Shown: piece after piece, positions 1 to 64,000 of the stretch
How positions within the stretch are numbered: position 1 is the first letter of the stretch
Layout of the letters: each line of letters starts with the position of its first letter
Source: Candidatus Nitrososphaera gargensis Ga9.2
GTDB taxonomy: Archaea; Thermoproteota; Nitrososphaeria; Nitrososphaerales; Nitrososphaeraceae
Length of the DNA: 64,000 bases
Assembly (NCBI RefSeq): GCF_000303155.1
Contig: NC_018719.1
Coordinates: 124,001 to 188,000, forward strand
Direction of reading: 5' to 3'
Position numbers and translations under genes: made by a program
The notes under the pieces: generated by a model
What the model saw: the letters and a program-made list of their open reading frames with translations, nothing else
What the model was told of the DNA's origin: nothing
Databases searched by the model: none

Positions 1-1
1 C

Positions 2-2248
2 CTTGCGATGATAGGCGGCTACGAAGGGCCGCTGCCAGAGCCTGCAATAACAAAGGACGGCCAAAGGCTCTACTCGGGCAGGCAGCTCTTCTCGCTGTTC
101 CTGCCAAAGGACTTTAACTTTATCATCACATCAAAATGGAACAAGGCCGCAAAGGGCGAGGGCAAGGATGTCGTCATAAAGAACGGCGAGCTCATAAGCG
201 GCGTGATCGACAAGGCGTCGATCGGCGCAGAAGAGCCGGACAGCGTGCTCCACAGGATCGCCAAGGACTATGGCACAAACGCTGCAAGAAAGTTCCTCGA
301 TTCGATCCTTACCATGCTCAAGACGTACATTACCCACAGGGGATTCACATATGGCTACTCTGACCTGTGGCTCTCGCCAGAAACAAGACAGGAGATAAAT
401 GACATTATCCAAAAGACCTACGAAAAGGTCTATGAGCTGATACAGCAGTATAACGACGGAACGCTGCCGCTCACAAGGGGTCTTGCTGCTGAAGAGGCAC
501 TTGAACTGTATGTGGTAAACGAGCTGTCACGCGCACGCGACCGCGCGGGCAGGACGGCCGACAGGGCGTTCCCCGACGAGAACTCGGGCGTCATAATGGC
601 GTCAACAGGCGCAAGGGGCTCGACCCTCAACATAGGCCAAATGACTGCGGCCCTCGGCCAGCAGTCGATCAGGGGCAAGAGGATCCAAAAGGGCTACCAC
701 AACAGGGCACTGTCGCACTTCAAGCCCAACGACGCCAACCCAGACGCAAAGGGCTTTGTCAAGTCAAACTACCGCGACGGCCTGTCGCCGCTTGAATTCT
801 TTTTCCACGCAATGGGCGGAAGAGAAGGCTTGGTTGACACTGCAGTCAGGACGCAGCAATCTGGCTACATGCAGAGAAGGCTCATCAACGCGCTGGAGCA
901 CTTGAAGATTGAGTACGACCAGACTGTGCGCGATCCGCACGGCAACATCGTCCAGTACCTGTATGGCGAGGACGGAATTGACCCTGCCAAGAGCGACCAC
1001 GGCGAAGCCGTCAACATTTCAAGGCTCATTGAAGCTGAATCAATAGTAGACGAGGGAAGGAAGGCGACCGAGGATGTCATCAAGAGCATCATTGCCAAGT
1101 ATGCCGAGAACCTCAACCCGAGGATGAAGGCTAACTTGGAAAAGGCGCTCCTTGAAAACAGGCTGAGCAAGGAAGGAGTTGAAAAAGTCATGAAGAAGGT
1201 GCTCGACCTGATCGACAGGGCGCTTGCCGAGCCGGGAGAGGCAGTCGGAGTCGTCACCGCGCAGTCGATAGGCGAGCCGGGAACCCAGATGACCCTCAGG
1301 ACATTCCACTTTGCTGGCGTCAAGGAGAGAAACGTGACGCTTGGCCTTCCGAGGCTCATCGAGCTCGTGGACGCGCGCAAAAAGCCGGTGACGCCCACGA
1401 TGGACATTTACCTCGACGAGGAGCACAGGGTGTCCAGAGAAAAGGCGCTTGAAGTCGCAAGAGAGATACTGTTCACCCGGATAGGGGACCTTATCGAGAG
1501 GTCGGAGACTGATTATAGCGGCGTGCTGACGTTCCATCTGTCAGAGGCGAAACTGGCAGAGCGGGGATGCACCTTTGCCGATGTGCAGGAAGTCCTTGAA
1601 GGATCAAAGAAGAAATACACAGTCAAGCCAAACGAGAACAAGCTCTCGATCAAGATAACGGTTCCTGACGAGCCGGATGCGCAGACTCTGCTGACGCTCA
1701 AGAGCAAGCTGCTCAACACTAGAGTAAAGGGCGTGCCGGACATTGAGCGCGTTACAATCGTAAAGCAGGACGAAGAGTGGGTGATCCAGACTGCAGGCTC
1801 TAACCTTGCAAAGGTGGTGGCAGTCGACGGCGTCGACCTCACAAGGGTCACCACGAACAATGTGTATGAGATATGGCAGACGCTTGGCATCGAAGCCGCA
1901 AGAACAGCGCTAATCAAAGAGATCACAAACACACTTGAAGAACAGGGTCTTGAAGTGGACACGCGCCACATCATGCTGGTCGCCGACCTGATGACGTCCA
2001 AGGGCTACCTCCAGCAGATAGGCAGGCATGGCATCGCCGGAACAAAGACATCGGTGCTTGCAAGGGCCGCGTTCGAGATCACAGTCCCGACAATTGCAAG
2101 AGCCTCGCTTGAAGGCCAGATTGAGACGCTGAAAGGAGTAACAGAAAACGTTATAGTGGGTGCCACTGTACCTGTCGGCACTGGAATGGTAGACCTCTAC
2201 ATGAAGGTGAAGGATAGTAACAATGAAAGTGCTGGAAAAAGTGATTAG
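2..2248 (+). CDS. rpoA: RNA polymerase subunit A, 5'-truncated (A' and A'' parts fused)
   Basis: Largest catalytic subunit of the archaeal RNA polymerase, cut by the window edge. The frame is open from base 2, so the ATG at 8 is internal. The bridge helix is visible (LEFFFHAMGGREGLVDTAV, near residue 262), followed without a stop by the A''-type stretch AQSIGEPGTQMTLRTFHFAG near residue 413. In most archaea A' and A'' are separate genes; a single frame is a known thaumarchaeal trait. The 3' end overlaps the L30e gene by 26 bp, which suggests a common transcript with the downstream ribosomal genes. Identification is certain; only the N-terminal part is missing. Confidence 0.97.
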   Translation, partial: LAMIGGYEGPLPEPAITKDGQRLYSGRQLFSLFLPKDFNFIITSKWNKAAKGEGKDVVIKNGELISGVIDKASIGAEEPDSVLHRIAKDYGTNAARKFLDSILTMLKTYITHRGFTYGYSDLWLSPETRQEINDIIQKTYEKVYELIQQYNDGTLPLTRGLAAEEALELYVVNELSRARDRAGRTADRAFPDENSGVIMASTGARGSTLNIGQMTAALGQQSIRGKRIQKGYHNRALSHFKPNDANPDAKGFVKSNYRDGLSPLEFFFHAMGGREGLVDTAVRTQQSGYMQRRLINALEHLKIEYDQTVRDPHGNIVQYLYGEDGIDPAKSDHGEAVNISRLIEAESIVDEGRKATEDVIKSIIAKYAENLNPRMKANLEKALLENRLSKEGVEKVMKKVLDLIDRALAEPGEAVGVVTAQSIGEPGTQMTLRTFHFAGVKERNVTLGLPRLIELVDARKKPVTPTMDIYLDEEHRVSREKALEVAREILFTRIGDLIERSETDYSGVLTFHLSEAKLAERGCTFADVQEVLEGSKKKYTVKPNENKLSIKITVPDEPDAQTLLTLKSKLLNTRVKGVPDIERVTIVKQDEEWVIQTAGSNLAKVVAVDGVDLTRVTTNNVYEIWQTLGIEAARTALIKEITNTLEEQGLEVDTRHIMLVADLMTSKGYLQQIGRHGIAGTKTSVLARAAFEITVPTIARASLEGQIETLKGVTENVIVGATVPVGTGMVDLYMKVKDSNNESAGKSD

Positions 2249-2540
2249 GGACGCAGTAGCCGCCGACAAGTACAAGAGCGGCGTCAAGGAAGTCTTGCAG
2301 TCAGTCAAGGGGACGAAACTGATAATCGTCAGCAAATCGATCGACTCGGCCGACAGGGCCAAGCTTGAAGAGCAGGCCAAGGCAGCAAACGTCGCAGTCT
2401 ACGAATATCATGGCACTTCTGTGCAGCTGGGCAAGCTCTGCAACAAGCCCTTTCGGATAACCGCGATAGCGATCAAGAGCGGCACGGCGGCCGAGATCGA
2501 AGCCATAATGGCAGAAAAAGAGGCGGCAGCTGCCAAGTAA
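2223..2540 (+). CDS. rpl30e: Ribosomal protein L30e (eL30)
   Basis: Small 105-aa RNA-binding protein of the L7Ae/L30e fold, part of the large ribosomal subunit. The fold is recognisable from KLIIVSKSIDSADRAKLEEQ in the first half and VYEYHGTSVQLGKLCNKPF in the middle. It starts inside the rpoA 3' end (26 bp overlap) and precedes nusA-like, S12 and S7, the classical archaeal rpo/ribosomal order. The C-terminus ends in an alanine/glutamate-rich tail. Length is normal for the family. Confidence 0.95.
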   Translation: MKVLEKVIRDAVAADKYKSGVKEVLQSVKGTKLIIVSKSIDSADRAKLEEQAKAANVAVYEYHGTSVQLGKLCNKPFRITAIAIKSGTAAEIEAIMAEKEAAAAK

Positions 2541-2630
2541 GGCACCAAGACTTAAATTGAACAAAGGTTGTGAGCATGATTTGTTGTTGTTGCCGTCGCC
2601 GTTTGCACTGCACATCGCAGGGACTCTGAA

Positions 2631-3110
2631 ATGACAGAGATCAAGCTGACCTCTGACGAGCTTCGGCTCATGTCTCTTTTCCAGAGCGTGACTAGTGCCA
2701 CTGCAAGGGACTGCATCGTCGACGAAAAGATGGACCGCGTCATATTCGTGGTCAACAAGGGCCAGATGGGCCTTGCCATAGGCAAGGGCGGCTCCACCAT
2801 CAAGCAACTGCAGAATGTGGTTGCAAAAAAGATTGAACTTGTTGAATTTTCCGACAACCCAGCCGAGTTTATCCGCAACATGCTCAACGCCGACATGGTA
2901 AACGACGTCAGGATATCTGATAGGAGCGACGGGACAAAGCAGGCCGTAGTCACGGTCGACCAGAAGAAAAAGGGCGCTGTGGTTGGCAGGGAGGGCAGGA
3001 ACGCCGAGAAGGCAAGACTTCTTGCGAAGCGATACTTCCAAATAACCAATGTGCAGATAGTAAGCCCTGAACAGGGTAGTAATAGTCATAGGGTGAATAT
3101 AGATGGGTAA
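2631..3110 (+). CDS. nusA: NusA-like KH-domain transcription factor
   Basis: Archaeal NusA-type protein of 159 aa with two KH RNA-binding domains and no S1 or N-terminal domain. The two GxxG loops are visible as GKGG (about residue 53) and GREG (about residue 123). Archaeal homologues are thought to act in transcription elongation or termination, or in ribosome assembly. It lies between L30e and S12, its usual place, and overlaps the S12 start by 8 bp. ATG start at 2631 gives the normal family length. Confidence 0.93.
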
Positions 3111-3540
3111 ATCTCCACTAGGTCTGTTCGCAGGCAGGGTTCTGAAATCAAAGAAGAGCCGCGCAAGGTGGGCAGACAAATATTACAAGAGAAGGATGCT
3201 CATGCTTGACAAGAAGGCAAACCCGCTCGAGGGTGCGCCGCAGGCAAGGGGCATAGTGCTGGAAAAGGTTGGAATCGAGTCAAAGCAGCCCAACTCTGCC
3301 GTACGCAAGTGCGTCAGGGTTCAGCTGATAAAGAACGGCAAGTCGGTAACCGCCTTCCTTCCAAAGGACGGCGCTCTCAACTTTGTTGACGAGCACGACG
3401 AGGTCATTATCGGCGGCATCGGAGGCTCGATGGGTGGCGCAATGGGCGACATTCCGGGAGTCAGGTGGCAGGTGTTCAAGGTCAACGGCGTTTCACTGAA
3501 CGAGCTTGTACACGGAAGAAAGGAGAAGCCGAGAAGATGA
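3103..3540 (+). CDS. rps12: Ribosomal protein S12 (uS12)
   Basis: Decoding-centre protein of the small ribosomal subunit, 145 aa, the normal archaeal length. The diagnostic [19 protein letters not shown] block is near residues 65-85. It overlaps the upstream nusA-like gene by 8 bp, and its TGA overlaps the S7 start as ATGA. This tight packing indicates a translationally coupled operon. Confidence 0.97.
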
Positions 3541-4142
3541 GCGGGAAAGAACAGGTTCACATACAGTTGTTCCACAAGTGGGACACAAGCAACATTGCAA
3601 TAAACGACCCCGGACTTAAGAACGTGATCAGCCTCAAGCCAGCGGTAATCCCGGTGACTTTTGGCAGGCACGAGCACCAGCGACTGAAAAAGGCAGAGGT
3701 CAACATCGTCGAGCGCCTCGCCAACAAGCTGATGCACTTTGGCAAGAAATACGCCAAGAACACTGGTAGGATGGGCGGCAAGAAGGCAAGGATGCTCAAC
3801 ATCGTCAAGACGGCGTTTGAAATCATCCACCTTGAAACCGGCAAGAACCCTGTCGAGCTGCTGGTGAGAGCAATAGAAAATTCATCGCCAAACGAGGACA
3901 CGACCCGCATCGTGTATGGTGGAGTCGTCTACCATGTATCGGTTGACGTCGCCCCGCTGAGAAGGGTCGACCTTGCGCTGCGCTTTATCGCAGAGGGCGT
4001 GAGGGAATCAACCTACAGTAGCCCGCAGACGATAGAAGAGGCGCTTGCCAAGGAGATCATTCTGGCCTCCAACAACGACATGGCAAGCCACGCTGTCAAG
4101 AAAAAGAATGAGCAAGAAAGAATCGCAATGGCTTCAAGGTAA
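3537..4142 (+). CDS. rps7: Ribosomal protein S7 (uS7)
   Basis: Small-subunit head-assembly protein, 201 aa. The [20 protein letters not shown] block and the C-terminal [20 protein letters not shown] stretch are typical of archaeal S7. The ATG at 3537 overlaps the S12 stop (ATGA). An in-frame start at 3465 would add 24 residues encoded by antiphase S12 sequence and is unlikely. This is the last gene of the rpoA-L30e-nusA-S12-S7 cluster and is followed by a T-rich stretch. Confidence 0.96.
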
Positions 4143-4150
4143 AAAAGCCA

Positions 4151-4168
4151 TTTTTCCTTCTTTTATTT
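4151..4168 (+). terminator. T-rich terminator after S7
   Basis: Two oligo-T runs (five T at 4151, then further T after a CC) begin 8 bp after the S7 stop. Archaeal RNA polymerase terminates in such U-tracts without needing a hairpin. This would end the rpoA-S7 transcript. Confidence 0.45.
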
Positions 4169-4430
4169 TGAATTATATTTGGCGATTCTATATTCTAATT
4201 TCGGGTTCTATCAGGCTTTTGCCCTCATCCTTCTTGGCATCTACTCTGTGGATTAGCTTCAGTCCCACGTTCCGCATCATTGCTTCACCTGCCAAAAGCC
4301 TTTTGAACCGTAGAACATATCACGGCCCTTCGGAGCAATGCACCGGTTGAGCTTGACCATTGCCCTTTGGGTTTTACTTAAAGAATGGAACATTAAGGGG
4401 AGAGAGTATGTTTCCGGAATCTAATTTCGC

Positions 4431-4441
4431 AAAAAATAAAA
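4431..4441 (+). promoter_or_regulatory. TATA-like box before the structured leader
   Basis: An A/T-only stretch (AAAAAATAAAA). With the usual archaeal spacing of about 25 bp, transcription would begin near 4463-4468, just ahead of the base-paired segment starting at 4470. Judged by position only. Confidence 0.4.
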
Positions 4442-4469
4442 GCGATTGCTGGTCGCCTTTTGTAAAAGG

Positions 4470-4545
4470 GGCTAGGCTGAGCGGGTGACGCAGGGGCGTG
4501 GAGGGAAAGCTCCCCTAGCCTCCCACTACGCTTATCAATGGCTAG
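4470..4545 (+). ncRNA. Candidate structured leader RNA with two alternative pairings
   Basis: A 7-bp stem GGCTAGG (4470-4476) with CCTAGCC (4514-4520) encloses two small hairpins: GCG/CGC around GGTGA (4481-4491) and GGAG/CTCC around GGAAAG (4500-4513). A second partner for the right arm, GGCTAG (4540-4545), lies just downstream, so CTAGCC (4515-4520) can pair either way. It is GC-rich in an AT-rich gap and precedes the 380-aa gene and the clamp-loader gene. It could be a cis-acting leader, a small RNA or chance. It does not match the RNase P, SRP or tRNA patterns I know. Confidence 0.35.
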
Positions 4546-4575
4546 CTAGACAACAACAGAAGAGATGGCAGAGAA

Positions 4576-5718
4576 ATGAGCGGCAAGGATGAATCGATCT
4601 TTTCAATGGAGGCACTGAGGAGCACACAGGCCGGCAAGGACATCATGAAGCAGGGACTGCTGAGGAGCAAGGGCTACCGGCAGTTCAACCAGTACAAGGA
4701 AAAGACAGAGCAAGAGTTTTCCGGCTTTGCCCAGCGGTTCATCATGTCGTTGCACAAGGCGATAACCGCCGACCCCAACCCTGCCGGCACCATTCGCAAG
4801 TTTGCGGATGACATGGGCTCTGAGGAGCTCGCCCTCTCTGACGGTAGCAGCGTGGCAGACGTCAAAGCCCGGCTGTCAAACCCAGACGTGCTTGGCGACA
4901 GGATCAAGCGTATTCTGAATTCCAACTTTGTCAAGATGACATTCCCAGTTTTTAACGCGCTTTATGACGGCGCTTCAGAATATTTCGGCGACAGTGCCTC
5001 TGAAGAAAACAGGAACGCCGTAATCGACGGCCACATCATTGCAATAGACCTGTCAGAGCCGATGGACAGGATAGTCGACAGGGATGAGGATCTCGAATAC
5101 CTTGACGACTACAAGTTCATGAACCCTTACATCCTTGGTATAGCGTGCAGCAAAATCGCGCAGGGCGGAGACTCGGTGCTCAAGGCGTTTGAAGAGGGGT
5201 TCAAGGACGCTCGGATCGGGCAGTACATTGATGTCAAGCTGAAGATCAAGCCGGCATCAATAAATGACGAAAACATGACCGAGTGCTACAAAAAGTACCG
5301 CGCTGTGATGGGCACTGCAGGCAGGAACATGGCGCTTAACCGCCGGCCTCTGAGCGACATATTCCACCTTGGCATGGCCAAGGCCGGTGAATGCGTCGGT
5401 TGCGGAAACGAGATCGAGGACGCTATCAAGAACAACGCGGTCAAAGTCCCGTCATGGCCGCTCTATTACGCCCTCAACACCGGCGGCGACGTGAGGCGAG
5501 CATTTGAGCTCACCATGGCAAAGAGTGAGCTCTATCTTGACGAGGCCAAGATCGCGCTTGACATGCTGCCCGAGAACTTTAAGCTAAAGCCGTTCCTAGA
5601 GTTCCTGTTTCTGACAGTCCGGCACTACAACCAGTACTGGTACAATGAGCTCATCAGACGCGCGCCGTTTGCCGAGTTCCAGAAAAAGATAGAAGAATCT
5701 GTTGCTGCTGCAAAATGA
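4576..5718 (+). CDS. Conserved-looking protein of unknown function, 380 aa
   Basis: I do not recognise this protein. It is soluble, charged and without membrane segments or a signal peptide. There is one possible metal knuckle, GECVGCGNEIEDAI, near residue 275, and an aromatic stretch TVRHYNQYWYNELIRR near the C-terminus. Its ATGA overlap with the clamp-loader large subunit implies translational coupling and perhaps a role in replication or DNA repair; this is inference from position. A structured leader may precede it. Codon use looks like the flanking core genes, so it is unlikely to be a recent import. Confidence 0.85.
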   Translation: MSGKDESIFSMEALRSTQAGKDIMKQGLLRSKGYRQFNQYKEKTEQEFSGFAQRFIMSLHKAITADPNPAGTIRKFADDMGSEELALSDGSSVADVKARLSNPDVLGDRIKRILNSNFVKMTFPVFNALYDGASEYFGDSASEENRNAVIDGHIIAIDLSEPMDRIVDRDEDLEYLDDYKFMNPYILGIACSKIAQGGDSVLKAFEEGFKDARIGQYIDVKLKIKPASINDENMTECYKKYRAVMGTAGRNMALNRRPLSDIFHLGMAKAGECVGCGNEIEDAIKNNAVKVPSWPLYYALNTGGDVRRAFELTMAKSELYLDEAKIALDMLPENFKLKPFLEFLFLTVRHYNQYWYNELIRRAPFAEFQKKIEESVAAAK

Positions 5719-6953
5719 TGTGGTCTGAAAAGCACCGGCCAAAGACGGTACAAGAAATGGTGGGCAACGAGGACACCCGGCTTGCAGCGCTAAAGTGGCT
5801 GGCAGGCTGGGTGAGCGGTAGCAAGCCGCTGCTGCTGGTCGGGCCGCCGGGCACCGGCAAGACCACACTTGTGCACGCGCTTGCAAGGCAGTTCGATTAC
5901 GACCTAGTGGAGATGAACGCAAGCGACGCTCGCAACAAGGACATACTCCGGGCAAGGATAACACCTGTCTTCCAGAACACTGCAAACCTGCTTGGCAGAA
6001 AGATAATGCTGTTTCTGGACGAGGTTGATGGTATCTCAGGCAGGGAGGACACGGGCGGGCTTGACACCTTGGTGGAGCTCATGAAAGAGCCGACGGTGCC
6101 CGTCATAATGGCCGCCAACGAAAAGTCCATCAAGATTAAAGACCTCTCCAAGGTGTGCAAGACAGTAGAGTTCAGCCCCGTGCCGCCTCGGCTGTTGTTG
6201 CTGTTCCTTGACCACGTGCTCCAGAGCGAGGGGGCAAAGCTTGGGCCGAGGGACAAGATATCGATCGTCAATAACAGCAGGGGCGACATCCGCTCGATGC
6301 TCAACAGCGCCCAGTCGCGTGTCGCCGGCTATGCCACGGTATCAAACAGAGACATTGTGGATATTGACATTGTAGACGCGGTAAACGGCTACTTTAACGC
6401 CAGCAGCTTGGAGCAGGCGACGCGCTTCATAACAAAGGCAGACGCGTTGTACCCGGATCCAAGGTACGGCATGTCACAGGAAGACCGGCGCAAGGACATG
6501 CTGGCCGCCCTTTTCTCAAGCATTGTCTCTTCGCACGTCGAGCATGACGACATGGCTTCCATGCTCGAAGTCCTGTCAAGGGCAGACATGATGGTCGGGC
6601 GCGCAAACGCAAGGAGGGAGTGGCGCCTGCTCAAATACATAAGCAGCATGATCGCGTCAGGGTTGTATGAAAGGTCGCGCCAGAAAGGGATCAAGTACAG
6701 CCAGTATGCGATGCCCTGGCCGGTCATGGGGCCGATATTTGCCCGCTCGCAGTCGACAAGGAAAATCTTGGGCGAGCTTGCGCCGGCGCTCCACATGTCA
6801 AGGAGCTCTGCCGGCTCGTTTGCCCTGCCATACTTCATAAGGCTGATTATCGAAGAAAAGGTAGACCCGATCGAGTTTGCAGTGGACAACTTTCGCGACG
6901 AGTCGGTTGGCGAGTCTATAGCAAAGGAGATCGAGAAGGCGAAGAGGAAATAA
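5715..6953 (+). CDS. rfcL: Replication factor C large subunit (clamp loader)
   Basis: AAA+ ATPase that opens the PCNA ring and loads it on primed DNA. It opens with MMWSEKHRPKTVQEMVGNED, has Walker [11 protein letters not shown] near residues 43-52, Walker B FLDEVDG near 99-105 and the sensor region APVIMAANE-like VPVIMAANE near 130. The all-helical collar follows. At 412 aa it lacks a long basic C-terminal tail but ends in a Lys-rich stretch. The start overlaps the previous stop. Confidence 0.93.
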   Translation: MMWSEKHRPKTVQEMVGNEDTRLAALKWLAGWVSGSKPLLLVGPPGTGKTTLVHALARQFDYDLVEMNASDARNKDILRARITPVFQNTANLLGRKIMLFLDEVDGISGREDTGGLDTLVELMKEPTVPVIMAANEKSIKIKDLSKVCKTVEFSPVPPRLLLLFLDHVLQSEGAKLGPRDKISIVNNSRGDIRSMLNSAQSRVAGYATVSNRDIVDIDIVDAVNGYFNASSLEQATRFITKADALYPDPRYGMSQEDRRKDMLAALFSSIVSSHVEHDDMASMLEVLSRADMMVGRANARREWRLLKYISSMIASGLYERSRQKGIKYSQYAMPWPVMGPIFARSQSTRKILGELAPALHMSRSSAGSFALPYFIRLIIEEKVDPIEFAVDNFRDESVGESIAKEIEKAKRK

Positions 6954-6955
6954 TA

Positions 6956-7357
6956 ATGAGCGACTGGATACCGCTTACGGTAAAATTCAAGGGCAAATGC
7001 GCCGAATGCGGCAAAGAGATACCACAAGGCGAGCGTGCATTGTGGTCAAAGAGCAGCAAGGCAATCAAGCATATCAAGTGCGAATCGCCAGCGGCGCCTG
7101 AAAAGAAAGAAGAAGAGGAGGGGAAAAAGAAGGAAGAAAAGAAAAAGAAAACGCCAGAGGTGCCCGAGCTCAATTGCTTTATCTGCGGCAGGCCTGCTGG
7201 GTGCGCCGAATGCGGTTTTGAGATTGACTGTGACAGGCAGGCAGTGTCGCAGGCTTGCATCTGCAGCCAGTGCCTAGAAGACAAGAACGCTTTTGAAAAC
7301 TACCAGCAGGCATTCATTGAAAAGGCGCGCAGGGTAGCAAAGAACCTTTATCATTAA
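6956..7357 (+). CDS. Small zinc-binding protein, unknown function
   Basis: 133 aa beginning 2 bp after the rfcL stop, so probably in the same transcript. The N-terminal part resembles a treble-clef/zinc-ribbon knuckle (GKCAECGKEIPQGERALW). A Lys/Glu-rich linker follows (about residues 42-64), then a second Cys-rich module with CFICG, CAEC, and CICSQC. Seven or more cysteines fit two to three zinc sites. The function is not known; coupling to the clamp loader suggests a DNA-linked role. Confidence 0.8.
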   Translation: MSDWIPLTVKFKGKCAECGKEIPQGERALWSKSSKAIKHIKCESPAAPEKKEEEEGKKKEEKKKKTPEVPELNCFICGRPAGCAECGFEIDCDRQAVSQACICSQCLEDKNAFENYQQAFIEKARRVAKNLYH

Positions 7358-7367
7358 ATGTCTATGG

Positions 7368-8793
7368 TCACAAGCCCAATATCTTATCAAGCGGTGTTTT
7401 CTTACCGCTTTGGCGATAAAATAGATCCAAAGTAAGGGCTGCAGTCCAAGAAAAGTTCTTTCCACCCGAGCCTTCACCTGTAAATAGATTGTAATACTTT
7501 CTGGCTCCTTCTTTTGTTACCATCTTGATAATTTCGTCCCTAATGATTTCAGCCTCTCTATCATAACCATTTTGCAACAAACCATAGTATATCATCCAGT
7601 TGATATTTTTACTCAGAATGGTCCACGCCAATATCTCTCTGCACAAAACCCTTTGCCGTCAAGGGCATAGCTTGGAATCAATCTGGCCGCGCACTTGCTG
7701 CCTGTGCCGCATAAACGCTCTTGCCTCATCAATTTGACGATATCTTTTACCTCCTCCCTTGCCAGCATCCCGTAAATATCGAGATAATGCAAGAAGATGT
7801 TAGTTTACTGATTCTTTTGTTATTAATTAGATCAAAATCCTGATAGTAGCAGGTTATTTTTTGCTCTCCATCTTGGAAATCGCTGGTTTCCTTGAAGAAC
7901 TTGGTAAAGCCGGATTGCTGCCTCTTCATCCAACAACCTTTAATCTCTCTGATCTCGAATCATTACGATCTGCTATGCCTACTACAATTGTAGCAGGCAT
8001 TTGTTTGAAACATAGAACGAAGTGCTAAAGACTACATCTTTTGTCTTGAAGGGAAAATTCCTGTATACGAGGCGCTCGTCATAGTTGTATTCCCGCATTA
8101 ATTTCACCAAGTAGATGAAGGTCCGGTAATAAGTATCCTTGATGGGCCGCTCACCACTTCCATTTTCAACTGCCTTTACGTCTTTACGTTTGTATTCTGG
8201 CAGCCTGTCATGGTTTTCTTTTATTATTTTACCGATCATATCGTCCCATATGGGCTGTCATCCATTCCAGATCCCCGTGGATGAAGTATAGTTGTAAGCC
8301 CTGATTGCTCAGGAACGCTCTGTCAAAAGATATCGGTGAAAGACCTTATCTTTGGAAACATTCTCTTGAGGAATTCCTTTGCTTTGTGCTTGTCAGCATT
8401 TCTGACATCTTCATAGATATATAGCAACATGAAATGGCATTGACCGGCAGCTGAGTCATGTCAGATATCATTACATGACTTGGGGAATCTTTGCTCCTCT
8501 CTATTTGATAGTACTCTGGCTCCGGCCAGTACGAGTCTGATGACTCGTAGAATACTACCTGCGGGAGCATACCATTCTTCCACTGCGCAGAAAAAAGGTT
8601 TTCAAATTCTGTGATCGCTCTATTGACATTCAGGTAAGAGTTTCCAATGGCTATAAAGGCCGAGTCCCAGCTCCATTGGTACGGATATAATTTGTGTGCA
8701 GGTATCGTTATCTTGTAATTCTCATTCCAGTTTCCTTCCAACACCTTGCTAGCCTTCTGCTATACTTTCCAAAGATAATGCTGCATTTTCCAT
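7368..8793 (-). pseudogene. Decayed glycoside hydrolase, (alpha/alpha)6 GH63/mannosylglycerate-hydrolase type
   Basis: Reading down the minus strand, fragments in different frames line up with one sugar hydrolase. The N-terminus (from 8793) leads to KLYPYQWSWDSAFIAIGNSY and FSAQWKNGMLPQVVFYE (8346-8744). Middle pieces follow at 7982-8239 and 7747-7929 (YQDFDLINNKRI). The C-terminal piece ININWMIYYGLLQNGYDRE with TGEGSGGKNFSWTAALTLD is at 7368-7646. The total of about 475 codons equals an intact family member. Several frameshifts and stops make it non-functional. The intact enzyme would have cleaved an alpha-linked sugar such as a compatible solute. Confidence 0.8.
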
Positions 8794-8951
8794 TGTTCCT
8801 TGATGCTCCTTGATTCAGCTATTTTTTGATGACCCTTGCAATTGCCGGCGCTTGGTCGCATGCTAATGGAGAGCAAGCATAGGGCCTTCTATGGCAGCTT
8901 GCACATCTTTGCTATTAAATAGACTGTAAAATTGTTGAACAAAATACCTTC

Positions 8952-9398
8952 TTAGGTTGCGGCTGCAGCGTCGCGGTCCGACTTGTTTTCTCCTCTTCTG
9001 CTTATCTTGCTAGGCGTGGTCGCTGTCTGCAGTATCCGTATGGAGAGCAAGAGCGCGGCAAATTGGAATATCAATACTGCTATTCCAACGGCATTAATAG
9101 GCAGCAATTCTGTATAGCCACCCAGCACTCTGCCGCTTGGTATTCGAGTCCCAATCCACAAGATTATGAGAATTGCAGTCCCAATTATTCCTCCATAATA
9201 CCAAGGCCGGCCCCATCTGCGTACAAGCGGCCATGCATAGAATATTTGCGCAATGCCAGCTATCGCAAAAAGGATAGCCAAGGTTATCTCTCTCAGTCCA
9301 ACAGCATTGGATGCTGTTACTAGATGCAATATGCCTGCAATAGCAGTACTTGCAGCGGCTCCATAATAGACTGCATAATCAGCTCTTATTCCTGCCAT
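8952..9398 (-). CDS. Four-helix membrane protein, unknown function
   Basis: 148 aa with four hydrophobic segments (about residues 10-30, 38-55, 67-83, 101-122) and a hydrophilic C-terminal tail rich in Arg, Lys and Asp. No motif that I recognise. The gene stands alone between a pseudogene and a zinc-finger miniprotein gene. Alternative starts are unlikely since the ATG at 9398 gives a complete first helix. Confidence 0.75.
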   Translation of the reverse strand: MAGIRADYAVYYGAAASTAIAGILHLVTASNAVGLREITLAILFAIAGIAQIFYAWPLVRRWGRPWYYGGIIGTAILIILWIGTRIPSGRVLGGYTELLPINAVGIAVLIFQFAALLLSIRILQTATTPSKISRRGENKSDRDAAAAT

Positions 9399-9524
9399 GT
9401 TTTTCCTACCATCTCATCTGTCCTTGCGCTAACGCTGCTCATGATAATATTTAATGAAATACATGCGTCCTGCAAGCAATGACATTTCAAAGCTCAAATT
9501 CTTAAGAACAATGTAACCCACATA

Positions 9525-9680
9525 GTGCGGCATGGCAAGTTGGATAGCTTCAGCGGCGCGCAAACTCAAAGACGTGAAAGGCGGGAGGCATGTATATGCT
9601 CTATCTGCAATGCAAGCTTCTCTGATAAGAACGAGCTTGAAATCCATACAGGAAACGAGCATCAAGGAAGAGGCGCATAG
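9525..9680 (+). CDS. C2H2 zinc-finger miniprotein
   Basis: A 51-codon frame with GTG start (TTG at 9540 also possible) ending at TAG 9680. It carries a full C2H2 finger, CSICNASFSDKNELEIHTGNEH, split here as CSICNASFSDKNELE then IHTGNEH. The rest is short and basic (TQRRERREACI). The finger closely resembles others in this region (10870, 11733, 16372, 17657, 19522). The ATG frames covering the same DNA lack any motif. Probably a nucleic-acid-binding or protein-binding adaptor; function unknown. Confidence 0.65.
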   Translation: MRHGKLDSFSGAQTQRRERREACICSICNASFSDKNELEIHTGNEHQGRGA

Positions 9681-9803
9681 ATGCAGCGATTGCTCTCTTA
9701 GTCATCGCAAATTGATACTTTGATACCCAAATACTGTTTTTTCATAGCACTGATTAGCTTTTGTTATATCTAAAGAGCTGCAAGACAGTACAGGTAATGC
9801 CAC

Positions 9804-10286
9804 ATGATCTCCTCCGATAATGAAAAAACAGCTACCAAGGTGGTGTCAAAAAGCCTGCATGAAGACAGGTTACGGCCAGTAATAATAAATCAAAAAAGAC
9901 GGGAGGCGCTCAAGAGGGCGATCAAGCGTAACACAACATGCATACATTCCACGGTCTACTCGCAAGTCACTTTTGTCTGCAGAAGGATAACCCTTTCTTA
10001 TGAGGAGGGCAAGATCTCTGAAAAACAGGCCATGGATCTAATTTTTGAGGCCCACGATCAAATGGCGCACCAAGGACTGCCAAAGGAAATTGTCACTGAA
10101 GAGATGCATAAACGCTTGGATAAACTGGAAGGTGGCGATAAGAGCTTGTTTGGAATCGTGATGGCAAATACTAACAGCTCTATTTATCTAAGAAAAAAGC
10201 CTAGCGCGCTGAAGGAAAAAGAAGAAATTTATGATAGCGAAGAAGAAGAAAAGTATTCTGAAAGCTACTGGGCAGATGTTATATGA
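9804..10286 (+). CDS. Hypothetical protein, 160 aa, acidic C-terminus
   Basis: Not recognised. The first 50 residues are basic (NQKRREALKRAIKRN), the middle is helical and charged, and the end is very acidic (KEEIYDSEEEEKYSESY). No cysteine knuckle of note, no membrane segment. ATG start at 9804 follows an AT-rich promoter-like stretch. Looks like a real, soluble, probably conserved lineage-specific protein. Confidence 0.7.
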   Translation: MISSDNEKTATKVVSKSLHEDRLRPVIINQKRREALKRAIKRNTTCIHSTVYSQVTFVCRRITLSYEEGKISEKQAMDLIFEAHDQMAHQGLPKEIVTEEMHKRLDKLEGGDKSLFGIVMANTNSSIYLRKKPSALKEKEEIYDSEEEEKYSESYWADVI

Positions 10287-10313
10287 TAATACTGTAGTGG
10301 CTTTTGGGTGGAG

Positions 10314-10772
10314 CTAGGCAGCTTCTCCTATGGTTGTTGTTACTGTCCTTGTCCTGCCTATAGTAACGAATCTCTCATTTAGAATCTCCTTCAAGATATC
10401 TGATCGCGAGCATATGCCTATCAGCCTGCCGTCATTTTCAACCACCGGAACCATCATCACGCCATTTCTATCCATAACGTCGATTATTTCGTTTACATCT
10501 GTGTCCTGCTTGACCGAAAGCGGGTTAGGAGACATTATATCCTTGGCAATTATTGTAGTTAAGTCTTGACTGCTTCTTATGGCGCGCAGGAGGTCAATCG
10601 TGGTAACTATGCCCAGTAACTTGCCGTCGTCTTTGCTGATTACTGGCATGCCATTTATTGCTCCCAGGACTATTCTGGTGGCAACTTCGATTGCGCTTAT
10701 GTTTTCAGTCGCCGCAATGATGTCAACAGACATTACATCCGAGGCTTTCATATTTTTTGCTTCATCCATCAT
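10314..10772 (-). CDS. Two-CBS-domain protein
   Basis: 152 aa consisting almost only of two CBS repeats: ASDVMSVDIIAATENISAIE with GMPVISKDDGKLLGIVTTID, and AKDIMSPNPLSVKQDTDVNE with VPVVENDGRLIGICSRSDI. Such stand-alone CBS pairs bind adenine nucleotides and sense energy state or regulate a partner. It lies among stress-type genes. The partner is not evident. The start could be either of two adjacent ATGs. Confidence 0.92.
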   Translation of the reverse strand: MMDEAKNMKASDVMSVDIIAATENISAIEVATRIVLGAINGMPVISKDDGKLLGIVTTIDLLRAIRSSQDLTTIIAKDIMSPNPLSVKQDTDVNEIIDVMDRNGVMMVPVVENDGRLIGICSRSDILKEILNERFVTIGRTRTVTTTIGEAA

Positions 10773-10869
10773 ACGTTTTTACAACAACAGATAAGAAGGT
10801 AACATTTGCCGACCCGCTTACATAGCCTGGCTAGAAACTCTTTAAAATTATGAAATGCAGCAATGAGGA

Positions 10870-11061
10870 ATGGCGACGAAAGACAATAATAAAGAAGAAC
10901 AAAAGGTCAAAGTTGACGGGACAGAAGTCAAGGTCAAGACCCCACCACCACGTAAAGTAAGGCCCGTGTATTATTGCCAAACATGCGATACGCTGTTTCC
11001 AAGCCAGCTGGATTTAGAAGAACATATGAAGATTGATCATAGCAAGATAGCTGCTGCATAA
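10870..11061 (+). CDS. C2H2 zinc-finger miniprotein, 63 aa
   Basis: Basic N-terminal half (KVKVDGTEVKVKTPPPRKVR) followed by one C2H2 finger at residues 36-57 (YYCQTCDTLFPSQLDLEEHM then KIDHSK). The finger has CxxC, the conserved Phe and Leu, and HxxxxH. A single finger with a basic arm could bind nucleic acid, but a protein-binding role is equally possible. ATG at 10870. Similar fingers occur in at least six other genes nearby. Confidence 0.85.
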   Translation: MATKDNNKEEQKVKVDGTEVKVKTPPPRKVRPVYYCQTCDTLFPSQLDLEEHMKIDHSKIAAA

Positions 11062-11110
11062 TCTGGTCTGAAAAAATATAGGGAGCAGCTATAGACGCGC
11101 GTTTCTTTCT

Positions 11111-11455
11111 TTACTTTTGTCCTCCTTTGCTTGCTATTCTTTTTCTCTCTTCTTCAGACATTGCAGCAAACCCGCGTTCACTGCCGCCTCCTTCTCTTCC
11201 ACCATCCGATGCTTGTCCGCCTTTGGCACCGATCTCTGCCATGTGTTCGGTGTCCTGAGAAACGGACTCGCCGCCCTTCCTACCTATTTCGGCCATGTGT
11301 TCTGGACCGTACTTCTCAACCACCGCTTCGCCGCCCTTGCGACCTGCTTCTGCTAGGCTTTCTGGGTCTTGTGCTCGGGCTTCCCCGCCTTTCCTAGCCA
11401 CTCTTTCTTTTGTCTCTTCGTCTGCCGAAGCCAATCCTCTGTCGGACATTGACAA
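11111..11455 (-). CDS. KGG-repeat (GsiB/Em-like) stress protein
   Basis: 114 aa made of five glycine-rich repeats of about 20 residues carrying [RK]KGGE (for example GRKGGEAVVEKYGPEHMAEI). This is the stress-induced acidophilic repeat found in bacterial GsiB and plant Em/LEA-type hydrophilins. Such proteins are disordered and accumulate under drying, salt or starvation. The C-terminal copy reads ERKRIASKGGQK. This places the neighbourhood in a stress-response context. Confidence 0.9.
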   Translation of the reverse strand: MSMSDRGLASADEETKERVARKGGEARAQDPESLAEAGRKGGEAVVEKYGPEHMAEIGRKGGESVSQDTEHMAEIGAKGGQASDGGREGGGSERGFAAMSEEERKRIASKGGQK

Positions 11456-11732
11456 TCACCTAACCAACAAAATATTAACGGACTTTGAATTATAATTACA
11501 ACGGTACATCTCATAATTCACTTACGAACAAAAAAGTGGAATTCAAAAATCAAGTTGACATTACAGAACGCTATTCTATCGTGTACTTTCGCATTAGCTC
11601 TTTTACAACGATACTACGTATAATAGAGGAAAATTTATCACTAAATTTTATTTTCCTTACTTTGAGCACATTGCTAACTAGCAACAATCTCTAGTATTAT
11701 CAGCTGTTATATGACATAATGAACAAGGTAAA

Positions 11733-12317
11733 ATGTATATGAGTTTCCTCGACCGAATCAGGAGAAGAAAAAGCAAGGACGAGGTATTTCAGGGCAAAAA
11801 CGAGGAGGGGCAGGTGGAAAGACAACAACAAGTTTCAGGGCGCTCTGAGTCAATGAGGGAAGAGAGATCAAATGAGCCAGTCAGGTGTGAAACGTGCGGT
11901 ACCGACTTTTCGTCACCACAGGACTTTGAGCGTCACGCAAAGGAAGATCATCCAGACATACCTGCAAAGCCCCGAAGGGGTAGAATCCTGATGTATAGCA
12001 GCATGGATGATTTGGTTAGAACTGCAATCATGAGCAAGAATGTCATTGAATTCAGCTACCATGGCTATCATAGGATAGCAGAACCACATGTCTTTGGCAT
12101 ACATAATGGCAGAAAACAGCTCTTGGTATACCAGACAGGCGGCCAGAGTTCTTCTGGCAAAATTCCAGGATGGCGCCGGGTAAATGTCGACGAGATAACC
12201 TCAGCAAGAATCACAGCGCAGACATTCGTAGGACAGCGGCCTTTCCCATCTGGTGAGCACAGCAACTTTGATACAATTATAGCTGTTGTAACGTATAGAG
12301 ACGAGATAGCCGAATAA
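11733..12317 (+). CDS. C2H2 finger fused to a WYL-like domain
   Basis: 194 aa. A basic and Gln-rich N-terminus is followed by a C2H2 finger at about residues 51-72 (CETCGTDFSSPQDFERHAKE, then DHP). From about residue 93 there is a beta-rich module (VIEFSYHGYHRIAEPHVFGI ... GWRRVNVDEITSARIT) that resembles WYL-type ligand or nucleic-acid sensing domains. ATG at 11739 (MSFLDR) is an equally good start. A regulator that combines the local zinc finger with a sensor domain is likely; the ligand is unknown. Confidence 0.8.
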   Translation: MYMSFLDRIRRRKSKDEVFQGKNEEGQVERQQQVSGRSESMREERSNEPVRCETCGTDFSSPQDFERHAKEDHPDIPAKPRRGRILMYSSMDDLVRTAIMSKNVIEFSYHGYHRIAEPHVFGIHNGRKQLLVYQTGGQSSSGKIPGWRRVNVDEITSARITAQTFVGQRPFPSGEHSNFDTIIAVVTYRDEIAE

Positions 12318-12330
12318 CTTTTTTACTGTG

Positions 12331-12855
12331 TTATATTATCTTTTTCTGCTTGAGGAAATATCGGGTCGCTTGGTCTACTTTTAGATTGAATTCCTCTGGC
12401 CGAAGCGATGATCCATTGCTCATAATGACTGCAATCCTTGACAAGTAAGGCAGCACCCTTATCCATGTTGGCCCGTAATACCTGTTCTTTGCGACTGCAA
12501 AACGGTAAAGATCGCTGGACGTATTGCAGTATATTGTGTTTGGCGGCACAAAATAGATTGGCTCTTTTTCGTTCCCAAGATCTGCATATTCCCATCTTAC
12601 ATTTATGGTGCCATCTATTTTCTTGCTAGATGTTTTTTCCAACGGCTGCTGCCTTGTCTGTTCAAGCGTTTCCTTGACAGCCTTGGATTTCTTTAACTCG
12701 GCGACGGACTTACCACCAGATGATGATTTGATGTTAAAGCCTGATCTGATATTAACCTTCATATCTTTTAGGTAGCTTCTTAACATGGTGTTCAACTCCC
12801 TGCTGAGCATCAACTTTTGCTCATCAATTATAATGTCTCTTAGAGGAAACCTCAA
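12331..12855 (-). CDS. C-terminal partner of the GHKL ATPase, possibly split by frameshift
   Basis: 174 aa, TTG start overlapping the stop of the upstream ATPase frame. The N-terminal helix (RDIIIDEQKLMLSRELNTML) reads naturally as the continuation of the ATPase. It then has a Lys/Ser/Gln-rich linker (about 45-85) and a folded C-terminal part (INVRWEYADLGNEKEPIYFV). No motif recognised. Either a separate translationally coupled subunit or the tail of one 450-aa protein broken by a single frameshift. Confidence 0.65.
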   Translation of the reverse strand: MRFPLRDIIIDEQKLMLSRELNTMLRSYLKDMKVNIRSGFNIKSSSGGKSVAELKKSKAVKETLEQTRQQPLEKTSSKKIDGTINVRWEYADLGNEKEPIYFVPPNTIYCNTSSDLYRFAVAKNRYYGPTWIRVLPYLSRIAVIMSNGSSLRPEEFNLKVDQATRYFLKQKKII

Positions 12856-13673
12856 AGCATATTGTCGAAGCTGGATAATGAACTCCTTGTAAACTTTGTT
12901 TTGAATGATATTGTTCCTTGATGTCTCTGGTGTAAGATCATTGCAGTTGACCCACCCTCAAACTTCCGCCTCATATCAACTTCGAGGCTTGTAACAAACA
13001 CGTGGTCAATATAGACATCAACTGCGCCCTTGCCGCCTTCGCTGAACCTGACGTTGCCTGTCACGTCGATATTGTGTTTCAGTCTGAACAGGAGAGTTTC
13101 TTTTGGATCAAAGGCAAATCTTGGCTTGACTGGCTCTCCATTGATGGTTATATCTGCGCCCCGCACAAGTCTGAGGCCGAATGCCTTTCTGAGATATGAT
13201 GCCACTTCGCTTGTATCAACAGTATTTGCTAGCTTGGTTACGGTAATCTTGGTTCCTCTGTGTGAAAGGAACGAGCCGGCTTTGCCATACTCGGGCTTGG
13301 TAAAGCCAGCCAGCGTCATGTAAAATCGCATTCCGATAGAGCTATTGTTTGTTTCAAATCGGACTGTGCGACCGAGGTTCAGCAATGACAATTTGCCAAG
13401 ACCTTTTTCACCAATGATTTCGCCTTTTCTTGATTTCTTTGAAGCCTGACCGAACTTGCGGAACTCGTCATAATCTTTTATGCCTCCTCCCCAGTCTTCT
13501 ATCACTATCCTGTCTTTTGTTATAGCCAATGCTACCTGCTTGCTACCCTCGTCGAACGCATTAGAGATCGCCTCTCTAAAGGAATCAAGCTGTGAGCTAT
13601 ATACGCGTGTAGCAAGCTCTGGGATAAGGTCCCTGCCAACCTCATGAGGGTATATGCTAGTTTGTGTTGCCAT
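12852..13673 (-). CDS. GHKL (Hsp90/MutL-type) ATPase domain protein
   Basis: 273 aa with the Bergerat ATP-binding fold: N box FREAISNAFDEGSK (residues about 33-46), G1 box IEDWGGGIKDYDEF (about 57-70) and G2 box IIGEKGLGKLSLLNLG (about 84-99). No histidine-kinase dimerisation domain is present, so it is closer to the MutL/MORC/Hsp90-like group that includes many defence and chromatin ATPases. The frame ends abruptly at 12852, where the next frame begins by overlap. Divergent from the small gene at 13817. Confidence 0.85.
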   Translation of the reverse strand: MATQTSIYPHEVGRDLIPELATRVYSSQLDSFREAISNAFDEGSKQVALAITKDRIVIEDWGGGIKDYDEFRKFGQASKKSRKGEIIGEKGLGKLSLLNLGRTVRFETNNSSIGMRFYMTLAGFTKPEYGKAGSFLSHRGTKITVTKLANTVDTSEVASYLRKAFGLRLVRGADITINGEPVKPRFAFDPKETLLFRLKHNIDVTGNVRFSEGGKGAVDVYIDHVFVTSLEVDMRRKFEGGSTAMILHQRHQGTISFKTKFTRSSLSSFDNML

Positions 13674-13816
13674 TTTGTTCTGCTTCCAGACCCGTTATCG
13701 CTGCTGTAAAACCGATAGGAGTTGTTGTTGGTAACGGTTCTGTGAAATTCAGAATTCTTTCTGCATTAAGAATATTTAATTTAATACCCTAGCTATTTGC
13801 CTGATTTTCCGTTAAT

Positions 13817-14113
13817 ATGGTATATGATGCATGGGTACAAACATTGGCAAAAAGTAGAAGATCAAGGTCATATTCCAACAAAACACTCAAGCAATCAAAG
13901 AAGAGTGCTAGAGGGCTGGTTGGCAAAAAAGGTCAAGACAGAAGAGCGCCGGCAGGAAGAAGGCGTCTTGGTGGAGGTGGGCCATTAGCACATCCTCAAA
14001 ATAAGCCTGCACCAACAGCTACTCCAGAGCCGACGCCAGCTCCCGGATCACCTGAAGAAAGAAATCTGAGTGAAATAGGCAGCACCTTCAAACCGGACGA
14101 GCTAGAGCTGTAG
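13817..14113 (+). CDS. Basic, Pro/Gly-rich disordered small protein
   Basis: 98 aa. The N-terminal half is highly basic (KSARGLVGKKGQDRRAPAGR), the centre is Pro/Ala/Thr-rich (PAPTATPEPTPAPGSPEE) and the end is acidic (FKPDELEL). No fold or motif recognised. An AT-rich TATA-like element (about 13770-13785) lies upstream. Another frame from 13797 overlaps it but has no such coherent composition. Confidence 0.55.
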   Translation: MVYDAWVQTLAKSRRSRSYSNKTLKQSKKSARGLVGKKGQDRRAPAGRRRLGGGGPLAHPQNKPAPTATPEPTPAPGSPEERNLSEIGSTFKPDELEL

Positions 14114-14176
14114 ATATCCTAAATGATGTGTCAGAGGCAGCAATAGCAATAGATGTTATATAAAATAAATGCCGCC

Positions 14177-15208
14177 TTAACTCTGTTTTTGTTCTGTCAC
14201 TATTGCATTTCTCCTCAGCGCATTAATGAGCTTCGTTAAAACCTGTGTTACAACATTGTCTTTATTGCTGGCATCAGATATCCACAGTAGTAGCTCCAGC
14301 TTGGCTTTGTTATTATCATTAAGCTCCCGTATATTGACTACAGGATCCTTTGCCAAATAGCGCCTAAGGTCAGTTCCAATTTGCATAGCTATATTGTATG
14401 CCATTTGTACATCATCATAGCCGACTTTGAATGCTATTGGTACTGGCAGAACTCCTTTCTCAAGAATTGTTATTTTTTGTTTCATGAGATCTGCGTTTGA
14501 TATCGAATAGATGTTGCCCGTCAGTACATCACGAAACAGAGTATTTTGGAGCCGTATTTCCTTTACTTCTACAAGCTCTCCTGAGCTTAGAATTATTCGC
14601 TGGCCTACTCTGAGTGAACCTTGACTTGCAATAGACAGGCCGGCAAATACATCCAGTATGATAGGTTGAAGCGCTACAACTATTGCAAAGCCAAGAAGTC
14701 CCCATCCAAATAATATGTCAGTAACGTCAACGCCAAAAACTGCTAATGCGGCTGCTCCTATCAGAAATACTGTAAGACCTTTGCCAAGTCGTGACATTGG
14801 AAGAATAAGGGAGCTAACATTTGCTCTTGTCCGCTTAAACCAGCTCCTACTAGTCACGAGCCCTATCACGTCAATTACCTTCAATATTATGGCTGCAATA
14901 AGGACAAGTGAACCCACATAGAAGATCTGGTCAAGAATAGACGAGTATGAATCAAGGAAGGGGACTTGAGTGAGGGCAATTCTAAGACCTGTCAAGGCCA
15001 CTCCTAGGTAAAGAGGGATCCTGATGGCATATATCAATCGGCTATCTAGCTGCCTAAGGTGCTCATGACGATCAAGTGCATTTACAATTTTCTGAAAAAC
15101 GAAGCCTAGAAGTTTGATGCCGAGTACGGTACCGCCAATCACCAATATACTAAATAAAATGTTGTTTTCTTGCATAAGGATAACTAGTTGGTCTATCGTA
15201 GTGACCAT
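14177..15208 (-). CDS. mscS: Small-conductance mechanosensitive channel (MscS family)
   Basis: 343 aa. Four N-terminal hydrophobic helices (about 8-35, 60-85, 95-120, 140-160), then the pore-lining TM3-like helix and the beta domain with VALQPIILDVFAGLSIASQG and LRVGQRIILSSGELVEVKEI, which is the MscS signature. A cytoplasmic alpha/beta domain ends the protein. It releases solutes upon osmotic downshock. A second MscS-like gene is at 46917. Confidence 0.92.
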   Translation of the reverse strand: MVTTIDQLVILMQENNILFSILVIGGTVLGIKLLGFVFQKIVNALDRHEHLRQLDSRLIYAIRIPLYLGVALTGLRIALTQVPFLDSYSSILDQIFYVGSLVLIAAIILKVIDVIGLVTSRSWFKRTRANVSSLILPMSRLGKGLTVFLIGAAALAVFGVDVTDILFGWGLLGFAIVVALQPIILDVFAGLSIASQGSLRVGQRIILSSGELVEVKEIRLQNTLFRDVLTGNIYSISNADLMKQKITILEKGVLPVPIAFKVGYDDVQMAYNIAMQIGTDLRRYLAKDPVVNIRELNDNNKAKLELLLWISDASNKDNVVTQVLTKLINALRRNAIVTEQKQS

Positions 15209-15396
15209 AATGATTGCTACCTTTCATCTCTTATAAATCGCAGAAGGCTAACCAACAAGCATTGCTATGGTATTCTGGCTCCATGCAAGGTCTCTATCTA
15301 TCCTTGTCATTGATTAAATAGAGACGAGAAAATCTTCATAGATAGAGCTGGCTGGTCTATTATTACTGCTCAGCTGCAATTTTTATTTCCAATACT

Positions 15397-15626
15397 ATGT
15401 TATCATATTCAATTGTAAACTTGGCAGCCAGAATTGCAGATAAACTTGATAGTAGCCAAGGAAAGGTCTGTTCTATATGCGGAAAAAGTACAAGGCTGAA
15501 CCTGCGTTTGAAGTGCATATGAAAATGAATCATAATCAAAAATCAACCTGACATACAACAAACAAGCCTGATTTCACTGAACTGCTAGAAGGGATAAAAA
15601 AGACAACAAGTGCCGAGCTGCAGTAG
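15397..15626 (+). pseudogene. Broken C2H2 zinc-finger gene
   Basis: From ATG 15397 the frame reads through a short helix (AARIADKLDSSQGK) to CSICGK, then loses register and stops. One base over, the sequence continues as FEVHMKMNHNQ, the missing second half of a C2H2 finger, and further as PDFTELLEGIKKTTSAELQ to TAG 15626 in yet another phase. So one finger protein of about 75 aa has at least two frameshifts. Confidence 0.6.
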
Positions 15627-15664
15627 TAGTATTATTATTACCTATGTTTGTCAGAGATTGAAGT

Positions 15665-15958
15665 ATGGCGGCGCTTGAGCAAGAATTTCGAAAAAGAGCT
15701 GGCGAAACTATTGAAAATTATTTAAGTATACTTGGTGGAACTTTTCCTAACAGGCAGAACCTTGTTAATACTTGGAAATACGAACATAAAGATGATTTTA
15801 TGTACGGACTTAGGTCAACTGACGGTCTGATAGTGGGATATTTTAGAGGCATTTACGATCGGGTACCATCAGATGAAGAATTTTAAGAAATTAGAGGAAT
15901 AGTACAAGCCTATGCTCAGCAGATAAGAGCACTGGTTGATCAGCTCGCTCAAGGCTAA
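15665..15958 (+). pseudogene. Small protein with an in-frame stop
   Basis: ATG 15665 opens a 73-codon frame (KRAGETIENYLSILGGTFPN ... GLRSTDGLIVGYFRGIYDR) ending in TAA at 15884. The same frame goes on without interruption for 23 more codons (EIRGIVQAYAQQIRALVDQL) to TAA 15956-15958, with coding-like helical composition. It is best read as a 97-residue protein interrupted by one nonsense codon, or two abutting pieces. Function unknown. Confidence 0.5.
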
Positions 15959-16005
15959 GCGGGGTACTCTTGCCAGTTAGGCTATATAAGAAGAGTATCA
16001 CACAA

Positions 16006-16125
16006 CTACAAGATTTCCAGTCTTGAATTAAGTTCAGTCACTTCAATATTGCAATTTTGGCGGTATTCTCTTACCTTGCTCTTGTGCACAGTAGCAGCTA
16101 TCTGAGCAAAATCAATCCCTTGCAT
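16006..16125 (-). CDS. Possible 39-aa miniprotein
   Basis: ATG 16125 to TAG 16006 encodes an amphipathic, coding-like peptide (DFAQIAATVHKSKVREYRQN, then CNIEVTELNSRLEIL). No recognised motif. It lies alone in a 268-bp gap between two small genes. Support is only the composition and absence of a competing frame. Confidence 0.3.
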   Translation of the reverse strand: MQGIDFAQIAATVHKSKVREYRQNCNIEVTELNSRLEIL

Positions 16126-16226
16126 CTTGGACAATAAACCTTAATCATCATCAGATCATTGACTGGAAGGCAACAACAACACAGTATCTAGGCTTTGTCT
16201 CAAAGCGAATTACGCTCCTTTTTTAC

Positions 16227-16352
16227 TTACCTCGCAAGCACAAGTCTTTTCTGCCTCGTTCTCCTTCTCAACCTTCTAAGAAACCAAAGAACAAGTGCCA
16301 TAGCTCCTGCCATTATTATTCCAATACCTAGGGAAGTTGGTTCTGCTGCCAT
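16227..16352 (-). CDS. 41-aa single-pass membrane miniprotein
   Basis: ATG 16352 to TAA 16227. A clear hydrophobic segment (LGIGIIMAGAMALVLWFL, residues 8-25) is followed by a strongly basic tail (RRLRRRTRQKR), giving an N-out/C-in topology. It resembles other one-helix miniproteins. A forward frame over the same DNA (16195-16497) has no comparable logic. Function unknown. Confidence 0.55.
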   Translation of the reverse strand: MAAEPTSLGIGIIMAGAMALVLWFLRRLRRRTRQKRLVLAR

Positions 16353-16371
16353 CAATCATACCATATACTAT

Positions 16372-16716
16372 TCAATGACTCGTACTTACATGCTGGCTCA
16401 GGTCGTCTTCTGTATCAAATGCTGTTTGGCACAGTTCGCAAAGATTTACACGAAATTCTTCAGGCGTTGTATTCTTTGTAGTATATACGGGCCTTGAATA
16501 TTTTGGCAAGATTACTTCCACTTCCGGATAAACAGCAGTATAGCCGGGAAAATCCTTTAGATAATACTGTGATGGATCAGGATACGTATCCCTCTCATAA
16601 TTTCTTTTGACATACTCCTCTGGCACTTTTAGCCACAAAACATTACCATCCCAACCTTCAACCTTTCCTATTGGAATGTAATAATAGTGAACATTCACCA
16701 TTCCTCTCTTAACCAC
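16372..16716 (-). CDS. PRC-barrel-like domain fused to C2H2 finger
   Basis: From ATG 16716 the protein has a beta-rich PRC-barrel-like core (YYYIPIGKVEGWDGNVLWLK) and a C-terminal C2H2 finger (CELCQTAFDTEDDLSQHVST, then SH, last 22 residues). The homologous-looking sequence continues upstream in frame to about 16850 (DDVDIGDIDAVSRDFIVVKR), which is the missing first half of the barrel, but no ATG occurs there. The true start may be a rare codon or the gene may be damaged. The same barrel type occurs at 49898 and 63018. Confidence 0.7.
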   Translation of the reverse strand: MVKRGMVNVHYYYIPIGKVEGWDGNVLWLKVPEEYVKRNYERDTYPDPSQYYLKDFPGYTAVYPEVEVILPKYSRPVYTTKNTTPEEFRVNLCELCQTAFDTEDDLSQHVSTSH

Positions 16717-16909
16717 AATAAAGTCGCGGCTGACCGCGTCTATGTCTCCAATGTCGACATCATCGCTTGTATGAACCGACTCATTTATGAGGTCAATCCA
16801 GCTTTTTTCCTCGTCCTTTCTTCCTTTTTTGTTGTTGATGATGGTTTGTCAGATATTATCATACAACAACATCACAACAAAAAGCTGCACTGTATGATAT
16901 TTAGCAGGT

Positions 16910-17650
16910 TCAAATACTGCTACTACTACTATTATCTTTGTTATTCCTTAACTTTTGACCTTTGGGTCTGCTGAATCTTTCCAACTTTTCCTCCCTTTCT
17001 CTTCTCCTTTCCTCCGGCTCGCTTCTCTTTCTCTGGCCCTTTGGTCTATTGTATTTCTCCAGCTTGGCCTCTCTTCTCCTCATTGCGCGCTTTCTTATTT
17101 TCTCGCCCTTTGGAACTCTTTTTTGACTTGGCATAATTACACTGGAGCTACTCTGATCCATTGCAAGTCCGAGGCATAATGCATCCATGCGCAACAGGCT
17201 TCCATGGGATGCAAGCCATTCAATTTTGCCACTTATCGCTTTGGCTGCTTCTTCATTTTCTGCAACTAGGCATACTCTGTCCATACCGCTTCTGACGCCT
17301 CGCATGGCCGCTTCTTCTATATCTTTAAGAAAAGCAGCTTCTTTATCGCGGTACTCTTGCCAGCCTCTATCGTCTTCAAAATCTTGCTGTCTTTTTACCT
17401 CGCCACTTGCTATAGCTTCATTCAATGTTTCAGCCAACGGCTTCATAACGATAAAACCGCATGTTATATCTCTTAGAGCAGGATGGATGGCGATATGCCA
17501 CACTACATCTATCGGCCCGGCACCATAATCTTTGCCAGCTTCAACTTCAAATCCTTTCTGCCTTCCTAGCTCCATTAGGACATCTACTGTAGAAGCGGTC
17601 CTGCCATCTTTTCTTTCTATAACAGAGTCAGCAGCCGTGTCATGAAGCAT
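16910..17650 (-). CDS. Unknown protein with basic RPKGQ repeats
   Basis: 246 aa. The N-terminal half (GRQKGFEVEAGKDYGAGPID, then VVWHIAIHPALRDITCGFIV) has a beta-alpha-beta look with conserved-type acidic residues, reminiscent of restriction-nuclease-like folds, but I cannot assign it. The last 70 residues are very basic and contain two copies of KLE[KR][YF][NS]RPKGQ with Arg/Glu-rich spacers, suggesting nucleic-acid binding. It is 6 bp from the C2H2/DUF2795 gene and probably cotranscribed with it and with 18227. Confidence 0.75.
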   Translation of the reverse strand: MLHDTAADSVIERKDGRTASTVDVLMELGRQKGFEVEAGKDYGAGPIDVVWHIAIHPALRDITCGFIVMKPLAETLNEAIASGEVKRQQDFEDDRGWQEYRDKEAAFLKDIEEAAMRGVRSGMDRVCLVAENEEAAKAISGKIEWLASHGSLLRMDALCLGLAMDQSSSSVIMPSQKRVPKGEKIRKRAMRRREAKLEKYNRPKGQRKRSEPEERRREREEKLERFSRPKGQKLRNNKDNSSSSSI

Positions 17651-17656
17651 ATGCCA

Positions 17657-18223
17657 CTATAGCACCTGACCTACCGACTTTTCTACATCTGCCATGTCTT
17701 GATATTCTCTGTCAGGAAGTTTATCCAAGATGCCCATGATAGCTTGAGGATCTGCAACTTCGACCTCTGTCATGTGCTTTTGCGCATAATCTCTGAGTTC
17801 GCCTTTGTTCTTTGGAAAGTCTGTCCCTGAAAGCACCTTGGCAATTGTGGCAGCTGAAACTGATGACGTGGCTGCCGCTCTTCCGCCCTTTGTACTTGGT
17901 GCCTCTGTCTTGGCAACCTCTTCTGCACTCCTAACTCCTTGTCTTTGCTTGACCTCACCCAATGCTATCGCAACCTCTGCTGAGTCTCTATAAACGCGGC
18001 TTGGGAGGGAATTGATAATGTCCATGAGGTCTTTGTCAGATACTTGCTGAGACGCATATCTGACCAGCTCTTCTCTTGTCTTTGGATACTGTATGCCCGA
18101 TAATGCCTTTTCAACGTCCGCCGCCGATGGCGCCCTTTCCGGGTGCGAAGTTGCCATGTGTCTCTCAAAACGCGACTTTTGATCAAAGCCATCTCCACAC
18201 ACGTTACATGTGAATTGCGCCAT
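17657..18223 (-). CDS. C2H2 finger with two DUF2795-type repeats
   Basis: 188 aa. C2H2 finger at residues 4-27 (FTCNVCGDGFDQKSRFERHM, then ATSHP). Two repeats of about 60 residues follow: ALSGIQYPKTREELVRYASQ ... INSLPSRVYRDSAEVAIALG and VLSGTDFPKNKGELRDYAQK ... LDKLPDREYQDMADVEKSVG. They match the small helical DUF2795 family known from many bacteria and archaea, whose function is not established. The gene lies between 16910 and 18227 on the same strand with 3-6 bp gaps, so an operon is likely. Confidence 0.85.
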   Translation of the reverse strand: MAQFTCNVCGDGFDQKSRFERHMATSHPERAPSAADVEKALSGIQYPKTREELVRYASQQVSDKDLMDIINSLPSRVYRDSAEVAIALGEVKQRQGVRSAEEVAKTEAPSTKGGRAAATSSVSAATIAKVLSGTDFPKNKGELRDYAQKHMTEVEVADPQAIMGILDKLPDREYQDMADVEKSVGQVL

Positions 18224-18226
18224 TGC

Positions 18227-19321
18227 TTATCTCACCTCTCCAACTGCCTTTTCAACATCGGCCATATTGTTGTAGGTTCTATCTGGAAGCTCTCGGATAA
18301 CCTGGATTATCTCTTCTGCAACTTCGACTCTTGCTTTGCTGGTTTCGGCATATTCTACCAAGTCGCTCTTTCCCTTTGGAAAACCAATGCCAGAAAGTAT
18401 CTTTGCAATTGCTGCCGCCGAAGGCGCCCTTGATGCAGCAGCCTCTCCTCCAATCTTGCCTCCGCGCCCGGGTGCCTCTTCCCTTGATAACTGTCTGGTT
18501 TCCGCAGCCATAGGCTGTTGCTCTCCCTTACCGAGGAACTTGCCTTCAAGGAGTGGCTTGAGCGGAACTTGTTCCCTTTTGATCCTGAGCTCCTTGAATA
18601 GCTCTGTAGTATTTGCAGTTTCTTTTTCTTCGTCAAGATCGATGCCAAGCTCTTCTTGGACATCTTTTTGTCTTGCTCCAATTAACAAGACTTGTGCGTT
18701 TTCATAATTTAACAAGTCAGGATCTTCGACGTTTATCCAGCGCTTGTCTCCAAACTTTTGCTTGATGCTGGATGGATACTTTGGCTTCCTTTTTTCAAAG
18801 GCTGCAAAACCTTTGATGGATATATCTGGGTTTTTCACAGAGACGATGTAGCTTACCTCTTTCCTTATCTCGAACTCTTTCTGAGTCGGGCCAGGGACCT
18901 CTGGAAGTTCCAGTGTATACGCCAGCTCTGTATGACTATCATGCTTTACAATAGCGTACTTGCCTTCACCTGCAGGCGTCGCCGGGCCAACTGATCTCTT
19001 GCCTCTTGTTTCTGTCTCGTATTCGGTGGGCAAAAGCTCCTTTCGTATATCTTCTGGCTTATCAGTAGCGAGCACATTTAGCGCCCAATTCCTCTCCTCT
19101 GATGTCGATCTGCCTTCAACAATTTCAGGTAACTGTTTTTGACCTATCACAAACAGCCTGTATTTGCCATCTTCTGGAGCAGTAGCCATGTACAGGCGTT
19201 GAACATCTTCAATATCTCCTACCTCTTCTTTTCCAACTTTTGGTTTGTAGAAGAAGAATATGTCTCCTTGTTCTATGATCTGAGGCTTTTTTTCTTCTTT
19301 AGACATATCATGGCGCGGCAA
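18227..19321 (-). CDS. Unknown protein with C-terminal DUF2795 domain
   Basis: 364 aa. The N-terminal 220 residues form a mixed alpha/beta region (QGDIFFFYKPKVGKEEVGDI near the start, DGKYRLFVIGQKQLPEI after it) that resembles uncharacterised proteins seen in bacteria; I know no function. A charged linker is followed by a DUF2795-type repeat at about 305-362 (ILSGIGFPKGKSDLVEYAET ... LPDRTYNNMADVEKAVGEV). First gene of the 19321-to-16910 cluster. A stress role is only suggested by the neighbours. Confidence 0.8.
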   Translation of the reverse strand: MPRHDMSKEEKKPQIIEQGDIFFFYKPKVGKEEVGDIEDVQRLYMATAPEDGKYRLFVIGQKQLPEIVEGRSTSEERNWALNVLATDKPEDIRKELLPTEYETETRGKRSVGPATPAGEGKYAIVKHDSHTELAYTLELPEVPGPTQKEFEIRKEVSYIVSVKNPDISIKGFAAFEKRKPKYPSSIKQKFGDKRWINVEDPDLLNYENAQVLLIGARQKDVQEELGIDLDEEKETANTTELFKELRIKREQVPLKPLLEGKFLGKGEQQPMAAETRQLSREEAPGRGGKIGGEAAASRAPSAAAIAKILSGIGFPKGKSDLVEYAETSKARVEVAEEIIQVIRELPDRTYNNMADVEKAVGEVR

Positions 19322-19521
19322 AGATGCAAGATAAAGATTAACAATAGTAGTACTGTTAGACGAATCCGGAAAAATGGAAACGGTTTGGGCTGCAATACCT
19401 GTTTGTTGTCCTGCTTCTATAGTTGAATTTTTGCATAATTGCTACAGATGAAGGGATTCTTCATCAGCCTGAAAGCAAATATATAACAACAACCCGTAAA
19501 TCCAATCTGGACCAATTCCCT

Positions 19522-19647
19522 ATGATGTCCTCATCAGGGTGGGATGATTCCAGTCCGCTGCCAATAAAATGCACATTTTGCAACCTGTATTTCAAGACCG
19601 AACAGGAGAAGGACAAGCACATTGAAGACATGCATTCTGACTACTAG
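19522..19647 (+). CDS. C2H2 zinc-finger miniprotein, 41 aa
   Basis: MMSSSGWDDSSPLPIK followed by one finger (CTFCNLYFKTEQEKDKHIED, then MHSDY) at the very C-terminus. A TTG at 19423 would add 33 residues, but a TATA-like AAATATATAAC near 19475 sits between the two starts, which favours the short form with a leader of about 15-20 nt. Nearly the entire protein is the finger. Confidence 0.7.
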   Translation: MMSSSGWDDSSPLPIKCTFCNLYFKTEQEKDKHIEDMHSDY

Positions 19648-19691
19648 ATGAGGGTAACTGTTGACCAGTTTGAAACCCTTTTTGTTATCTA

Positions 19692-19877
19692 CTAGATTGT
19701 TCGTGATTTCTTGCGAGCTGCTCTAATGCGATCCTCGATATTGCCACCACTGCTGCCTTCAGAAGGCTTGTCTTCAGTATTTGGCATTGGTTCAGGTCTT
19801 GGCTCTTCTCCAAACTGTCCGTGCGTTGCTTCATGCAGGGCTTGATCCTCTTGGCCCTTTTTCTTTTTTGCACCCAT
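19692..19877 (-). CDS. Hydrophilic miniprotein, 61 aa
   Basis: Reads MGAKKKKGQEDQALHEATHG, then a Pro/Glu/Asp-rich centre and a basic end (IEDRIRAARKKSRTI). Entirely hydrophilic and probably disordered. An overlapping minus-strand frame (19685-19873) has a less plausible composition. No motif; it fits the group of small hydrophilin-like stress proteins nearby. Confidence 0.5.
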   Translation of the reverse strand: MGAKKKKGQEDQALHEATHGQFGEEPRPEPMPNTEDKPSEGSSGGNIEDRIRAARKKSRTI

Positions 19878-20021
19878 ATCTTTTAACGCGCGCGATAAGA
19901 ATGATATGTGTATTCAGCAGGCAGAGCTACCGTCCCGCAATAACGATTATTACCTTCCGCCCTAAATGAAGTTATGATCTAAATTCCATTAATAGCTTGT
20001 AAGGCAGTATACAAATATAAT

Positions 20022-20516
20022 ATGAGTGACGACCAGGATAGCAGGAGCGGCAGAAATTATTCGCCATCTGTGGGTGAAGCAGTAGAGGAGGCAACAAAGA
20101 GCGGCAGAGTGGCGACAAGAGAAGGCGCGACTTCGGGCACCGGAGGAGGCGAGCCGCTGCCTGCTGGCAAAACGCCTGAACCGCAAGCTCAGACCCGCGG
20201 TCCAACAGCACACGATATGGATGCTGTAGGAAGTGGAACAAGGACCTTAGACGCAAGCACTCCTCATGTTATAGCAGACTCTAGGTCAGCTACAAGCGCC
20301 GGGGGCGCAATAGGAGCTGGCTCTGCAACCTATGCAAGAGATGTTACGGTACCAGCAGATATCGACACTGAAGCGGCCAAAAGCCTCAGGCGGGACAAAG
20401 AAACGACCGATTTTCGTGGCGCCAGAGGAGCGCCAGGCGTAGGAGTTCCTACAGGCGCAGCTGCAAACACTGATAAAATAAGCCGGGAGAAAAGAAAGGT
20501 TATAGATCAGCGGTAG
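20022..20516 (+). CDS. Disordered Gly/Ala/Thr-rich hydrophilic protein
   Basis: 164 aa of low complexity: Ser/Gly/Ala/Thr-rich throughout with alternating charge (EAVEEATKSGRVATREGATS; SATSAGGAIGAGSATYARDV) and a basic end (KISREKRKVIDQR). No cysteine and no hydrophobic core, typical of an intrinsically disordered hydrophilin. The gene is preceded by an AT-rich promoter-like stretch and is convergent with the DUF2795 gene that follows, with 5 bp between. Confidence 0.7.
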   Translation: MSDDQDSRSGRNYSPSVGEAVEEATKSGRVATREGATSGTGGGEPLPAGKTPEPQAQTRGPTAHDMDAVGSGTRTLDASTPHVIADSRSATSAGGAIGAGSATYARDVTVPADIDTEAAKSLRRDKETTDFRGARGAPGVGVPTGAAANTDKISREKRKVIDQR

Positions 20517-20521
20517 CGCTT

Positions 20522-20899
20522 CTAACGCCTGCTTCCCCTTGTCCTGTTGTATTCCTCGTTAATATTTCCGAGGTCTGCAGCTATCTCTGAGGGACTACGA
20601 TATTGCTTGCCCTTTAGCAGCAGCCGAACTGCATTTACAACAATATCAAAATCCCTCATATCAGGCTTGCTACGGTCAAGAAAGTCTAGTATCGAGTCTC
20701 TGTCTGCAGGATAATCAATTCCTGAAAGAATATCTGATAGCTCGTTGGCCGCCCCAGTTTCTGCCGCTACCTTTTGTGCTGGCCGCGCCATTCCTAGCCC
20801 TTGGTTTCTGCGCAAGGCTTCTGCTTCATCTGGATATCCGCTCACAGGGGGAAGCGGTAAGTCCCGCCTTTTGGTTGAACCATCACCGTTTGTAGACAT
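20522..20899 (-). CDS. DUF2795-type protein, 125 aa
   Basis: A hydrophilic N-terminus is followed by one DUF2795-like repeat (DILSGIDYPADRDSILDFLD ... LLLKGKQYRSPSEIAADLGN) at about residues 52-113. It differs from the two neighbours in the LPDREY position (LLKGKQYRS). Third member of this family in 4 kb. Function unknown; possible role in stress or in nucleoid or protein binding is speculation. Confidence 0.8.
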   Translation of the reverse strand: MSTNGDGSTKRRDLPLPPVSGYPDEAEALRRNQGLGMARPAQKVAAETGAANELSDILSGIDYPADRDSILDFLDRSKPDMRDFDIVVNAVRLLLKGKQYRSPSEIAADLGNINEEYNRTRGSRR

Positions 20900-21154
20900 G
20901 TACCATACACATGCACTGCAAATTATAAAGAAATGATTGCCTAGCTCTCATTGGAGCAGCAGAACGACATGCTCTTTTTGCAGCCAACAATAGGGAGCAG
21001 TTGCACAGCTTACCAATCGGCTTTGTGTAAAAAGTAATAACTCGTAAAAACAAAGTCATGCAATCAAACAGCTATCCAAGCACGGATTGTTGACTTTTTA
21101 AACAAAGCTTTACCAATCTAAAGGTTAAAATTTGAATGGTTGGGAGCAACCCAT

Positions 21155-21367
21155 GTGTCAAGCGAATACGAGCACAACGTTGGCAAGCTTTTGGCAGAAA
21201 AGAAGGAGAGGCTAGAGCAGCTGATGAAGAACCCAGAAGGGCACAGAAGCGAGATTGCAATGCTTTCTCTGGAAATAGAGTCGCTCCAGTCGCTCTTTGA
21301 AAACTATAACCTTGGCATGAATGTCTTCCGAAGGGCTCAAGGCGGCAGGTCAGGGCTCAGGGAATAG
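21155..21367 (+). CDS. Small helical protein upstream of the carboxylase genes
   Basis: GTG start at 21155 (or TTG at 21140) gives about 70 aa, mostly coiled-coil-like helix (AEKKERLEQLMKNPEGHRSE, then IAMLSLEIESLQSLFENY) with a basic tail. No known motif. It is on the same strand as the acyl-CoA carboxylase genes but 126 bp before them, and a promoter-like AT-rich stretch lies between, so it need not belong to that operon. Confidence 0.6.
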   Translation: MSSEYEHNVGKLLAEKKERLEQLMKNPEGHRSEIAMLSLEIESLQSLFENYNLGMNVFRRAQGGRSGLRE

Positions 21368-21493
21368 CTGTAGACTGGCCGCTGATGATACCACTAAAGC
21401 TTGCGCATTATTCTGCAAGATCTTTGATGAATTACTAACCGTGGAATCAATAATGAATTTATATGACGACTAGATCGCTTTATCTACATCTCT

Positions 21494-23035
21494 ATGCACG
21501 AAGAGAAAATCAAGCGTCTGGCTACAATGAAAAAATCCGCAGAAAGCGGCGGTGGCAACGAGAGGATCGAGGCTCAGCATTCAAAGGGCAAGCTTACCGC
21601 GCGAGAGAGGATCGCGCTTTTGCTCGACGAAGGCACATTTGTAGAGCTAGACAAGTACGTCACCCACAGGAGCGACGACCCAACCCTGCCGAAATTCTAC
21701 GGCGACGGAGCCGTCACCGGCTTTGGGACCATTGCCGGCAGGCAAGTTTTCGTGTTTTCTTATGATTTTACTGTTCTTGGAGGCTCCCTTGGCGAGATGA
21801 CTGGCAAGAAAATCGCCAAGGCGATGGATCACGCCATGAAGGTGGGCTGCCCGATAATAGGCATAATTGACTCGGGTGGCGCCCGCATACAGGAAGGTGT
21901 CATGAGCCTAGACGGCTATGGCGACATTTTCTTCCGCAACACGGTGGCTTCAGGCGTTATACCGCAGATCACTGCAAGCATTGGCCCCTGTGCAGGCGGC
22001 GCGGTGTACTCTCCGGCAATGACCGATTTTGTGATAATGGTGGAGAACATAGGCCAGATGTTTGTCACCGGCCCCGAGGTGGTAAAGGAGGTACTCAGCC
22101 AAGAAGTGTCGTTTGAAGAACTGGGCGGCGCACGCGCCCACGCTACCAAGTCCGGAGTCGCGCACTTTATCGCCAAGAACGAATATGAATGCTTTGACAA
22201 GATAAAGAAGCTGCTCTCTTTTCTGCCGCAGAATAACACTGAAGAGCCAGCGATGGTCGAGACAAACGACGATCCAAACAGGATCGATGCCGACCTCATT
22301 AACAAGCTGCCAGAGAACCCGTACCAGCAGTATGACATGAAGGAGATAATAAAATCCATAGTTGACAACGGCGACTTTTTCGAAGTCCACGAGCTCTGGG
22401 CAGAAAACATATTGGTCGGCTTTGCAAGGATGGGCGGAAGGTCTGTAGGCATTGTCGCAAACCAGCCGCAGTACCTTGCAGGCGCGCTTGACATCAATTC
22501 CTCCAACAAGGCGGCCCGCTTTATCAGGTTCTGCGACGCGTTCAACATCCCGATTGTTACGCTTGTAGATACGCCCGGCTACCTCCCAGGCACGGACCAA
22601 GAGCACAATGGCATCATCAGAAATGGGAGCAAGCTCTTGTTTGCCTATTGCGAAGCCACGGTCCCAAAGGTGACATGCATCATTGGCAAGGCGTACGGCG
22701 GTGCATACATCGCCATGGGAAGCAAGAATCTGCGCGCAGACATCAACTATGCTTGGCCAAGCGCCGAGATAGCAGTGCTCGGCCCTGAAGCCGCAGTCAC
22801 GATCATACACAGACGGGAATTAAAGAACGCTCCAAACGCAGCTGAAACAAAGAAAAAGCTTGCCAAGGAATACCGCGACAAGTTTGCAAACCCATACATT
22901 GCAGCTGAAAAGGGCATCATTGATGTTGTGATAGACCCGATGGAGACTAGGCCGATGATAATACAGGCGCTCAATGCGCTGGCAAACAAAAAGGAGGCAA
23001 GGCCGTGGAAGAAGCACGGTAACATCAACCTGTAA
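21494..23035 (+). CDS. pccB: Acyl-CoA (acetyl/propionyl-CoA) carboxylase, carboxyltransferase subunit
   Basis: 513 aa, normal length for the fused beta-type carboxyltransferase. Crotonase-like core motifs are visible: GGSLGEMTGKKIAKAMDHAM, DSGGARIQEGV, IGPCAGGAVYSPAMTDF and, in the C-terminal half, VDTPGYLPGTDQEHNGIIR and GKAYGGAYIAMGSK. It transfers CO2 from carboxybiotin to acetyl-CoA or propionyl-CoA. In ammonia-oxidising archaea this enzyme is the carboxylating step of the 3-hydroxypropionate/4-hydroxybutyrate cycle. Followed by biotin carboxylase after 9 bp. Confidence 0.95.
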   Translation: MHEEKIKRLATMKKSAESGGGNERIEAQHSKGKLTARERIALLLDEGTFVELDKYVTHRSDDPTLPKFYGDGAVTGFGTIAGRQVFVFSYDFTVLGGSLGEMTGKKIAKAMDHAMKVGCPIIGIIDSGGARIQEGVMSLDGYGDIFFRNTVASGVIPQITASIGPCAGGAVYSPAMTDFVIMVENIGQMFVTGPEVVKEVLSQEVSFEELGGARAHATKSGVAHFIAKNEYECFDKIKKLLSFLPQNNTEEPAMVETNDDPNRIDADLINKLPENPYQQYDMKEIIKSIVDNGDFFEVHELWAENILVGFARMGGRSVGIVANQPQYLAGALDINSSNKAARFIRFCDAFNIPIVTLVDTPGYLPGTDQEHNGIIRNGSKLLFAYCEATVPKVTCIIGKAYGGAYIAMGSKNLRADINYAWPSAEIAVLGPEAAVTIIHRRELKNAPNAAETKKKLAKEYRDKFANPYIAAEKGIIDVVIDPMETRPMIIQALNALANKKEARPWKKHGNINL

Positions 23036-23044
23036 TAATGGTGT

Positions 23045-24565
23045 ATGTGTGCCATGTCTAAAAAAATATCGAGCATATTGATTGCAAACAGGGGCGAAAT
23101 AGCTCTACGGGTAATTCGGGCCTGCAAGGAGCTGGGCATAAAGTCGATAGCGATCTACTCTGACGAGGACGTGCGTGCCGTGCACGTAAAGAGGGCAGAC
23201 GAAGCCTACCACATCGGGCCTGCAGCTCCGGCGCAGAGCTACCTCAACATGGCAAAGATAGTCGAGACTGCCAAGGCTGCAGGCGCAGACGCCATTCACC
23301 CCGGTTACGGCTTTCTCTCTGAGAACGAGAACTTTCCGGAAATGTGCGAAAAGAACGGCATGATATTCATTGGGCCGACTGCCAAGGCGATGGAAATCAC
23401 AGGCGACAAGATGAAGTGCAAGGAAGTCATGAAAAAGGCCAAGGTCCCGACTGTGCCGGGAAGCGACGGCATCATTGAAGATGTAGAAAAGGCCGCAGAC
23501 ATCGCACACAAGGCCGGCTACCCTGTCCTGCTTAAATCTGCGTTTGGCGGAGGCGGCCGCGGCATCAGGCTCGCCAACAATGAAAAGCAATTGCGGCAAG
23601 AGTTTGAAATGGCGTCAGCCGAGTCACGCGCTGCATTTGGCAAGGCAGCTTTATTTGTCGAAAAATATCTGCAAAAGATCAGGCACATCGAGTTTCAGCT
23701 GATCCGTGACTCGCATGGAAACGGCCGGCACCTCTTTGAGCGCGAGTGCTCGATCCAGAGGCGCCATCAGAAGCTCATCGAGATGTCTCCGTCGCCGGTG
23801 GTCGATCAGAAGACGAGGGAGAGGATTGGCGAGATAGCGGTAAGGGCCGCAGCAGCGGTGGACTACCTGAACGCCGGCACGGCAGAGTTCCTCCGCGATC
23901 CGGAGGGCAACTTTTACTTTATCGAGATAAACTCACGTCTTCAGGTAGAACACCCTGTGACCGAGCTTGTGACAGGGCTTGATCTAGTAAAGCTCCAGAT
24001 AGCGATCGCTCAGGGCGAAGAGATCCCCTTCAAACAGGAAGACCTGAAGATGAACGGCTGTGCTATTGAATGTAGGATCAACGCCGAAGACCCGTTCTAC
24101 GAATTTGCGCCGTCCACCGGCATCGTGCCAAACTGCAACATCCCGTACGGGCCGGGCATCAGGGTCGATACCTACCTCTACCCGGGATGCAACGTCTCAG
24201 GATATTATGACTCGCTCACGGCCAAGCTCCTCGCATGGGGCAAGAACTTTGAAGAGGCAAGGGTCAGGATGAGGAACGCTCTTGACGAGTTCACGATAGA
24301 AGGCATCAACACTACGATCCCACTATACAAGACAATAATAGACGAGCCCAACTTTATCAAGGGCGAGCTGTCGACCGACTATCTCGAACGCTTCAAGATA
24401 TTTGACAGGATGAACGAGCAGGCAAAGGAACGGGCCAAGGAAAAGGCACGTGCCGCAGTCGCGGCAGTCCTTCTCCAGTCAGAGTTCGTGAAAAAGGTCG
24501 GCGCAGCCCAGACAGCCGCTACAGCAGCAAAATCATCAAAGTGGAAGATGATGAGGGTAGTATAG
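23045..24565 (+). CDS. accC: Acyl-CoA carboxylase, biotin carboxylase subunit
   Basis: 506 aa ATP-grasp enzyme that carboxylates the carrier-bound biotin. Visible are the N-terminal LIANRGEIALRVIRACKELG, the Gly-rich ATP loop KSAFGGGGRGIRLANN, the catalytic EINSRLQVEHPVTELVTGLD and the ECRINAEDP block. ATG at 23045 or 23054 (MSKKIS) are both possible. The C-terminal 50 residues are Ala/Lys-rich. Middle gene of the three-gene carboxylase operon; 4 bp before the carrier gene. Confidence 0.96.
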   Translation: MCAMSKKISSILIANRGEIALRVIRACKELGIKSIAIYSDEDVRAVHVKRADEAYHIGPAAPAQSYLNMAKIVETAKAAGADAIHPGYGFLSENENFPEMCEKNGMIFIGPTAKAMEITGDKMKCKEVMKKAKVPTVPGSDGIIEDVEKAADIAHKAGYPVLLKSAFGGGGRGIRLANNEKQLRQEFEMASAESRAAFGKAALFVEKYLQKIRHIEFQLIRDSHGNGRHLFERECSIQRRHQKLIEMSPSPVVDQKTRERIGEIAVRAAAAVDYLNAGTAEFLRDPEGNFYFIEINSRLQVEHPVTELVTGLDLVKLQIAIAQGEEIPFKQEDLKMNGCAIECRINAEDPFYEFAPSTGIVPNCNIPYGPGIRVDTYLYPGCNVSGYYDSLTAKLLAWGKNFEEARVRMRNALDEFTIEGINTTIPLYKTIIDEPNFIKGELSTDYLERFKIFDRMNEQAKERAKEKARAAVAAVLLQSEFVKKVGAAQTAATAAKSSKWKMMRVV

Positions 24566-24569
24566 TAGT

Positions 24570-25082
24570 ATGGAGTTCAAAGTCGGCGACCTTGCAGAAA
24601 TGTTAGAGGGCGAAGTGCTGCGCACCACTGACAATAATTCTGTGCTGGTCAGGATAGCTGGCAAGCAACACGCTTTGCGCCTGCTAAAGGCCGGAACGAA
24701 CGAGTTTGAGTTTGTGCTGGACAACACCTTCCACCATGCCAAGATTCTGCAGTCTGGAAGCGCCGAGGTGAAGCTGGTGCTCGATGGCCAGCCTCTGACT
24801 GTGAAAAAGCACAGCAAGCTGACAGAAGTGCTGGAGAAGGCGTCGGCGCTATCGGGTGCCGGTGGCGGCGACCGTAACCTAACAAGCCAGATCCCCGGCA
24901 GGGTTGTCAACATTGCTGCAAAGGCAGGGACCGAAGTCAAGAAGGGCGACGTAATAGTCGTATTGGAATCGATGAAGATGCAAGTCGCAGTCAAGGCCCA
25001 CAAGGACGGTAACCTGAAAGAGATAAAGGTAAAGCAGGGAGCCAGCGTCGCAAGGAACGACGTGCTGGCAGTTATTGAATAA
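24570..25082 (+). CDS. Biotin carboxyl carrier protein of acyl-CoA carboxylase
   Basis: 170 aa. The biotinyl domain occupies the last 75 residues, with the lipoyl/biotinyl hairpin LESMKM at 132-137; Lys136 is the biotin attachment site. A Gly-rich linker (about 95-101) separates it from an N-terminal domain that probably docks to the carboxylase subunits. The 3' end overlaps the convergent methyltransferase gene by 11 bp. Confidence 0.93.
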   Translation: MEFKVGDLAEMLEGEVLRTTDNNSVLVRIAGKQHALRLLKAGTNEFEFVLDNTFHHAKILQSGSAEVKLVLDGQPLTVKKHSKLTEVLEKASALSGAGGGDRNLTSQIPGRVVNIAAKAGTEVKKGDVIVVLESMKMQVAVKAHKDGNLKEIKVKQGASVARNDVLAVIE

Positions 25083-25833
25083 CCACAGCGGCGCGCCCTG
25101 CAGGCTTGATGTACACGCCAGTTATCAGGCGGTCATTGCGGCGCGTCTGATTCACCCTCATGCGGACAATTCTTGGGTACGTCTTTGCGGTGAGCAGCAA
25201 AATTTCAAGCGCTGCTCGGGGATGGGCAGCCATACTTGAAACGAAATTTTTGCACGCGCGCCACCGGTCAGAAGGCATGAATGCGAACCGCCGGGGTTGC
25301 AGCATCCTGTCAACCTCCTCTTTTGTCCCATGCATCTCTATCGAAATGACGTCAGCCTGCTCGATCGTTCCGATACTGTTTCTTATCACCCCTGTCTCAA
25401 AGCCTTCAATGTCCATTTTTATGAAATTGATTTTTTTCTCTATTCTCAAGTGTGCTAGTATGTTTTCTAGGGTGTCTGCCGCAAAGCTGTACCTTCTGTC
25501 CCAAAAGCTGATCTCCTTTTGTCCCGGCTCTCCTGCAACGCCCATGTTAAGGACGATGACGTTTGTGCAGCCGTTTTTCTCTATGTTAATCTTTAGCGTT
25601 TCATAATCCTCAGCGTTTGGCTCAAGGGCGATGACCTTGCCATTGGGGCCGACCCTTCTTGATGCAAGGAGGGAGAAATCGCCTATGCCTGCCCCAAGAT
25701 CAACGACTGTATCGCCCTTTTTTAAAAGATCGGCGTGGTACGTATCCAAAAGCAGGACTTCTGCCAGACTGATCAGGTGGTCGGTATGCCTGTAGACAAA
25801 GTCTAGCCCGTCGTCGTACCTGAACGATTTCAA
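25072..25833 (-). CDS. FkbM-type SAM-dependent methyltransferase
   Basis: 253 aa. Class I methyltransferase motifs: VVDLGAGIGDFSLLASRRVG (motif I), VIALEPNAEDYETLKINIEK (motif II), and FIKMDIEGFETGVI, which is the FkbM family hallmark. These enzymes often O-methylate sugars or secondary metabolites. Substrate not inferable. The C-terminus is basic (RMRVNQTRRNDRLITG). Convergent with the carboxylase operon. Confidence 0.85.
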   Translation of the reverse strand: MKSFRYDDGLDFVYRHTDHLISLAEVLLLDTYHADLLKKGDTVVDLGAGIGDFSLLASRRVGPNGKVIALEPNAEDYETLKINIEKNGCTNVIVLNMGVAGEPGQKEISFWDRRYSFAADTLENILAHLRIEKKINFIKMDIEGFETGVIRNSIGTIEQADVISIEMHGTKEEVDRMLQPRRFAFMPSDRWRACKNFVSSMAAHPRAALEILLLTAKTYPRIVRMRVNQTRRNDRLITGVYIKPAGRAAVVIQ

Positions 25834-25917
25834 TCAAGACAATCAGGATGTCCGATAAATTTAATGATTGCGAAGAAGAGCTCTAGTCATAATAGAAAAA
25901 AGAAAGAAGGGCGCGTG

Positions 25918-26412
25918 CTACTTCGCCTTCTTTAGGGCATCTTTGATCTCATTGTAGTTGGGCTCTACCAGCGGGTTGTCCGAGACCCACCTGTAGATCA
26001 CCTTGCCCTTCTCATCAAGGATAAAGACCGACCTTTTTGCGGCATCATAGCCTTCAAGCGGCCCTAGCTTATTCATCACAATGCCGTACTTCTTGATGAC
26101 ATCGCGTCTATAGTCAGACAGGACTGGAAAATTCAGGTGACGGTTCTGCACGAAGAACTTGTTTGCAAACGGCCCATCTACCGAGATCCCAACGACATTT
26201 GCGCCCAAATCGCGCAGCTGATCAAGCGAGTCGCGTAGCGCGCACATTTCTGCAGTGCACACCGGCGATTCTGCCGCCGGAAAGAACGCAAGTATCGTCT
26301 TTTTGCCATAAAATTCGCTCAGCTTGCGCGGCTTCATGTCTGGGTCTGGAAGTTCAAAGTCTGGAGCCTTGTCGCCTATATTTGGAACCGATGCGAGAGA
26401 TGCACTAGACAT
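25918..26412 (-). CDS. Peroxiredoxin (AhpC/TSA, BCP-like)
   Basis: 164 aa thiol peroxidase. Thioredoxin fold with PVCTAEMCALRD around residues 50-60; the first Cys is the peroxidatic cysteine and the second, four residues on, may resolve it. FFPAAESP precedes it as in the family. It detoxifies hydrogen peroxide or organic peroxides. 35 bp downstream of the cysteine desulfurase gene on the same strand. Confidence 0.93.
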   Translation of the reverse strand: MSSASLASVPNIGDKAPDFELPDPDMKPRKLSEFYGKKTILAFFPAAESPVCTAEMCALRDSLDQLRDLGANVVGISVDGPFANKFFVQNRHLNFPVLSDYRRDVIKKYGIVMNKLGPLEGYDAAKRSVFILDEKGKVIYRWVSDNPLVEPNYNEIKDALKKAK

Positions 26413-26447
26413 GCCTTAACAACTGCCGATCTCGCAATAAAAACATT

Positions 26448-27629
26448 TCAGGCATACTTGCCTTTGAACGGAGAAAGCTCCCGCAGTTCCTTTACCACGC
26501 TGGACAGCACGCTGACCGTCCTGTCGATCTCTTCCCTTGTGTTGTGCATGCCGAGGCTGAGCCGGAGCGAGCCGGTTATCTCCTCGTAGGAAAAGCCCAT
26601 TGCCTTTAGCACATGGGATGGCTTTTGCTTCTTGACCGAGCAGGCCGAGCCGGTAGACGCCGCGACACCATTTTCGTCCAGCTTGATAATCAAGTCCTCG
26701 CCATTCACTCCAAAGAACGTGAAATGGGCATTGTTTGGGATCCTGCTTGTGCGCGAGCCATTCAGCCGGGAGTGCGGGATCTCCTTTGACACCCTCTCGA
26801 TGAGGTAGTCGCGCAATTCTGACACATGTGTTTGGTACTGGCTCAGCCTTTTGGCCGCAAGCTCGCATGCCTTGCCAAAGCCAACTATGCCCGGCACGTT
26901 TTCCGTGCCCGATCTCAATTCCGATTCTTGGCCGCCGCCGTGGATTATTGGCGCTATTTTCAGGCCGGACCTGATGTAAAGCGCGCCCACTCCCTTGGGC
27001 CCGTTTATCTTGTGCGACGACATTGACATCATGTCGACGCCAAGGTCCTTGACGCTTAGCGGGATCTTGCCGGCTGCCTGCACTGCGTCGGTGTGGAAAA
27101 GCGCGCCAGCCTGATGCGCGATCCCGGCAAGCTCCTTGATTGGCTGGATAGTGCCGACCTCATTGTTTGCATGCATGATGCTGACAAGCGCAACATCCTT
27201 ACCAAGCGCGTTTTTCAGATCAGACGGCCTGACGAGCCCCTCGCCCGTCACTGGCAGGTACGTGATTACAAAGCCCCTGCTTTCGAGATCTTTGCATGGC
27301 TCGAGCACCGCGTCGTGCTCTATGTTGCTTGTGATTATGCGGTTCTTTTCAGGCTCTCTGCTCCTTGCGTGTATGGCTGTGCCCTTGAGCGCTAGGTTGT
27401 CTGCCTCAGTGCCGCCGGAGGTGAACGTTATCTCACGCGGCGACGCGCCAATCATCTCTGCCACCCTTTTTCGCGCCAGCTGGATTGCCCTGGTGGTCTC
27501 CCTGCCAAACCTGTGTATGGAAGACGGGTTGCCGTACTGCTGCTTCATGTATGGCAGCATTTCTGCCATCACTTCGTCTGCAACCGGGGTTGACGCCGCA
27601 TTGTCAAGGTAAATGTGGTCAGTAGCCAT
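26448..27629 (-). CDS. Cysteine desulfurase (NifS/IscS-like)
   Basis: 393 aa PLP enzyme releasing sulfur from cysteine. The N-terminal YLDNAASTPVADEVMAEMLP, the PLP lysine in MSMSSHKINGPKG near residue 208, and the catalytic cysteine in STGSACSVKKQKPSHVLKAM near residue 331 are all present. The loop around the catalytic Cys is typical for the IscS/NifS group. It overlaps the end of larE by 11 bp, so it may supply sulfur or Fe-S clusters to LarE. Confidence 0.94.
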   Translation of the reverse strand: MATDHIYLDNAASTPVADEVMAEMLPYMKQQYGNPSSIHRFGRETTRAIQLARKRVAEMIGASPREITFTSGGTEADNLALKGTAIHARSREPEKNRIITSNIEHDAVLEPCKDLESRGFVITYLPVTGEGLVRPSDLKNALGKDVALVSIMHANNEVGTIQPIKELAGIAHQAGALFHTDAVQAAGKIPLSVKDLGVDMMSMSSHKINGPKGVGALYIRSGLKIAPIIHGGGQESELRSGTENVPGIVGFGKACELAAKRLSQYQTHVSELRDYLIERVSKEIPHSRLNGSRTSRIPNNAHFTFFGVNGEDLIIKLDENGVAASTGSACSVKKQKPSHVLKAMGFSYEEITGSLRLSLGMHNTREEIDRTVSVLSSVVKELRELSPFKGKYA

Positions 27630-28437
27630 TGTTGTCTATCATCACCAGCTTGCCTGTCCTGTAGCCGGCGGCATCTATAGAAACAAACTTGAAGCCAATC
27701 TCCTTGAGCTTGCTGTCCAAGAGCGCCAGCTTGTCGACATCGAATATTTTGACCAGCTCGTCCCTGCCCACTTCGACCCTTGCAAGGTCGCCGTGATCCC
27801 TGACGCGCACCTGTCTGACTCCAAATATCGACTTTACAATAATTTCAGCAGTTTCAATCCTCTGCAACTTTTCATAGGTTACTTCGATGCCCGTGGGTAT
27901 CCTTGAGGCAAGGCACGCATTAGACGGTTTGTCGTAGATAGAGAGCCCAAAGCTTTTTGCAATCTCTCTGATCTCTGATTTTGTTATGCCAAGCTCCACC
28001 ATGGGGCTCCGCACGCCATTTTCCCGCAGCGCCCTGATGCCGGGCCGGTAGTCAGATAGGTCGTCGACATTAGTGCCATCTACAATGAGGGCAGCGCCGG
28101 CCTTTTTCGCTTCCTCAACCAAGTGCTCCCCAAGCTCTGTCCTGCAGTGGTAACAGCGCATCCTGTCGTTCTTGACAAATTCAGGGTTTTCAAGTTCGTC
28201 GTATTCTATCACCCTGTGATCGATGTCTATCTCCTTTGCAACCTGCCTTGCTGTGGCAAGCTCTTCCTCTGATAGAGTCTTGTAATCGGCGGTTATCGCT
28301 ATGGCGTCATTGCCAAGCGCCTGCTTTGCAGCAAGGGCAACCACCGCGCTGTCGACTCCGCCAGAAAGCGCCACAATGACCTTGCTGCCGCTGTTCTTGG
28401 CAAACCACTCTACTAATTTATTGAATGTGTCGTCCAT
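27619..28437 (-). CDS. larE: LarE sulfur insertase for the nickel-pincer cofactor
   Basis: 272 aa PP-loop ATPase. SGGVDS at residues 25-30 is the ATP pyrophosphatase loop. It converts the two carboxylates of the LarB product to thiocarboxylates. Three cysteines stand out: C95 and C98 in RCYHC and C175 in SNACLASRIP. C175 corresponds to the sulfur-donor cysteine of the sacrificial LarE type; the three-Cys pattern is that reported for [4Fe-4S]-dependent LarE. It abuts larC on the upstream side and overlaps the desulfurase gene. Confidence 0.9.
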   Translation of the reverse strand: MDDTFNKLVEWFAKNSGSKVIVALSGGVDSAVVALAAKQALGNDAIAITADYKTLSEEELATARQVAKEIDIDHRVIEYDELENPEFVKNDRMRCYHCRTELGEHLVEEAKKAGAALIVDGTNVDDLSDYRPGIRALRENGVRSPMVELGITKSEIREIAKSFGLSIYDKPSNACLASRIPTGIEVTYEKLQRIETAEIIVKSIFGVRQVRVRDHGDLARVEVGRDELVKIFDVDKLALLDSKLKEIGFKFVSIDAAGYRTGKLVMIDNNGY

Positions 28438-29703
28438 CTATGTGTCGCCGCCACCTATCCTCTTTGCGACTTGTGCATTGACAAGCTCCATCGCCCTCTT
28501 GACGGGCATATGACACCTTGATGCGATCACCCTGACATCTTCAAACTCGGGCTTGGCGTTTGTTATCCTGCCGGCCCGATCCTTGACCACCTTGACGTGC
28601 ACGTTGAAGGTGCTCCCGCTGATGTCGACTGGGACTATCAGGACTGCTCTGGGCAGCACATAGCGCTCTACTTCCTGCACCCTTGCCCCAAGCGTCCCTG
28701 ATTCGCTGAAAAGCACATCAAGCACGTTGTTTAGCTCGGCATTTTCAGATATAATCCTAATGAGGTACGTCGGTCGGCTCTTTTTAGTCGTGCCAGGTAT
28801 GACTGTCACATCTTTGGCGATTTCGGACAGTTTCTCTACCAGGTTGCCTACCAACTCGCCTGACACGTCATCGATATTTGTTTCCACAACGCATACCGTG
28901 TCCTTGGCGATTTCAGTGACACCAACGCCTGACGTGCCTACAAGCACCCGCACTACGTTGGCAAACCCATCAAACTTTTTTGTGCCGACACCATAGCCTA
29001 TCTTTTCCGGCGCAATGTTGGGATAGTAGTTGATGCTGCCCGAGGCCAAATTGACAAGCATTGCTGCTCCTGTGGGGGTTGTCAATTCGTCTTCTACCGG
29101 TCCGCCCACCAACACGAACTGCCTATTCTTGAAAATTTCCAAGATTGCGCTTGCCGGGTTTGGAACCGTGCCGTGGGAAAATTTCAATAGGCCCCCGCCT
29201 ACCGCCACCTTTGTGGAATATATTCTACTGCCATCAAACAGCCCCAAGTCTTGCAGCGCCACCGCGCAGCCCACCAAGTCTGCAAGGGTATCGATACTGG
29301 ACGCCTCATGAAGGTGTATGCTGGCAAAATCCTCTCCATGGATCCTAGCCTCGGTAGAGATTATCGTCTTCAAAGATTCCAGAGCAAACGTCTTGGCCTT
29401 TTGGTCAAGCCCTAGCGAGTCGCAGCAGCGCGCAAGCGAGCGATGCATCTCCGCGCCCTTGCGCTCGTGCACACTGTCGCTGTATTTCATCTGCAGCTGG
29501 GTGGCGGTAAAACCGTGCGACACCACCTTTGCAAAATCCACTTTGGATATCTTACTCCCTTTCAGAGAATCCTGGCAGGCAAAGATCGCATCGATCACCT
29601 TGGCTTTGTTGGCCCCTGCATCCACTAGGCTTGCCATCAGCATGTCGCCTGCAATGCCGGCAACTTGGCAATCTACTACAGCAACCTTTGCCGCCATTCC
29701 CAA
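28438..29703 (-). CDS. larC: LarC nickel insertase for the nickel-pincer cofactor
   Basis: 421 aa, full-length single-frame LarC. Motifs: VAGIAGDMLMASLVDAGA at the N-terminus, IHLHEASSIDTLADLVG near residue 130, HGTVPNPASAILEIF near 180 and ELTTPTGAAMLVN near 210. LarC uses CTP to insert nickel into the bis-thiocarboxylate pyridine. In Lactobacillus the gene is split by a programmed frameshift; here it is continuous. Stop of larC is one base from the larE start. Confidence 0.93.
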   Translation of the reverse strand: MGMAAKVAVVDCQVAGIAGDMLMASLVDAGANKAKVIDAIFACQDSLKGSKISKVDFAKVVSHGFTATQLQMKYSDSVHERKGAEMHRSLARCCDSLGLDQKAKTFALESLKTIISTEARIHGEDFASIHLHEASSIDTLADLVGCAVALQDLGLFDGSRIYSTKVAVGGGLLKFSHGTVPNPASAILEIFKNRQFVLVGGPVEDELTTPTGAAMLVNLASGSINYYPNIAPEKIGYGVGTKKFDGFANVVRVLVGTSGVGVTEIAKDTVCVVETNIDDVSGELVGNLVEKLSEIAKDVTVIPGTTKKSRPTYLIRIISENAELNNVLDVLFSESGTLGARVQEVERYVLPRAVLIVPVDISGSTFNVHVKVVKDRAGRITNAKPEFEDVRVIASRCHMPVKRAMELVNAQVAKRIGGGDT

Positions 29704-29738
29704 CCTAGTTGGTGCCCTGCTTTATATCACGTTTGCTT

Positions 29739-30302
29739 TTACCTCAGGCTGCCAAAGTTGTACGCTGGGATCTCTGCTGGGGCCTGCCCGTACGCAAGAA
29801 CGATCTGTTTCTGTGATTCAAGCTGTATGTCCCTATAGTTGCCTTCAAACTGCTCGCCGTTGACGTATGCAGTCACATTCATGCCGGCCACCGAGTCAAA
29901 GAGCCCTTGCTGGTCGCGGGTCTGCTCCCATATATCAAGGAACTGCCCCAAGGTGAACACTCTGGTCTGTGGTGCCTCTACATGGATTATGCCATCGCTG
30001 TCATGTGTGTGGAGCCAGTAAAAGCAGGAAGGAGAAGTGAGTATGCCGACATTGTTAGGTACCTGTCTTTCCTGACCGTTGACAAATACGTCCAAGTGGG
30101 CATGGACGTGATAATTGTTAAACTCATTTCTGTTGCATTCCACTCCGCTTATTGCGGCTGCCTGCGGGGACTGGTACAAAAGCGCCCCGACGACGGCTGC
30201 AATAGCTACTCCAACTATGATCGGTATTATAATCATCATGGATTTTTTCTTTCTTCGCCGGTCTGCGGCAAAGTAACTATCGTCCCTCTTCTTCTTTGAC
30301 AA
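29739..30302 (-). CDS. Membrane-anchored His-rich extracytoplasmic protein
   Basis: 187 aa. A basic N-terminus (KKKRDDSYFAADRRRKKK) precedes one membrane helix (about 21-43), and the remainder is outside. The outer domain has NNYHVHAHLDVFVNG and CFYWLHTHDSDGIIHVE, a set of closely spaced histidines that looks metal-binding, and FTLGQFLDIWEQTRDQQGLF. Similar proteins exist in other prokaryotes but I know no function. It is divergent from malate dehydrogenase and 35 bp from the larC start. Confidence 0.8.
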   Translation of the reverse strand: MSKKKRDDSYFAADRRRKKKSMMIIIPIIVGVAIAAVVGALLYQSPQAAAISGVECNRNEFNNYHVHAHLDVFVNGQERQVPNNVGILTSPSCFYWLHTHDSDGIIHVEAPQTRVFTLGQFLDIWEQTRDQQGLFDSVAGMNVTAYVNGEQFEGNYRDIQLESQKQIVLAYGQAPAEIPAYNFGSLR

Positions 30303-30395
30303 TTTGCCATTGAGTTTGGCATGTCGTTCAATTTAAAGTTGATCTGCTTTCGGTCACAATTTATATAAGCAATCCCGCCAGTTGCAACCTCGAGC

Positions 30396-31313
30396 ATGAC
30401 AATTACCATAATCGGATCTGGCAAGGTCGGCGCCTCGGCAGCGCTTAACTGCGGCCTACGGGAGCTTGACAGGGACATACTGCTTCTAGACATCGTGCAG
30501 GGCCTGCCTCAGGGAGAGGCGATGGATATCAATCACCAGCTCTCGGAAAGGGGTTCTGACGCAGTTGCGCGGGGCTCGAACAACTATGAAGACATGCGGG
30601 GCTCTGACTATGTCGTACTTGTTGCTGGCGTAGGCAGAAAGCCGGGCATGACAAGGATGGATCTGCTCAAGACAAACGCCGGCATCGTCAAGGATGTTGC
30701 AGGCAAGATTGCGTCGTACGCCAAAGATGCCACTATTATCGTAGTTACGAATCCGCTTGACCCGATGACGTACCTTGCGCTCAAGGCGATCGGGGCAAAG
30801 AAGAACAAGGTGATGGGCATGGGCGGCATGCTTGACCTGTCAAGGTTTAAGAGCTTTATTCAGGACGCCACCAAGATTTCCCGCGATTCAATCCAGGCTA
30901 TGGTGATAAGCGAGCACGGCGAAAACATGCTGCCGCTGACAAGGTTCTCATCGATAGGTGGAATTCCGTTGCACGAATTCATCTCAAAGGACAAGGCGAT
31001 GGAGATTTTTGAAAAGACTAGAAAGGTGGCGGCCGAAGTGATCGCGCTCAAGGGTGCGACGGTGTACGCGCCAGGCAACGCTGTCGCGACCATGCTCGAA
31101 TCGGCAATCCGGGACAAAAAACTGGTGATACCTGTGTCGGCGCTTCTTGAAGGCGAGTACGGCATCTCTGACCTGTGCATAGGAGTACCGGCAATCATTG
31201 GCGCGGGCGGCGTAGAGCGGGTGATCGAGCTCAAACTGGATAGCTTTGAGCAGGACGTTTTCAACAAGGGCGTCGCAAGCGTGAAAGAAGCGATCAAGGC
31301 ACTCCCGCTTTAA
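30396..31313 (+). CDS. mdh: Malate dehydrogenase (LDH/MDH family)
   Basis: 305 aa. Rossmann [14 protein letters not shown] at 7-20; substrate-binding arginines in [24 protein letters not shown]; catalytic histidine in [12 protein letters not shown] near residue 170. The [10 protein letters not shown] loop fits MDH better than LDH. Catalyses malate/oxaloacetate interconversion. The promoter-like ATTTATATAAGC is just before the start. It lies between the lar genes, which is suggestive because the Lar cofactor's known client acts on 2-hydroxy acids. Confidence 0.92.
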
Positions 31314-31355
31314 ACAATCCTTTTATTCTCTTTTTGTGGAATAGCTGACTGGCCG

Positions 31356-32138
31356 ATGGATCTACACACTATCCTCGACAGGTTTGCAAATGGCAGCCTC
31401 AGCCTGTCAGACGTAGAGAAAGAGATCTCTATCCACGCGATAGAAAAGATAGGCGACATTGCCAAGCTGGACGTCGGCAGGGAGATGAGGAGGGGTATGC
31501 CGGAGATAATCTTTGCAGAGAACAAAGAGTACAGGGACATCATCAGGATTGCACTAGCCGCCGTCCGGCACAACGGCCAAGCTGTAGTCAGCAGGATAAG
31601 GAAGAGCGAGCTGTCAAAAGTAACAAATGCGCTAAAGAAGAAGGGATTGCTGGTTGAAGTCGGCAGGAACAGCACAACGCTTCTTGCTTCGGACAAGTCG
31701 TTTAGCAGGAAAAAAATAATGACTGGCGCAAAGATAGGGATAATGGCAGCCGGCACTTCTGACATCGGAGTCGCAGAGGAGGCCCGGCTTGTGGCAAAGG
31801 CCATGGGCTGCGAAGCAATAGCCAGCTATGATGTAGGCATTGCAGGAATGCACAGGCTGTTCCCCGCGCTCAAGGAGATGGTGGCGCAAAATACAGGCGC
31901 AATTGTTGTCGTGGCCGGGATGGAAGGCGCGCTTGCATCGGTGGTTACATCAATGGTTGACGTCCCCGTGGTGGGCGTCCCGACCTCGATAGGCTACGGC
32001 TTTGGTGCAAACGGCATAGCCGCGCTTGCCTCGATGCTGCAGAGCTGCACACTTGGCCTGGCTGTGGTCAACATCGACAACGGGGTCGGGGCCGGAGCAT
32101 ATGCGGCGTCGATTGCAAAGAGAATGACGAGAAAATGA
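31356..32138 (+). CDS. larB: LarB, pyridinium-3,5-biscarboxylate synthase
   Basis: 260 aa. The C-terminal half is PurE-like with the LarB signature: AAGTSDIGVAEEARLVAKAM, YDVGIAGMHRLFPAL, VVAGMEGALASVVTSMVDVP, GVPTSIGYGFGANG and VNIDNGVGAGAYAA. LarB carboxylates nicotinic acid adenine dinucleotide and releases AMP, the first step in nickel-pincer synthesis. 42 bp after malate dehydrogenase on the same strand, so cotranscription with it is plausible. Confidence 0.93.
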   Translation: MDLHTILDRFANGSLSLSDVEKEISIHAIEKIGDIAKLDVGREMRRGMPEIIFAENKEYRDIIRIALAAVRHNGQAVVSRIRKSELSKVTNALKKKGLLVEVGRNSTTLLASDKSFSRKKIMTGAKIGIMAAGTSDIGVAEEARLVAKAMGCEAIASYDVGIAGMHRLFPALKEMVAQNTGAIVVVAGMEGALASVVTSMVDVPVVGVPTSIGYGFGANGIAALASMLQSCTLGLAVVNIDNGVGAGAYAASIAKRMTRK

Positions 32139-32211
32139 GGGAATCCTAAAACGTTTATAAGTGCTTTACATTTGTTGCTTCTCTAATCGTTGAATGGTGG
32201 ATGATTAACTG

Positions 32212-32973
32212 TTGACTTATGTTCATACACTAAAAAGAATTAGAGACAATAAAACAAATTATCGCAAAAGGGCCGCAATCCTGATCGGCCGTCACTCTTT
32301 TGTGACTGTCAAGGTCAGCGACCAGAACATCGCAGCCCAAGTGCTCAAGCCGACCCCGACCGGCGACATTGTCATTGCCTCTGCGCACAGCAGGGAGCTT
32401 GAAAAGCAGGGCTGGAAGGGCGCACTCAACAACCTGCCTGCGTGCTACCTCACAGGCATGCTAATGGCCAAGAAGGCGCTAGAGAAAGGGGTGAAGAATG
32501 CAGTCCTGTATGTAGGCAAGGACCACTTTACATCTAGGGTGGCCGCATGCATGAAGGGCATTGTGGACGGAGGCGTCTCGATGCCTGTTTCTGAAGAGTC
32601 ACTTCCGGATGAGGAGAGGATAACCGGCCAGCATATCGCCGAGTATGCCAGTACGCTGAAAGAGAACCAGGAAGAATATAATTCTCGATTTTCTGCTATC
32701 TTGAAGAATGGCCTCAACCCGGAGGACTATCCTTTGCACTTTGAAGAAATAAAGAGCAAACTTTCAGGCAAGCCTGCGCCAAAGAGGGTTGCCAAAGAAG
32801 AGGAAGAAGGAGAAGAGGCGCCAACTGCTGCCCCGAAGGAAAAGAAGGAAGCGCCTGAAAAGGAGGAAAAGAAGGCTCCAAAGGAGAAGAAGGAGACCAA
32901 GAAGAAAGAGGCAAAAGAAGAAAAGGGGAAGGAAAAGAAGGCTAAGGAAGGAGGTAAGACCAAGAAGAAATGA
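32212..32973 (+). CDS. rpl18: Ribosomal protein L18 (uL18) with long charged tail
   Basis: 253 aa. The first 185 residues are archaeal L18 (5S rRNA-binding): NKTNYRKRAAILIGRHSFVT and GMLMAKKALEKGVKNAVLYV. The last 65 residues are an almost pure Lys/Glu extension (KEKKETKKKEAKEEKGKEKK) absent from typical archaeal L18. The start is TTG 32212; a TATA-like TTTATAAG is about 50 bp upstream, marking the promoter of this second ribosomal operon. Stop overlaps the S5 start. Confidence 0.95.
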   Translation: MTYVHTLKRIRDNKTNYRKRAAILIGRHSFVTVKVSDQNIAAQVLKPTPTGDIVIASAHSRELEKQGWKGALNNLPACYLTGMLMAKKALEKGVKNAVLYVGKDHFTSRVAACMKGIVDGGVSMPVSEESLPDEERITGQHIAEYASTLKENQEEYNSRFSAILKNGLNPEDYPLHFEEIKSKLSGKPAPKRVAKEEEEGEEAPTAAPKEKKEAPEKEEKKAPKEKKETKKKEAKEEKGKEKKAKEGGKTKKK

Positions 32974-33593
32974 GTAGAATGTTCCAGCCACCAGGCCAGC
33001 AGCAGACAGAATGGAAGCCCAGAACCACGCTTGGAAGCATGGTGTTGGCGGGCAAGATAAACTCGATGGATCAGATATATGAAAACGGCATGAGGATTCA
33101 AGAGGCTGAGATAGTCAAGCACCTTCTGCCGGACATGAAGAATCAGGTGGTCCACGTCGGCATCGTCCAAAAGCAGACCGACGCCGGCGAGATGACGCGT
33201 TTTAATGCTCTTGTGGCAGTTGGCAACGAGGCTGGCTGGTTTGGCATCGGCAAGGGCAAGGCCTCTCAGATGAGAGTTTCAATAGACAAGGCTACAAATG
33301 CTGCTTTTCTCAATGTCATCCCAGTAAAGCTTGGCTGCGGAAGCTGGGAGTGCAAGTGCAACCAGCTTCACTCTGTACCTTTCAAGGTGCGGGGCAAGGG
33401 CGGCAGCGTTACGATCGAGATCATTCCTGGCCCAAGAGGGCTTGGCATTGTAGCAGGCGAAAATATCAAGAGCCTGCTCAAGCTGGCGGGCCTAAAAGAC
33501 GCATGGACAAAGTCCTTTGGGTCGACCAACACAATGTCGTCAACAACAAAGGCGATCTTCAATGCTCTGCGGAGCACTTACAGCGTAGGTTGA
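32970..33593 (+). CDS. rps5: Ribosomal protein S5 (uS5)
   Basis: 207 aa, small-subunit fidelity protein. MRFNALVAVGNEAGWFGIGK-type S5 double-strand RNA-binding block is present (FNALVAVGNEAGWFGIGKGK), followed by the S5 C-terminal domain with VTIEIIPGPRGLGIVAGENI. ATG overlaps the L18 stop (ATGA). Normal archaeal length. Confidence 0.96.
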   Translation: MSRMFQPPGQQQTEWKPRTTLGSMVLAGKINSMDQIYENGMRIQEAEIVKHLLPDMKNQVVHVGIVQKQTDAGEMTRFNALVAVGNEAGWFGIGKGKASQMRVSIDKATNAAFLNVIPVKLGCGSWECKCNQLHSVPFKVRGKGGSVTIEIIPGPRGLGIVAGENIKSLLKLAGLKDAWTKSFGSTNTMSSTTKAIFNALRSTYSVG

Positions 33594-33603
33594 TGATGCT
33601 AAC

Positions 33604-34062
33604 ATGGCATATCTCATAGTCAGAATAAAGGGAACGGTCAACATACCCCGATGGGCGCAGGCGACGCTTAACGGCCTGAACCTTGACAGGCGCTTCCGGG
33701 CAACTGTAGTGCCAGAAAGCGAAGAGTACCTCGGCATGCTGAGGAAGGTCAAGGAAGAGGTCGCATGGACAAAGGCTGACGCTGGCATCGTGAAAGAGCT
33801 TCTTGAAAAGCGCGGCAGAAAGGCCGGCTACAAGCCGATAACCAAGTCAGACCTTCCAAAGGAGTACAAGAGCATCGACGACCTTGCTGCTGCAATAGCA
33901 GAGAACAAGGTCGCCATGAGCAAGCTGGAAGGCATCAAGCCGTGGTTTGCGCTCAGCCCTCCAAAGGGAGGATTCAAGAGAAAGACAAAGACGCAGTACG
34001 CGCAGAACGGGGTCCTTGGAGAAGACGGCGAACTAGTCGAGATCGTCAAGAGGATGCTCTAG
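33604..34062 (+). CDS. rpl30: Ribosomal protein L30 (uL30)
   Basis: 152 aa archaeal-type L30, longer than the bacterial protein. Starts MAYLIVRIKGTVNIPRWAQA, with RKVKEEVAWTKADAGIVKE and the C-terminal LSPPKGGFKRKTKTQYAQNG. Lies between S5 and L15 as in other archaea. Confidence 0.95.
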   Translation: MAYLIVRIKGTVNIPRWAQATLNGLNLDRRFRATVVPESEEYLGMLRKVKEEVAWTKADAGIVKELLEKRGRKAGYKPITKSDLPKEYKSIDDLAAAIAENKVAMSKLEGIKPWFALSPPKGGFKRKTKTQYAQNGVLGEDGELVEIVKRML

Positions 34063-34125
34063 CGCAGCAAGACTTAATTAAGGTGCAAGTGAACGTGATA
34101 ACTAATTCCAGCCCAGTGATAATTT

Positions 34126-34566
34126 ATGGCTACTAGATTTAGAAAAAGCAGAAGACAGCGCGGCAGCCGGTATTGTGGCTGGGGCCAGATCGGCCAGCAC
34201 AGGCAGGCCGGCAGCAGAGGTGGCATAGGAGGCGCTGGAAAGCACAAGCACTTTTGGATAAGGACAGTCATCGAGGAACCTGACCACTTTGGTCATGATC
34301 CTTTCAACTCTTTTAACCGCAACCTCGTGCAGAGGTGGATAAACGTCCGGGACTTGGACGCTGTCTTTGCCAAACATGGCAAGGCTGATGAAAGTGGCAA
34401 GGTTGTCCTCGACCTGACCTCGCTGGGCTACGACAAGCTGCTTGGAGGAGGCTCTATCAGCGGGGCTTATGCGATCAAGGTAGCCAAGGTGTCAGAAAGC
34501 GCCAAGAGCAAGATCGAAGCTGCAGGTGGCGAGGTTATAATAAATGAGCAGTACGACGACAAGTGA
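34126..34566 (+). CDS. rpl15: Ribosomal protein L15 (uL15)
   Basis: 146 aa. The Gly/Arg/His-rich N-terminus (RQRGSRYCGWGQIGQHRQAG) is the archaeal/eukaryotic L15 (L27a-type) hallmark, followed by the C-terminal globular part with VLDLTSLGYDKLLGGG. The 3' end overlaps secY by 23 bp, indicating coupling. Confidence 0.95.
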   Translation: MATRFRKSRRQRGSRYCGWGQIGQHRQAGSRGGIGGAGKHKHFWIRTVIEEPDHFGHDPFNSFNRNLVQRWINVRDLDAVFAKHGKADESGKVVLDLTSLGYDKLLGGGSISGAYAIKVAKVSESAKSKIEAAGGEVIINEQYDDK

Positions 34567-36001
34567 GCACGGGCTACGGCGCTTCATAAAGGCCGCATCA
34601 GCCTATGTCCCGCAGGTCCCAAAGCCAAAGAAGAAAGTTTCGCTAACAGAAAAATTCGTCTGGACTGGCATCGCGCTCTTTGCATACCTTGTCATGGCGC
34701 AGATACCGCTTTACGGCGTAACAGACGACCCGCGCTTTGACTTTCTCGCTTTTGCACGCGTAATTTTCGCAGCACAGCAAGGAACTCTGATGGAGCTTGG
34801 CATCGGGCCCATAGTCACGGCAGGCTTGCTCATGCAGCTGCTCAAGGGCTCTGACCTAATAAGGCTGGACTTCAAGAACCCTGACGATAGGTCGCTCTTT
34901 ACGTCGGCGACAAAGATAGTCACGATAATAGTAATAGTGGCAGAGGGCGCGCTGTACGGCGCAAGCGTCTATGGGCCGCTGACTGCTCCGGAAGCTCCCC
35001 ATGCCATCTATGTCCTTGTTCTGCAGCTGATAGGCGCAAGCGTCATAGTCATGTTGATGGACGAAATGGTGCAGAAGGGATGGGGCATTGGCTCTGGCCT
35101 CAGCCTGTTCATCATGGCCGGCATAGCTCAGACTATACTCTGGAGTGTGTTCAGCGTGGTGCCTGCAGACGACGGCCCGGTGGGCATATTCCCATTCACA
35201 ATAGATGCAATAGTTAACGGGCACGGCGCAGACGCGATCTTCCGTGTCGGCCAGCTCCCAAGCCTTTTTGTCCTTGCGTTGACCATTGCAATTATACTTA
35301 TACTCGTGTATATCGAGGGCATACACGTCGATGTACCGATAGTATCGACAAAGTACAGAGGCTTTACAGCCGTATACCCGATCAAGCTGCTCTACACCTC
35401 AGTTATACCTGTCATACTAGCATCTGCGCTCATCGCAAACGCTGTCTTTATGGGGAATATGTTATGGGCCAACTATAATCCGAATAACCAGAACCCGGCG
35501 TTCAACTGGATCGCCATGTTTGACACCCAGTCTGCGCAACAGGGAGGGCAGCCTACGCCAATCGGTGGCATACTATACTACATCACTGCCCCAAGGGGCC
35601 TTGATGCGGCGGCCGCAGACCCGCTAAGGGCTGTAGTCTATGTGTTATTTCTGACCGGCATTGTCACCGTGTTCTCTAGGCTGTGGGTAGAGCTTGGTGG
35701 ACTTTCGGCAAGGACTGCAGCGCGCAACCTCCTTGACGCCGATGTGCAGGTCCCTGGTTTTAGGCGCTCTGAAGGGTCGGTGGAGACTCTGCTTAACAGA
35801 TACATCCCCGCACTCACGCTTCTGAGCGGCATAATAATTGGGCTCTTGGCCGGCATTTCCGATGTTTTGAACGTCTTTGGCACTGGAACCGGCATCCTCC
35901 TTATGGTCAACATCATGGTCAGCTATTACCAGACGCTGGTCAAAGAGCAGGTAGACGTGAACATGCCCGGTCTGGCGGCTCTAATTGGCAGAAAACAATA
36001 A
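34544..36001 (+). CDS. secY: Protein translocase subunit SecY (Sec61 alpha)
   Basis: 485 aa with ten membrane helices. The plug/TM2 region and QKGWGIGSGLSLFIMAGIAQ, plus RLWVELGGLSARTAARNLLD before the last helices, are typical of archaeal SecY. Forms the Sec61-type channel for export and membrane insertion. It sits at the end of the ribosomal cluster and overlaps L15 upstream and the adenylate kinase start downstream. Confidence 0.97.
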   Translation: MSSTTTSEHGLRRFIKAASAYVPQVPKPKKKVSLTEKFVWTGIALFAYLVMAQIPLYGVTDDPRFDFLAFARVIFAAQQGTLMELGIGPIVTAGLLMQLLKGSDLIRLDFKNPDDRSLFTSATKIVTIIVIVAEGALYGASVYGPLTAPEAPHAIYVLVLQLIGASVIVMLMDEMVQKGWGIGSGLSLFIMAGIAQTILWSVFSVVPADDGPVGIFPFTIDAIVNGHGADAIFRVGQLPSLFVLALTIAIILILVYIEGIHVDVPIVSTKYRGFTAVYPIKLLYTSVIPVILASALIANAVFMGNMLWANYNPNNQNPAFNWIAMFDTQSAQQGGQPTPIGGILYYITAPRGLDAAAADPLRAVVYVLFLTGIVTVFSRLWVELGGLSARTAARNLLDADVQVPGFRRSEGSVETLLNRYIPALTLLSGIIIGLLAGISDVLNVFGTGTGILLMVNIMVSYYQTLVKEQVDVNMPGLAALIGRKQ

Positions 36002-36575
36002 ACGCGCAGTAATTGTAGGCATCCCAGGCGTGGGCAAGACCACGGTCATCACCCGCGCGGCAGAGATGCTCAACGAAAAGCGCAAGACCACTGTCGTGGT
36101 TTTCGGCACTGTCATGTTCGAAGAGGCCAAGAAGATGGGCCTCAAGAGCAGAGACGAGATGCGCAGGATGCCCGTAGAGGAGCAGCGCCGCCTGCAGGAG
36201 ATGGCCGCCCAGCGCATCGCGGAAATGAGGGACAGCATCGTTCTTATCGATACTCATCTTTTTATAAACACGGCTGAAGGGTACTACCCTGGGCTCCCGA
36301 TGAGGCTCCTCAACATCATGAAGCCGACCAACATGATAATGGTCGCTGCCGACGCAAATGAAATAGCGGAGAGGCGCAGGACCGACCAGACGCGCCAGCG
36401 CGACATCGCTTCTGCAGAAAACATCCAGAAAGAGCTTGACATTTCAAGGGTGATGGTGTCTTCGTGCTCTATACTGACAGGCGCTCCGTTTGCAATAATC
36501 ATGAATAACGATGGTCAGGTGGACGAAGCGGCAGCAAATATAGCAAAGATACTGCTAGTAGGAGATGAAAAATGA
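35985..36575 (+). CDS. adkA: Archaeal adenylate kinase (AdkA)
   Basis: 196 aa nucleoside monophosphate kinase, ATP + AMP to 2 ADP. P-loop GIPGVGKTT at about 11-19; RDEMRRMPVEEQRRLQEMAA and LLNIMKPTNMIMVAADANEI are typical of the archaeal AdkA type. TTG start at 35985 lies within the end of secY, as in other archaeal secY-adk pairs. Stop overlaps the next start. Confidence 0.93.
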   Translation: MAENNKRAVIVGIPGVGKTTVITRAAEMLNEKRKTTVVVFGTVMFEEAKKMGLKSRDEMRRMPVEEQRRLQEMAAQRIAEMRDSIVLIDTHLFINTAEGYYPGLPMRLLNIMKPTNMIMVAADANEIAERRRTDQTRQRDIASAENIQKELDISRVMVSSCSILTGAPFAIIMNNDGQVDEAAANIAKILLVGDEK

Positions 36576-37177
36576 ACTTTCAGGATCTGCTGATGCAATT
36601 TTTCTCCCCACAGTATACTACTAACCCGTGGTTCCCTGACATGCTGAGCGCAACGATCGTTGCGCTCATAATAGCTGTCGCGATGAACTTTGCCTTTGCG
36701 ATGCTCCGGAAAAAGACCACGGACATTGAAAAGATGAACAGGGTCATGAAAGAGACAAACGAATGGCGCAAGCAGTACACGGAGGCGATCAAAAAGCAGG
36801 ACAAGCCCAGAATTGAGGAGCTGAAAAAGAAGCAGGCCTATGTCAACAAGATGGCCCTTGAGATGCAGCAGCAACAGATGCGCCCTATGCTCATTTACAT
36901 GGTACCGTCGTTCCTGATCTGGATCTTTGTGTTCCCGGCAATATTTGGCGGGACCGTTGCCATGTCACCGATAGAACTGCCATTTGTGACCTGCAGCCAG
37001 GATAATGTAAACACCGACACACAGACAAGAACCAACGAAGATGGCACTACTGCTCTAACAGGACCGTGCAGGATACCCGGTCAGGTCTACCTATGGGGGT
37101 GGTTCCTGATAGGCTCGTTTGGCTTTAGCGGCATAATATCCAAGATAACAAAGACCAGCATGCCGAGCATGACTTAG
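36572..37177 (+). CDS. EMC3/DUF106 (archaeal YidC-like) membrane insertase
   Basis: 201 aa. Three hydrophobic segments (about 22-44, 107-128, 172-190) with a charged coiled coil between the first two (KMNRVMKETNEWRKQYTEAI). This is the archaeal Oxa1/YidC/EMC3 topology; such proteins insert membrane proteins. The secY-adk-DUF106-cmk order is common in archaea. ATG overlaps the adkA stop. Confidence 0.92.
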   Translation: MNFQDLLMQFFSPQYTTNPWFPDMLSATIVALIIAVAMNFAFAMLRKKTTDIEKMNRVMKETNEWRKQYTEAIKKQDKPRIEELKKKQAYVNKMALEMQQQQMRPMLIYMVPSFLIWIFVFPAIFGGTVAMSPIELPFVTCSQDNVNTDTQTRTNEDGTTALTGPCRIPGQVYLWGWFLIGSFGFSGIISKITKTSMPSMT

Positions 37178-37179
37178 AA

Positions 37180-37767
37180 TTGGTGGCGGCCAACAAATTC
37201 AGCATTGTCATTTCAGGCTGGCCCGCCGTGGGCAAGACTACGATAGCGGCCAAGCTCGCCGAGGAATTCGGCCTTGTGATGTACAACGGCGGCGATATAC
37301 TAAAGATGCTTGCAGCGGAAAAGGGCTACTTCACCGGCAGGGACGACTGGTGGGACACTGCAGAGGCGAAAAAGTTCATGCAGGAGCGCAAGTCCGACCC
37401 GTCGTTTGACAAAAAGGTGGACAAAAAGTTGGCCGAGATAGTGAGAAAGGGCGGCGCAGTCATTACCAGCTACACGCTCCCTTGGCTCGTGCAAGGAGAA
37501 GAATCCCTGATCAAGATTTGGCTCAGGGGCTCCTCAGAAAACAGGGCAAAAAGGATGGCAAACCGTGATGACATCAGCTTTGCAGAGGCAAAAAAGATAA
37601 TCGCGCTACGGGACAAGGAGAATAAAAAGATCTACCACAGGCTGTACGGCTTTCGCTTTGGGGAGGACCTGACGGTCTTTGATTATGTGCTCAACACCGA
37701 CAAGCTGCCACTCGATTCGCTTATTGAGATATCCAAATTAATAGTAAGGCGGCAAATAGGTGGATAA
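37180..37767 (+). CDS. cmk: Cytidylate kinase (archaeal type)
   Basis: 195 aa. P-loop SGWPAVGKTTIAAKLAEEFG at about 9-28, YNGGDILKMLA next, and the LRGSSENRAKRMANRDDIS block in the C-terminal half. Phosphorylates CMP/dCMP. Start TTG 37180 or GTG 37183, 2-5 bp after the insertase stop. Precedes cbf5 as in many archaea. Confidence 0.92.
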   Translation: MVAANKFSIVISGWPAVGKTTIAAKLAEEFGLVMYNGGDILKMLAAEKGYFTGRDDWWDTAEAKKFMQERKSDPSFDKKVDKKLAEIVRKGGAVITSYTLPWLVQGEESLIKIWLRGSSENRAKRMANRDDISFAEAKKIIALRDKENKKIYHRLYGFRFGEDLTVFDYVLNTDKLPLDSLIEISKLIVRRQIGG

Positions 37768-37794
37768 TAGTAGTAGAGGTAGTAGGTAATAGCC

Positions 37795-38862
37795 TTGAAC
37801 CTGCCGCAGCTGGAGAACCTTGTCAAAGTAGACGACGATGTCACCAACGACAACTATGGCCACTATCCTGACAGGCGGCCTATCGAGTCATTGCTATACT
37901 ACGGCCTTGTGCTTGTAGACAAGCCTGCCGGGCCCACGAGCCACGAGGTGGTGGCGTGGGTAAAGCGGATACTGGAGATCGAAAAAGCGGGTCACAGTGG
38001 CACGCTTGATCCGGGAGCGACCGGCCTCTTGCCGCTCGGCCTAGGGGAAGGCACCAAGGCGCTGTCGGTGCTGCTGCTTGGACCAAAGGAGTACTATGCC
38101 CTTGCACGCCTCCACTCGCACATTTCAGTTGACAGGCTAAAGCGGGTCATGCAAGAGTTTACTGGCGAGATCTACCAGCGCCCGCCCCAGCGCTCATCTG
38201 TCAGGCGCGTCACCCGCGTCAGGACCGTGTATGAATTCGATTACCTTGAGAACTATGACAGGCTGGTACTCATGCGGATCCTCTGCCAGGCAGGGACGTA
38301 CATCCGCAAGATAATCTACGACATCGGAGAGGTGCTGTCGCCGGGGGCCACGATGGTCGAGCTCCGCAGGACGAGGGTGAGCAACCTATCGGAGCAGAAC
38401 AGTGGCGGCCTTGTAAAGCTGCACGATCTTGCAGACGCGTACCAGCGCTACAAGGAGAGCAAGGACGACGAAAAACTGCGCCGGCTGATCCTGCCTATAG
38501 AGCACTGCCTTGAGGGCATACGTGCTGTGACAGTCCGCGACACGGCGGTTGACGCGCTGTGCCACGGGGCGCCGCTTGCGGTGCCGGGAGTGGTGGCCGT
38601 GCCAAAGGACCTACGGGTAGGCGAGCTTGTGGGCGTGTACACGCTCAAGGGCGAGGTGGTGGGCCTCGGACAGGCAGCAATGACAAAGGAAGAGATCGAG
38701 CAGAATGCCCGGGGGATAGCGTTTGCAATGAAGCGACTGATCATGAAGCCGGGCACGTACCCAAAGGCGTGGCGGTCTAAGGGCGAGCAGGCAGCAGTAG
38801 TCAACGTGCCGACAGAAGTCGACCTAGACAGGCTGGAAAATGAGCACGCCGACGAGCTGTAG
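37795..38862 (+). CDS. cbf5: tRNA/rRNA pseudouridine synthase Cbf5
   Basis: 355 aa catalytic subunit of H/ACA ribonucleoproteins (with Nop10, Gar1, L7Ae). Catalytic Asp in AGHSGTLDPGATGLLPLGLG near residue 70; C-terminal PUA domain from about residue 250 (CHGAPLAVPGVVAVPKDLRV). TTG start at 37795 gives the usual length, with no competing ATG nearby. End of the ribosomal-protein/secY cluster. Confidence 0.95.
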   Translation: MNLPQLENLVKVDDDVTNDNYGHYPDRRPIESLLYYGLVLVDKPAGPTSHEVVAWVKRILEIEKAGHSGTLDPGATGLLPLGLGEGTKALSVLLLGPKEYYALARLHSHISVDRLKRVMQEFTGEIYQRPPQRSSVRRVTRVRTVYEFDYLENYDRLVLMRILCQAGTYIRKIIYDIGEVLSPGATMVELRRTRVSNLSEQNSGGLVKLHDLADAYQRYKESKDDEKLRRLILPIEHCLEGIRAVTVRDTAVDALCHGAPLAVPGVVAVPKDLRVGELVGVYTLKGEVVGLGQAAMTKEEIEQNARGIAFAMKRLIMKPGTYPKAWRSKGEQAAVVNVPTEVDLDRLENEHADEL

Positions 38863-38875
38863 TAATAAAAAATTG

Positions 38876-39037
38876 CTAGAGGGTTTCGCCGATGCCGGGC
38901 CTCTTGCGATCCAGCTTGGCGATGTTCTTTGCAAGGTTTTCAATCGTGCCAGGAATATGGCACTTGCACATGCAATCCGCGCAGTCGACGTGGTTGCCGC
39001 CCTTGCAATGATCGGATAACCCTTGAGTAGTAGCCAA
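38876..39037 (-). CDS. Cys-rich miniprotein, 53 aa
   Basis: TTG 39037 to TAG 38876. Cysteines and histidines are concentrated in DHCKGGNHVDCADCMCKCH (residues 9-27), then a helical tail (GTIENLAKNIAKLDRKRPGI). The pattern resembles another miniprotein at 62492 with CxCxCH. Probably a zinc- or other metal-binding knuckle. It is convergent with cbf5 (13 bp apart). Function unknown. Confidence 0.6.
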   Translation of the reverse strand: MATTQGLSDHCKGGNHVDCADCMCKCHIPGTIENLAKNIAKLDRKRPGIGETL

Positions 39038-39467
39038 AATAACCGTTGTTAGTTTTGCAAGTTCCTCAATTTTTAGCTTTTGTCTTGGCCATCGGCGCTC
39101 GTATATGTGCGTGTGCGTTTCCAGTGGGGCATGTGTGTATATGGAGAAAAAATGATGCAGAGCTGCTGCATTTTATATACAAAAAATGCTACAATTTACG
39201 AAATGTGCTTCCAGTCAAATTTTGGTGCATTGCGCACGTTTTACACACAAAAATGGTGCATTTGCAAAACACATGTATAACATGCACGTTTCCAGTCCAA
39301 GAATGATTAGTTCTTTTATAGCCTGATTAAAAAATTAAGCTATCGCTAGTTGACACTAGATGGCTGTGGTAGTCGTTTGTATAGTAGATAGTTTGGGATT
39401 GAGTTTGTATGACCTGTATGGCGTGGCTTATGATTAATATACAGATGTGCCAGTGCAAGATGTAAGT
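39038..39467. other. 430-bp gap with degenerate direct repeats
   Basis: No credible gene. Three degenerate copies of a unit with a TATA-like run followed by GCGTTTCCAGT occur at 39101-39125, 39171-39216 (GTGCTTCCAGT) and 39272-39296. Between them GGTGCAT recurs (39224, 39254) with related TGCTGCAT (39164). The tRNA promoter TATA-like TTAATATAC is at 39433-39441. Possibly several short transcripts or an ancient duplication. Confidence 0.45.
39101..39296 (+). repeat. Three degenerate repeats with TTTCCAGT
   Basis: Copies 1 and 3 share TATA followed by a purine/pyrimidine spacer and CGTTTCCAGT; copy 2 has GCTTCCAGT. Spacing is about 90 and 82 bp. Each copy carries its own TATA-like element, so each could be a small promoter. 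No hairpin or palindromic CRISPR-like structure. Confidence 0.4.
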
Positions 39468-39568
39468 GCCGGGATCGCCTAGCCCGGTAGGGCGCAAGCC
39501 TGGAATTTGTCAAACCGGCCAGCTTGTGACCCGTGAGGGTCCCGAGGGTTCAAATCCCTCTCCCGGCG
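39468..39568 (+). tRNA. tRNA-Ser(GGA) with a 15-nt intron
   Basis: Acceptor GCCGGGA pairs with TCCCGGC; discriminator G. D stem GCCT/GGGC, anticodon stem CAAGC/GCTTG, long variable arm (GACCC/GGGTC) as in class II tRNA, and T arm GAGGG/TTCAAAT/CCCTC. Anticodon GGA at 39502-39504. The extra 15 nt (39506-39520) sit after position 37, the canonical site. CTGG/CCGG forms the 4-bp central helix with 3-nt bulges AAT and CCA, a bulge-helix-bulge cut by the archaeal splicing endonuclease. CCA is not encoded. Confidence 0.93.
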
Positions 39569-39796
39569 CTTGAAATAATAATACATCTATAGAAGATGCT
39601 TATTGATGACTGAATTGCGTTTTCAGCGGTACTGTTAACTAACTTACACCATTTGACGAACAATAGAGGAAAACGTGAGCAAACAATAAGTTGACAGAAC
39701 TCTGTTGTTGTTTTGCCAGAGTTTTTACGGTTTGATCAGCAGATTTGAACTATAGAGCCGTTTTACTTTAGCGTTAAATATGACTCTCTTGCCCCA

Positions 39797-40009
39797 ATGA
39801 CGATGAAAGAAAACTTGATCGACTGGCAAGTATCAACAACTACTGCCGCTACCCTAAATGCTCTGTATGTTGTTGATAATGGTGCGCCGTTAAGCAATGA
39901 TGATGCTTGTTATTATCATAATCATCAAGAATTGGTATCAACAACCACTATCTCAAGGCCATCGTCATTCAAGAAGATGAAAGGAGAGGAGAGTCGGGAG
40001 CTGTCATGA
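39797..40009 (+). CDS. Small protein translationally coupled to the TackOD1 gene
   Basis: 70 aa, hydrophilic, Thr/Ser/Asn-rich (VSTTTAATLNALYVVDNGAP, YYHNHQELVSTTTISRPSSF). No motif. A TATA-like TTAAATA about 23 bp upstream fits a leaderless start at 39797. Its stop overlaps the next start (ATGA), so it is the first gene of the 39797-43238 operon. It may be a real small subunit or a leader peptide. Confidence 0.55.
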   Translation: MTMKENLIDWQVSTTTAATLNALYVVDNGAPLSNDDACYYHNHQELVSTTTISRPSSFKKMKGEESRELS

Positions 40010-41619
40010 GCTACGTTCAATTTGCGCTTGCTCCAATTGCCACGCTGGTCGCCGGTCTCTCATTTGCAATATTCTTCTTCAGAATTGGAAAGGTCGGGCC
40101 CAAGATAAGCAACTTGGCTTTTGTGATATGGGCGGCAGGATCAGGGGTGGCCATGTGGTACGGTTCACTGGCTTTCAAAGAACAACTCGCAAATGCCATG
40201 CTATTTTCTGATTTCACTTCCCTGATAAGAAACACTCCGTATTCGACCTTGGTCTACGGAAGTGTTCAGCAAACAGCGGCCGCTGCGCTCATTGGGATTT
40301 ACGAGATTACAATGGTTGCAGGGTTCGTCATTTTAGTTAATATCAGATCCCATTCCCATTTGCGCTCCCAGCAACAGCAATACTTGAAAGAGTCTGAAAA
40401 TGCAATTTCTGGTTCGCCACAGATTGGGGTCAGTACCGTTGTTCCCGCAAGTCGTAATGACGACGATGATGAATTTGATTTCCAGACTATGCGCCAAAAA
40501 GGTGACAACAACAGAGCAGGCACGCTTCATTATTCTTCTGCCGGCTACAAACTTCAAGAGAACTCTGTCGCCCATGACGCTCAGGCTTCTTCAAACACCC
40601 TCAGCAAGGAAGAGCTAACAATCATGGAGTTGTTTCTGTTTGGAAGAGTAAGCAAGATCACTCCTCGCGTAGACCTGTCAAAGCCAGAGGGATACTTCTT
40701 TGAAGGCGCGCCAATCTCGAACATGGATACCAGCAGGCTGAGGCAGATTTTGGATTCGCTGACGCGCAAAAAGCTGCTCAATCTGGAATTCTCGGACAAG
40801 ATCCTGTCATGCAAATCCTGTGGTTCTCCAAACATCCAGCTCAGGAACATGTGCCCTTCATGCAAGTCAATGAGGCTGAGCAAACACAACGTGCTGGAAC
40901 ACTTCGCTTGCGGACTTGTGGACAAGCAGGAGAACTTCCAAAACTCCAATGGGGATCTCGTTTGCCCAAAGTGTCACACCAAACTCCAGCTGATAGGCTC
41001 GGACTACCGCAACCTGTCCCAGATGTACATCTGCCAAGAATGCAATTCGCGGAACAAGGACCTCCTCCAGATGATGAAGTGCGCTGGATGCGGAACAGAG
41101 CTGGAAATTGGCGAAGAAAACGAGCAGTATCTGTACGCATATACGCTGAACGAAGTCGCCGCGCAGAAGCTTGGCGATCAGATCAAGCCCTTGGGAGCCT
41201 GCATAGCGCACTTTAGGTCGCTTGGCTACACGGTAGTATCTCCAGCTTTTGTGATAGGCAAATCGGGAACGCAGCACATTTTCGATGCTCTCGTGCTGGG
41301 AGGCGTACAGGGTCTCGAGACAAATAGACGACTGGGCGGGGCTCCTTACAAGCTGGCAAACGACTCAAGCAGCAACATGGTTCTTGAAATCATCATTTCA
41401 AGCAATCAGGTAAACTTGGAGCAGATAACCCGAGCCTACGGCAAAATGTGCGATGTCGATTGCGAATCCCTGATCTTTGCGATTCCGGGGGCCTCGGACA
41501 ATGCCCGCAGCTACGCATCAGGATTCAACATACGACTAGTCGAAGGAAAGACCATCGAACAAGCCTTGGAGAGGCTGAACATTCTGCCCGCAGTCGGCAG
41601 CAGCAGGGGTACGAACTGA
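40006..41619 (+). CDS. Membrane TackOD1-type zinc-ribbon protein with nuclease-like C-terminus
   Basis: 537 aa. Three N-terminal helices (about 7-28, 37-55, 87-113). A helical/winged part with SKEELTIMELFLFGRVSKIT follows at about 200. Zinc-ribbon series at 265-375: CKSCGSPNIQLRNMCPSCKS, CPKCHTKLQLIGSDYRNLSQ, CQEC, CAGC. This is the thaumarchaeal output domain 1 pattern. The C-terminal 150 residues resemble an Mrr-like restriction-nuclease fold (FDALVL ... NMVLEIIISS ... RLVEGKTIEQALERL). A membrane sensor/regulator of the next glycosyltransferase is likely. Confidence 0.8.
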   Translation: MSYVQFALAPIATLVAGLSFAIFFFRIGKVGPKISNLAFVIWAAGSGVAMWYGSLAFKEQLANAMLFSDFTSLIRNTPYSTLVYGSVQQTAAAALIGIYEITMVAGFVILVNIRSHSHLRSQQQQYLKESENAISGSPQIGVSTVVPASRNDDDDEFDFQTMRQKGDNNRAGTLHYSSAGYKLQENSVAHDAQASSNTLSKEELTIMELFLFGRVSKITPRVDLSKPEGYFFEGAPISNMDTSRLRQILDSLTRKKLLNLEFSDKILSCKSCGSPNIQLRNMCPSCKSMRLSKHNVLEHFACGLVDKQENFQNSNGDLVCPKCHTKLQLIGSDYRNLSQMYICQECNSRNKDLLQMMKCAGCGTELEIGEENEQYLYAYTLNEVAAQKLGDQIKPLGACIAHFRSLGYTVVSPAFVIGKSGTQHIFDALVLGGVQGLETNRRLGGAPYKLANDSSSNMVLEIIISSNQVNLEQITRAYGKMCDVDCESLIFAIPGASDNARSYASGFNIRLVEGKTIEQALERLNILPAVGSSRGTN

Positions 41620-41642
41620 CGCGCTGGTTCACCAGATGAAAA

Positions 41643-43238
41643 TTGGCCTCTAAAGTAAAAGATCAGGTGCAAAGAAGCGCGCGGAGCGGAGGCAAGAACG
41701 ATGGCGATAAGACTTCTTTTTCCTCGTCCTTGCCTAGTGGCAATAATAATAACATCATCAATCGCTCAACCGTGCTATTCAGCGTACTGGCAATCGTTAC
41801 CCTTGTCGCAGTGACGTTAGCGATAGGAGCCATCGATGTATACCTCGCAGCAGCCTGTGCCCTAGCCGGCAACATCTATCTTCTCTGGCTCCTAAAGAGC
41901 GCACAGACAAAAAAGAAGCAGAAGAAAAAACTTGGGCGAAAGCGCGGATTTGCCCCCGTCCTGCTTGTTGGCATTGGACCTGTCGTAGGCTCGCTGGTAT
42001 TTTTCTTCCTTGGTTACCTTGGGTCCCCTGCCGAAGCGATTACAAGAATGTTGATGACAGTAGGCTTTAGCATTTCGCTCTTTGTCAGCTCGTTCCCCCT
42101 GCCTCTTGCAATAAAGTTCAAGCTCCTTGAAGGCCGCCAGCAAAACCAAGAGTCGTACAGGCCGCTTGTGACAATACTCGTTCCGGCGTATAACGAGCAG
42201 GAAGTAATATCGAGAACCCTTGAGAGCCTCATGAACCTGAAATACGGAAACAAGGAGATTATCGTGATCGACGACGGCTCCACAGACCTCACCCCTGTAA
42301 TTGCATCATGGTATAGGCAGTTTGGGGTAAAAGTGCTGAGGAAACCTAACGGCGGCAAGGCTTCTGCCCTAAATTACGGACTGCTCTTTGCCCGCGGCGA
42401 GATCATAATCACGATAGACTCCGACAGCATGGTCGAGCGCGACGCGATTAACAAGATAGTCTCCATCATGAGAGATGAAAATATGCTGGCTGTTGCAGGA
42501 AACATCAGGGTCCTCAATAGCAACTCGATGCTCACCAAAATCCAAGAACTGGAATACCTGATGTCGATAAACATGCTGCGGAGGGCTTTCGCCCTGTTCG
42601 GCTCTGTGATGGTAGTGCCGGGGGCGTTTGGAGCCTTTAGGAAGAGAGAGACAATTCAGGTTGGCAGCTATGACAATGACACAATAACCGAGGACTTTGA
42701 TCTCACCATCAAGCTGCTAAAAACAGGAGGGGCGGTAGGTTCAAGCTCAGCCGGGCTTGCCTACACGGAAGTTCCATCGTCATGGAAAGTGCTATACAAG
42801 CAAAGGCTGCGCTGGAGCACTGGGACGTACCAGACGATCTTCAAACACCGGGACGTCATCTGGAACACGCGGTATGATCTGCTACATTCTCTGGTCTTTC
42901 CTATGATCCTGCTCTCGCTGTTTAACCCCATAACAAGCTTTGTCGGGATAGGGGCCGGAATTTACCTTGCGCTCACAGGAGGTCTGTTGATATTTCTGGG
43001 AATGCAGTTGATATTCCTCATAGTTCAGGTCTTCATGTCTCTGGTCGCGCTTTCCATTGACAACGAGAGGTACAGGCTTGCGTTGTATTCACCATTCTTT
43101 GTCCTTGTCTACAAGCAGGTCATAGATTTCACAACGCTGGTCTCGGCATTCCGGGCAGCCTTCAGCGGGAGCAAACAGTGGCATAAAATCGACAGGTCGG
43201 GCGGCATGCAAGCGATCAAAGTCTCCAACAAGGGCTGA
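41643..43238 (+). CDS. Processive family 2 glycosyltransferase (polysaccharide synthase type)
   Basis: 531 aa. Membrane helices at about 42-85, 104-125, 131-155 and three more at the C-terminus flank a GT-A domain. Catalytic signatures: D210/D211 in IVIDDGSTD, D259xD261 in TIDSDS, TED at 349-351, and QRLRW at 387-391. This D,D,D,Q(R)xRW set is that of NodC, PgaC, chitin and hyaluronan synthases, which polymerise beta-linked hexoses. TTG start at 41643. 24 bp after the TackOD1 gene, so one operon. The polymer made is unknown. Confidence 0.9.
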   Translation: MASKVKDQVQRSARSGGKNDGDKTSFSSSLPSGNNNNIINRSTVLFSVLAIVTLVAVTLAIGAIDVYLAAACALAGNIYLLWLLKSAQTKKKQKKKLGRKRGFAPVLLVGIGPVVGSLVFFFLGYLGSPAEAITRMLMTVGFSISLFVSSFPLPLAIKFKLLEGRQQNQESYRPLVTILVPAYNEQEVISRTLESLMNLKYGNKEIIVIDDGSTDLTPVIASWYRQFGVKVLRKPNGGKASALNYGLLFARGEIIITIDSDSMVERDAINKIVSIMRDENMLAVAGNIRVLNSNSMLTKIQELEYLMSINMLRRAFALFGSVMVVPGAFGAFRKRETIQVGSYDNDTITEDFDLTIKLLKTGGAVGSSSAGLAYTEVPSSWKVLYKQRLRWSTGTYQTIFKHRDVIWNTRYDLLHSLVFPMILLSLFNPITSFVGIGAGIYLALTGGLLIFLGMQLIFLIVQVFMSLVALSIDNERYRLALYSPFFVLVYKQVIDFTTLVSAFRAAFSGSKQWHKIDRSGGMQAIKVSNKG

Positions 43239-43284
43239 TGATCCGCCTGCCACTGCTACTATGAAACGCTGTATGTCCCTCGGC

Positions 43285-44142
43285 TCAGTAGCCAGCATAC
43301 GGATACGGCGCGCCGGCCATTTCTGCATAAGTCTTGTATTGGCTCAGGACATGGTTTATGTGCGTGTCGGCGCGCTCGTTCCAAGAGCCGCAGCCGTATA
43401 CCGCGCCTGGTCCGGAATTGTATGTGGCGACAGCCATGAGCAGGTATTGCTCATCTGAACATCCGTAAAAGTTGCTTTTCACGTAGGACAATTCTCTGGA
43501 TAACGCCTGCACGCCCCGATCGATATTGTACTGAGGGTTGAACCATGAAGAGGACCAGTAAGGAGAAGTTGTGTCCGTGGTAAGGTTCGGCGGGCCTGCC
43601 TGAGGTTCTGCGCACGCCGGCGTAAATTGCATCAAGCCGAATGATTTGCTTTGAGCGTCTGTCCACCCCGGCGGCACGCCACAGGGGCTATCGGGACTCA
43701 CTGCCCTGGGGTCAAAGTACGATTCCTGAGATATCATGGCCTTTACCAACATCTGGTCAGATATGCCGTAATTCCGAGATGAGCTTTTGATATAAGAGTC
43801 AAATTGATCGTACATAGGATTGCCGGTAGCAATCGCAGTAGTATCATCACTTGCGTCATTCAATGGTATTACAAGCACGTCTCCGACGTATATCAGATAC
43901 GGCGATTGGATATCATTTGCCTGCGCTATGTCCTGCCAAGGCACGCCAAATCTCAGACCGATCTTGTACAGCGTATCGCCGCTTACCACCGTGTATGTAG
44001 TAGTAGAAGACGAAGCATATGCCGCTTGAAGAAGCGATCCGGCTCCTCCCATCGAAACAATAGTGGACAGTAAAAGAGTCCAGATGGAGGATATTGCTGC
44101 CAGAGCTAAATACTGGTTTTTCTTTTCTTGATTATTTACCAT
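43285..44142 (-). CDS. Secreted LysM-lytic transglycosylase (SLT family)
   Basis: 285 aa from ATG 44142 (upstream in-frame ATGs at 44166 and 44235 are less likely because the next one leads straight into the helix). Residues 11-33 are a signal/anchor helix, LysM at 50-93 (YTVVSGDTLYKIGLRFGVPW), then a goose-lysozyme-like SLT domain with catalytic E130 in ISQESYFDPRAVS, GLMQ at 159-162 and TYNSGPGAV at 230-238. These cut beta-1,4-GlcNAc/MurNAc glycans in bacteria. Archaea lack murein, so the substrate must be another GlcNAc-type polymer. Convergent with the glycosyltransferase. Confidence 0.88.
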   Translation of the reverse strand: MVNNQEKKNQYLALAAISSIWTLLLSTIVSMGGAGSLLQAAYASSSTTTYTVVSGDTLYKIGLRFGVPWQDIAQANDIQSPYLIYVGDVLVIPLNDASDDTTAIATGNPMYDQFDSYIKSSSRNYGISDQMLVKAMISQESYFDPRAVSPDSPCGVPPGWTDAQSKSFGLMQFTPACAEPQAGPPNLTTDTTSPYWSSSWFNPQYNIDRGVQALSRELSYVKSNFYGCSDEQYLLMAVATYNSGPGAVYGCGSWNERADTHINHVLSQYKTYAEMAGAPYPYAGY

Positions 44143-44283
44143 TTTGACATTTTTTCTTGCTAGCATTAAAAAGGAATAGGGGTAGTAAGACGTATAATAT
44201 TCCCCTATAGCGCTCCTCTGTATTGCTGCTGGCAACGGTCAGAAGGCGCTTGTCCCCATGGCATTCACACCATACTGCTGCAT

Positions 44284-45468
44284 TCACATCTCCCTTTGGC
44301 CAACTTCTTTTCTGAGAAAGCGCATGCTCGTCGCGATGGCCGGTATTGCAATTGCCGCAGCAACGATGAAGGGCAGCCCGTCTATTCCTACAGAGACTCC
44401 ATAGCCAAAGACGGAGGCTCCAAAGGCGGGACCTATGATCTGCGCAATCCCGGAGACTGACTGCGTTACCCCAAGCGCACTTCCCTGCCTGTCTGTGCCT
44501 GCTCTTAGCGATACAAGCGTGTTGATTGAAGCCATGCCAAATCTCATTCCCAGCGAAATCAGAGTGGAGCTTAGAAGCAGGGCCGGCAGGTTGTAGCTTG
44601 TAATGGCTCCGAGCATTCCAAGACCTATCGCGATCGAGGTGATGCCTGTTGCCAGCAGCAGTTGCGGGGAATATCTCTGATAGCTTTGGAATAACAAGTC
44701 CTTGGACAATTGCGCTGACCAGTCCGATGAAAAAGAAAAGCAGACCTACTTGGAATGGGCCAAATCCAAACACCTCCTTGCTCCAAGGGGTCCCAGTCCC
44801 ATCCAGCACAAAGAATGCGAGCATTGCGATAAAGTAGGTGGCAAGGAGCAGCTTCATGTCCGTCTTTGCTGCAATGGTCCTGAACATTGTCGCAAGCGTT
44901 TCTCTGCTGCTAGTCTTGGTGCCTGCTGCTTCTTCTTCCTTTCTCATGCTTTCAGGAAGCCTAAAGTAGCCAAGACTGAAATTGGCAAATACAAGCGCGG
45001 CCGCTACAAACGAGGGCACTGCAAATCCATAAAGGCCACTGAGCGTCCCTCCTATCGCAGGCCCGATTATAAAGCCAAGCCCAAAGGTCGCGCCTATCTT
45101 GCCCATGTATTTCATCTTTGTCTCCGGCGTTGTAATATCTGCGACATACGCTGAAGCAACCGGGAATGTCGCCCCCTATCGCTCTTGCCAGGATTCTTGA
45201 CAGGATAGCATCCACAACTGTTGGCCAAGCCAAAGGCAACGAACGATATCCCAGATCCTAAGAGGCACAAGAGATGATCTTGCGCCGACCGAACCTATCA
45301 CTCAAGCTTCCCCCGATCGGCGTAAAACACGAACTGGGCAATGTTGTACGAAGCTAATAGGAGCCCAAAGACAAAAGACGACGCCCCAAAGCTCTCTGCG
45401 TAAAAGAATATGAACGGCAGCACCAATACAAAGCCCAGAAAGCCAATGAATACTGTGCTGTTCAGCAC
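44284..45468 (-). pseudogene. MFS transporter pseudogene
   Basis: Pieces in different frames together give a 12-helix major facilitator: the N-terminal FIGFLGFVLVLPFIFFYAES (from about 45468), then FVAFGLANS, ILSRILARAIGG, then the long piece IGPAIGGTLSGLYGFAVPSF ... LLATYFIAMLAFFVLDGTGT, and finally ITSIAIGLGMLGAITSYNLP to GPAFGASVFGYGVSVGIDGL. At least four frameshifts are needed. The intact protein was probably a multidrug-type efflux pump. The GTG start is approximate. Confidence 0.8.
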
Positions 45469-45504
45469 AGAAAACGTGGAACGCCCTACGGCCTACTGTG
45501 GCAC

Positions 45505-45654
45505 CTAGATCCGACCTCCTCCAGCCATTGATTTTGGCCTGCTGTTGTTGCCGTACTCTTTGACCACGTCTCTAATCTGCAAATCTATCAGTTCGTATAG
45601 GGATTCCGCAAAAGCAAGACTGAGCCTGCTTGATCTATCATCATTTGCATGTTA
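45505..45654 (-). pseudogene. Short coding remnant upstream of the MFS pseudogene
   Basis: A frame without start codon reads SRLSLAFAESLYELIDLQIR and DVVKEYGNNSRPKSMAGGG before TAG 45505. The composition is coding-like, but it begins right after a stop with no ATG, GTG or TTG. Possibly a decayed miniprotein gene. Little more can be said. Confidence 0.3.
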
Positions 45655-45799
45655 CGAGTTTGCTTTCATCATATATCTTTTCGTTTAGTTGCAAGTGCAT
45701 TTAGCGCTGATCGTACTTGCTGTCAACACTTTAGACTGATAATGTGTTGCCCCTTCCGTTATTGTTACTGGAGGGAAACATATGGTAAGTACCCAGCGT

Positions 45800-46680
45800 A
45801 TCTAGCGTGGTTTTGACACGGCAATCTGGGAAGATAGATGTTACCAGCCACCGTCGCGCTCCTTTTGAGTTTGCTGTCAATCGCCTTGATTATCCACTCT
45901 TGAGGATAATCCAGCTTTACGGGAAAAACACGTTGGCCTCCAAGGCTCTGTCGAATGACTCGATGCGGGCGCGGATGGCTTCGATCTTGAAAACGTTGTC
46001 GCTTGCAAGGTTCAGCCCGATTGCATCCACTTGGTTAGTCAGGTTGAAGGACAAAATGATATTGTCGGTCAACTCTCCAAGTATCCTTTCCAGCAGCCGG
46101 GGTAGAATTGCCTCTCAGCCCTCACTGGGAGGAAGAATACTATCTGTCCCTTCATTGCAGAAGGGTTTATGTTAATTGAAAATTCAAGGAGTGATTTTTC
46201 GTCATCTTCTCTATCATTCTCCCGACAGTCTCGGGCGAGATCGACTGCCTTTGCGATGTCCAGTACCTCAATCCTCGGTTTCTTGATAAGCTCCTTTATT
46301 ATGGCATAATCGATCTTGGTAAGAATGTCAGGCACTTCGTAGTTGCAACTTTCAATAAGGCCAACGATTGCGGGCCGCAGCGAATCCAGCAGCAGTTGCA
46401 TCTTGTCTTCGTCTTCATCTCTAACGCCTACCCCTAATCCCGTAACACCGCTCAGCACTTCGAACCGGTATCCTATAACTCCTACCAGATTGATGCGCTC
46501 AAGAAGTTCCCTGCTCAGCTTGCTTTTCCTAAGCGCTATGGCGTATACCCTGCTATATCCAAATATCGACGGGTTTACAACGGTGATGAACCTGTGGATG
46601 ACGCCAGAAGAAAGTATCTTGTATACTCTTGACGCTCTTTGTTGTCAGTCCAATAGTGTGGCCATATTTCTATAAGTTTG
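45800..46680 (-). pseudogene. Lrp/AsnC-type winged-helix regulator pseudogene
   Basis: Frames on the minus strand together match a thaumarchaeal wHTH regulator with AsnC-like domains. The N-terminal half SSGVIHRFITVVNPSIFGYS leads to SGVTGLGVGVRDEDEDKMQL. The HTH is DILTKIDYAIIKELIKKPRI with EVLDIAKAV, then LLEFSININPSAMKGQIVFF. After a frameshift it goes on NIILSFNLTNQVDAIGLNLA to RIESFDRALEANVFFP. At least three disruptions. Ends are approximate. Confidence 0.65.
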
Positions 46681-46916
46681 CGCAGACCCCCACAAAAAAT
46701 CGTGATTCAATGGGACAATATGCATATATCCTATTTGGTGAAATAAGCAACGCGATTGGCACGTGTGCGCTTCAATTTCTACGAAGGTGCTCTTACACCC
46801 CAGGCAGCGAATATCCCTACTCCAATCTTTTTGTAAAGCTCGATCTACATCCTAGAAGGATTGAACCCTCAGACTGGATTCAAGTCCTTCTGGTGCTTTT
46901 GGAAATGATTAGGGTC

Positions 46917-47909
46917 TTAAGCGGCTTCGCCGGTAGTCTTGTACGACGGGCTAGCGGCCGTCTCTGCGCTCATCCCTTCAACCATCCTCTCTGACGTTTC
47001 TGGCTTTGGACCTGATAGTATCACTATTTCTTTATCGATAATATTCTTAGTTGGAATGACAACTGTATTGCCCTGATCGTCTTTCAGTATTATGCTAAAC
47101 GACCCGGCTTCCTGAATTGTGCCTGTCTTTCCATCCATTGTTACTCTCTGCCCCTGTTTCAGCGTAGGCTGTATCTGCGTGCTTCCCCTTATCATTGCCG
47201 GGAACGTTTCTCTTAGGCTGTATGCCAAGCCGACTCCTACGCCTATTGCTACGGCTGCCGCAACTCCCCACACCAGCGCAGATATGACAGAGTTCAGTAT
47301 GGTTTCGCCTATGCGCAGCTGGGCCACGGCCACTGCAAACACGATGGCGTAGAGGATACCTGTGGCGGCAAGCCCTAGCGCCCTGCCTCCAACCACGCCT
47401 CTGGCCGGCAGTTCCCGCTGCATCCACCTGCCAACAAAGTCGGCAATGATGGCTCCAACTCCCAGCACTACAATGAACGCTATTACGTTTGGAATCCAAA
47501 GCCACACTGCATTGATTGCCTCGGATAGCTGCTGGAATTGCAGCACGTTCACTGCAGCTGATATGAAGAACAGGTAAACAAACCACTTTGCCGCTGTAGA
47601 AATTATCTTGGACAGCGACCAGCCGCTCCTTGACACTGATTCGCCTATGCTGGTTCTGTTCCAGTGCTGATCAACGTTCATCTTTTGGGCAACCTTCTTC
47701 ACCACCCATCCTATCACGCGGCCAACCAGCAGACCAATCCCGAGCAGAATCAGGGCAGCTATGATTCTGGGGCCTGATTCTGCTATCGAGGTTGCAAACT
47801 GGTTTAGCGAATTTGTTAAAGGCTCTGTAACTGACTGGGTCCCTACTTGCTGCAAAGTAATTAACAGCAGGGCAATAACTTCGCCACCTATACCTGCCAT
47901 TTCCGGCAT
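46917..47909 (-). CDS. MscS-like membrane protein
   Basis: 330 aa from ATG 47909. A TATA-like TTTTTATAATTT at about 47931-47942 places this start leaderless; an upstream in-frame start (48047) would include the promoter. Helices at about 5-20, 40-60, 93-113, 127-147, 166-190 and 195-220, then a short MscS-type beta domain (LKQGQRVTMDGKTGTIQEAG, NTVVIPTKNIIDKEIVIL). Resembles the conserved TM-helix/MscS-like group found widely in thaumarchaeota. Probably an osmotic or mechanosensitive channel. Confidence 0.85.
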   Translation of the reverse strand: MPEMAGIGGEVIALLLITLQQVGTQSVTEPLTNSLNQFATSIAESGPRIIAALILLGIGLLVGRVIGWVVKKVAQKMNVDQHWNRTSIGESVSRSGWSLSKIISTAAKWFVYLFFISAAVNVLQFQQLSEAINAVWLWIPNVIAFIVVLGVGAIIADFVGRWMQRELPARGVVGGRALGLAATGILYAIVFAVAVAQLRIGETILNSVISALVWGVAAAVAIGVGVGLAYSLRETFPAMIRGSTQIQPTLKQGQRVTMDGKTGTIQEAGSFSIILKDDQGNTVVIPTKNIIDKEIVILSGPKPETSERMVEGMSAETAASPSYKTTGEAA

Positions 47910-48174
47910 ATGGACTACTATAGGTCTACAAATTATAAAAAAGGGGCATACATAATAATACCAAAAGCAAGCCATAGCAACGAGGAATTGAACAACAAAC
48001 TGGAGCCTGATTGTATTACAAGAAGAAGATTGTATATAACAGGCCAAAATTTATTCTGAATATTCATTTATGGCAGATTTAAGCGAAATTGCTATTCTGA
48101 TTAGATTATTATCTCACTCTTATGTTTCTGAACATTGCAATCATTAAGTTCTTTAATGATTCTGACGTGTATCG

Positions 48175-49038
48175 ATGAATCATAACTCCAATGATAATGG
48201 AAAAAATAATGGGAAAAGCAAGAGCGTTATCGCCATAGCAGGCCTAGGGGCACTTTTGATCGGGGCAACATTATTTGCCAGCGGCTTGGGCTTTACTAAC
48301 GGGCAACAATTAGCAACTGCACAGCAGCAAACAGAGCAGCAGCAAAACCAGACACAGGATGGCAATGCCACGACCATTGCAAACACAACAATGACTGATA
48401 CATTTGTAGCTAGCGGAGTAATTACCGGAACGATTCAGGAAGCAGGCGGCGGCCAGCAGACAACAACTACAGCCGGCAATACAACTACCACCACCGCCCA
48501 GTCAGGAAACCAGACTGACAACGCGACCCAGACGGCAGGAGGAGGGACATCGACCGCACCATTCCTAGTCGGCGGCGATTGGACAATGAATGTTGAGAGT
48601 GGGAACGTAACGAACTTTATGGCAAACTTTACCATGGTCAGGATTGATGGCTCGGAGCACCACAACCATGACATCACAAACTTCAACGTAGGCAACAATA
48701 CGCAGTTCCAGCTGGATCCTGCGGGCACGACCACCATCAATGGCACAGCCGACTATGCAGTCAATGGGACAAGCAGATGGCCAGGTACTGACACGGTAAT
48801 CACGATAGAGAAAGCAACGGTATTGACGATACAGCCGCAAGAGCAGGAGGCGAAAGATCACTTCCAAGGCCAGCCCATCTACGGAATCGTGCTCAGGGCA
48901 ACAGGTGAAAATGGAACAACGATTACTGAAAGCGTCCCGGCTGGCGGCAACCAGACGCAGCAACAGCAGGAAGATGGTGGCGGCTTTCTGGAGAACCTGA
49001 CGCGGCCATTTGAAGACTTGTTTGGCGGGGGCGGATGA
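48175..49038 (+). CDS. Secreted Asn/Thr/Gln-rich glycoprotein-like protein
   Basis: 287 aa. A hydrophilic N-terminus then an export helix (about 17-40, SVIAIAGLGALLIGATLFAS), followed by Gln/Thr/Asn-rich linkers (about 43-120) with many NxT/NxS sequons, a probable beta domain at 125-250 (FLVGGDWTMNVESGNVTNFM ... SEHHNHDITNFNVGNNTQF), and a Gly-rich end. Strong sequon density suggests N-glycosylated surface protein. I do not know its function. Confidence 0.8.
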   Translation: MNHNSNDNGKNNGKSKSVIAIAGLGALLIGATLFASGLGFTNGQQLATAQQQTEQQQNQTQDGNATTIANTTMTDTFVASGVITGTIQEAGGGQQTTTTAGNTTTTTAQSGNQTDNATQTAGGGTSTAPFLVGGDWTMNVESGNVTNFMANFTMVRIDGSEHHNHDITNFNVGNNTQFQLDPAGTTTINGTADYAVNGTSRWPGTDTVITIEKATVLTIQPQEQEAKDHFQGQPIYGIVLRATGENGTTITESVPAGGNQTQQQQEDGGGFLENLTRPFEDLFGGGG

Positions 49039-49062
49039 TGGATAGTAGAAGAGCCCCTTCTC

Positions 49063-49076
49063 CTTTTTCTTTTTTA
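49063..49076 (+). terminator. T-rich terminator after the secreted protein gene
   Basis: Two runs of five to six T separated by C begin 25 bp after the stop codon. Matches an archaeal U-tract terminator. Confidence 0.4.
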
Positions 49077-49325
49077 TTACATTTTCTTGCAGAAGAGTCA
49101 ATTTGATGAAATGCAAATACAAATTGACGTTTAGAACTGAGGCAAACTTGCATGATTCATAGTTGAAACAACCTGGGCAGACAGGCAACAACATTCCTTA
49201 TGCATTCCAGAGGCGTTTTCTTCATCGGCCCTCTGCCTGCAGCCTTCCTATCGTTTGCTAATCTTGCAAACGCCCTCCGTTTCCTGTTCTATAACGACTA
49301 AATACGATTTGCTACCACGTCAGCT

Positions 49326-49753
49326 ATGAACATTGAGAATCTGGCGTCCATGTTTTCGCAAAGAAGCGGCACCCAACAGTCCATTTCCAGCACTATCTTG
49401 AACTATGCAGAACATGATGCAGAAAGGAATAGGAAGCTTTCTTAGCTCAGGCGGCAATGATAAAGGTTCTATGCAATCAGCATTGTCTCAATTGGATGGT
49501 GGTTTGAATAATATAGAACATCCGTTGGTACAACAGGTCAAACAGAACGCCAATCTCCGCGATGATAACCAGCAAAACAATACACACAGCAGGCGATAGG
49601 AGTCCTTAGAGAAAAACTGATGACGATCCACAAGGTCTCAGCTTGCTATTTGGTAACTTTCTGGGTGGCGGAGGAAAAGAGGGCGGCGGAATAGGAATCT
49701 GGTAGGCGGATTTTTGGGCGGCGATCAGGAACCGCAACGAAAAACAAGGTAAA
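49326..49753 (+). pseudogene. Frameshifted small stress-type protein gene
   Basis: ATG 49326 opens NIENLASMFSQRSGTQQSIS, then shifts to MMQKGIGSFLSSGGNDKGSM ... EHPLVQQVKQNANLRDDNQ (49405-49599), then to DDPQGLSLLFGNFLGGGGKE and VGGFLGGDQEPQRKTR to TAA 49753. The Gly-rich order suggests one 140-aa protein broken in at least three places. No known function. Confidence 0.55.
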
Positions 49754-49897
49754 GCAAGCTTGTTACACAACCTCTTATATTTTTGAATCCCTATAGCCGC
49801 TTTTAATTATGCAAAACCGAGCCATATTGTTTTTCATCAAGGTTCTGGGCTAAAATTATCCTCTATCCGTTAAATAACATTCATTGCAATATCGCAC

Positions 49898-50557
49898 ATG
49901 GCAAATACAGAATCAATAGCATGGGATGATGTGGTAAAAAAAGAAGCAAGGGGCGCTGTAGATGATTCAGACTTTGGCGAAGTGCAAGAGATAGGACAGC
50001 ATTATGTGCTGACTCAGAAGGGAGTCATGAAGAAAGAAAAGTTCTATGTACCGAAATATTTGGTGCAGGGCTATGATGGTAAAACGCTATGGTTTGATGC
50101 CTCTGAAGACCAGCTTCAGGGCTGGAGGAGGGATACTGCACCCTCGTATGACGAATATTCAAGCTTCAGAAAGCCAGAGGCACCTAAGGACATAGAAACA
50201 AGAATACCCGTCATTGAAGAAAGGCTGCAAGTTTCAAAGCGAGAGTCGACAGACGAAGCTACTATTACCAAAAGGCCAGTAACTGAAAACAAGACCGTGG
50301 AAGTGCCTGTAACACATGAAGAATTAACTGTAGAGCGAAGACCTGCAACTGATACAACGCAGGCAGAAGGGCCGGTGTCGTCAGACACAGAGATCAAGGT
50401 TCCATTGCGCAGGGAAGAGGTCGAGGTCACCAAAAAACCATACGTGAAGGAAGAGGTAGTTATAAAGAAAGAGCCGGTAACAGAAACACAGACAGTTAGT
50501 GACACTGTGACCAGCGAACAGGTAGACGTTGAAGGGAAAAAGCGAAGACAACACTGA
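49898..50557 (+). CDS. PRC-barrel and DUF2382 (YsnF/AvaK-type) stress protein
   Basis: 219 aa. N-terminal PRC-barrel-like half (FGEVQEIGQHYVLTQKGVMK, then FYVPKYLVQGYDGKTLWFDA). The second half is the DUF2382 repeat (RIPVIEERLQVSKRESTDEA ... VPVTHEELTVERRPATDTTQ ... VPLRREEVEVTKKPYVKEEV). The same fusion occurs in bacterial general stress proteins such as YsnF. A role in desiccation, oxidative or salt stress is known from family context, but the biochemistry is not. Confidence 0.88.
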   Translation: MANTESIAWDDVVKKEARGAVDDSDFGEVQEIGQHYVLTQKGVMKKEKFYVPKYLVQGYDGKTLWFDASEDQLQGWRRDTAPSYDEYSSFRKPEAPKDIETRIPVIEERLQVSKRESTDEATITKRPVTENKTVEVPVTHEELTVERRPATDTTQAEGPVSSDTEIKVPLRREEVEVTKKPYVKEEVVIKKEPVTETQTVSDTVTSEQVDVEGKKRRQH

Positions 50558-50717
50558 CCGACCGACCAACCAAAAGTTCGACGAGCAAATTCTAGAAAAT
50601 GGTGGGGGGAGACACGCTCGTCCCCTTATGAACTTGTATTAGGCTGGGGCAGAATCATTTACAAAAATGTCATGGCTGCTGACGATCAAAGTATAAAGTA
50701 TATGGGGCAGATGAACT

Positions 50718-51118
50718 CTATTTGGTTCTGTCACTGTTGCCTGCAAACTCCTTCATGATATAGGGACGAACATTTTCATAAATGACAAGAGCATTGCCTG
50801 CAGGGTCGTGGAAGGTGCAACAGGGACCCGGAGGGATTTCAATCCTATTTTCTTCTTTCAGCCTTTCGATTTCAATTGCGCAATCGCGTTTTCAAGGTTC
50901 TCCACTTGGTATATGAGCATCACGTCATTCTTGTGTATGTGATCTGCAAGCAGAATGTATGGCTTCTCCGCCTTTGATAGAGTAACGCACGCCACCCACA
51001 CTCCATATGCATGTATTTTCCATAACAGCTCGCCGCCAAGCACCTGAGTATAGTATTGTATCGAAGATTCGATATCTGGTGCAGGAACATACAGAAAGTC
51101 AAGCGATTTGAACATCAA
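50718..51118 (-). pseudogene. VOC (glyoxalase/dioxygenase-fold) protein with one frameshift
   Basis: ATG 51118 opens SLDFLYVPAPDIESSIQYYT, the start of a vicinal-oxygen-chelate domain, and stops after QLKSKG. One base over, the protein continues RLKEENRIEIPPGPCCTFHD then GNALVIYENVRPYIMKEFAG to TAG 50718, completing the second half. One base shift separates the halves, so it is a recent mutation or a sequencing error. Same strand as the monooxygenase and TFB genes upstream. Confidence 0.75.
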
Positions 51119-51181
51119 TTGATATTATTGCAAAAAGATTGAAATGAGCTTTTAGGTAGAATCCATACTCTATTTGAGGAG

Positions 51182-51808
51182 TTAGAACAGCCTTTTCTTT
51201 GACAGCCAAGGCCTCAGCAACCTTGTGACGGACGGCATTATTACGTAGGTCATGAGCAGAACCATCGTAACTACTCCTATGAGAGTGCTCAACAGAAAAG
51301 GAAGGCCGATCGTTGCCTGCCGTATCTGCGGGAGCAAGATGGATACTAGCACAAAAATGATGCCAGTCACAACTATCGCCATCTTGTGGCGCGGTGGCTG
51401 TATGGCAGCCGGGGGATTATTGCTGGAACTTGGGGTGAACCAGAACTCCAGCCCAGTCTGCATCTCTACCTTGGCTTCGCCCTCTGTCACGTCCTTGCTC
51501 TTTTCAATCCATTTTTTCCTTATCTCCGACTTTTCCCATTTCGCCAGATTTTCATATGTATTGAAGCGGAAGATTATGACGTATTCAGGATTTGATGACG
51601 CGTCAACCGGCCGGATTATGTTTACCCCCATGTGCCCTTCAAATTTCATGGCTTCGTGTATTACACCGTCCATCCATTCCTCAAATTCCCTGATCCTGCC
51701 ACTCTTTGCTTTCCTGGTGACGATAACCGTGATTGGGCCGTCGTCGTTCTTGCCATTACCATTCTGGTGCAGGGCCGTCATGTAATGTCGCCGATCTAAC
51801 CCTATCAT
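51182..51808 (-). CDS. Antibiotic-monooxygenase-type (ABM) domain with two membrane helices
   Basis: 208 aa. ABM ferredoxin-like domain at about 22-125 (ITVIVTRKAKSGRIREFEEW, FEGHMGVNIIRPVDASSNPE, YENLAKWEKSEIRKKWIEKS). Two helices follow (about 142-163, 168-192). ABM proteins oxidise quinol or polyketide rings or act on small aromatic compounds; the membrane anchor hints at a quinone pool link. It starts 8 bp after the TFB stop, so TFB and ABM form an operon. ATG at residue 10 is an alternative start. Confidence 0.85.
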   Translation of the reverse strand: MIGLDRRHYMTALHQNGNGKNDDGPITVIVTRKAKSGRIREFEEWMDGVIHEAMKFEGHMGVNIIRPVDASSNPEYVIIFRFNTYENLAKWEKSEIRKKWIEKSKDVTEGEAKVEMQTGLEFWFTPSSSNNPPAAIQPPRHKMAIVVTGIIFVLVSILLPQIRQATIGLPFLLSTLIGVVTMVLLMTYVIMPSVTRLLRPWLSKKRLF

Positions 51809-51816
51809 GACACCAC

Positions 51817-52794
51817 CTAGTCCTTACGAGTATTGCTCTCATTGAGCAGAGGAAATTTCTGTCCTCTGAGGGTAGATCGGCTGTTGCTATCCATGTCAAG
51901 TCTGTTCCTGAGTTCTTTTGACCTGTTCCTTACAGTCACTTCTGTGACTCCTGCTGCCTTTGCAATGTCTGCCTGCGTTCTGTAAGACTTTTCCTCCAAG
52001 TTTACAAGGTACAGAATAGATGCCGCCATGCCTATTGGGTCCCTGCCTGCCAGAAGGTCCTTTTTCCTGGCCTGCTCGATAAGCTCGAGGGCTTTGCGCT
52101 TTGTCCTTTCGTCAAGCTCCAGCCTGTTCGCTATTCTGATGATGTACCTTGCGTGGTCTATCATCGGCACCTTGATGTCAAGCTCTGTTACAATACGCCG
52201 GTAGGACCTGCCAGCCTGCTTGGGCTTGACGTCAATACTTGCCGAAATTTCATCAAGGGTCCTTAGCACTCCTGACTGCCTGACTGCAGTGTATATCGAA
52301 GCGGCCAGAACCGAGCCTATGCTGTCGCCCCGGATAAGACCTCTTTCCTGAGCTTTTCGATACACATATGCTGCCTTTTCAATCACGTAATCTGGCAGGC
52401 CTAGCCTGTCCTTGATCTTTGAGAGCATCGTAAAAGCCTGCTGCAGGCTTCTCTCCTTTGGCGAATGGCTATGGCTTATGCTATGCCACATCCTGAGCCT
52501 TCCCATCCTCATCTGGGTCGCAGAGTCGATCTGGTTGCCGGATGCGTCAGTGCTCTCTTTGCCTATGACTGTAGAGAGCCCCATGTCGTGAAAGGCCAAG
52601 GATACAGGAGCGCCTGTTCGTGCCCTGTCCGCGTCCCCCTCGGACCCAAATGCGCGCCATTCTTTTTCTTGAGATAATGCGTTATCAGAAATAACCTCGC
52701 CAGTATCCTTGCGTATCAATTCGCCTGTATCTGGATCAGTAACCACCAAGTCATGCAAGGCAACTGGATTTGCGCGTGATGTTTTGGTTGTCAC
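51817..52794 (-). CDS. tfb: Transcription factor B lacking zinc-ribbon cysteines
   Basis: 325 aa from GTG 52794, chosen because GTTAAAT (TATA-like) is 23-29 bp upstream; GTG 52815 is the next possibility. The two cyclin folds are intact (EKAAYVYRKAQERGLIRGDS ... RSYRRIVTELDIKVPMIDHA; TQADIAKAAGVTEVTVRNRS). The N-terminus has the zinc-ribbon frame VVTDPDTGELIRKDTGEVIS but none of the four cysteines, where TFB normally has CxxC and CxxCG. The B-finger WRAF motif remains. The ribbon recruits RNA polymerase, so a changed partner or regulatory role is likely. ABM follows in the same operon. Confidence 0.9.
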   Translation of the reverse strand: MTTKTSRANPVALHDLVVTDPDTGELIRKDTGEVISDNALSQEKEWRAFGSEGDADRARTGAPVSLAFHDMGLSTVIGKESTDASGNQIDSATQMRMGRLRMWHSISHSHSPKERSLQQAFTMLSKIKDRLGLPDYVIEKAAYVYRKAQERGLIRGDSIGSVLAASIYTAVRQSGVLRTLDEISASIDVKPKQAGRSYRRIVTELDIKVPMIDHARYIIRIANRLELDERTKRKALELIEQARKKDLLAGRDPIGMAASILYLVNLEEKSYRTQADIAKAAGVTEVTVRNRSKELRNRLDMDSNSRSTLRGQKFPLLNESNTRKD

Positions 52795-52816
52795 AATAAA
52801 ATATGGCGGCCGCACT

Positions 52817-52885
52817 ATTTAACTGCAGTAGCAATTTCCTACTTAGTAGGTTAACAACATCTGCCTAGGTAAGCGGAAACTGACC
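52817..52885 (-). promoter_or_regulatory. TFB promoter with TATA-like box and two inverted repeats
   Basis: Minus-strand reading: GGTCAG-N6-CTTACC type repeat (52868-52885), perfect palindrome CCTACT-T-AGTAGG (52838-52850), ATTGCTAC (52828-52835), and GTTAAAT as TATA (52817-52823). The same elements occur in the same order and at the same spacing upstream of pirin (53901-53969). Two operators upstream of the TATA suggest an activator. Confidence 0.75.
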
Positions 52886-52953
52886 TGTCATAGCTAGAAA
52901 AAACTATGGCGGAAGGCAGGCTCAAAACATAGTCCTGCTTCCTTTTTCACAAA

Positions 52954-53877
52954 CTAAAAGTCAATCTTGCCCATCCTGCCGCTTCTATAGTCCTCTATCG
53001 CTTGGTAGATCTCATCCTTTGTATTCATCACAAACGGCCCATAGCGGGCGACAGGCTCCTTCAGCGGCACGCCTGCTATTAGCAGAACGTCCAGAGGCGA
53101 TGCGGCGTCGCTTGGCGACTTTATCGATACCTTGTCGCCACCATTTGCAAACAGTACGACCTGCTCTCTTTGCGCGGGCTTTTCATCTACCCCAAAGAGC
53201 CCCTTGCCGCCGACTATGTACGCAAACGCGTTATAGTCCTGCGGGACTGGTTGCGCCATCTCTGCGCCCGGCTCGAGAGTAAAGTGCAGGTACATTATCG
53301 GGGTCCGCGTTTCTATTACCGCTTGCTTGCCAAGCGCCTCTCCCGCAATCACCCTGACCTTCACGCGACCGTCAGGGCTCTTGGCAACAGGTATCTCGGC
53401 GCTTGGGATGTCCTGGTAGCGCGGTTTTACCATCTTGTCGCGCCTTGGCAGGTTGACCCACAGCTGAAAGCCATGCAGCCTCCCACCTGTGCGCACAAAT
53501 TCTCTTTCTGGCATTTCAGAGTGTATCACGCCGGCGCCGGCAGTCATCCACTGCACGTCCCCGGCGGCAAGCTTGCCAGAGTGCCCCTGCGAGTCCTTGT
53601 GCTCAAACCGACCGTCAAGCAAGTATGTCACTGTCTCAAAGCCCCGGTGTGGATGGTCTGGTGCGCCCTTGGCTTCTCCGGGAGCGAGGACCATCGGGCC
53701 CATTTCGTCCAGCAGCATGAATGGATCAAAGTCTGGAAGGAAATGCGTCGGGAACGACCTGTGCACCAAAAAGCCTTCGCCTTCCATCGTCCTAGTGCTG
53801 TTTACAATGCGCTGTACAGAGCGAGACGTGCTTGTGGTAGAATCGTTATTGTTCACCAACGAATTTTTAGTAACCAT
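52954..53877 (-). CDS. Pirin family protein
   Basis: 307 aa bicupin. The metal site in the N-terminal cupin is visible: DHPHRGFETVTYLLDGRFEH (two His), MTAGAGVIHSEMPE (His and Glu). C-terminal cupin has MYLHFTLEPGAEMAQPVPQD. Pirins bind iron and some are quercetin dioxygenases or redox sensors. Starts from ATG 53877, 24 bp after the TATA-like box at 53901. Its promoter matches that of the TFB gene, so the two are probably coregulated. Confidence 0.92.
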   Translation of the reverse strand: MVTKNSLVNNNDSTTSTSRSVQRIVNSTRTMEGEGFLVHRSFPTHFLPDFDPFMLLDEMGPMVLAPGEAKGAPDHPHRGFETVTYLLDGRFEHKDSQGHSGKLAAGDVQWMTAGAGVIHSEMPEREFVRTGGRLHGFQLWVNLPRRDKMVKPRYQDIPSAEIPVAKSPDGRVKVRVIAGEALGKQAVIETRTPIMYLHFTLEPGAEMAQPVPQDYNAFAYIVGGKGLFGVDEKPAQREQVVLFANGGDKVSIKSPSDAASPLDVLLIAGVPLKEPVARYGPFVMNTKDEIYQAIEDYRSGRMGKIDF

Positions 53878-53900
53878 AAATACATTGTATGCAGTTACTT

Positions 53901-53969
53901 ATTTAACCTAGGTAGCAATAACTTACTTAGCAGGTCTGTTGCACCAAACGTGGTAAGTTTGGACTTACC
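53901..53969 (-). promoter_or_regulatory. Pirin promoter with shared TATA and two inverted repeats
   Basis: Same arrangement as upstream of TFB: GTTAAAT (53901-53907), ATTGCTAC (53912-53919), CTTACT-T-AGCAGG on the plus strand (53922-53934, imperfect palindrome), GGTAAG-N6-CTTACC (53952-53969, perfect 6-bp arms). Gaps are 4, 2 and 17 bp in both places. 26 of the first 34 positions agree. Confidence 0.75.
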
Positions 53970-53975
53970 ATGGGT

Positions 53976-54941
53976 TCAAATCCCCTTTATCCCCTGCGCT
54001 ACCAGAATCGAGTAGCAGCCAAGGCCGCACTCTTCGCATATTGGCTTCATGCTCTTTGGGTCAGCGCTGCCTATGCAGCAGGGCTGCTTGACCCTTCCCA
54101 TGTGGTCAAGCGACAGTATAGCCCATGAGGGGCAGTCCACTGGCGTCGTCCCTACTCCACCCCAGTTGCCCTTCATCAGGGACATCTGGCTGATAGGGTT
54201 GACGATATAGTTGGGATACTTTTTCTTTAATGCGATCAGCTTGTCAACTACTGAATTGCGCAGCTCGCCAAACGGCAGCATCAGCGGGTCGCCCTTGGCA
54301 AACGGCGTATGGAACTGAAGACCAATCTTGTTTACTTTTCCCCTCCATTCTTCTATCAAGTCTTCGACAGTCATGTAATTCCGTGAATTTATTGTCATTG
54401 AGAGCCAGATTTCCTTCCAAGCAGGTATCCCATTATGCGGTGGACCTGCAGTATAGTCGAGTATGTTCTTCTTTGTCTTTGCATATGCTCCTTCTCCCCT
54501 TATGCTGTCATGCACCTTCTCCGTTCCGTCCAACGATACCCAGTAGAAATACAGTCCATTGTAGCGCTTTAATGGAAAAGTTCCATTTGTGACGACGCAG
54601 ACCCTCTTGGGCATCTCTTTGCAAAAGAGCTCGATTATGTCCGGGCGCAGCGTAGGTTCTCCACCGACGAGAGTAGTGATAAAAATGCGCTGTTTGTTAA
54701 AGACGTCCTTGATTATCTTCCTCCAGTCCTCGACCGTCTTGTCCTTCTCTTCCTTTCGGTTGAGCCACCAGTAGCAGTGGGTGCAATGCAAATTGCAAAT
54801 GTTGTTAACGTCTACAGAGCCGTGCAAGGGCTGCTTAACACCAAACAGCCTATACGCAATCATTTTCCTGATTAGGCTAGTGTAAAACGGCATTTCGCGG
54901 ATAAGGTCGGTTATGCTGCGGCCATAAATCAGGTCTACCAT
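53976..54941 (-). CDS. Radical SAM protein
   Basis: 321 aa. CNLHCTHC near residues 50-57 is the CxxxCxxC cluster motif (4Fe-4S and SAM). GGEPTLRPDII and VVTNGTF follow as in the TIM-barrel family. A second Cys set at the C-terminus (CPSW, CC, CEECGLGC) is SPASM-like and could bind another cluster. No substrate inferable. The C-terminal nine residues are encoded opposite a T-arm-like sequence next to the pirin promoter, so the true ending may have changed. Confidence 0.88.
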   Translation of the reverse strand: MVDLIYGRSITDLIREMPFYTSLIRKMIAYRLFGVKQPLHGSVDVNNICNLHCTHCYWWLNRKEEKDKTVEDWRKIIKDVFNKQRIFITTLVGGEPTLRPDIIELFCKEMPKRVCVVTNGTFPLKRYNGLYFYWVSLDGTEKVHDSIRGEGAYAKTKKNILDYTAGPPHNGIPAWKEIWLSMTINSRNYMTVEDLIEEWRGKVNKIGLQFHTPFAKGDPLMLPFGELRNSVVDKLIALKKKYPNYIVNPISQMSLMKGNWGGVGTTPVDCPSWAILSLDHMGRVKQPCCIGSADPKSMKPICEECGLGCYSILVAQGIKGI

Positions 54942-55114
54942 CCATTATAGAGGGAGTGTCCAGTAATTAAGCAGGATAGTGCAAGTGTTCCAGATAAATC
55001 ATCAGCTAGTCGCGTTATATGCAAGAACTGTGTGTACATGACGTAACCAACGAACAGGCTGGCATAATAGTAACAATCGACTTGTTGAATACTGCAACCT
55101 ATTCTTGTTTTTTC

Positions 55115-57298
55115 TTATTTGTAAAGCGATAACGCCATTGCTTCCCTTGGCTTTGTATCCCTCTGTGTCTTTATCTTCTTGACAGCCTGTTCAAAGTGGC
55201 GCAACATTATGTGCGCTTCTGTAGCATGCTTTGCCGCCTCTTCTGGCGTTGGATATTTTGCCAAATATTCATGTAGGACGAGCGATATTGCAGTATTTAC
55301 TACTGCGGCGGTGTCTGCCCCGCTGAATCCTTCTGTCATTGCTTCTGCTATTTTCTGAATGTTCACATCCTGACCAATGGGCTTTCCATTGGCATGAATC
55401 TCAAGTATCTTGGCCCTTGTCTTGCTATCTGGGTTCGGAACAAGTATTATTCTGTCAAATCTGCCGGGCCTCAAAAGCGCAGGGTCAACCATGTCAGGTC
55501 TGTTAGTTGCGCCCAAGACTACAACTCCATGCAATTCGCTGATGCCGTCTATTTCTGTTAGAATCTGAGAAACTATTCTCTCAGTTCCACTTCCCCCTCC
55601 CCCACCTTCCATTCCCCCGCCTCTTGTTGGAGCAATCGAGTCAATTTCGTCAAGGAATATGACACAGGGCGCCGCCTGTCTTGCCCTTCTGAATACCTCT
55701 CTTATTCCACGCTCTGACTCGCCAATCCACTTGGATACCAGTTCAGGGCCCTTGACGCTGATAAAGTTGGCTTCCGATTCGGTCGCCACTGCCTTTGCCA
55801 AGAGAGTTTTGCCAGTCCCAGACGGTCCATGCAACAAAATGCCTTTTGGAACTTTATGACCTAGCTTTGCATAAAGATCGGGGTATCTGAGTGGCCACTC
55901 GACAGCTTCTTGCAATTCACGTTTTACGCCATCAAGACCTCCAATATCTTGCCATTTTACGTCTGGAGATTCAAGGAAGACTTCTCTCATTGCAGAGGGT
56001 GTGACATCTCTTATGGCCTGGTCAAAATCATTTTGGGTTATTATGAGCTTGTCAAGTGTTGCTGGTGGCAACTTGTCCTCTTCCATGTTCAGCTCGGGCA
56101 GCAACCTGCGAAGGCACTTCATTGCAGCTTCCTTGCATAGATATTCCAGATCAGCACCAACAAAACCATGGGAAACCGCTGCTATTCTGGGCTGGTCAAC
56201 GTCGGTGTCAAGCGGCATATTGCGGGAATGAATCTGAAGGATTTCCAGCCGTCCATGTTTGTCAGGCACCTTGATCTCGATTTCCCGGTCAAACCTTCCC
56301 GGTCTTCTCAAGGCTGGGTCAAGGGCATTTTGTCTGTTGGTAGCTGCAATTACGATGACTTTTCCTCTGCCCTCGAGACCATCCATTAATGACAACATTT
56401 GCGACACTACTCTCCTTTCAACTTCGCCTGTCACTTCTTCTCTCTTTGGCGCGATGGAATCAATTTCGTCGATAAATATTATGGATGGAGCCTTGTCTTT
56501 TGCCTCTTTGAATATTTCACGCAAGCGCGCTTCTGATTCTCCGTAAAACTTGCTCATGATCTCCGGGCCGGAGATAGTAATAAAATGCGCGTTGCTCTCG
56601 CTTGCGACTGCCTTAGCAAGCAGGGTCTTGCCAGTTCCTGGAGGCCCGAACAGCAGCACTCCCTTTGGAGCTTCAATTCCCAGTTTTTCAAATATCTCTG
56701 GATGTCTTAGAGGAAGCTCTATCATTTCTCTGACCTTTTGCAGTTCATCCTTCAAGCCCCCAATGTCTTCGTATGACACATGGGGCATACCTCGCAAATC
56801 TGCATCTTTTTCAGTAATGGTGAATAAAGTCTTGCTTGTCACAAGTACCGCATCCGCGGGCGGGGTTACACCAACTACTTGGAATGTAAGCCTGCCGCCA
56901 AAATAAGGCAACATGATATTGTCGCCTTTGACAAGTGGAGTGTTCTCAAGAGAATCAGAAATATATCGTTCATCTATAGGCGGCATCGCTTCGAGTGGAG
57001 ATACTAAAATTTTCTCTGCCGGGACTGCTTTCACTTTCTTTGCATTTGCCATGTCTCCTATCCCGACGCCTGCATTATTTCTCATCAGCCCATCTATCCT
57101 GATGCTGTTTTTTCCCTCATCTGAAGGATAAAGTGGTAAACATTTGGCAACAGTCCTGCGGCTGCCCTTTATTTCGAGAACGTCACCCGCTGCTACTCCC
57201 AAAGATGCCATAGTGTCATAATCAATCCTGGCTATGCCTTTGCCTACATCTCTTGCATAGGCTTCCAAGACCTTTAGCGGTAAAGCACCTTGATTCAT
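55115..57298 (-). CDS. cdc48: Cdc48/VAT-type AAA+ unfoldase
   Basis: 727 aa. N domain (about 1-180, double-psi barrel then four-stranded part), D1 with [14 protein letters not shown] and [15 protein letters not shown]2 with [15 protein letters not shown] (Pro to Ser in the second Walker A) and [15 protein letters not shown]. Last residues SLYK form an HbYX-type end (Leu-Tyr-Lys) used to dock on the proteasome. It unfolds proteins for degradation or complex remodelling. Two miniprotein genes lie just upstream on the same strand. Confidence 0.96.
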
Positions 57299-57336
57299 GA
57301 TTTACTCTCTACCTGCAAAGCTATCTGTTGTCATGA
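57299..57336. other. Short spacer before cdc48
   Basis: 38 bp with no recognisable element. It lies between the membrane miniprotein stop and the cdc48 start and contains no clear TATA box. Confidence 0.4.
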
Positions 57337-57594
57337 TTACTCGTGGTCCTCTTGCCATTGCTTGTCCAAAGGCTGTCTTTCATCGGGATCAGGTGTTATC
57401 GGTATCCAAGGAGCGCAGCCAATGGAAGAGGAGGTTGCCAAGAGATCAGGAGAGGCTGTCTTCTTGCTTTGGCTGCAGTATAAAACGATCACGAATAAGA
57501 TGAGCGCTCTGCCCATAAGAACCCTTGCTTTATTGCGCTTCCATAACCCTACCCAAATCGGGATGACTGTTCCTTTGTATTCTGAACAATACAT
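57337..57594 (-). CDS. Small membrane protein upstream of cdc48
   Basis: 85 aa from ATG 57594, or 59 aa from the internal ATG at 57516 (MGRALILFVIVLYCSQSKK). One hydrophobic helix (about 27-43 of the long form) and a Pro/Asp/Glu-rich tail (WIPITPDPDERQPLDKQW). It starts 7 bp after the Cys-rich gene and ends 38 bp before cdc48, so cotranscription is likely. No family recognised; a membrane adaptor for Cdc48 is only a guess. Confidence 0.5.
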   Translation of the reverse strand: MYCSEYKGTVIPIWVGLWKRNKARVLMGRALILFVIVLYCSQSKKTASPDLLATSSSIGCAPWIPITPDPDERQPLDKQWQEDHE

Positions 57595-57601
57595 ATGCCT
57601 A

Positions 57602-57742
57602 CTACTTGATAGTCAAATCAAGATAATCTCTGCAACATTTGTCCGAACAAAAGACAAAGAAACCCTTTACAGCACTTGAATAGCTCACTCCTTCAATAAA
57701 GTCTTGAAACTCTTTTCCGCACGATTGGCATAGCCGGTACAT
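57602..57742 (-). CDS. Cys-rich zinc miniprotein upstream of cdc48
   Basis: 46 aa, ATG 57742 to TAG 57602. LCQSCGKEFQDF and FCSDKCCRDYLDL give a CxxC and a CxxxCC, enough for a treble-clef-like zinc knuckle (similar to MYM/TRASH-type small knuckles). First of three same-strand genes with cdc48. Function unknown. Confidence 0.6.
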   Translation of the reverse strand: MYRLCQSCGKEFQDFIEGVSYSSAVKGFFVFCSDKCCRDYLDLTIK

Positions 57743-57842
57743 TGCATTAGTATATGATCGTGCCGTCCATAAGGCTGTTTGTGTTACCAGTGCATGATAT
57801 GGATATATCCTAGTTCACCCTATAGACAATGAGTATATTTTT

Positions 57843-58065
57843 ATGGCAACAATTAGAGTATACAAGCGAAATTCTACCTTCATAGAATTATCTAATCTGG
57901 TCGAAGAGCTTGGCAACGTTGGGTTGACAGATAACTTTGAAAAAATACTATAACAAGCCGTTTGAGCATGGAGCAAAGAGCATAGTTGCCGGTCCAAGTT
58001 TCATGCAATTTCTGAACAAGTTATTTCAGACACAGATTGCAGCCGGGGGACATACTGCAATTTGA
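57843..58065 (+). pseudogene. Small protein broken at a poly-A tract
   Basis: ATG 57843 starts RVYKRNSTFIELSNLVEELG and NVGLTDNFEKIL, ending at TAA 57951. If one A is removed from the A6 tract (57940-57945), the frame continues YYNKPFEHGAKSIVAGPSFM and QFLNKLFQTQIAAGG to TGA 58065. About 73 aa in total. The A6 tract makes a slip, true mutation or sequencing error possible. Function unknown. Confidence 0.55.
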
Positions 58066-58145
58066 ATCTGGCAATCATAACAAATACTTCATGTTCTAGC
58101 TGACTGGCACTTGGGATGAGATAATTAAGCTGCAATGATGAGACT

Positions 58146-58625
58146 ATGGCTCTGTCAGTAGTTTCCAAAATACTGGTTCCGATAGACGGTTCAGAGTCAT
58201 CAATGCGTGCGGCTAACGCTGCAATTGAGCTGGCCAGAAGGTATAATGAAGAATCACGTCCTGTTGAAGTGATTGCACTCCATGTTATAGATATCAATCC
58301 AAAGTTTCATCTTTTCACCAAGTACGGCTTCCATTATTCTGAATACGAAAGAAAGGCGAAGGAGACAGCTCAGAAAGGCACTGCTGAGTGGTTTCCTAAA
58401 ATAAAGGAGAAGGCAGACCACCACAACCTCCGCTTCAGGTCGGAAGTGACCGACAGTTCTTCAGCATCTGTCGTTGGGGAAATCGTAAAGTTTGCAGAAA
58501 GAGAGAAAGTAGACCTTATCGTTCTAGGAACAAGAGGCCAGTCCGAGTTTGAAAGGCTGCTGATAGGAAGTGTTACTTCTGGCGTAACCGTTTATGCGCA
58601 ATGCAGCGTAATGATAGTAAAATAA
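58146..58625 (+). CDS. Universal stress protein (UspA family)
   Basis: 159 aa. Starts KILVPIDGSESSMRAANAAI; ATP-binding loop VLGTRGQSEFERLLIGSVTS matches Gx2Gx9G[ST]. Such proteins bind ATP and respond to growth arrest or oxidative stress. Single gene with no clear partner. Confidence 0.94.
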   Translation: MALSVVSKILVPIDGSESSMRAANAAIELARRYNEESRPVEVIALHVIDINPKFHLFTKYGFHYSEYERKAKETAQKGTAEWFPKIKEKADHHNLRFRSEVTDSSSASVVGEIVKFAEREKVDLIVLGTRGQSEFERLLIGSVTSGVTVYAQCSVMIVK

Positions 58626-58646
58626 GGTCTAGCAACTTATCGTTTA

Positions 58647-58862
58647 CTAAGCTTCGCCATTGTCAAGCATAATCCTTCTAGTTCTATGTCCTGTGAGTTG
58701 TTCATGCTCCTCTGATTCTGATTTGAAAATAGTAAAGTATGTGCAACCATGGCATATGTATAGACAATCAAGCAGTTCTGTTATGATGATTACGCTTTTC
58801 TCCTTCGCATCGCTTCTTTCGTCAAGACTCCTGACGCCTGCATGTTCTCTAGGAAGATCCAA
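58647..58862 (-). CDS. C2H2-type finger miniprotein, 71 aa
   Basis: TTG start 58862 (ATG not available upstream). A knuckle YICHGCTYFTIFKSESEEHE then QLTGH forms CxxC-x13-H-x5-H, a loose C2H2. It overlaps, in another phase, the end of the gene at 58790. The two may be one gene with a frameshift, since the shared DNA gives coherent sequence in both. Confidence 0.5.
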   Translation of the reverse strand: MDLPREHAGVRSLDERSDAKEKSVIIITELLDCLYICHGCTYFTIFKSESEEHEQLTGHRTRRIMLDNGEA

Positions 58863-59053
58863 AGCTCGATGTCCATTGCTGCAAGCGCTGGTTCACTGTA
58901 ATGATCCAATATGTCATCTATGCTAATCATCACCTTATACAACGCCAGTTCCGCACATGCTTCGGCTATGTGGTTCACTCTGAAAACCTCTTTTCTATCC
59001 ACTCTCTGCCTTTCGCTGTAACTTCCCATTTGCCATCGGGATGCTCCATCCAC
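58790..59053 (-). CDS. Small hypothetical protein, 87 aa
   Basis: The part from about residue 26 on (VNHIAEACAELALYKVMISI, then DILDHYSEPALAAMDIELWI) reads as a genuine helical protein. The first 25 residues overlap a different frame that encodes WMEHPDGKWEVTAKGREWIE and stops at 58975, so the true start may be internal, near the GTG at residue 26. Overlaps the C2H2 gene downstream. Confidence 0.4.
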   Translation of the reverse strand: MDGASRWQMGSYSERQRVDRKEVFRVNHIAEACAELALYKVMISIDDILDHYSEPALAAMDIELWIFLENMQASGVLTKEAMRRRKA

Positions 59054-59130
59054 CTATTGTGAAACAGAAAGGATATCCAAATTTGCACAAGCTGCCTTGT
59101 GTCAATCCCGAGAGTTCTAGGGGATTTACT
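58975..59130 (-). pseudogene. Winged-helix C-terminal remnant
   Basis: A frame without an ATG until residue 24 from its end reads GIDTRQLVQIWISFLFHNRW and MEHPDGKWEVTAKGREWIEK, ending in TGA 58975. The final WEVTAKGREWIEKRF is typical of the wing of short archaeal winged-helix regulators. A stop codon precedes it at about 59135. Likely a decayed regulator. Confidence 0.35.
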
Positions 59131-59338
59131 TTATTGGTAGGCGTAGAATATCACATAAGCCTACCATTGTCATGATATACAATTTCTCTATGCCTCGACG
59201 TATGATATGCGCTGCAGCTATATACATATTGGCTAGTTGAACTTGCATGCCCGCATTTTGTATATCATCTATTATCTTGACATTGATAACTCTTCGGTGT
59301 ACCTCTGGCAAAATTATGGAGTAGAGGAAATTAGCCAC
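59126..59338 (-). CDS. Possible small protein, 70 aa
   Basis: GTG start 59338. VINVKIIDDIQNAGMQVQLA and MYIAAAHIIRRGIEKLYIMT look helical. No motif, no clear promoter. Could be noise in an area rich in decayed genes. Confidence 0.3.
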   Translation of the reverse strand: MANFLYSIILPEVHRRVINVKIIDDIQNAGMQVQLANMYIAAAHIIRRGIEKLYIMTMVGLCDILRLPIK

Positions 59339-59421
59339 AGAATTAATTGGGTAAAAGGCTTTGTAGTGGCAAACTAGAATTCACTCTAATGATTCGTTAG
59401 GTCATGCATATGCTTCAAAGC

Positions 59422-59628
59422 TTATTGATTATCCGAAAAGGAGTATCTTGGCGGCTTATCGGCCGTATGCAGCAAAACTCCTTTGACGCGAAGGCCATTC
59501 AAAGCGTGCGGAACGTCATTCCTGTTTCGCAAGCCGATATGCATTTTCATTTCAGAAACGGTAGAGTTTGGATGTGCCTTCAAGATATCTATTAGTGCTT
59601 GCTCTTTTGAAGTATAAAATTTGACCAT
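59422..59628 (-). CDS. Mini winged-helix protein
   Basis: 68 aa from ATG 59628 (ATG 59649 would add MHHKRQD). KEQALIDILKAHPNSTVSEM and NDVPHALNGLRVKGVLLHTA give an HTH and wing. It resembles the 62256 gene in length, arrangement and ending (KGVL[LR]HT). Probably a DNA-binding miniprotein. Confidence 0.65.
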   Translation of the reverse strand: MVKFYTSKEQALIDILKAHPNSTVSEMKMHIGLRNRNDVPHALNGLRVKGVLLHTADKPPRYSFSDNQ

Positions 59629-59690
59629 ATCTTGTCTTTTGTGATGCATTCCCTCAAGTTAAGTTAGACAGTAAGAAAAACATACCAATC

Positions 59691-59783
59691 TTAGAAAAAG
59701 GATGTATCGTGGATGTTATCCATGGATTCAATGACCTCGTCCATTTTCCTTTCTCTCAGAATACTTCCTCTAGCATCTATCAT
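59691..59783 (-). CDS. Possible 30-aa peptide with its own TATA box
   Basis: ATG 59783 to TAA 59691 encodes IDARGSILRERKMDEVIESM and DNIHDTSFF. A good TATA-like CTATATAAGG on the minus strand lies at about 59829-59838, 45-50 bp before the start. No other frame uses that promoter well. Very short, so tentative. Confidence 0.35.
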   Translation of the reverse strand: MIDARGSILRERKMDEVIESMDNIHDTSFF

Positions 59784-59912
59784 AGCAAAAATGAGAATCC
59801 CTCAAGTTGCAGGCAGTCTATTAGCGCTCCTTATATAGCTGAAGCGCCTATAATATAATAGTAACACGTAGAAAATCGAGAAGCTAGTTCTTCTAATTCT
59901 CCATCCTCCGTC

Positions 59913-60821
59913 ATGGTAATGCAGTCTTCAACAATCTCTTGCATGTGCGGTAAAGACCAGCAGCTTGTAACAGACTTGGAATCTGGCGAAATAGTATGTA
60001 GCAAGTGCGGCCTTGTATCATCCGATAGGGTCCAAGAAAGTCGCGCAGAATGGCGAATATTCAATTCAGAGAGCAATGGCAGGTCGAGGGTAGGGTCTCC
60101 TTCATCTCTTGCCTATCATGATATGGGTTTGGCAACAGTAATCGGAAAAGAAAATAGAGATTCGAGCGGACATCAGCTTGAGCCCTCAATGAATGCAAGT
60201 ATCCAGAGACTAAGAACATGGGATTTCAGATCGCAAGCACATTCGCCTACGAAGAGAAATCTTATGCATGCCTTTAGCGAGCTTGGAAGACTGAAGGATA
60301 AACTCGGGTTATCTGACGCGATAATGGAAAAGACTGCCTATCTATACAGAAAGGCTCACGAAAAACACTTGGTAAGGGGAAGGTCTACTTCATCCATTTT
60401 AGCGGCTGCTATATACGCTTCATGCAGAGAGTTGGGAGCCTCAAGAACATTAAAAGACGTGGCTAAAGCGACTGACATCAAGCGCAAGGCTATTTCACGC
60501 AGCTACCGAATTCTTGTCTTGGAACTTGACATTAAGGTGCCTCTGGCGGATCCAATGAAATGCATCGCCAAGATAGCAAACAGCGCGAAATTGACTGAGA
60601 AGACCAAACGGATGGCGATGGACACCATGAACGATCTCATTGGGAAAGAGATTTCTGCAGGCAAGCTTCCTATGGGCCTTGCAGCGACAGTTCTTTACAT
60701 GTCTTGCCTAGCCAATGGGGAAAGTAAAACTCAAAAAGATATTGCAGATATGGCAGGAGTAACGGAAGTCACCATCAGAAATAGGTTCAAGGACCTAAAA
60801 GCAAAGCTGGAATTGGAGTAG
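59913..60821 (+). CDS. tfb: Transcription factor B with zinc ribbon
   Basis: 302 aa. N-terminal zinc ribbon with CMC (one residue between cysteines rather than two) and IVCSKCGLVSSDRVQESRAE, then two cyclin folds (KTAYLYRKAHEKHLVRGRST; TQKDIADMAGVTEVTIRNRF). It recruits polymerase to TBP-bound promoters. TATA-like CTATAATATAATA is at about 59850. ATG 59922 (MQSSTI) is an alternative start. The first zinc knuckle is atypical. Clearly related to the TFB at 51817. Confidence 0.93.
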   Translation: MVMQSSTISCMCGKDQQLVTDLESGEIVCSKCGLVSSDRVQESRAEWRIFNSESNGRSRVGSPSSLAYHDMGLATVIGKENRDSSGHQLEPSMNASIQRLRTWDFRSQAHSPTKRNLMHAFSELGRLKDKLGLSDAIMEKTAYLYRKAHEKHLVRGRSTSSILAAAIYASCRELGASRTLKDVAKATDIKRKAISRSYRILVLELDIKVPLADPMKCIAKIANSAKLTEKTKRMAMDTMNDLIGKEISAGKLPMGLAATVLYMSCLANGESKTQKDIADMAGVTEVTIRNRFKDLKAKLELE

Positions 60822-60837
60822 GAGAATTCAATTACAC

Positions 60838-61095
60838 ATGACCAATAACGCGGATGATACGCAGGAAGAAAAAGATTTCAGGTCAAAATATGCTCATGAG
60901 CTGCAGAAGAAAAAGATGCAGAGTTACGCTAATTGGCATTTTGGTTTAGATGAGATATCGGATGAACTAGCGCGGGTGAAGCATCAAGCAATGATAACAC
61001 CAGGACGCAGAGGAGAGCAAATAAAATACGAGGAAATCAACAAGGAGATCCTCAGGCGCATAAGTATAGGACATCCTGTGAAGCAGGACAAGTAA
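60838..61095 (+). CDS. Small hypothetical protein cotranscribed with TFB
   Basis: 85 aa, hydrophilic, helical (EEKDFRSKYAHELQKKKMQS, LDEISDELARVKHQAMITPG, EEINKEILRRISIGH). Starts 16 bp after the TFB stop, so likely the same transcript. No known motif. Confidence 0.7.
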   Translation: MTNNADDTQEEKDFRSKYAHELQKKKMQSYANWHFGLDEISDELARVKHQAMITPGRRGEQIKYEEINKEILRRISIGHPVKQDK

Positions 61096-61129
61096 TTGAA
61101 CAGGGGTGCTGTTTGTACCTGTGCAATCC

Positions 61130-61378
61130 TTATGTCATAAGGTCGAGCGCCATTTTAAGTTCTTTAATCTCCTGATCTAATGCATCTCTGTCATTCTGCT
61201 CTATGGCGTATTTCAAAAGCCGCTCGCAAGCCTCCAACTGAGCCGATATGATATCTTTCTTATCCAAGCAAAGATCATGATATCCTTGCGAAAACGCGTA
61301 TGATATCTTTCTCTTCTCTGTACACCCGCAAGTCTTGGCAACTATCACAACAGAGGCTTCTGAATCAGCAATGTTCAT
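61130..61378 (-). CDS. Small hypothetical protein, 82 aa
   Basis: VVIVAKTCGCTEKRKISYAF then a helical half (AQLEACERLLKYAIEQNDRD, EIKELKMALDLM). One CxC near residue 17. Could be a beta-hairpin/helix protein; not recognised. 14 bp from the end of the zinc miniprotein gene at 61393 on the same strand. Confidence 0.65.
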   Translation of the reverse strand: MNIADSEASVVIVAKTCGCTEKRKISYAFSQGYHDLCLDKKDIISAQLEACERLLKYAIEQNDRDALDQEIKELKMALDLMT

Positions 61379-61392
61379 ACTAAATCATCACA

Positions 61393-61569
61393 CTACCGCA
61401 ATACCTTCATGGCGCATGTGTCGCAGTATTTCTCTACAATAGTGACGTTTTCGCCAACATCAAAGCAGGCCTCCTGTGTCGCCAAGTTCGCGCAAGTAAT
61501 GCAATACTTCAATTTTTTCTCTTTAACTGTAGTTACAAAGGGTTTGATGGTTAGCAAAAATTTTGCCAT
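61393..61569 (-). CDS. Zinc miniprotein, 58 aa
   Basis: ATG 61569 to TAG 61393. KYCITCANLATQEACFDVGE and IVEKYCDTCAMKVLR give CxxC ... C ... CxxC, a zinc-ribbon-like knuckle in the second half. The N-terminal part (MAKFLLTIKPFVTTVKEKK) is beta-like. Likely cotranscribed with 61130. Confidence 0.65.
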   Translation of the reverse strand: MAKFLLTIKPFVTTVKEKKLKYCITCANLATQEACFDVGENVTIVEKYCDTCAMKVLR

Positions 61570-61721
61570 TTCTCCTCACTTTGTGTAGCTCCCGACGAGT
61601 GCAACTTTCAGTGATGTGGCTATTATAGCTGATGAAAGTATCAAAAATCTAGTGTTACTATCTTTCTTGTCAATCATCACATGCTGGATGCCTTTTACTC
61701 ATAAGAACGTACTGGTCTTGG

Positions 61722-62003
61722 TTGATAGATAAGTCTGAAGGAGCTCACCGGATAGAGGGGAGATATGATCTTATTGTAAAGGTTAAAGCAGAAACGGAGC
61801 ATGAATTGAAAGAGTTAATTTCGACAAACATCAGTACTATACAAGGCATTGATGTGTCACTAAAGAATTTGATATATTATGCAATGAAGATATTGAACCA
61901 AAAAGTGGGGAAAGGCTCGAGCCGAGCGTGTTCGGAATGTGTCATTGTGGATTCGCTGGCGGATTTTGGAGCCAAAGATCGTGTAAGCCATAGCAGCCAG
62001 TAA
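61722..62003 (+). CDS. Lrp/AsnC ligand-binding-domain protein, possibly degenerate
   Basis: TTG start 61722. First 55 residues (RIEGRYDLIVKVKAETEHEL, KELISTNISTIQGIDVS) fit the AsnC effector-binding (RAM) domain from its second strand on; the first strand is not seen. No HTH. The second half overlaps the miniprotein at 61860 on the opposite strand and looks less natural. Real but perhaps truncated. Confidence 0.5.
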   Translation: MIDKSEGAHRIEGRYDLIVKVKAETEHELKELISTNISTIQGIDVSLKNLIYYAMKILNQKVGKGSSRACSECVIVDSLADFGAKDRVSHSSQ

Positions 62004-62045
62004 GCCGCCTACTCCAACAAAGAGAACCGTAAGTACTGTGTCCAT
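61860..62045 (-). CDS. Small single-pass membrane protein
   Basis: 61 aa. TVLTVLFVGVGGLLAAMAYT (about 3-22) is a membrane helix, followed by a basic tail (GSKIRQRIHNDTFRTRSARA). ATG at 62045. The last 30 residues lie opposite the AsnC-type gene. Resembles the 16227 miniprotein in layout. Confidence 0.45.
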   Translation of the reverse strand: MDTVLTVLFVGVGGLLAAMAYTIFGSKIRQRIHNDTFRTRSARAFPHFLVQYLHCIIYQIL

Positions 62046-62255
62046 TTGATCTCCTCATCAATACTATGACAACAGCGCATGTGAACCTTTGTAATATTTA
62101 TAAAATTTCAAAAAAACTTTTTACATCTAATACATCTGTTTTATGGGTGATCACTGATATTATTATAATAATTGAATGCAATAGATGAGATGAGAATTTT
62201 TCTATATTTATATTGACTTAAATACATTAAGACCCAGTCTAGCAATCTTCTACAT

Positions 62256-62462
62256 TTACTCTGTATGTACCAGATAGTATCTTTCTATTGTGTCACCAGT
62301 ATGACGCAGAACGCCTTTTGCATCGAGACCGTCCTGTGCGCGTCTTACCACACCCCTCCTTTTCAATCTGGTATCCCTAGTAATTTCAGCGGCAGTGGAA
62401 TTAACATGTTTTCTTAGGAAAAGCATGACTAGCTCCTCATTGGGTGTAAAATATTTAGGCAT
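62256..62462 (-). CDS. Mini winged-helix protein
   Basis: 68 aa. NEELVMLFLRKHVNSTAAEI and LKRRGVVRRAQDGLDAKGVL, then RHTGDTIERYYLVHTE, form an HTH and wing with a Tyr-rich end. Paralogue of the 59422 gene. Very basic; probably DNA-binding. Confidence 0.7.
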   Translation of the reverse strand: MPKYFTPNEELVMLFLRKHVNSTAAEITRDTRLKRRGVVRRAQDGLDAKGVLRHTGDTIERYYLVHTE

Positions 62463-62491
62463 GATTATCTATTATATTGAGATGCCTGCCT

Positions 62492-62671
62492 TTATTGCGT
62501 CTGTCTATCTTTTTGGTTAATAACACCAAACATCCGTTTGACGAGCTGATAACTACTGTTATGACATTGACAGGCACACATTTCCGTATTGTCTGAACCG
62601 CTTATTACCGTCTTGACGATGCCTGCGCAGGAATCATGTTCGTTTTGAATGCAAAAGTCAGAATTGCCCAT
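62492..62671 (-). CDS. Cys/His-rich miniprotein
   Basis: 59 aa from ATG 62671 (62734 would add 21 residues without features). DFCIQNEHDSCAGIVK, then MCACQCHNSSYQLVK. The CxCxCH ending and the C-x5-H-x2-C part resemble the 38876 miniprotein. Metal-binding; function unknown. Confidence 0.6.
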   Translation of the reverse strand: MGNSDFCIQNEHDSCAGIVKTVISGSDNTEMCACQCHNSSYQLVKRMFGVINQKDRQTQ

Positions 62672-62708
62672 GATATCAAGTAGTATCGAGTAGTTAAGTA
62701 GGTTGCTG

Positions 62709-63011
62709 TCATGTTTGCTCTTCCAGTGGGGCAATCATTTCTATAACAAGATCGTTGTTACAATGAGGACACTTTAAGGGAAATCTTTCTTCTATTTCCA
62801 TCAAGTCACTGCCATCAGAAGAGCATCTGCCTTCGAATTCCTTATCCTGAATATCTGCATGTACAAACTTTGCTTCTTTTTTGCATATGAAAAGCCGATA
62901 TTCAGCATAATCCAAGTTAGTATCTGTAAGGATTTGGTCAAGGTCTGAGCTACCAAGCGGCAATTTCGATTCATAGCCACAGCCCTTGCACGTAAAATGA
63001 TAAATTTGCAA
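62709..63011 (-). CDS. Zinc-ribbon protein, 100 aa
   Basis: FTCKGCGYESKLPLG at the N-terminus and FPLKCPHCNNDLVIEMI at the C-terminus are the two halves of a zinc ribbon (CxxC each), with an insert carrying two further cysteines. It is 6 bp from the PRC-barrel gene upstream on the same strand. Role unknown. Confidence 0.75.
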   Translation of the reverse strand: MQIYHFTCKGCGYESKLPLGSSDLDQILTDTNLDYAEYRLFICKKEAKFVHADIQDKEFEGRCSSDGSDLMEIEERFPLKCPHCNNDLVIEMIAPLEEQT

Positions 63012-63017
63012 TATAGC

Positions 63018-63580
63018 TTATTGTCCTTCCTCGGCCAGCTTGTCTATCGGCTCACCAGTTGGCAGAGGAGCATTTCTATCTACCCCATACTTCAATAATT
63101 CTGGAAAGTCTATCCCAACTATGACGTTTCTGCCTGCTGCCACTATCTCTGATTTTGGTATATCAAACCTGTAGTCATAGTGACCAAACACCACAATCTT
63201 ATCGTCAGTTTCCTTCACAACATGGCCTACATGGTCTTCGTTGTTTGTCCTGACACCTTTGTTGAATAGTGACTTTGGATATTCTCTTTCGTAGCTTGCC
63301 AAATCAATATTTTCTACCTTTGTCCAAGGGTCTTTTGTCGCTTTTCCTGTGGGAAGTGGTTCTTCTCTGCTAATCTTGAACCTTTTTGCAATATCGTACA
63401 CCGGTAGATCAATCAGGACATTACCGCTGGTAAATCTGATTTCAGACTTCGGAATATCGTATCTGTCGTCTCCCCGCCGAATACTACAATCTTATCGTCA
63501 GTCTCTCTTACAACATGTCCTATGTGGGGCGAATCAAGCGCCTTAACACCTTTGTTAAAATATTTTCCTGAAGTCATCAT
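63018..63580 (-). pseudogene. Tandem PRC-barrel-like protein with one frameshift
   Basis: ATG 63580 (or 63577) starts SGKYFNKGVKALDSPHIGHV and RETDDKIVVFGG, then a one-base shift occurs near 63468; the frame then gives RYDIPKSEIRFTSGNVLIDL and continues into the intact 127 codons at 63018-63401, which repeat it (NKGVRTNNEDHVGHVVKETD, DKIVVFGHYDYRFDIPKSEI). Two repeats of about 75 residues. The second copy could be made from GTG 63401. A frameshift or sequencing error. Confidence 0.7.
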
Positions 63581-63682
63581 GTAACGTTACGTGAAGGTAC
63601 TATTTAACAAGAACAGCCTTTATACGTCTAATACATCATTGTTATTACTTTATGTTCGAATTGGGATAGTTCATATGAACTG

Positions 63683-63862
63683 TTAGAAGTTCTTCTTTAG
63701 CGCATTTAGCTTATCCATCAATTCAGTCTGATTTCTCTCAAGCGATTCCACACGGTCTTTCAGGTTCTTGACTATTATACTCAATCGGCTTATCTCTGCG
63801 TTTGGGCTGGAACTAAGCGAATCCAGCTGATCGTATTCTCTTTTGTCCATGCTTTTTACCAT
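63683..63862 (-). CDS. Coiled-coil miniprotein, 59 aa
   Basis: ATG 63862 (or 63850) to TAA 63683. EISRLSIIVKNLKDRVESLE and RNQTELMDKLNALKKNF give leucine heptads, so a parallel coiled coil is likely. A TATA-like GTTAAAAG lies about 25 bp upstream. No further motif. Confidence 0.6.
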   Translation of the reverse strand: MVKSMDKREYDQLDSLSSSPNAEISRLSIIVKNLKDRVESLERNQTELMDKLNALKKNF

Positions 63863-64000
63863 AACTACTTTGGTACTTGGCGCTTTTAACCTTTAAAACT
63901 AGCAGCGTAAACTAAAATGGTAAACTATTGCTGTTAGGGCATCATCCAGTATATGCCACATATGCGCATGCTGCTTTTACAATGATATAATTAATGCAGA
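63863..64000. other. End of window, no gene seen
   Basis: 138 bp, AT-rich. Apart from the promoter of the coiled-coil gene I see no frame or motif. Confidence 0.5.

Follow-up and report, generated by a model that had tools for sequence, protein, structure and literature searches.

A fixed two-operator promoter module shared by TFB and pirin genes points to a probable HxlR-type regulon across ammonia-oxidising archaea

Two promoters in the 64,000-nucleotide stretch of DNA analysed here (the window; C1:124001-188000 of a single-contig genome of 2,833,868 bp), one preceding a TFB paralogue and the other a pirin gene, each consist of a copy of one rigid promoter module of 74 bp. They are likely members of a regulon that extends across the ammonia-oxidising archaea and that would be controlled by one HxlR/DUF24 winged-helix regulator, acting as an activator and sensing electrophiles. 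The module, its spacing, its targets, its linkage to and co-occurrence with HxlR genes, the invariant cysteine of these proteins and the cysteine-free TFB were all read from sequence. By its predicted product, the most unusual target of the module is a basal transcription factor wholly free of cysteine.

Results

Architecture of the promoter module

The regions upstream of TFB and pirin hold the same elements in the same order with identical spacings of 4, 2 and 17 bp, and all were found where the first-pass annotation had placed them. Read from the TATA box outward, these are GTTAAATA, 4 bp, ATTGCTAC, 2 bp, a 13-bp palindrome, 17 bp and a second inverted repeat. The TFB copy of the whole 74-bp module (model positions 2-73) occupies 52816..52887 on the minus strand, with its TATA box GTTAAATA at 52816..52823 (minus strand; read in the sequence) and the proximal element ATTGCTAC (ATTRCTAC), 5 bp upstream of TTAAATA, at 52828..52835 (minus strand; sequence and promoter alignment). 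Farther out lie the perfect palindrome CCTACTTAGTAGG, the core of the proximal operator, at 52838..52850 (sequence, pattern scan and promoter alignment), and the distal inverted repeat GGTCAG-N6-CTTACC at 52868..52885. The pirin copy (model positions 4-74) occupies 53899..53969 on the minus strand, with the TATA box GTTAAATA at 53900..53907 (minus strand; sequence and promoter alignment), the proximal element ATTGCTAC at 53912..53919 (minus strand; sequence and pattern scan), the imperfect palindrome CTTACTTAGCAGG at 53922..53934 (sequence and pattern scan) and the distal inverted repeat GGTAAG-N6-CTTACC, whose arms are perfect, at 53952..53969 (read in the sequence).

The consensus of the module is GTMAG-N6-CTTACY-N17-palindrome-N2-ATTRCTAC-N5-TTAAATA, in which the palindrome column is CTTACCTACTWAGTARG (20-site alignment). 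The distal repeat had previously been written GGTAAG-N6-CT[GT]ACC; its place is correct, and the first part of the consensus, GTMAG-N6-CTTACY in the direction of transcription, is the better notation. TTAAATA is near-invariant across 43 aligned promoters, and the start codon usually stands 21-24 nt past the module TATA, a leaderless arrangement.

A separate observation concerns the DNA upstream of the pirin promoter, where positions 53945-53993 (minus strand) resemble a tRNA-Ser/Leu in its variable arm, T arm and acceptor end, possibly by chance or as a relic. The distal inverted repeat of pirin falls within this stretch, which in Rfam matches just a plastid family bearing antisense trnS, and that weakly. 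The idea that the pirin-side repeat derives from a tRNA relic was rejected, as ARAGORN calls no tRNA and relatives keep the repeat without the tRNA-like sequence.

Statistical support and distribution

A 23-bp pattern of the proximal part, CCTRCTAAGTARGNNATTGCTAC, has exactly 2 matches in the 64 kb at ≤3 mismatches and 0 in shuffles. A matrix of 74 columns derived from 18 sites in other genomes, to which neither window site contributed, gives the TFB promoter 73.2 and the pirin promoter 64.6 bits; no other place in the window exceeds -11.8, and the maximum in 1.5 Mb of reversed control DNA is 5.3 bits. Each half of the module is significant alone, the distal half with 23.9 (TFB) and 14.2 (pirin) bits against a control maximum of 6.0, and the proximal half with 49.1 (TFB) and 49.0 (pirin) bits against -1.2.

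Pirin orthologues were located by protein in 70 family genomes and their upstream DNA was then read. Most of these promoters retain the proximal operator and TATA box at the same spacing, and members of the genus retain the distal repeat too. A short-pattern scan added promoters of other genes (the reversed-pattern control was lower), and 20 promoters from several unrelated gene families align without gaps over the 74 columns. The sequence-only model of the module, R1, was trained on sites that included some picked up with the motif of the first-pass annotation, while the pirin orthologues came via protein; whole-genome scans over 40 genomes used stricter filters. R1 found matches in 64 of the 70 family genomes (E<=1), and five sites only at E<0.01 in the 2.83-Mb genome itself: TFB (2.6e-17), pirin A (5.2e-16), pirin B (2.7e-11; C1:2537863) and, weakly, an MFS gene (E=0.002) and C1:951611 (E=0.0085). 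Because many unrelated genes carry the module, promoter duplication can be rejected, which bears out the earlier reading of a conserved regulatory signal; orthologous promoters without the palindromes had been named as the outcome that would speak against that reading, and most orthologous promoters retain them.

The module as a whole is a loose, large dyad with its centre near column 31.5, so that its distal half and its proximal half resemble a single composite operator present in two inverted copies. Elsewhere, at G020:C74:2030-2114 and G023:C463:3249-3333, modules overlap on the two strands, an arrangement in which a single set of operators might serve divergent promoters.

Target genes

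Based on the Pfam families of the downstream genes, targets within the family comprise luciferase-like monooxygenases (LLM), pirin A, pirin B, TFB, nitroreductase, NmrA, SDR and FMN reductase, along with Rieske, DsbA/thioredoxin, VOC, MFS, response regulator and HxlR regulator genes. The enzyme types of quinone and electrophile regulons (nitroreductase, flavin reductase, quinone oxidoreductase-like, dioxygenase/quercetinase) are present among them and, by these annotations, nearly all targets are predicted redox or electrophile-handling proteins. The genome studied here has only its two pirin genes and TFB as such targets, plus an MFS transporter with weak support. The pirin A gene (52954..53877, minus strand; Pfam Pirin and Pirin_C) is leaderless and encodes a quercetinase-like cupin of 307 aa, the orthologues of which have the module upstream across the class. 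Outside the family, the module stands in f2 before both pirin A and pirin B, and in f4 before a zinc-ribbon TFB (weaker sites, 2e-5 and 4e-4) and a PNPOx-like protein; we infer these groups to be Nitrosopumilus-type and Nitrosocaldus-type, respectively. In g6 genomes, weak modules stand before small cysteine-rich proteins with the motifs ECGCxCHPG... and CSGCxPMHG (L188, L189 and L196; no Pfam match for L189).

Eight nucleotides past the TFB stop lies the gene of an ABM-domain membrane protein (51182..51808, minus strand; Pfam ABM 20.6 bits, just under the cut-off), probably cotranscribed with TFB in this genome, and a VOC-domain ORF is found farther downstream (50858..51118, minus strand; Pfam Glyoxalase). 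Among the genomes compared, ABM and VOC genes follow TFB only here, and no homologue of either was found beside TFB in five orthologous loci, for which reason they were rejected as conserved regulon members. Of the small regulon of TFB-ABM-VOC plus pirin that had been predicted, the union of TFB and pirin holds, as both carry the module, and the ABM and VOC genes drop out. Nor is the regulon small, as this genome has three more sites, a strong one at the second pirin and two that are weak, and relatives add many more targets. A literature search found no paper joining pirin, Nitrososphaera and promoter, and no transcriptome with these genes.

A TFB without zinc ribbon or cysteine

The TFB gene (51817..52794, minus strand; Pfam TFIIB) encodes 325 aa from a GTG. 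The ORF is also open from 52815, and the start is probably the leaderless GTG at 52794, 21 nt past the TATA box. The protein contains two TFIIB cyclin-like repeats (PF00382 in 2 stretches, 121 bits) and zero cysteines, and its N-terminus falls short of the zinc-ribbon model (17.7 bits against a cut-off of 29). The six TFBs of the genus whose genes carry the module form one clade (100/99), with no cysteine in any of them; in the other TFBs of the family that were compared, 3-6 cysteines lie N-terminally and 1-4 in the core. TFBs preceded by the module in G002 and f4 keep the ribbon, those of f4 without core cysteines; the G002 protein is placed as sister with moderate support only (94/81) and on a long branch. 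Given the ribbon kept in G002 and f4 and the cysteines of the other family TFBs, the ribbon and remaining cysteines were probably lost in the lineage of the genus.

Two further TFB observations can be recorded. The window contains a second paralogue at a distance of 7 kb (59961-60830, plus strand; 46% identity to the first), and a subgroup within the genus (L022, L026, L027, L028 and L032) has an altered ribbon, in which the first CxxC reads C-K/R-H and the second pair is kept.

A candidate regulator

Among the 150 HxlR genes listed, 26, in 26 family genomes, lie ≤3 kb from a module where about 0.7 would be expected, though the linked genomes are mostly related and these and the following counts are not phylogenetically independent events. 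The arrangements vary: the HxlR gene may be divergent from pirin, second in an LLM operon, downstream of or in tandem with pirin, or have the module in its own promoter. A tree of 73 HxlR proteins groups the linked genes, except the neighbour of the MFS gene of this genome, in one clade of 45 members (support 100/95), and 25 of the 26 linked family HxlR proteins belong to the clade or, if outside the tree, closely match its model (6.6e-44 for that of G025:C21). Outside the family, 20 of the 25 module-bearing genomes have a clade-model HxlR within 2 kb; the matches in f4 and f7 are weaker (about 1e-26 to 1e-31), which makes their clade membership less sure.

In genomes ≥90% complete, the module (E<5e-5) occurs in 28/28 with the HxlR clade versus 2/11 without it (p=2.6e-7). 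Three genomes depart from simple co-occurrence: G040 (93% complete) and G068 carry strong modules but no full HxlR of the clade, with a partial match in G068, and G217, of another family, has a strong module for which only an HxlR fragment was found. Four genomes (G013, G014, G015 and G056) have no HxlR of the clade; the module is gone too and pirin A mostly gone, G056 retaining pirin A with a degenerate operator and an intact TATA box.

The orthologue in this genome, the proposed regulator, is encoded outside the window at C1:2548075-2548386 (minus strand). It has an HxlR winged-helix domain (PF01638, 88.4 bits, cut-off 20.8) and PDB matches to HxlR (7bze), YybR/HypR (4a5m) and YodB (5hs7). 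Within the genus, its gene is not adjacent to TFB or pirin and lies 4.7-10 kb from pirin B. The HxlR gene beside the MFS gene (C1:1987953-1988243) was rejected as the regulator, as the tree places it in another subfamily. One member of the genus has, in addition to the usual HxlR of the genus, an LLM-HxlR operon (G039:C120; L106 and L233) closest to those of G049 (g9) and of G066 and G069 (g12), a likeness to other genera that suggests horizontal transfer of a regulator-target cassette.

Across 25 aligned sequences, the clade has one invariant cysteine shortly before a conserved LGRRW, and in phmmer alignments this cysteine matches the sensing cysteine of B. subtilis HxlR. In that protein, formaldehyde acts on Cys11 to give the DNA-binding form and activation (PMC7835342), and HOCl, quinones and diamide are sensed through N-terminal cysteines in HypR, YodB and CatR, of which HypR is an activator (PMC6943732). 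A single HxlR (DUF24) subfamily with one invariant N-terminal cysteine is the likely regulator of the module, and the regulon most likely responds to thiol-electrophile stress.

Discussion

HxlR, linked to and co-occurring with the module, is the predicted binder of its inverted repeats; this binding, the signal or inducer, the sign of regulation and the reason for the loss of cysteine are the parts of the scheme that we infer. The regulator would use its single conserved N-terminal cysteine to sense thiol-reactive electrophiles or oxidants (quinones, aldehydes, reactive chlorine or nitrogen species), and its dimer would bind CTTAC/GTAAG-type half-sites in two composite operators roughly 32 bp, or three helical turns, apart. 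From these sites directly upstream of BRE/TATA the dimer could then recruit or stabilise TBP/TFB, switching on leaderless transcription of genes for detoxification enzymes and for a TFB dedicated to stress. Lacking zinc ribbon and cysteine, the TFB of the genus would offer no thiol or zinc site to the same stress. In the promoter of the regulator itself, the related operator sequence between TATA and the start codon occupies the place expected for autorepression.

The position of the operators bears on the sign of regulation. At the targets they end 5 bp before TTAAATA, upstream of the BRE, and for OxsR of Haloferax sites 5' of BRE/TATA activate and 3' sites repress (PMC9426492). The leaderless hxlR promoters of the genus have a conserved AAGTMAGTAATTACTAC-like block between TATA and ATG, with a modest operator signal (12/38 at p<0.05 versus 2/26 controls; rank test p=0.005). 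Taken together, operators 5' of BRE/TATA at the targets and the block 3' of the hxlR TATA favour activation of the targets by HxlR and repression of its own gene; the first-pass annotation was right that operators upstream of TATA fit an activator. An HxlR repressor like YodB or CatR, blocking TFB or polymerase near the BRE until released by cysteine modification, would account for the same regulon and is unlikely, although it has precedent: the closest biochemical relatives include the cysteine-inactivated repressors YodB and CatR (PMC6943732, PMC6212828), these known DUF24 repressors also control such genes, and ATTRCTAC is near enough to TTAAATA that the operator touches the BRE region. Such blocking sits poorly with two composite operators wholly upstream of TATA in fixed phase, which is the archaeal activator position under the OxsR rule (PMC9426492), and with the related sequence lying downstream of TATA in the hxlR promoter.

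It is also conceivable, if quite improbable, that another, unlinked regulator binds the module and that HxlR adjoins it merely as a target. The module does occur in the own promoters of HxlR genes in G020, G022 and G023, and G040 has modules without the HxlR clade. Mostly, however, the HxlR gene has no module of its own and adjoins a target, in varied arrangements and in several families, and HxlR is absent where the module is absent.

The earlier proposal, in which the zinc-ribbon-less TFB, or a TFE-type factor, itself recognises the palindrome to drive both its own gene and pirin, is very doubtful. Autoregulation is conceivable for a TFB gene that carries the module, but the module stands in many genera and families where no orthologue of this TFB was found, it co-occurs with HxlR rather than with this TFB, and palindromes 15-60 bp upstream of TATA are unlike the usual TFB contacts. 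A generic strong promoter or chance similarity without any regulon is scarcely credible, as TATA and leaderless spacing are generic in archaea but only five sites reach E<0.01 genome-wide, each half alone far exceeds the reversed controls and the distribution of the module tracks one regulator.

Under the preferred HxlR-activator reading, a TFB free of thiols and zinc would make sense as a member of a regulon for thiol stress. The zinc ribbon of TFB normally docks RNA polymerase, so the cysteine-free protein could equally be a competitor or inhibitor. The fullest form of the scheme, a class-wide electrophile-stress regulon in which a one-cysteine HxlR activator on a fixed module drives detoxification together with a cysteine- and zinc-free TFB that sustains initiation while thiols and ribbons are under attack, is offered only as a tentative possibility.

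Gene regulation in ammonia-oxidising archaea is little known, and these organisms weigh heavily in the nitrogen cycle; our literature search found no operator-regulator pair of this kind described for them. The analysis yields a defined operator, a candidate regulator, a list of targets and a testable signal, with presence in Nitrososphaera-type and, as assigned above, Nitrosopumilus-type lineages. It also raises the question of how a ribbon-less TFB works and whether total loss of cysteine is an adaptation to thiol stress.

Several known systems offer partial parallels. HypR and HxlR of B. subtilis share the Pfam family, the single aligned N-terminal sensing cysteine and the activation of detoxification genes, but they act on sigma promoters, have another gene set and do not target a general transcription factor. 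The YodB, CatR and QsrR quinone regulons likewise belong to the HxlR family, with nitroreductase, azoreductase-like flavoprotein and VOC dioxygenase targets; they differ in being governed by repressors, in their cysteine sets and in lacking a fixed two-operator module tied to TATA, and no pirin or TFB is on record for them in the literature consulted for comparison. OxsR of Haloferax volcanii, of the TrmB family, is an archaeal winged-helix thiol sensor with a thiol-oxidant regulon and a position-dependent sign of regulation, yet it comes from a different protein family (PF01978) and has a CG-rich motif. The alternative TFBs of haloarchaea and the biofilm-linked ones of ammonia-oxidising archaea resemble the present case in their multiple paralogues and condition-specific expression, although for the latter no operator or regulator is defined and membership of the cysteine-free group is not established there (PMC12448741). 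In biofilms of three ammonia-oxidising archaeal strains, a nitroreductase and a TFB are both up-regulated (PMC12448741).
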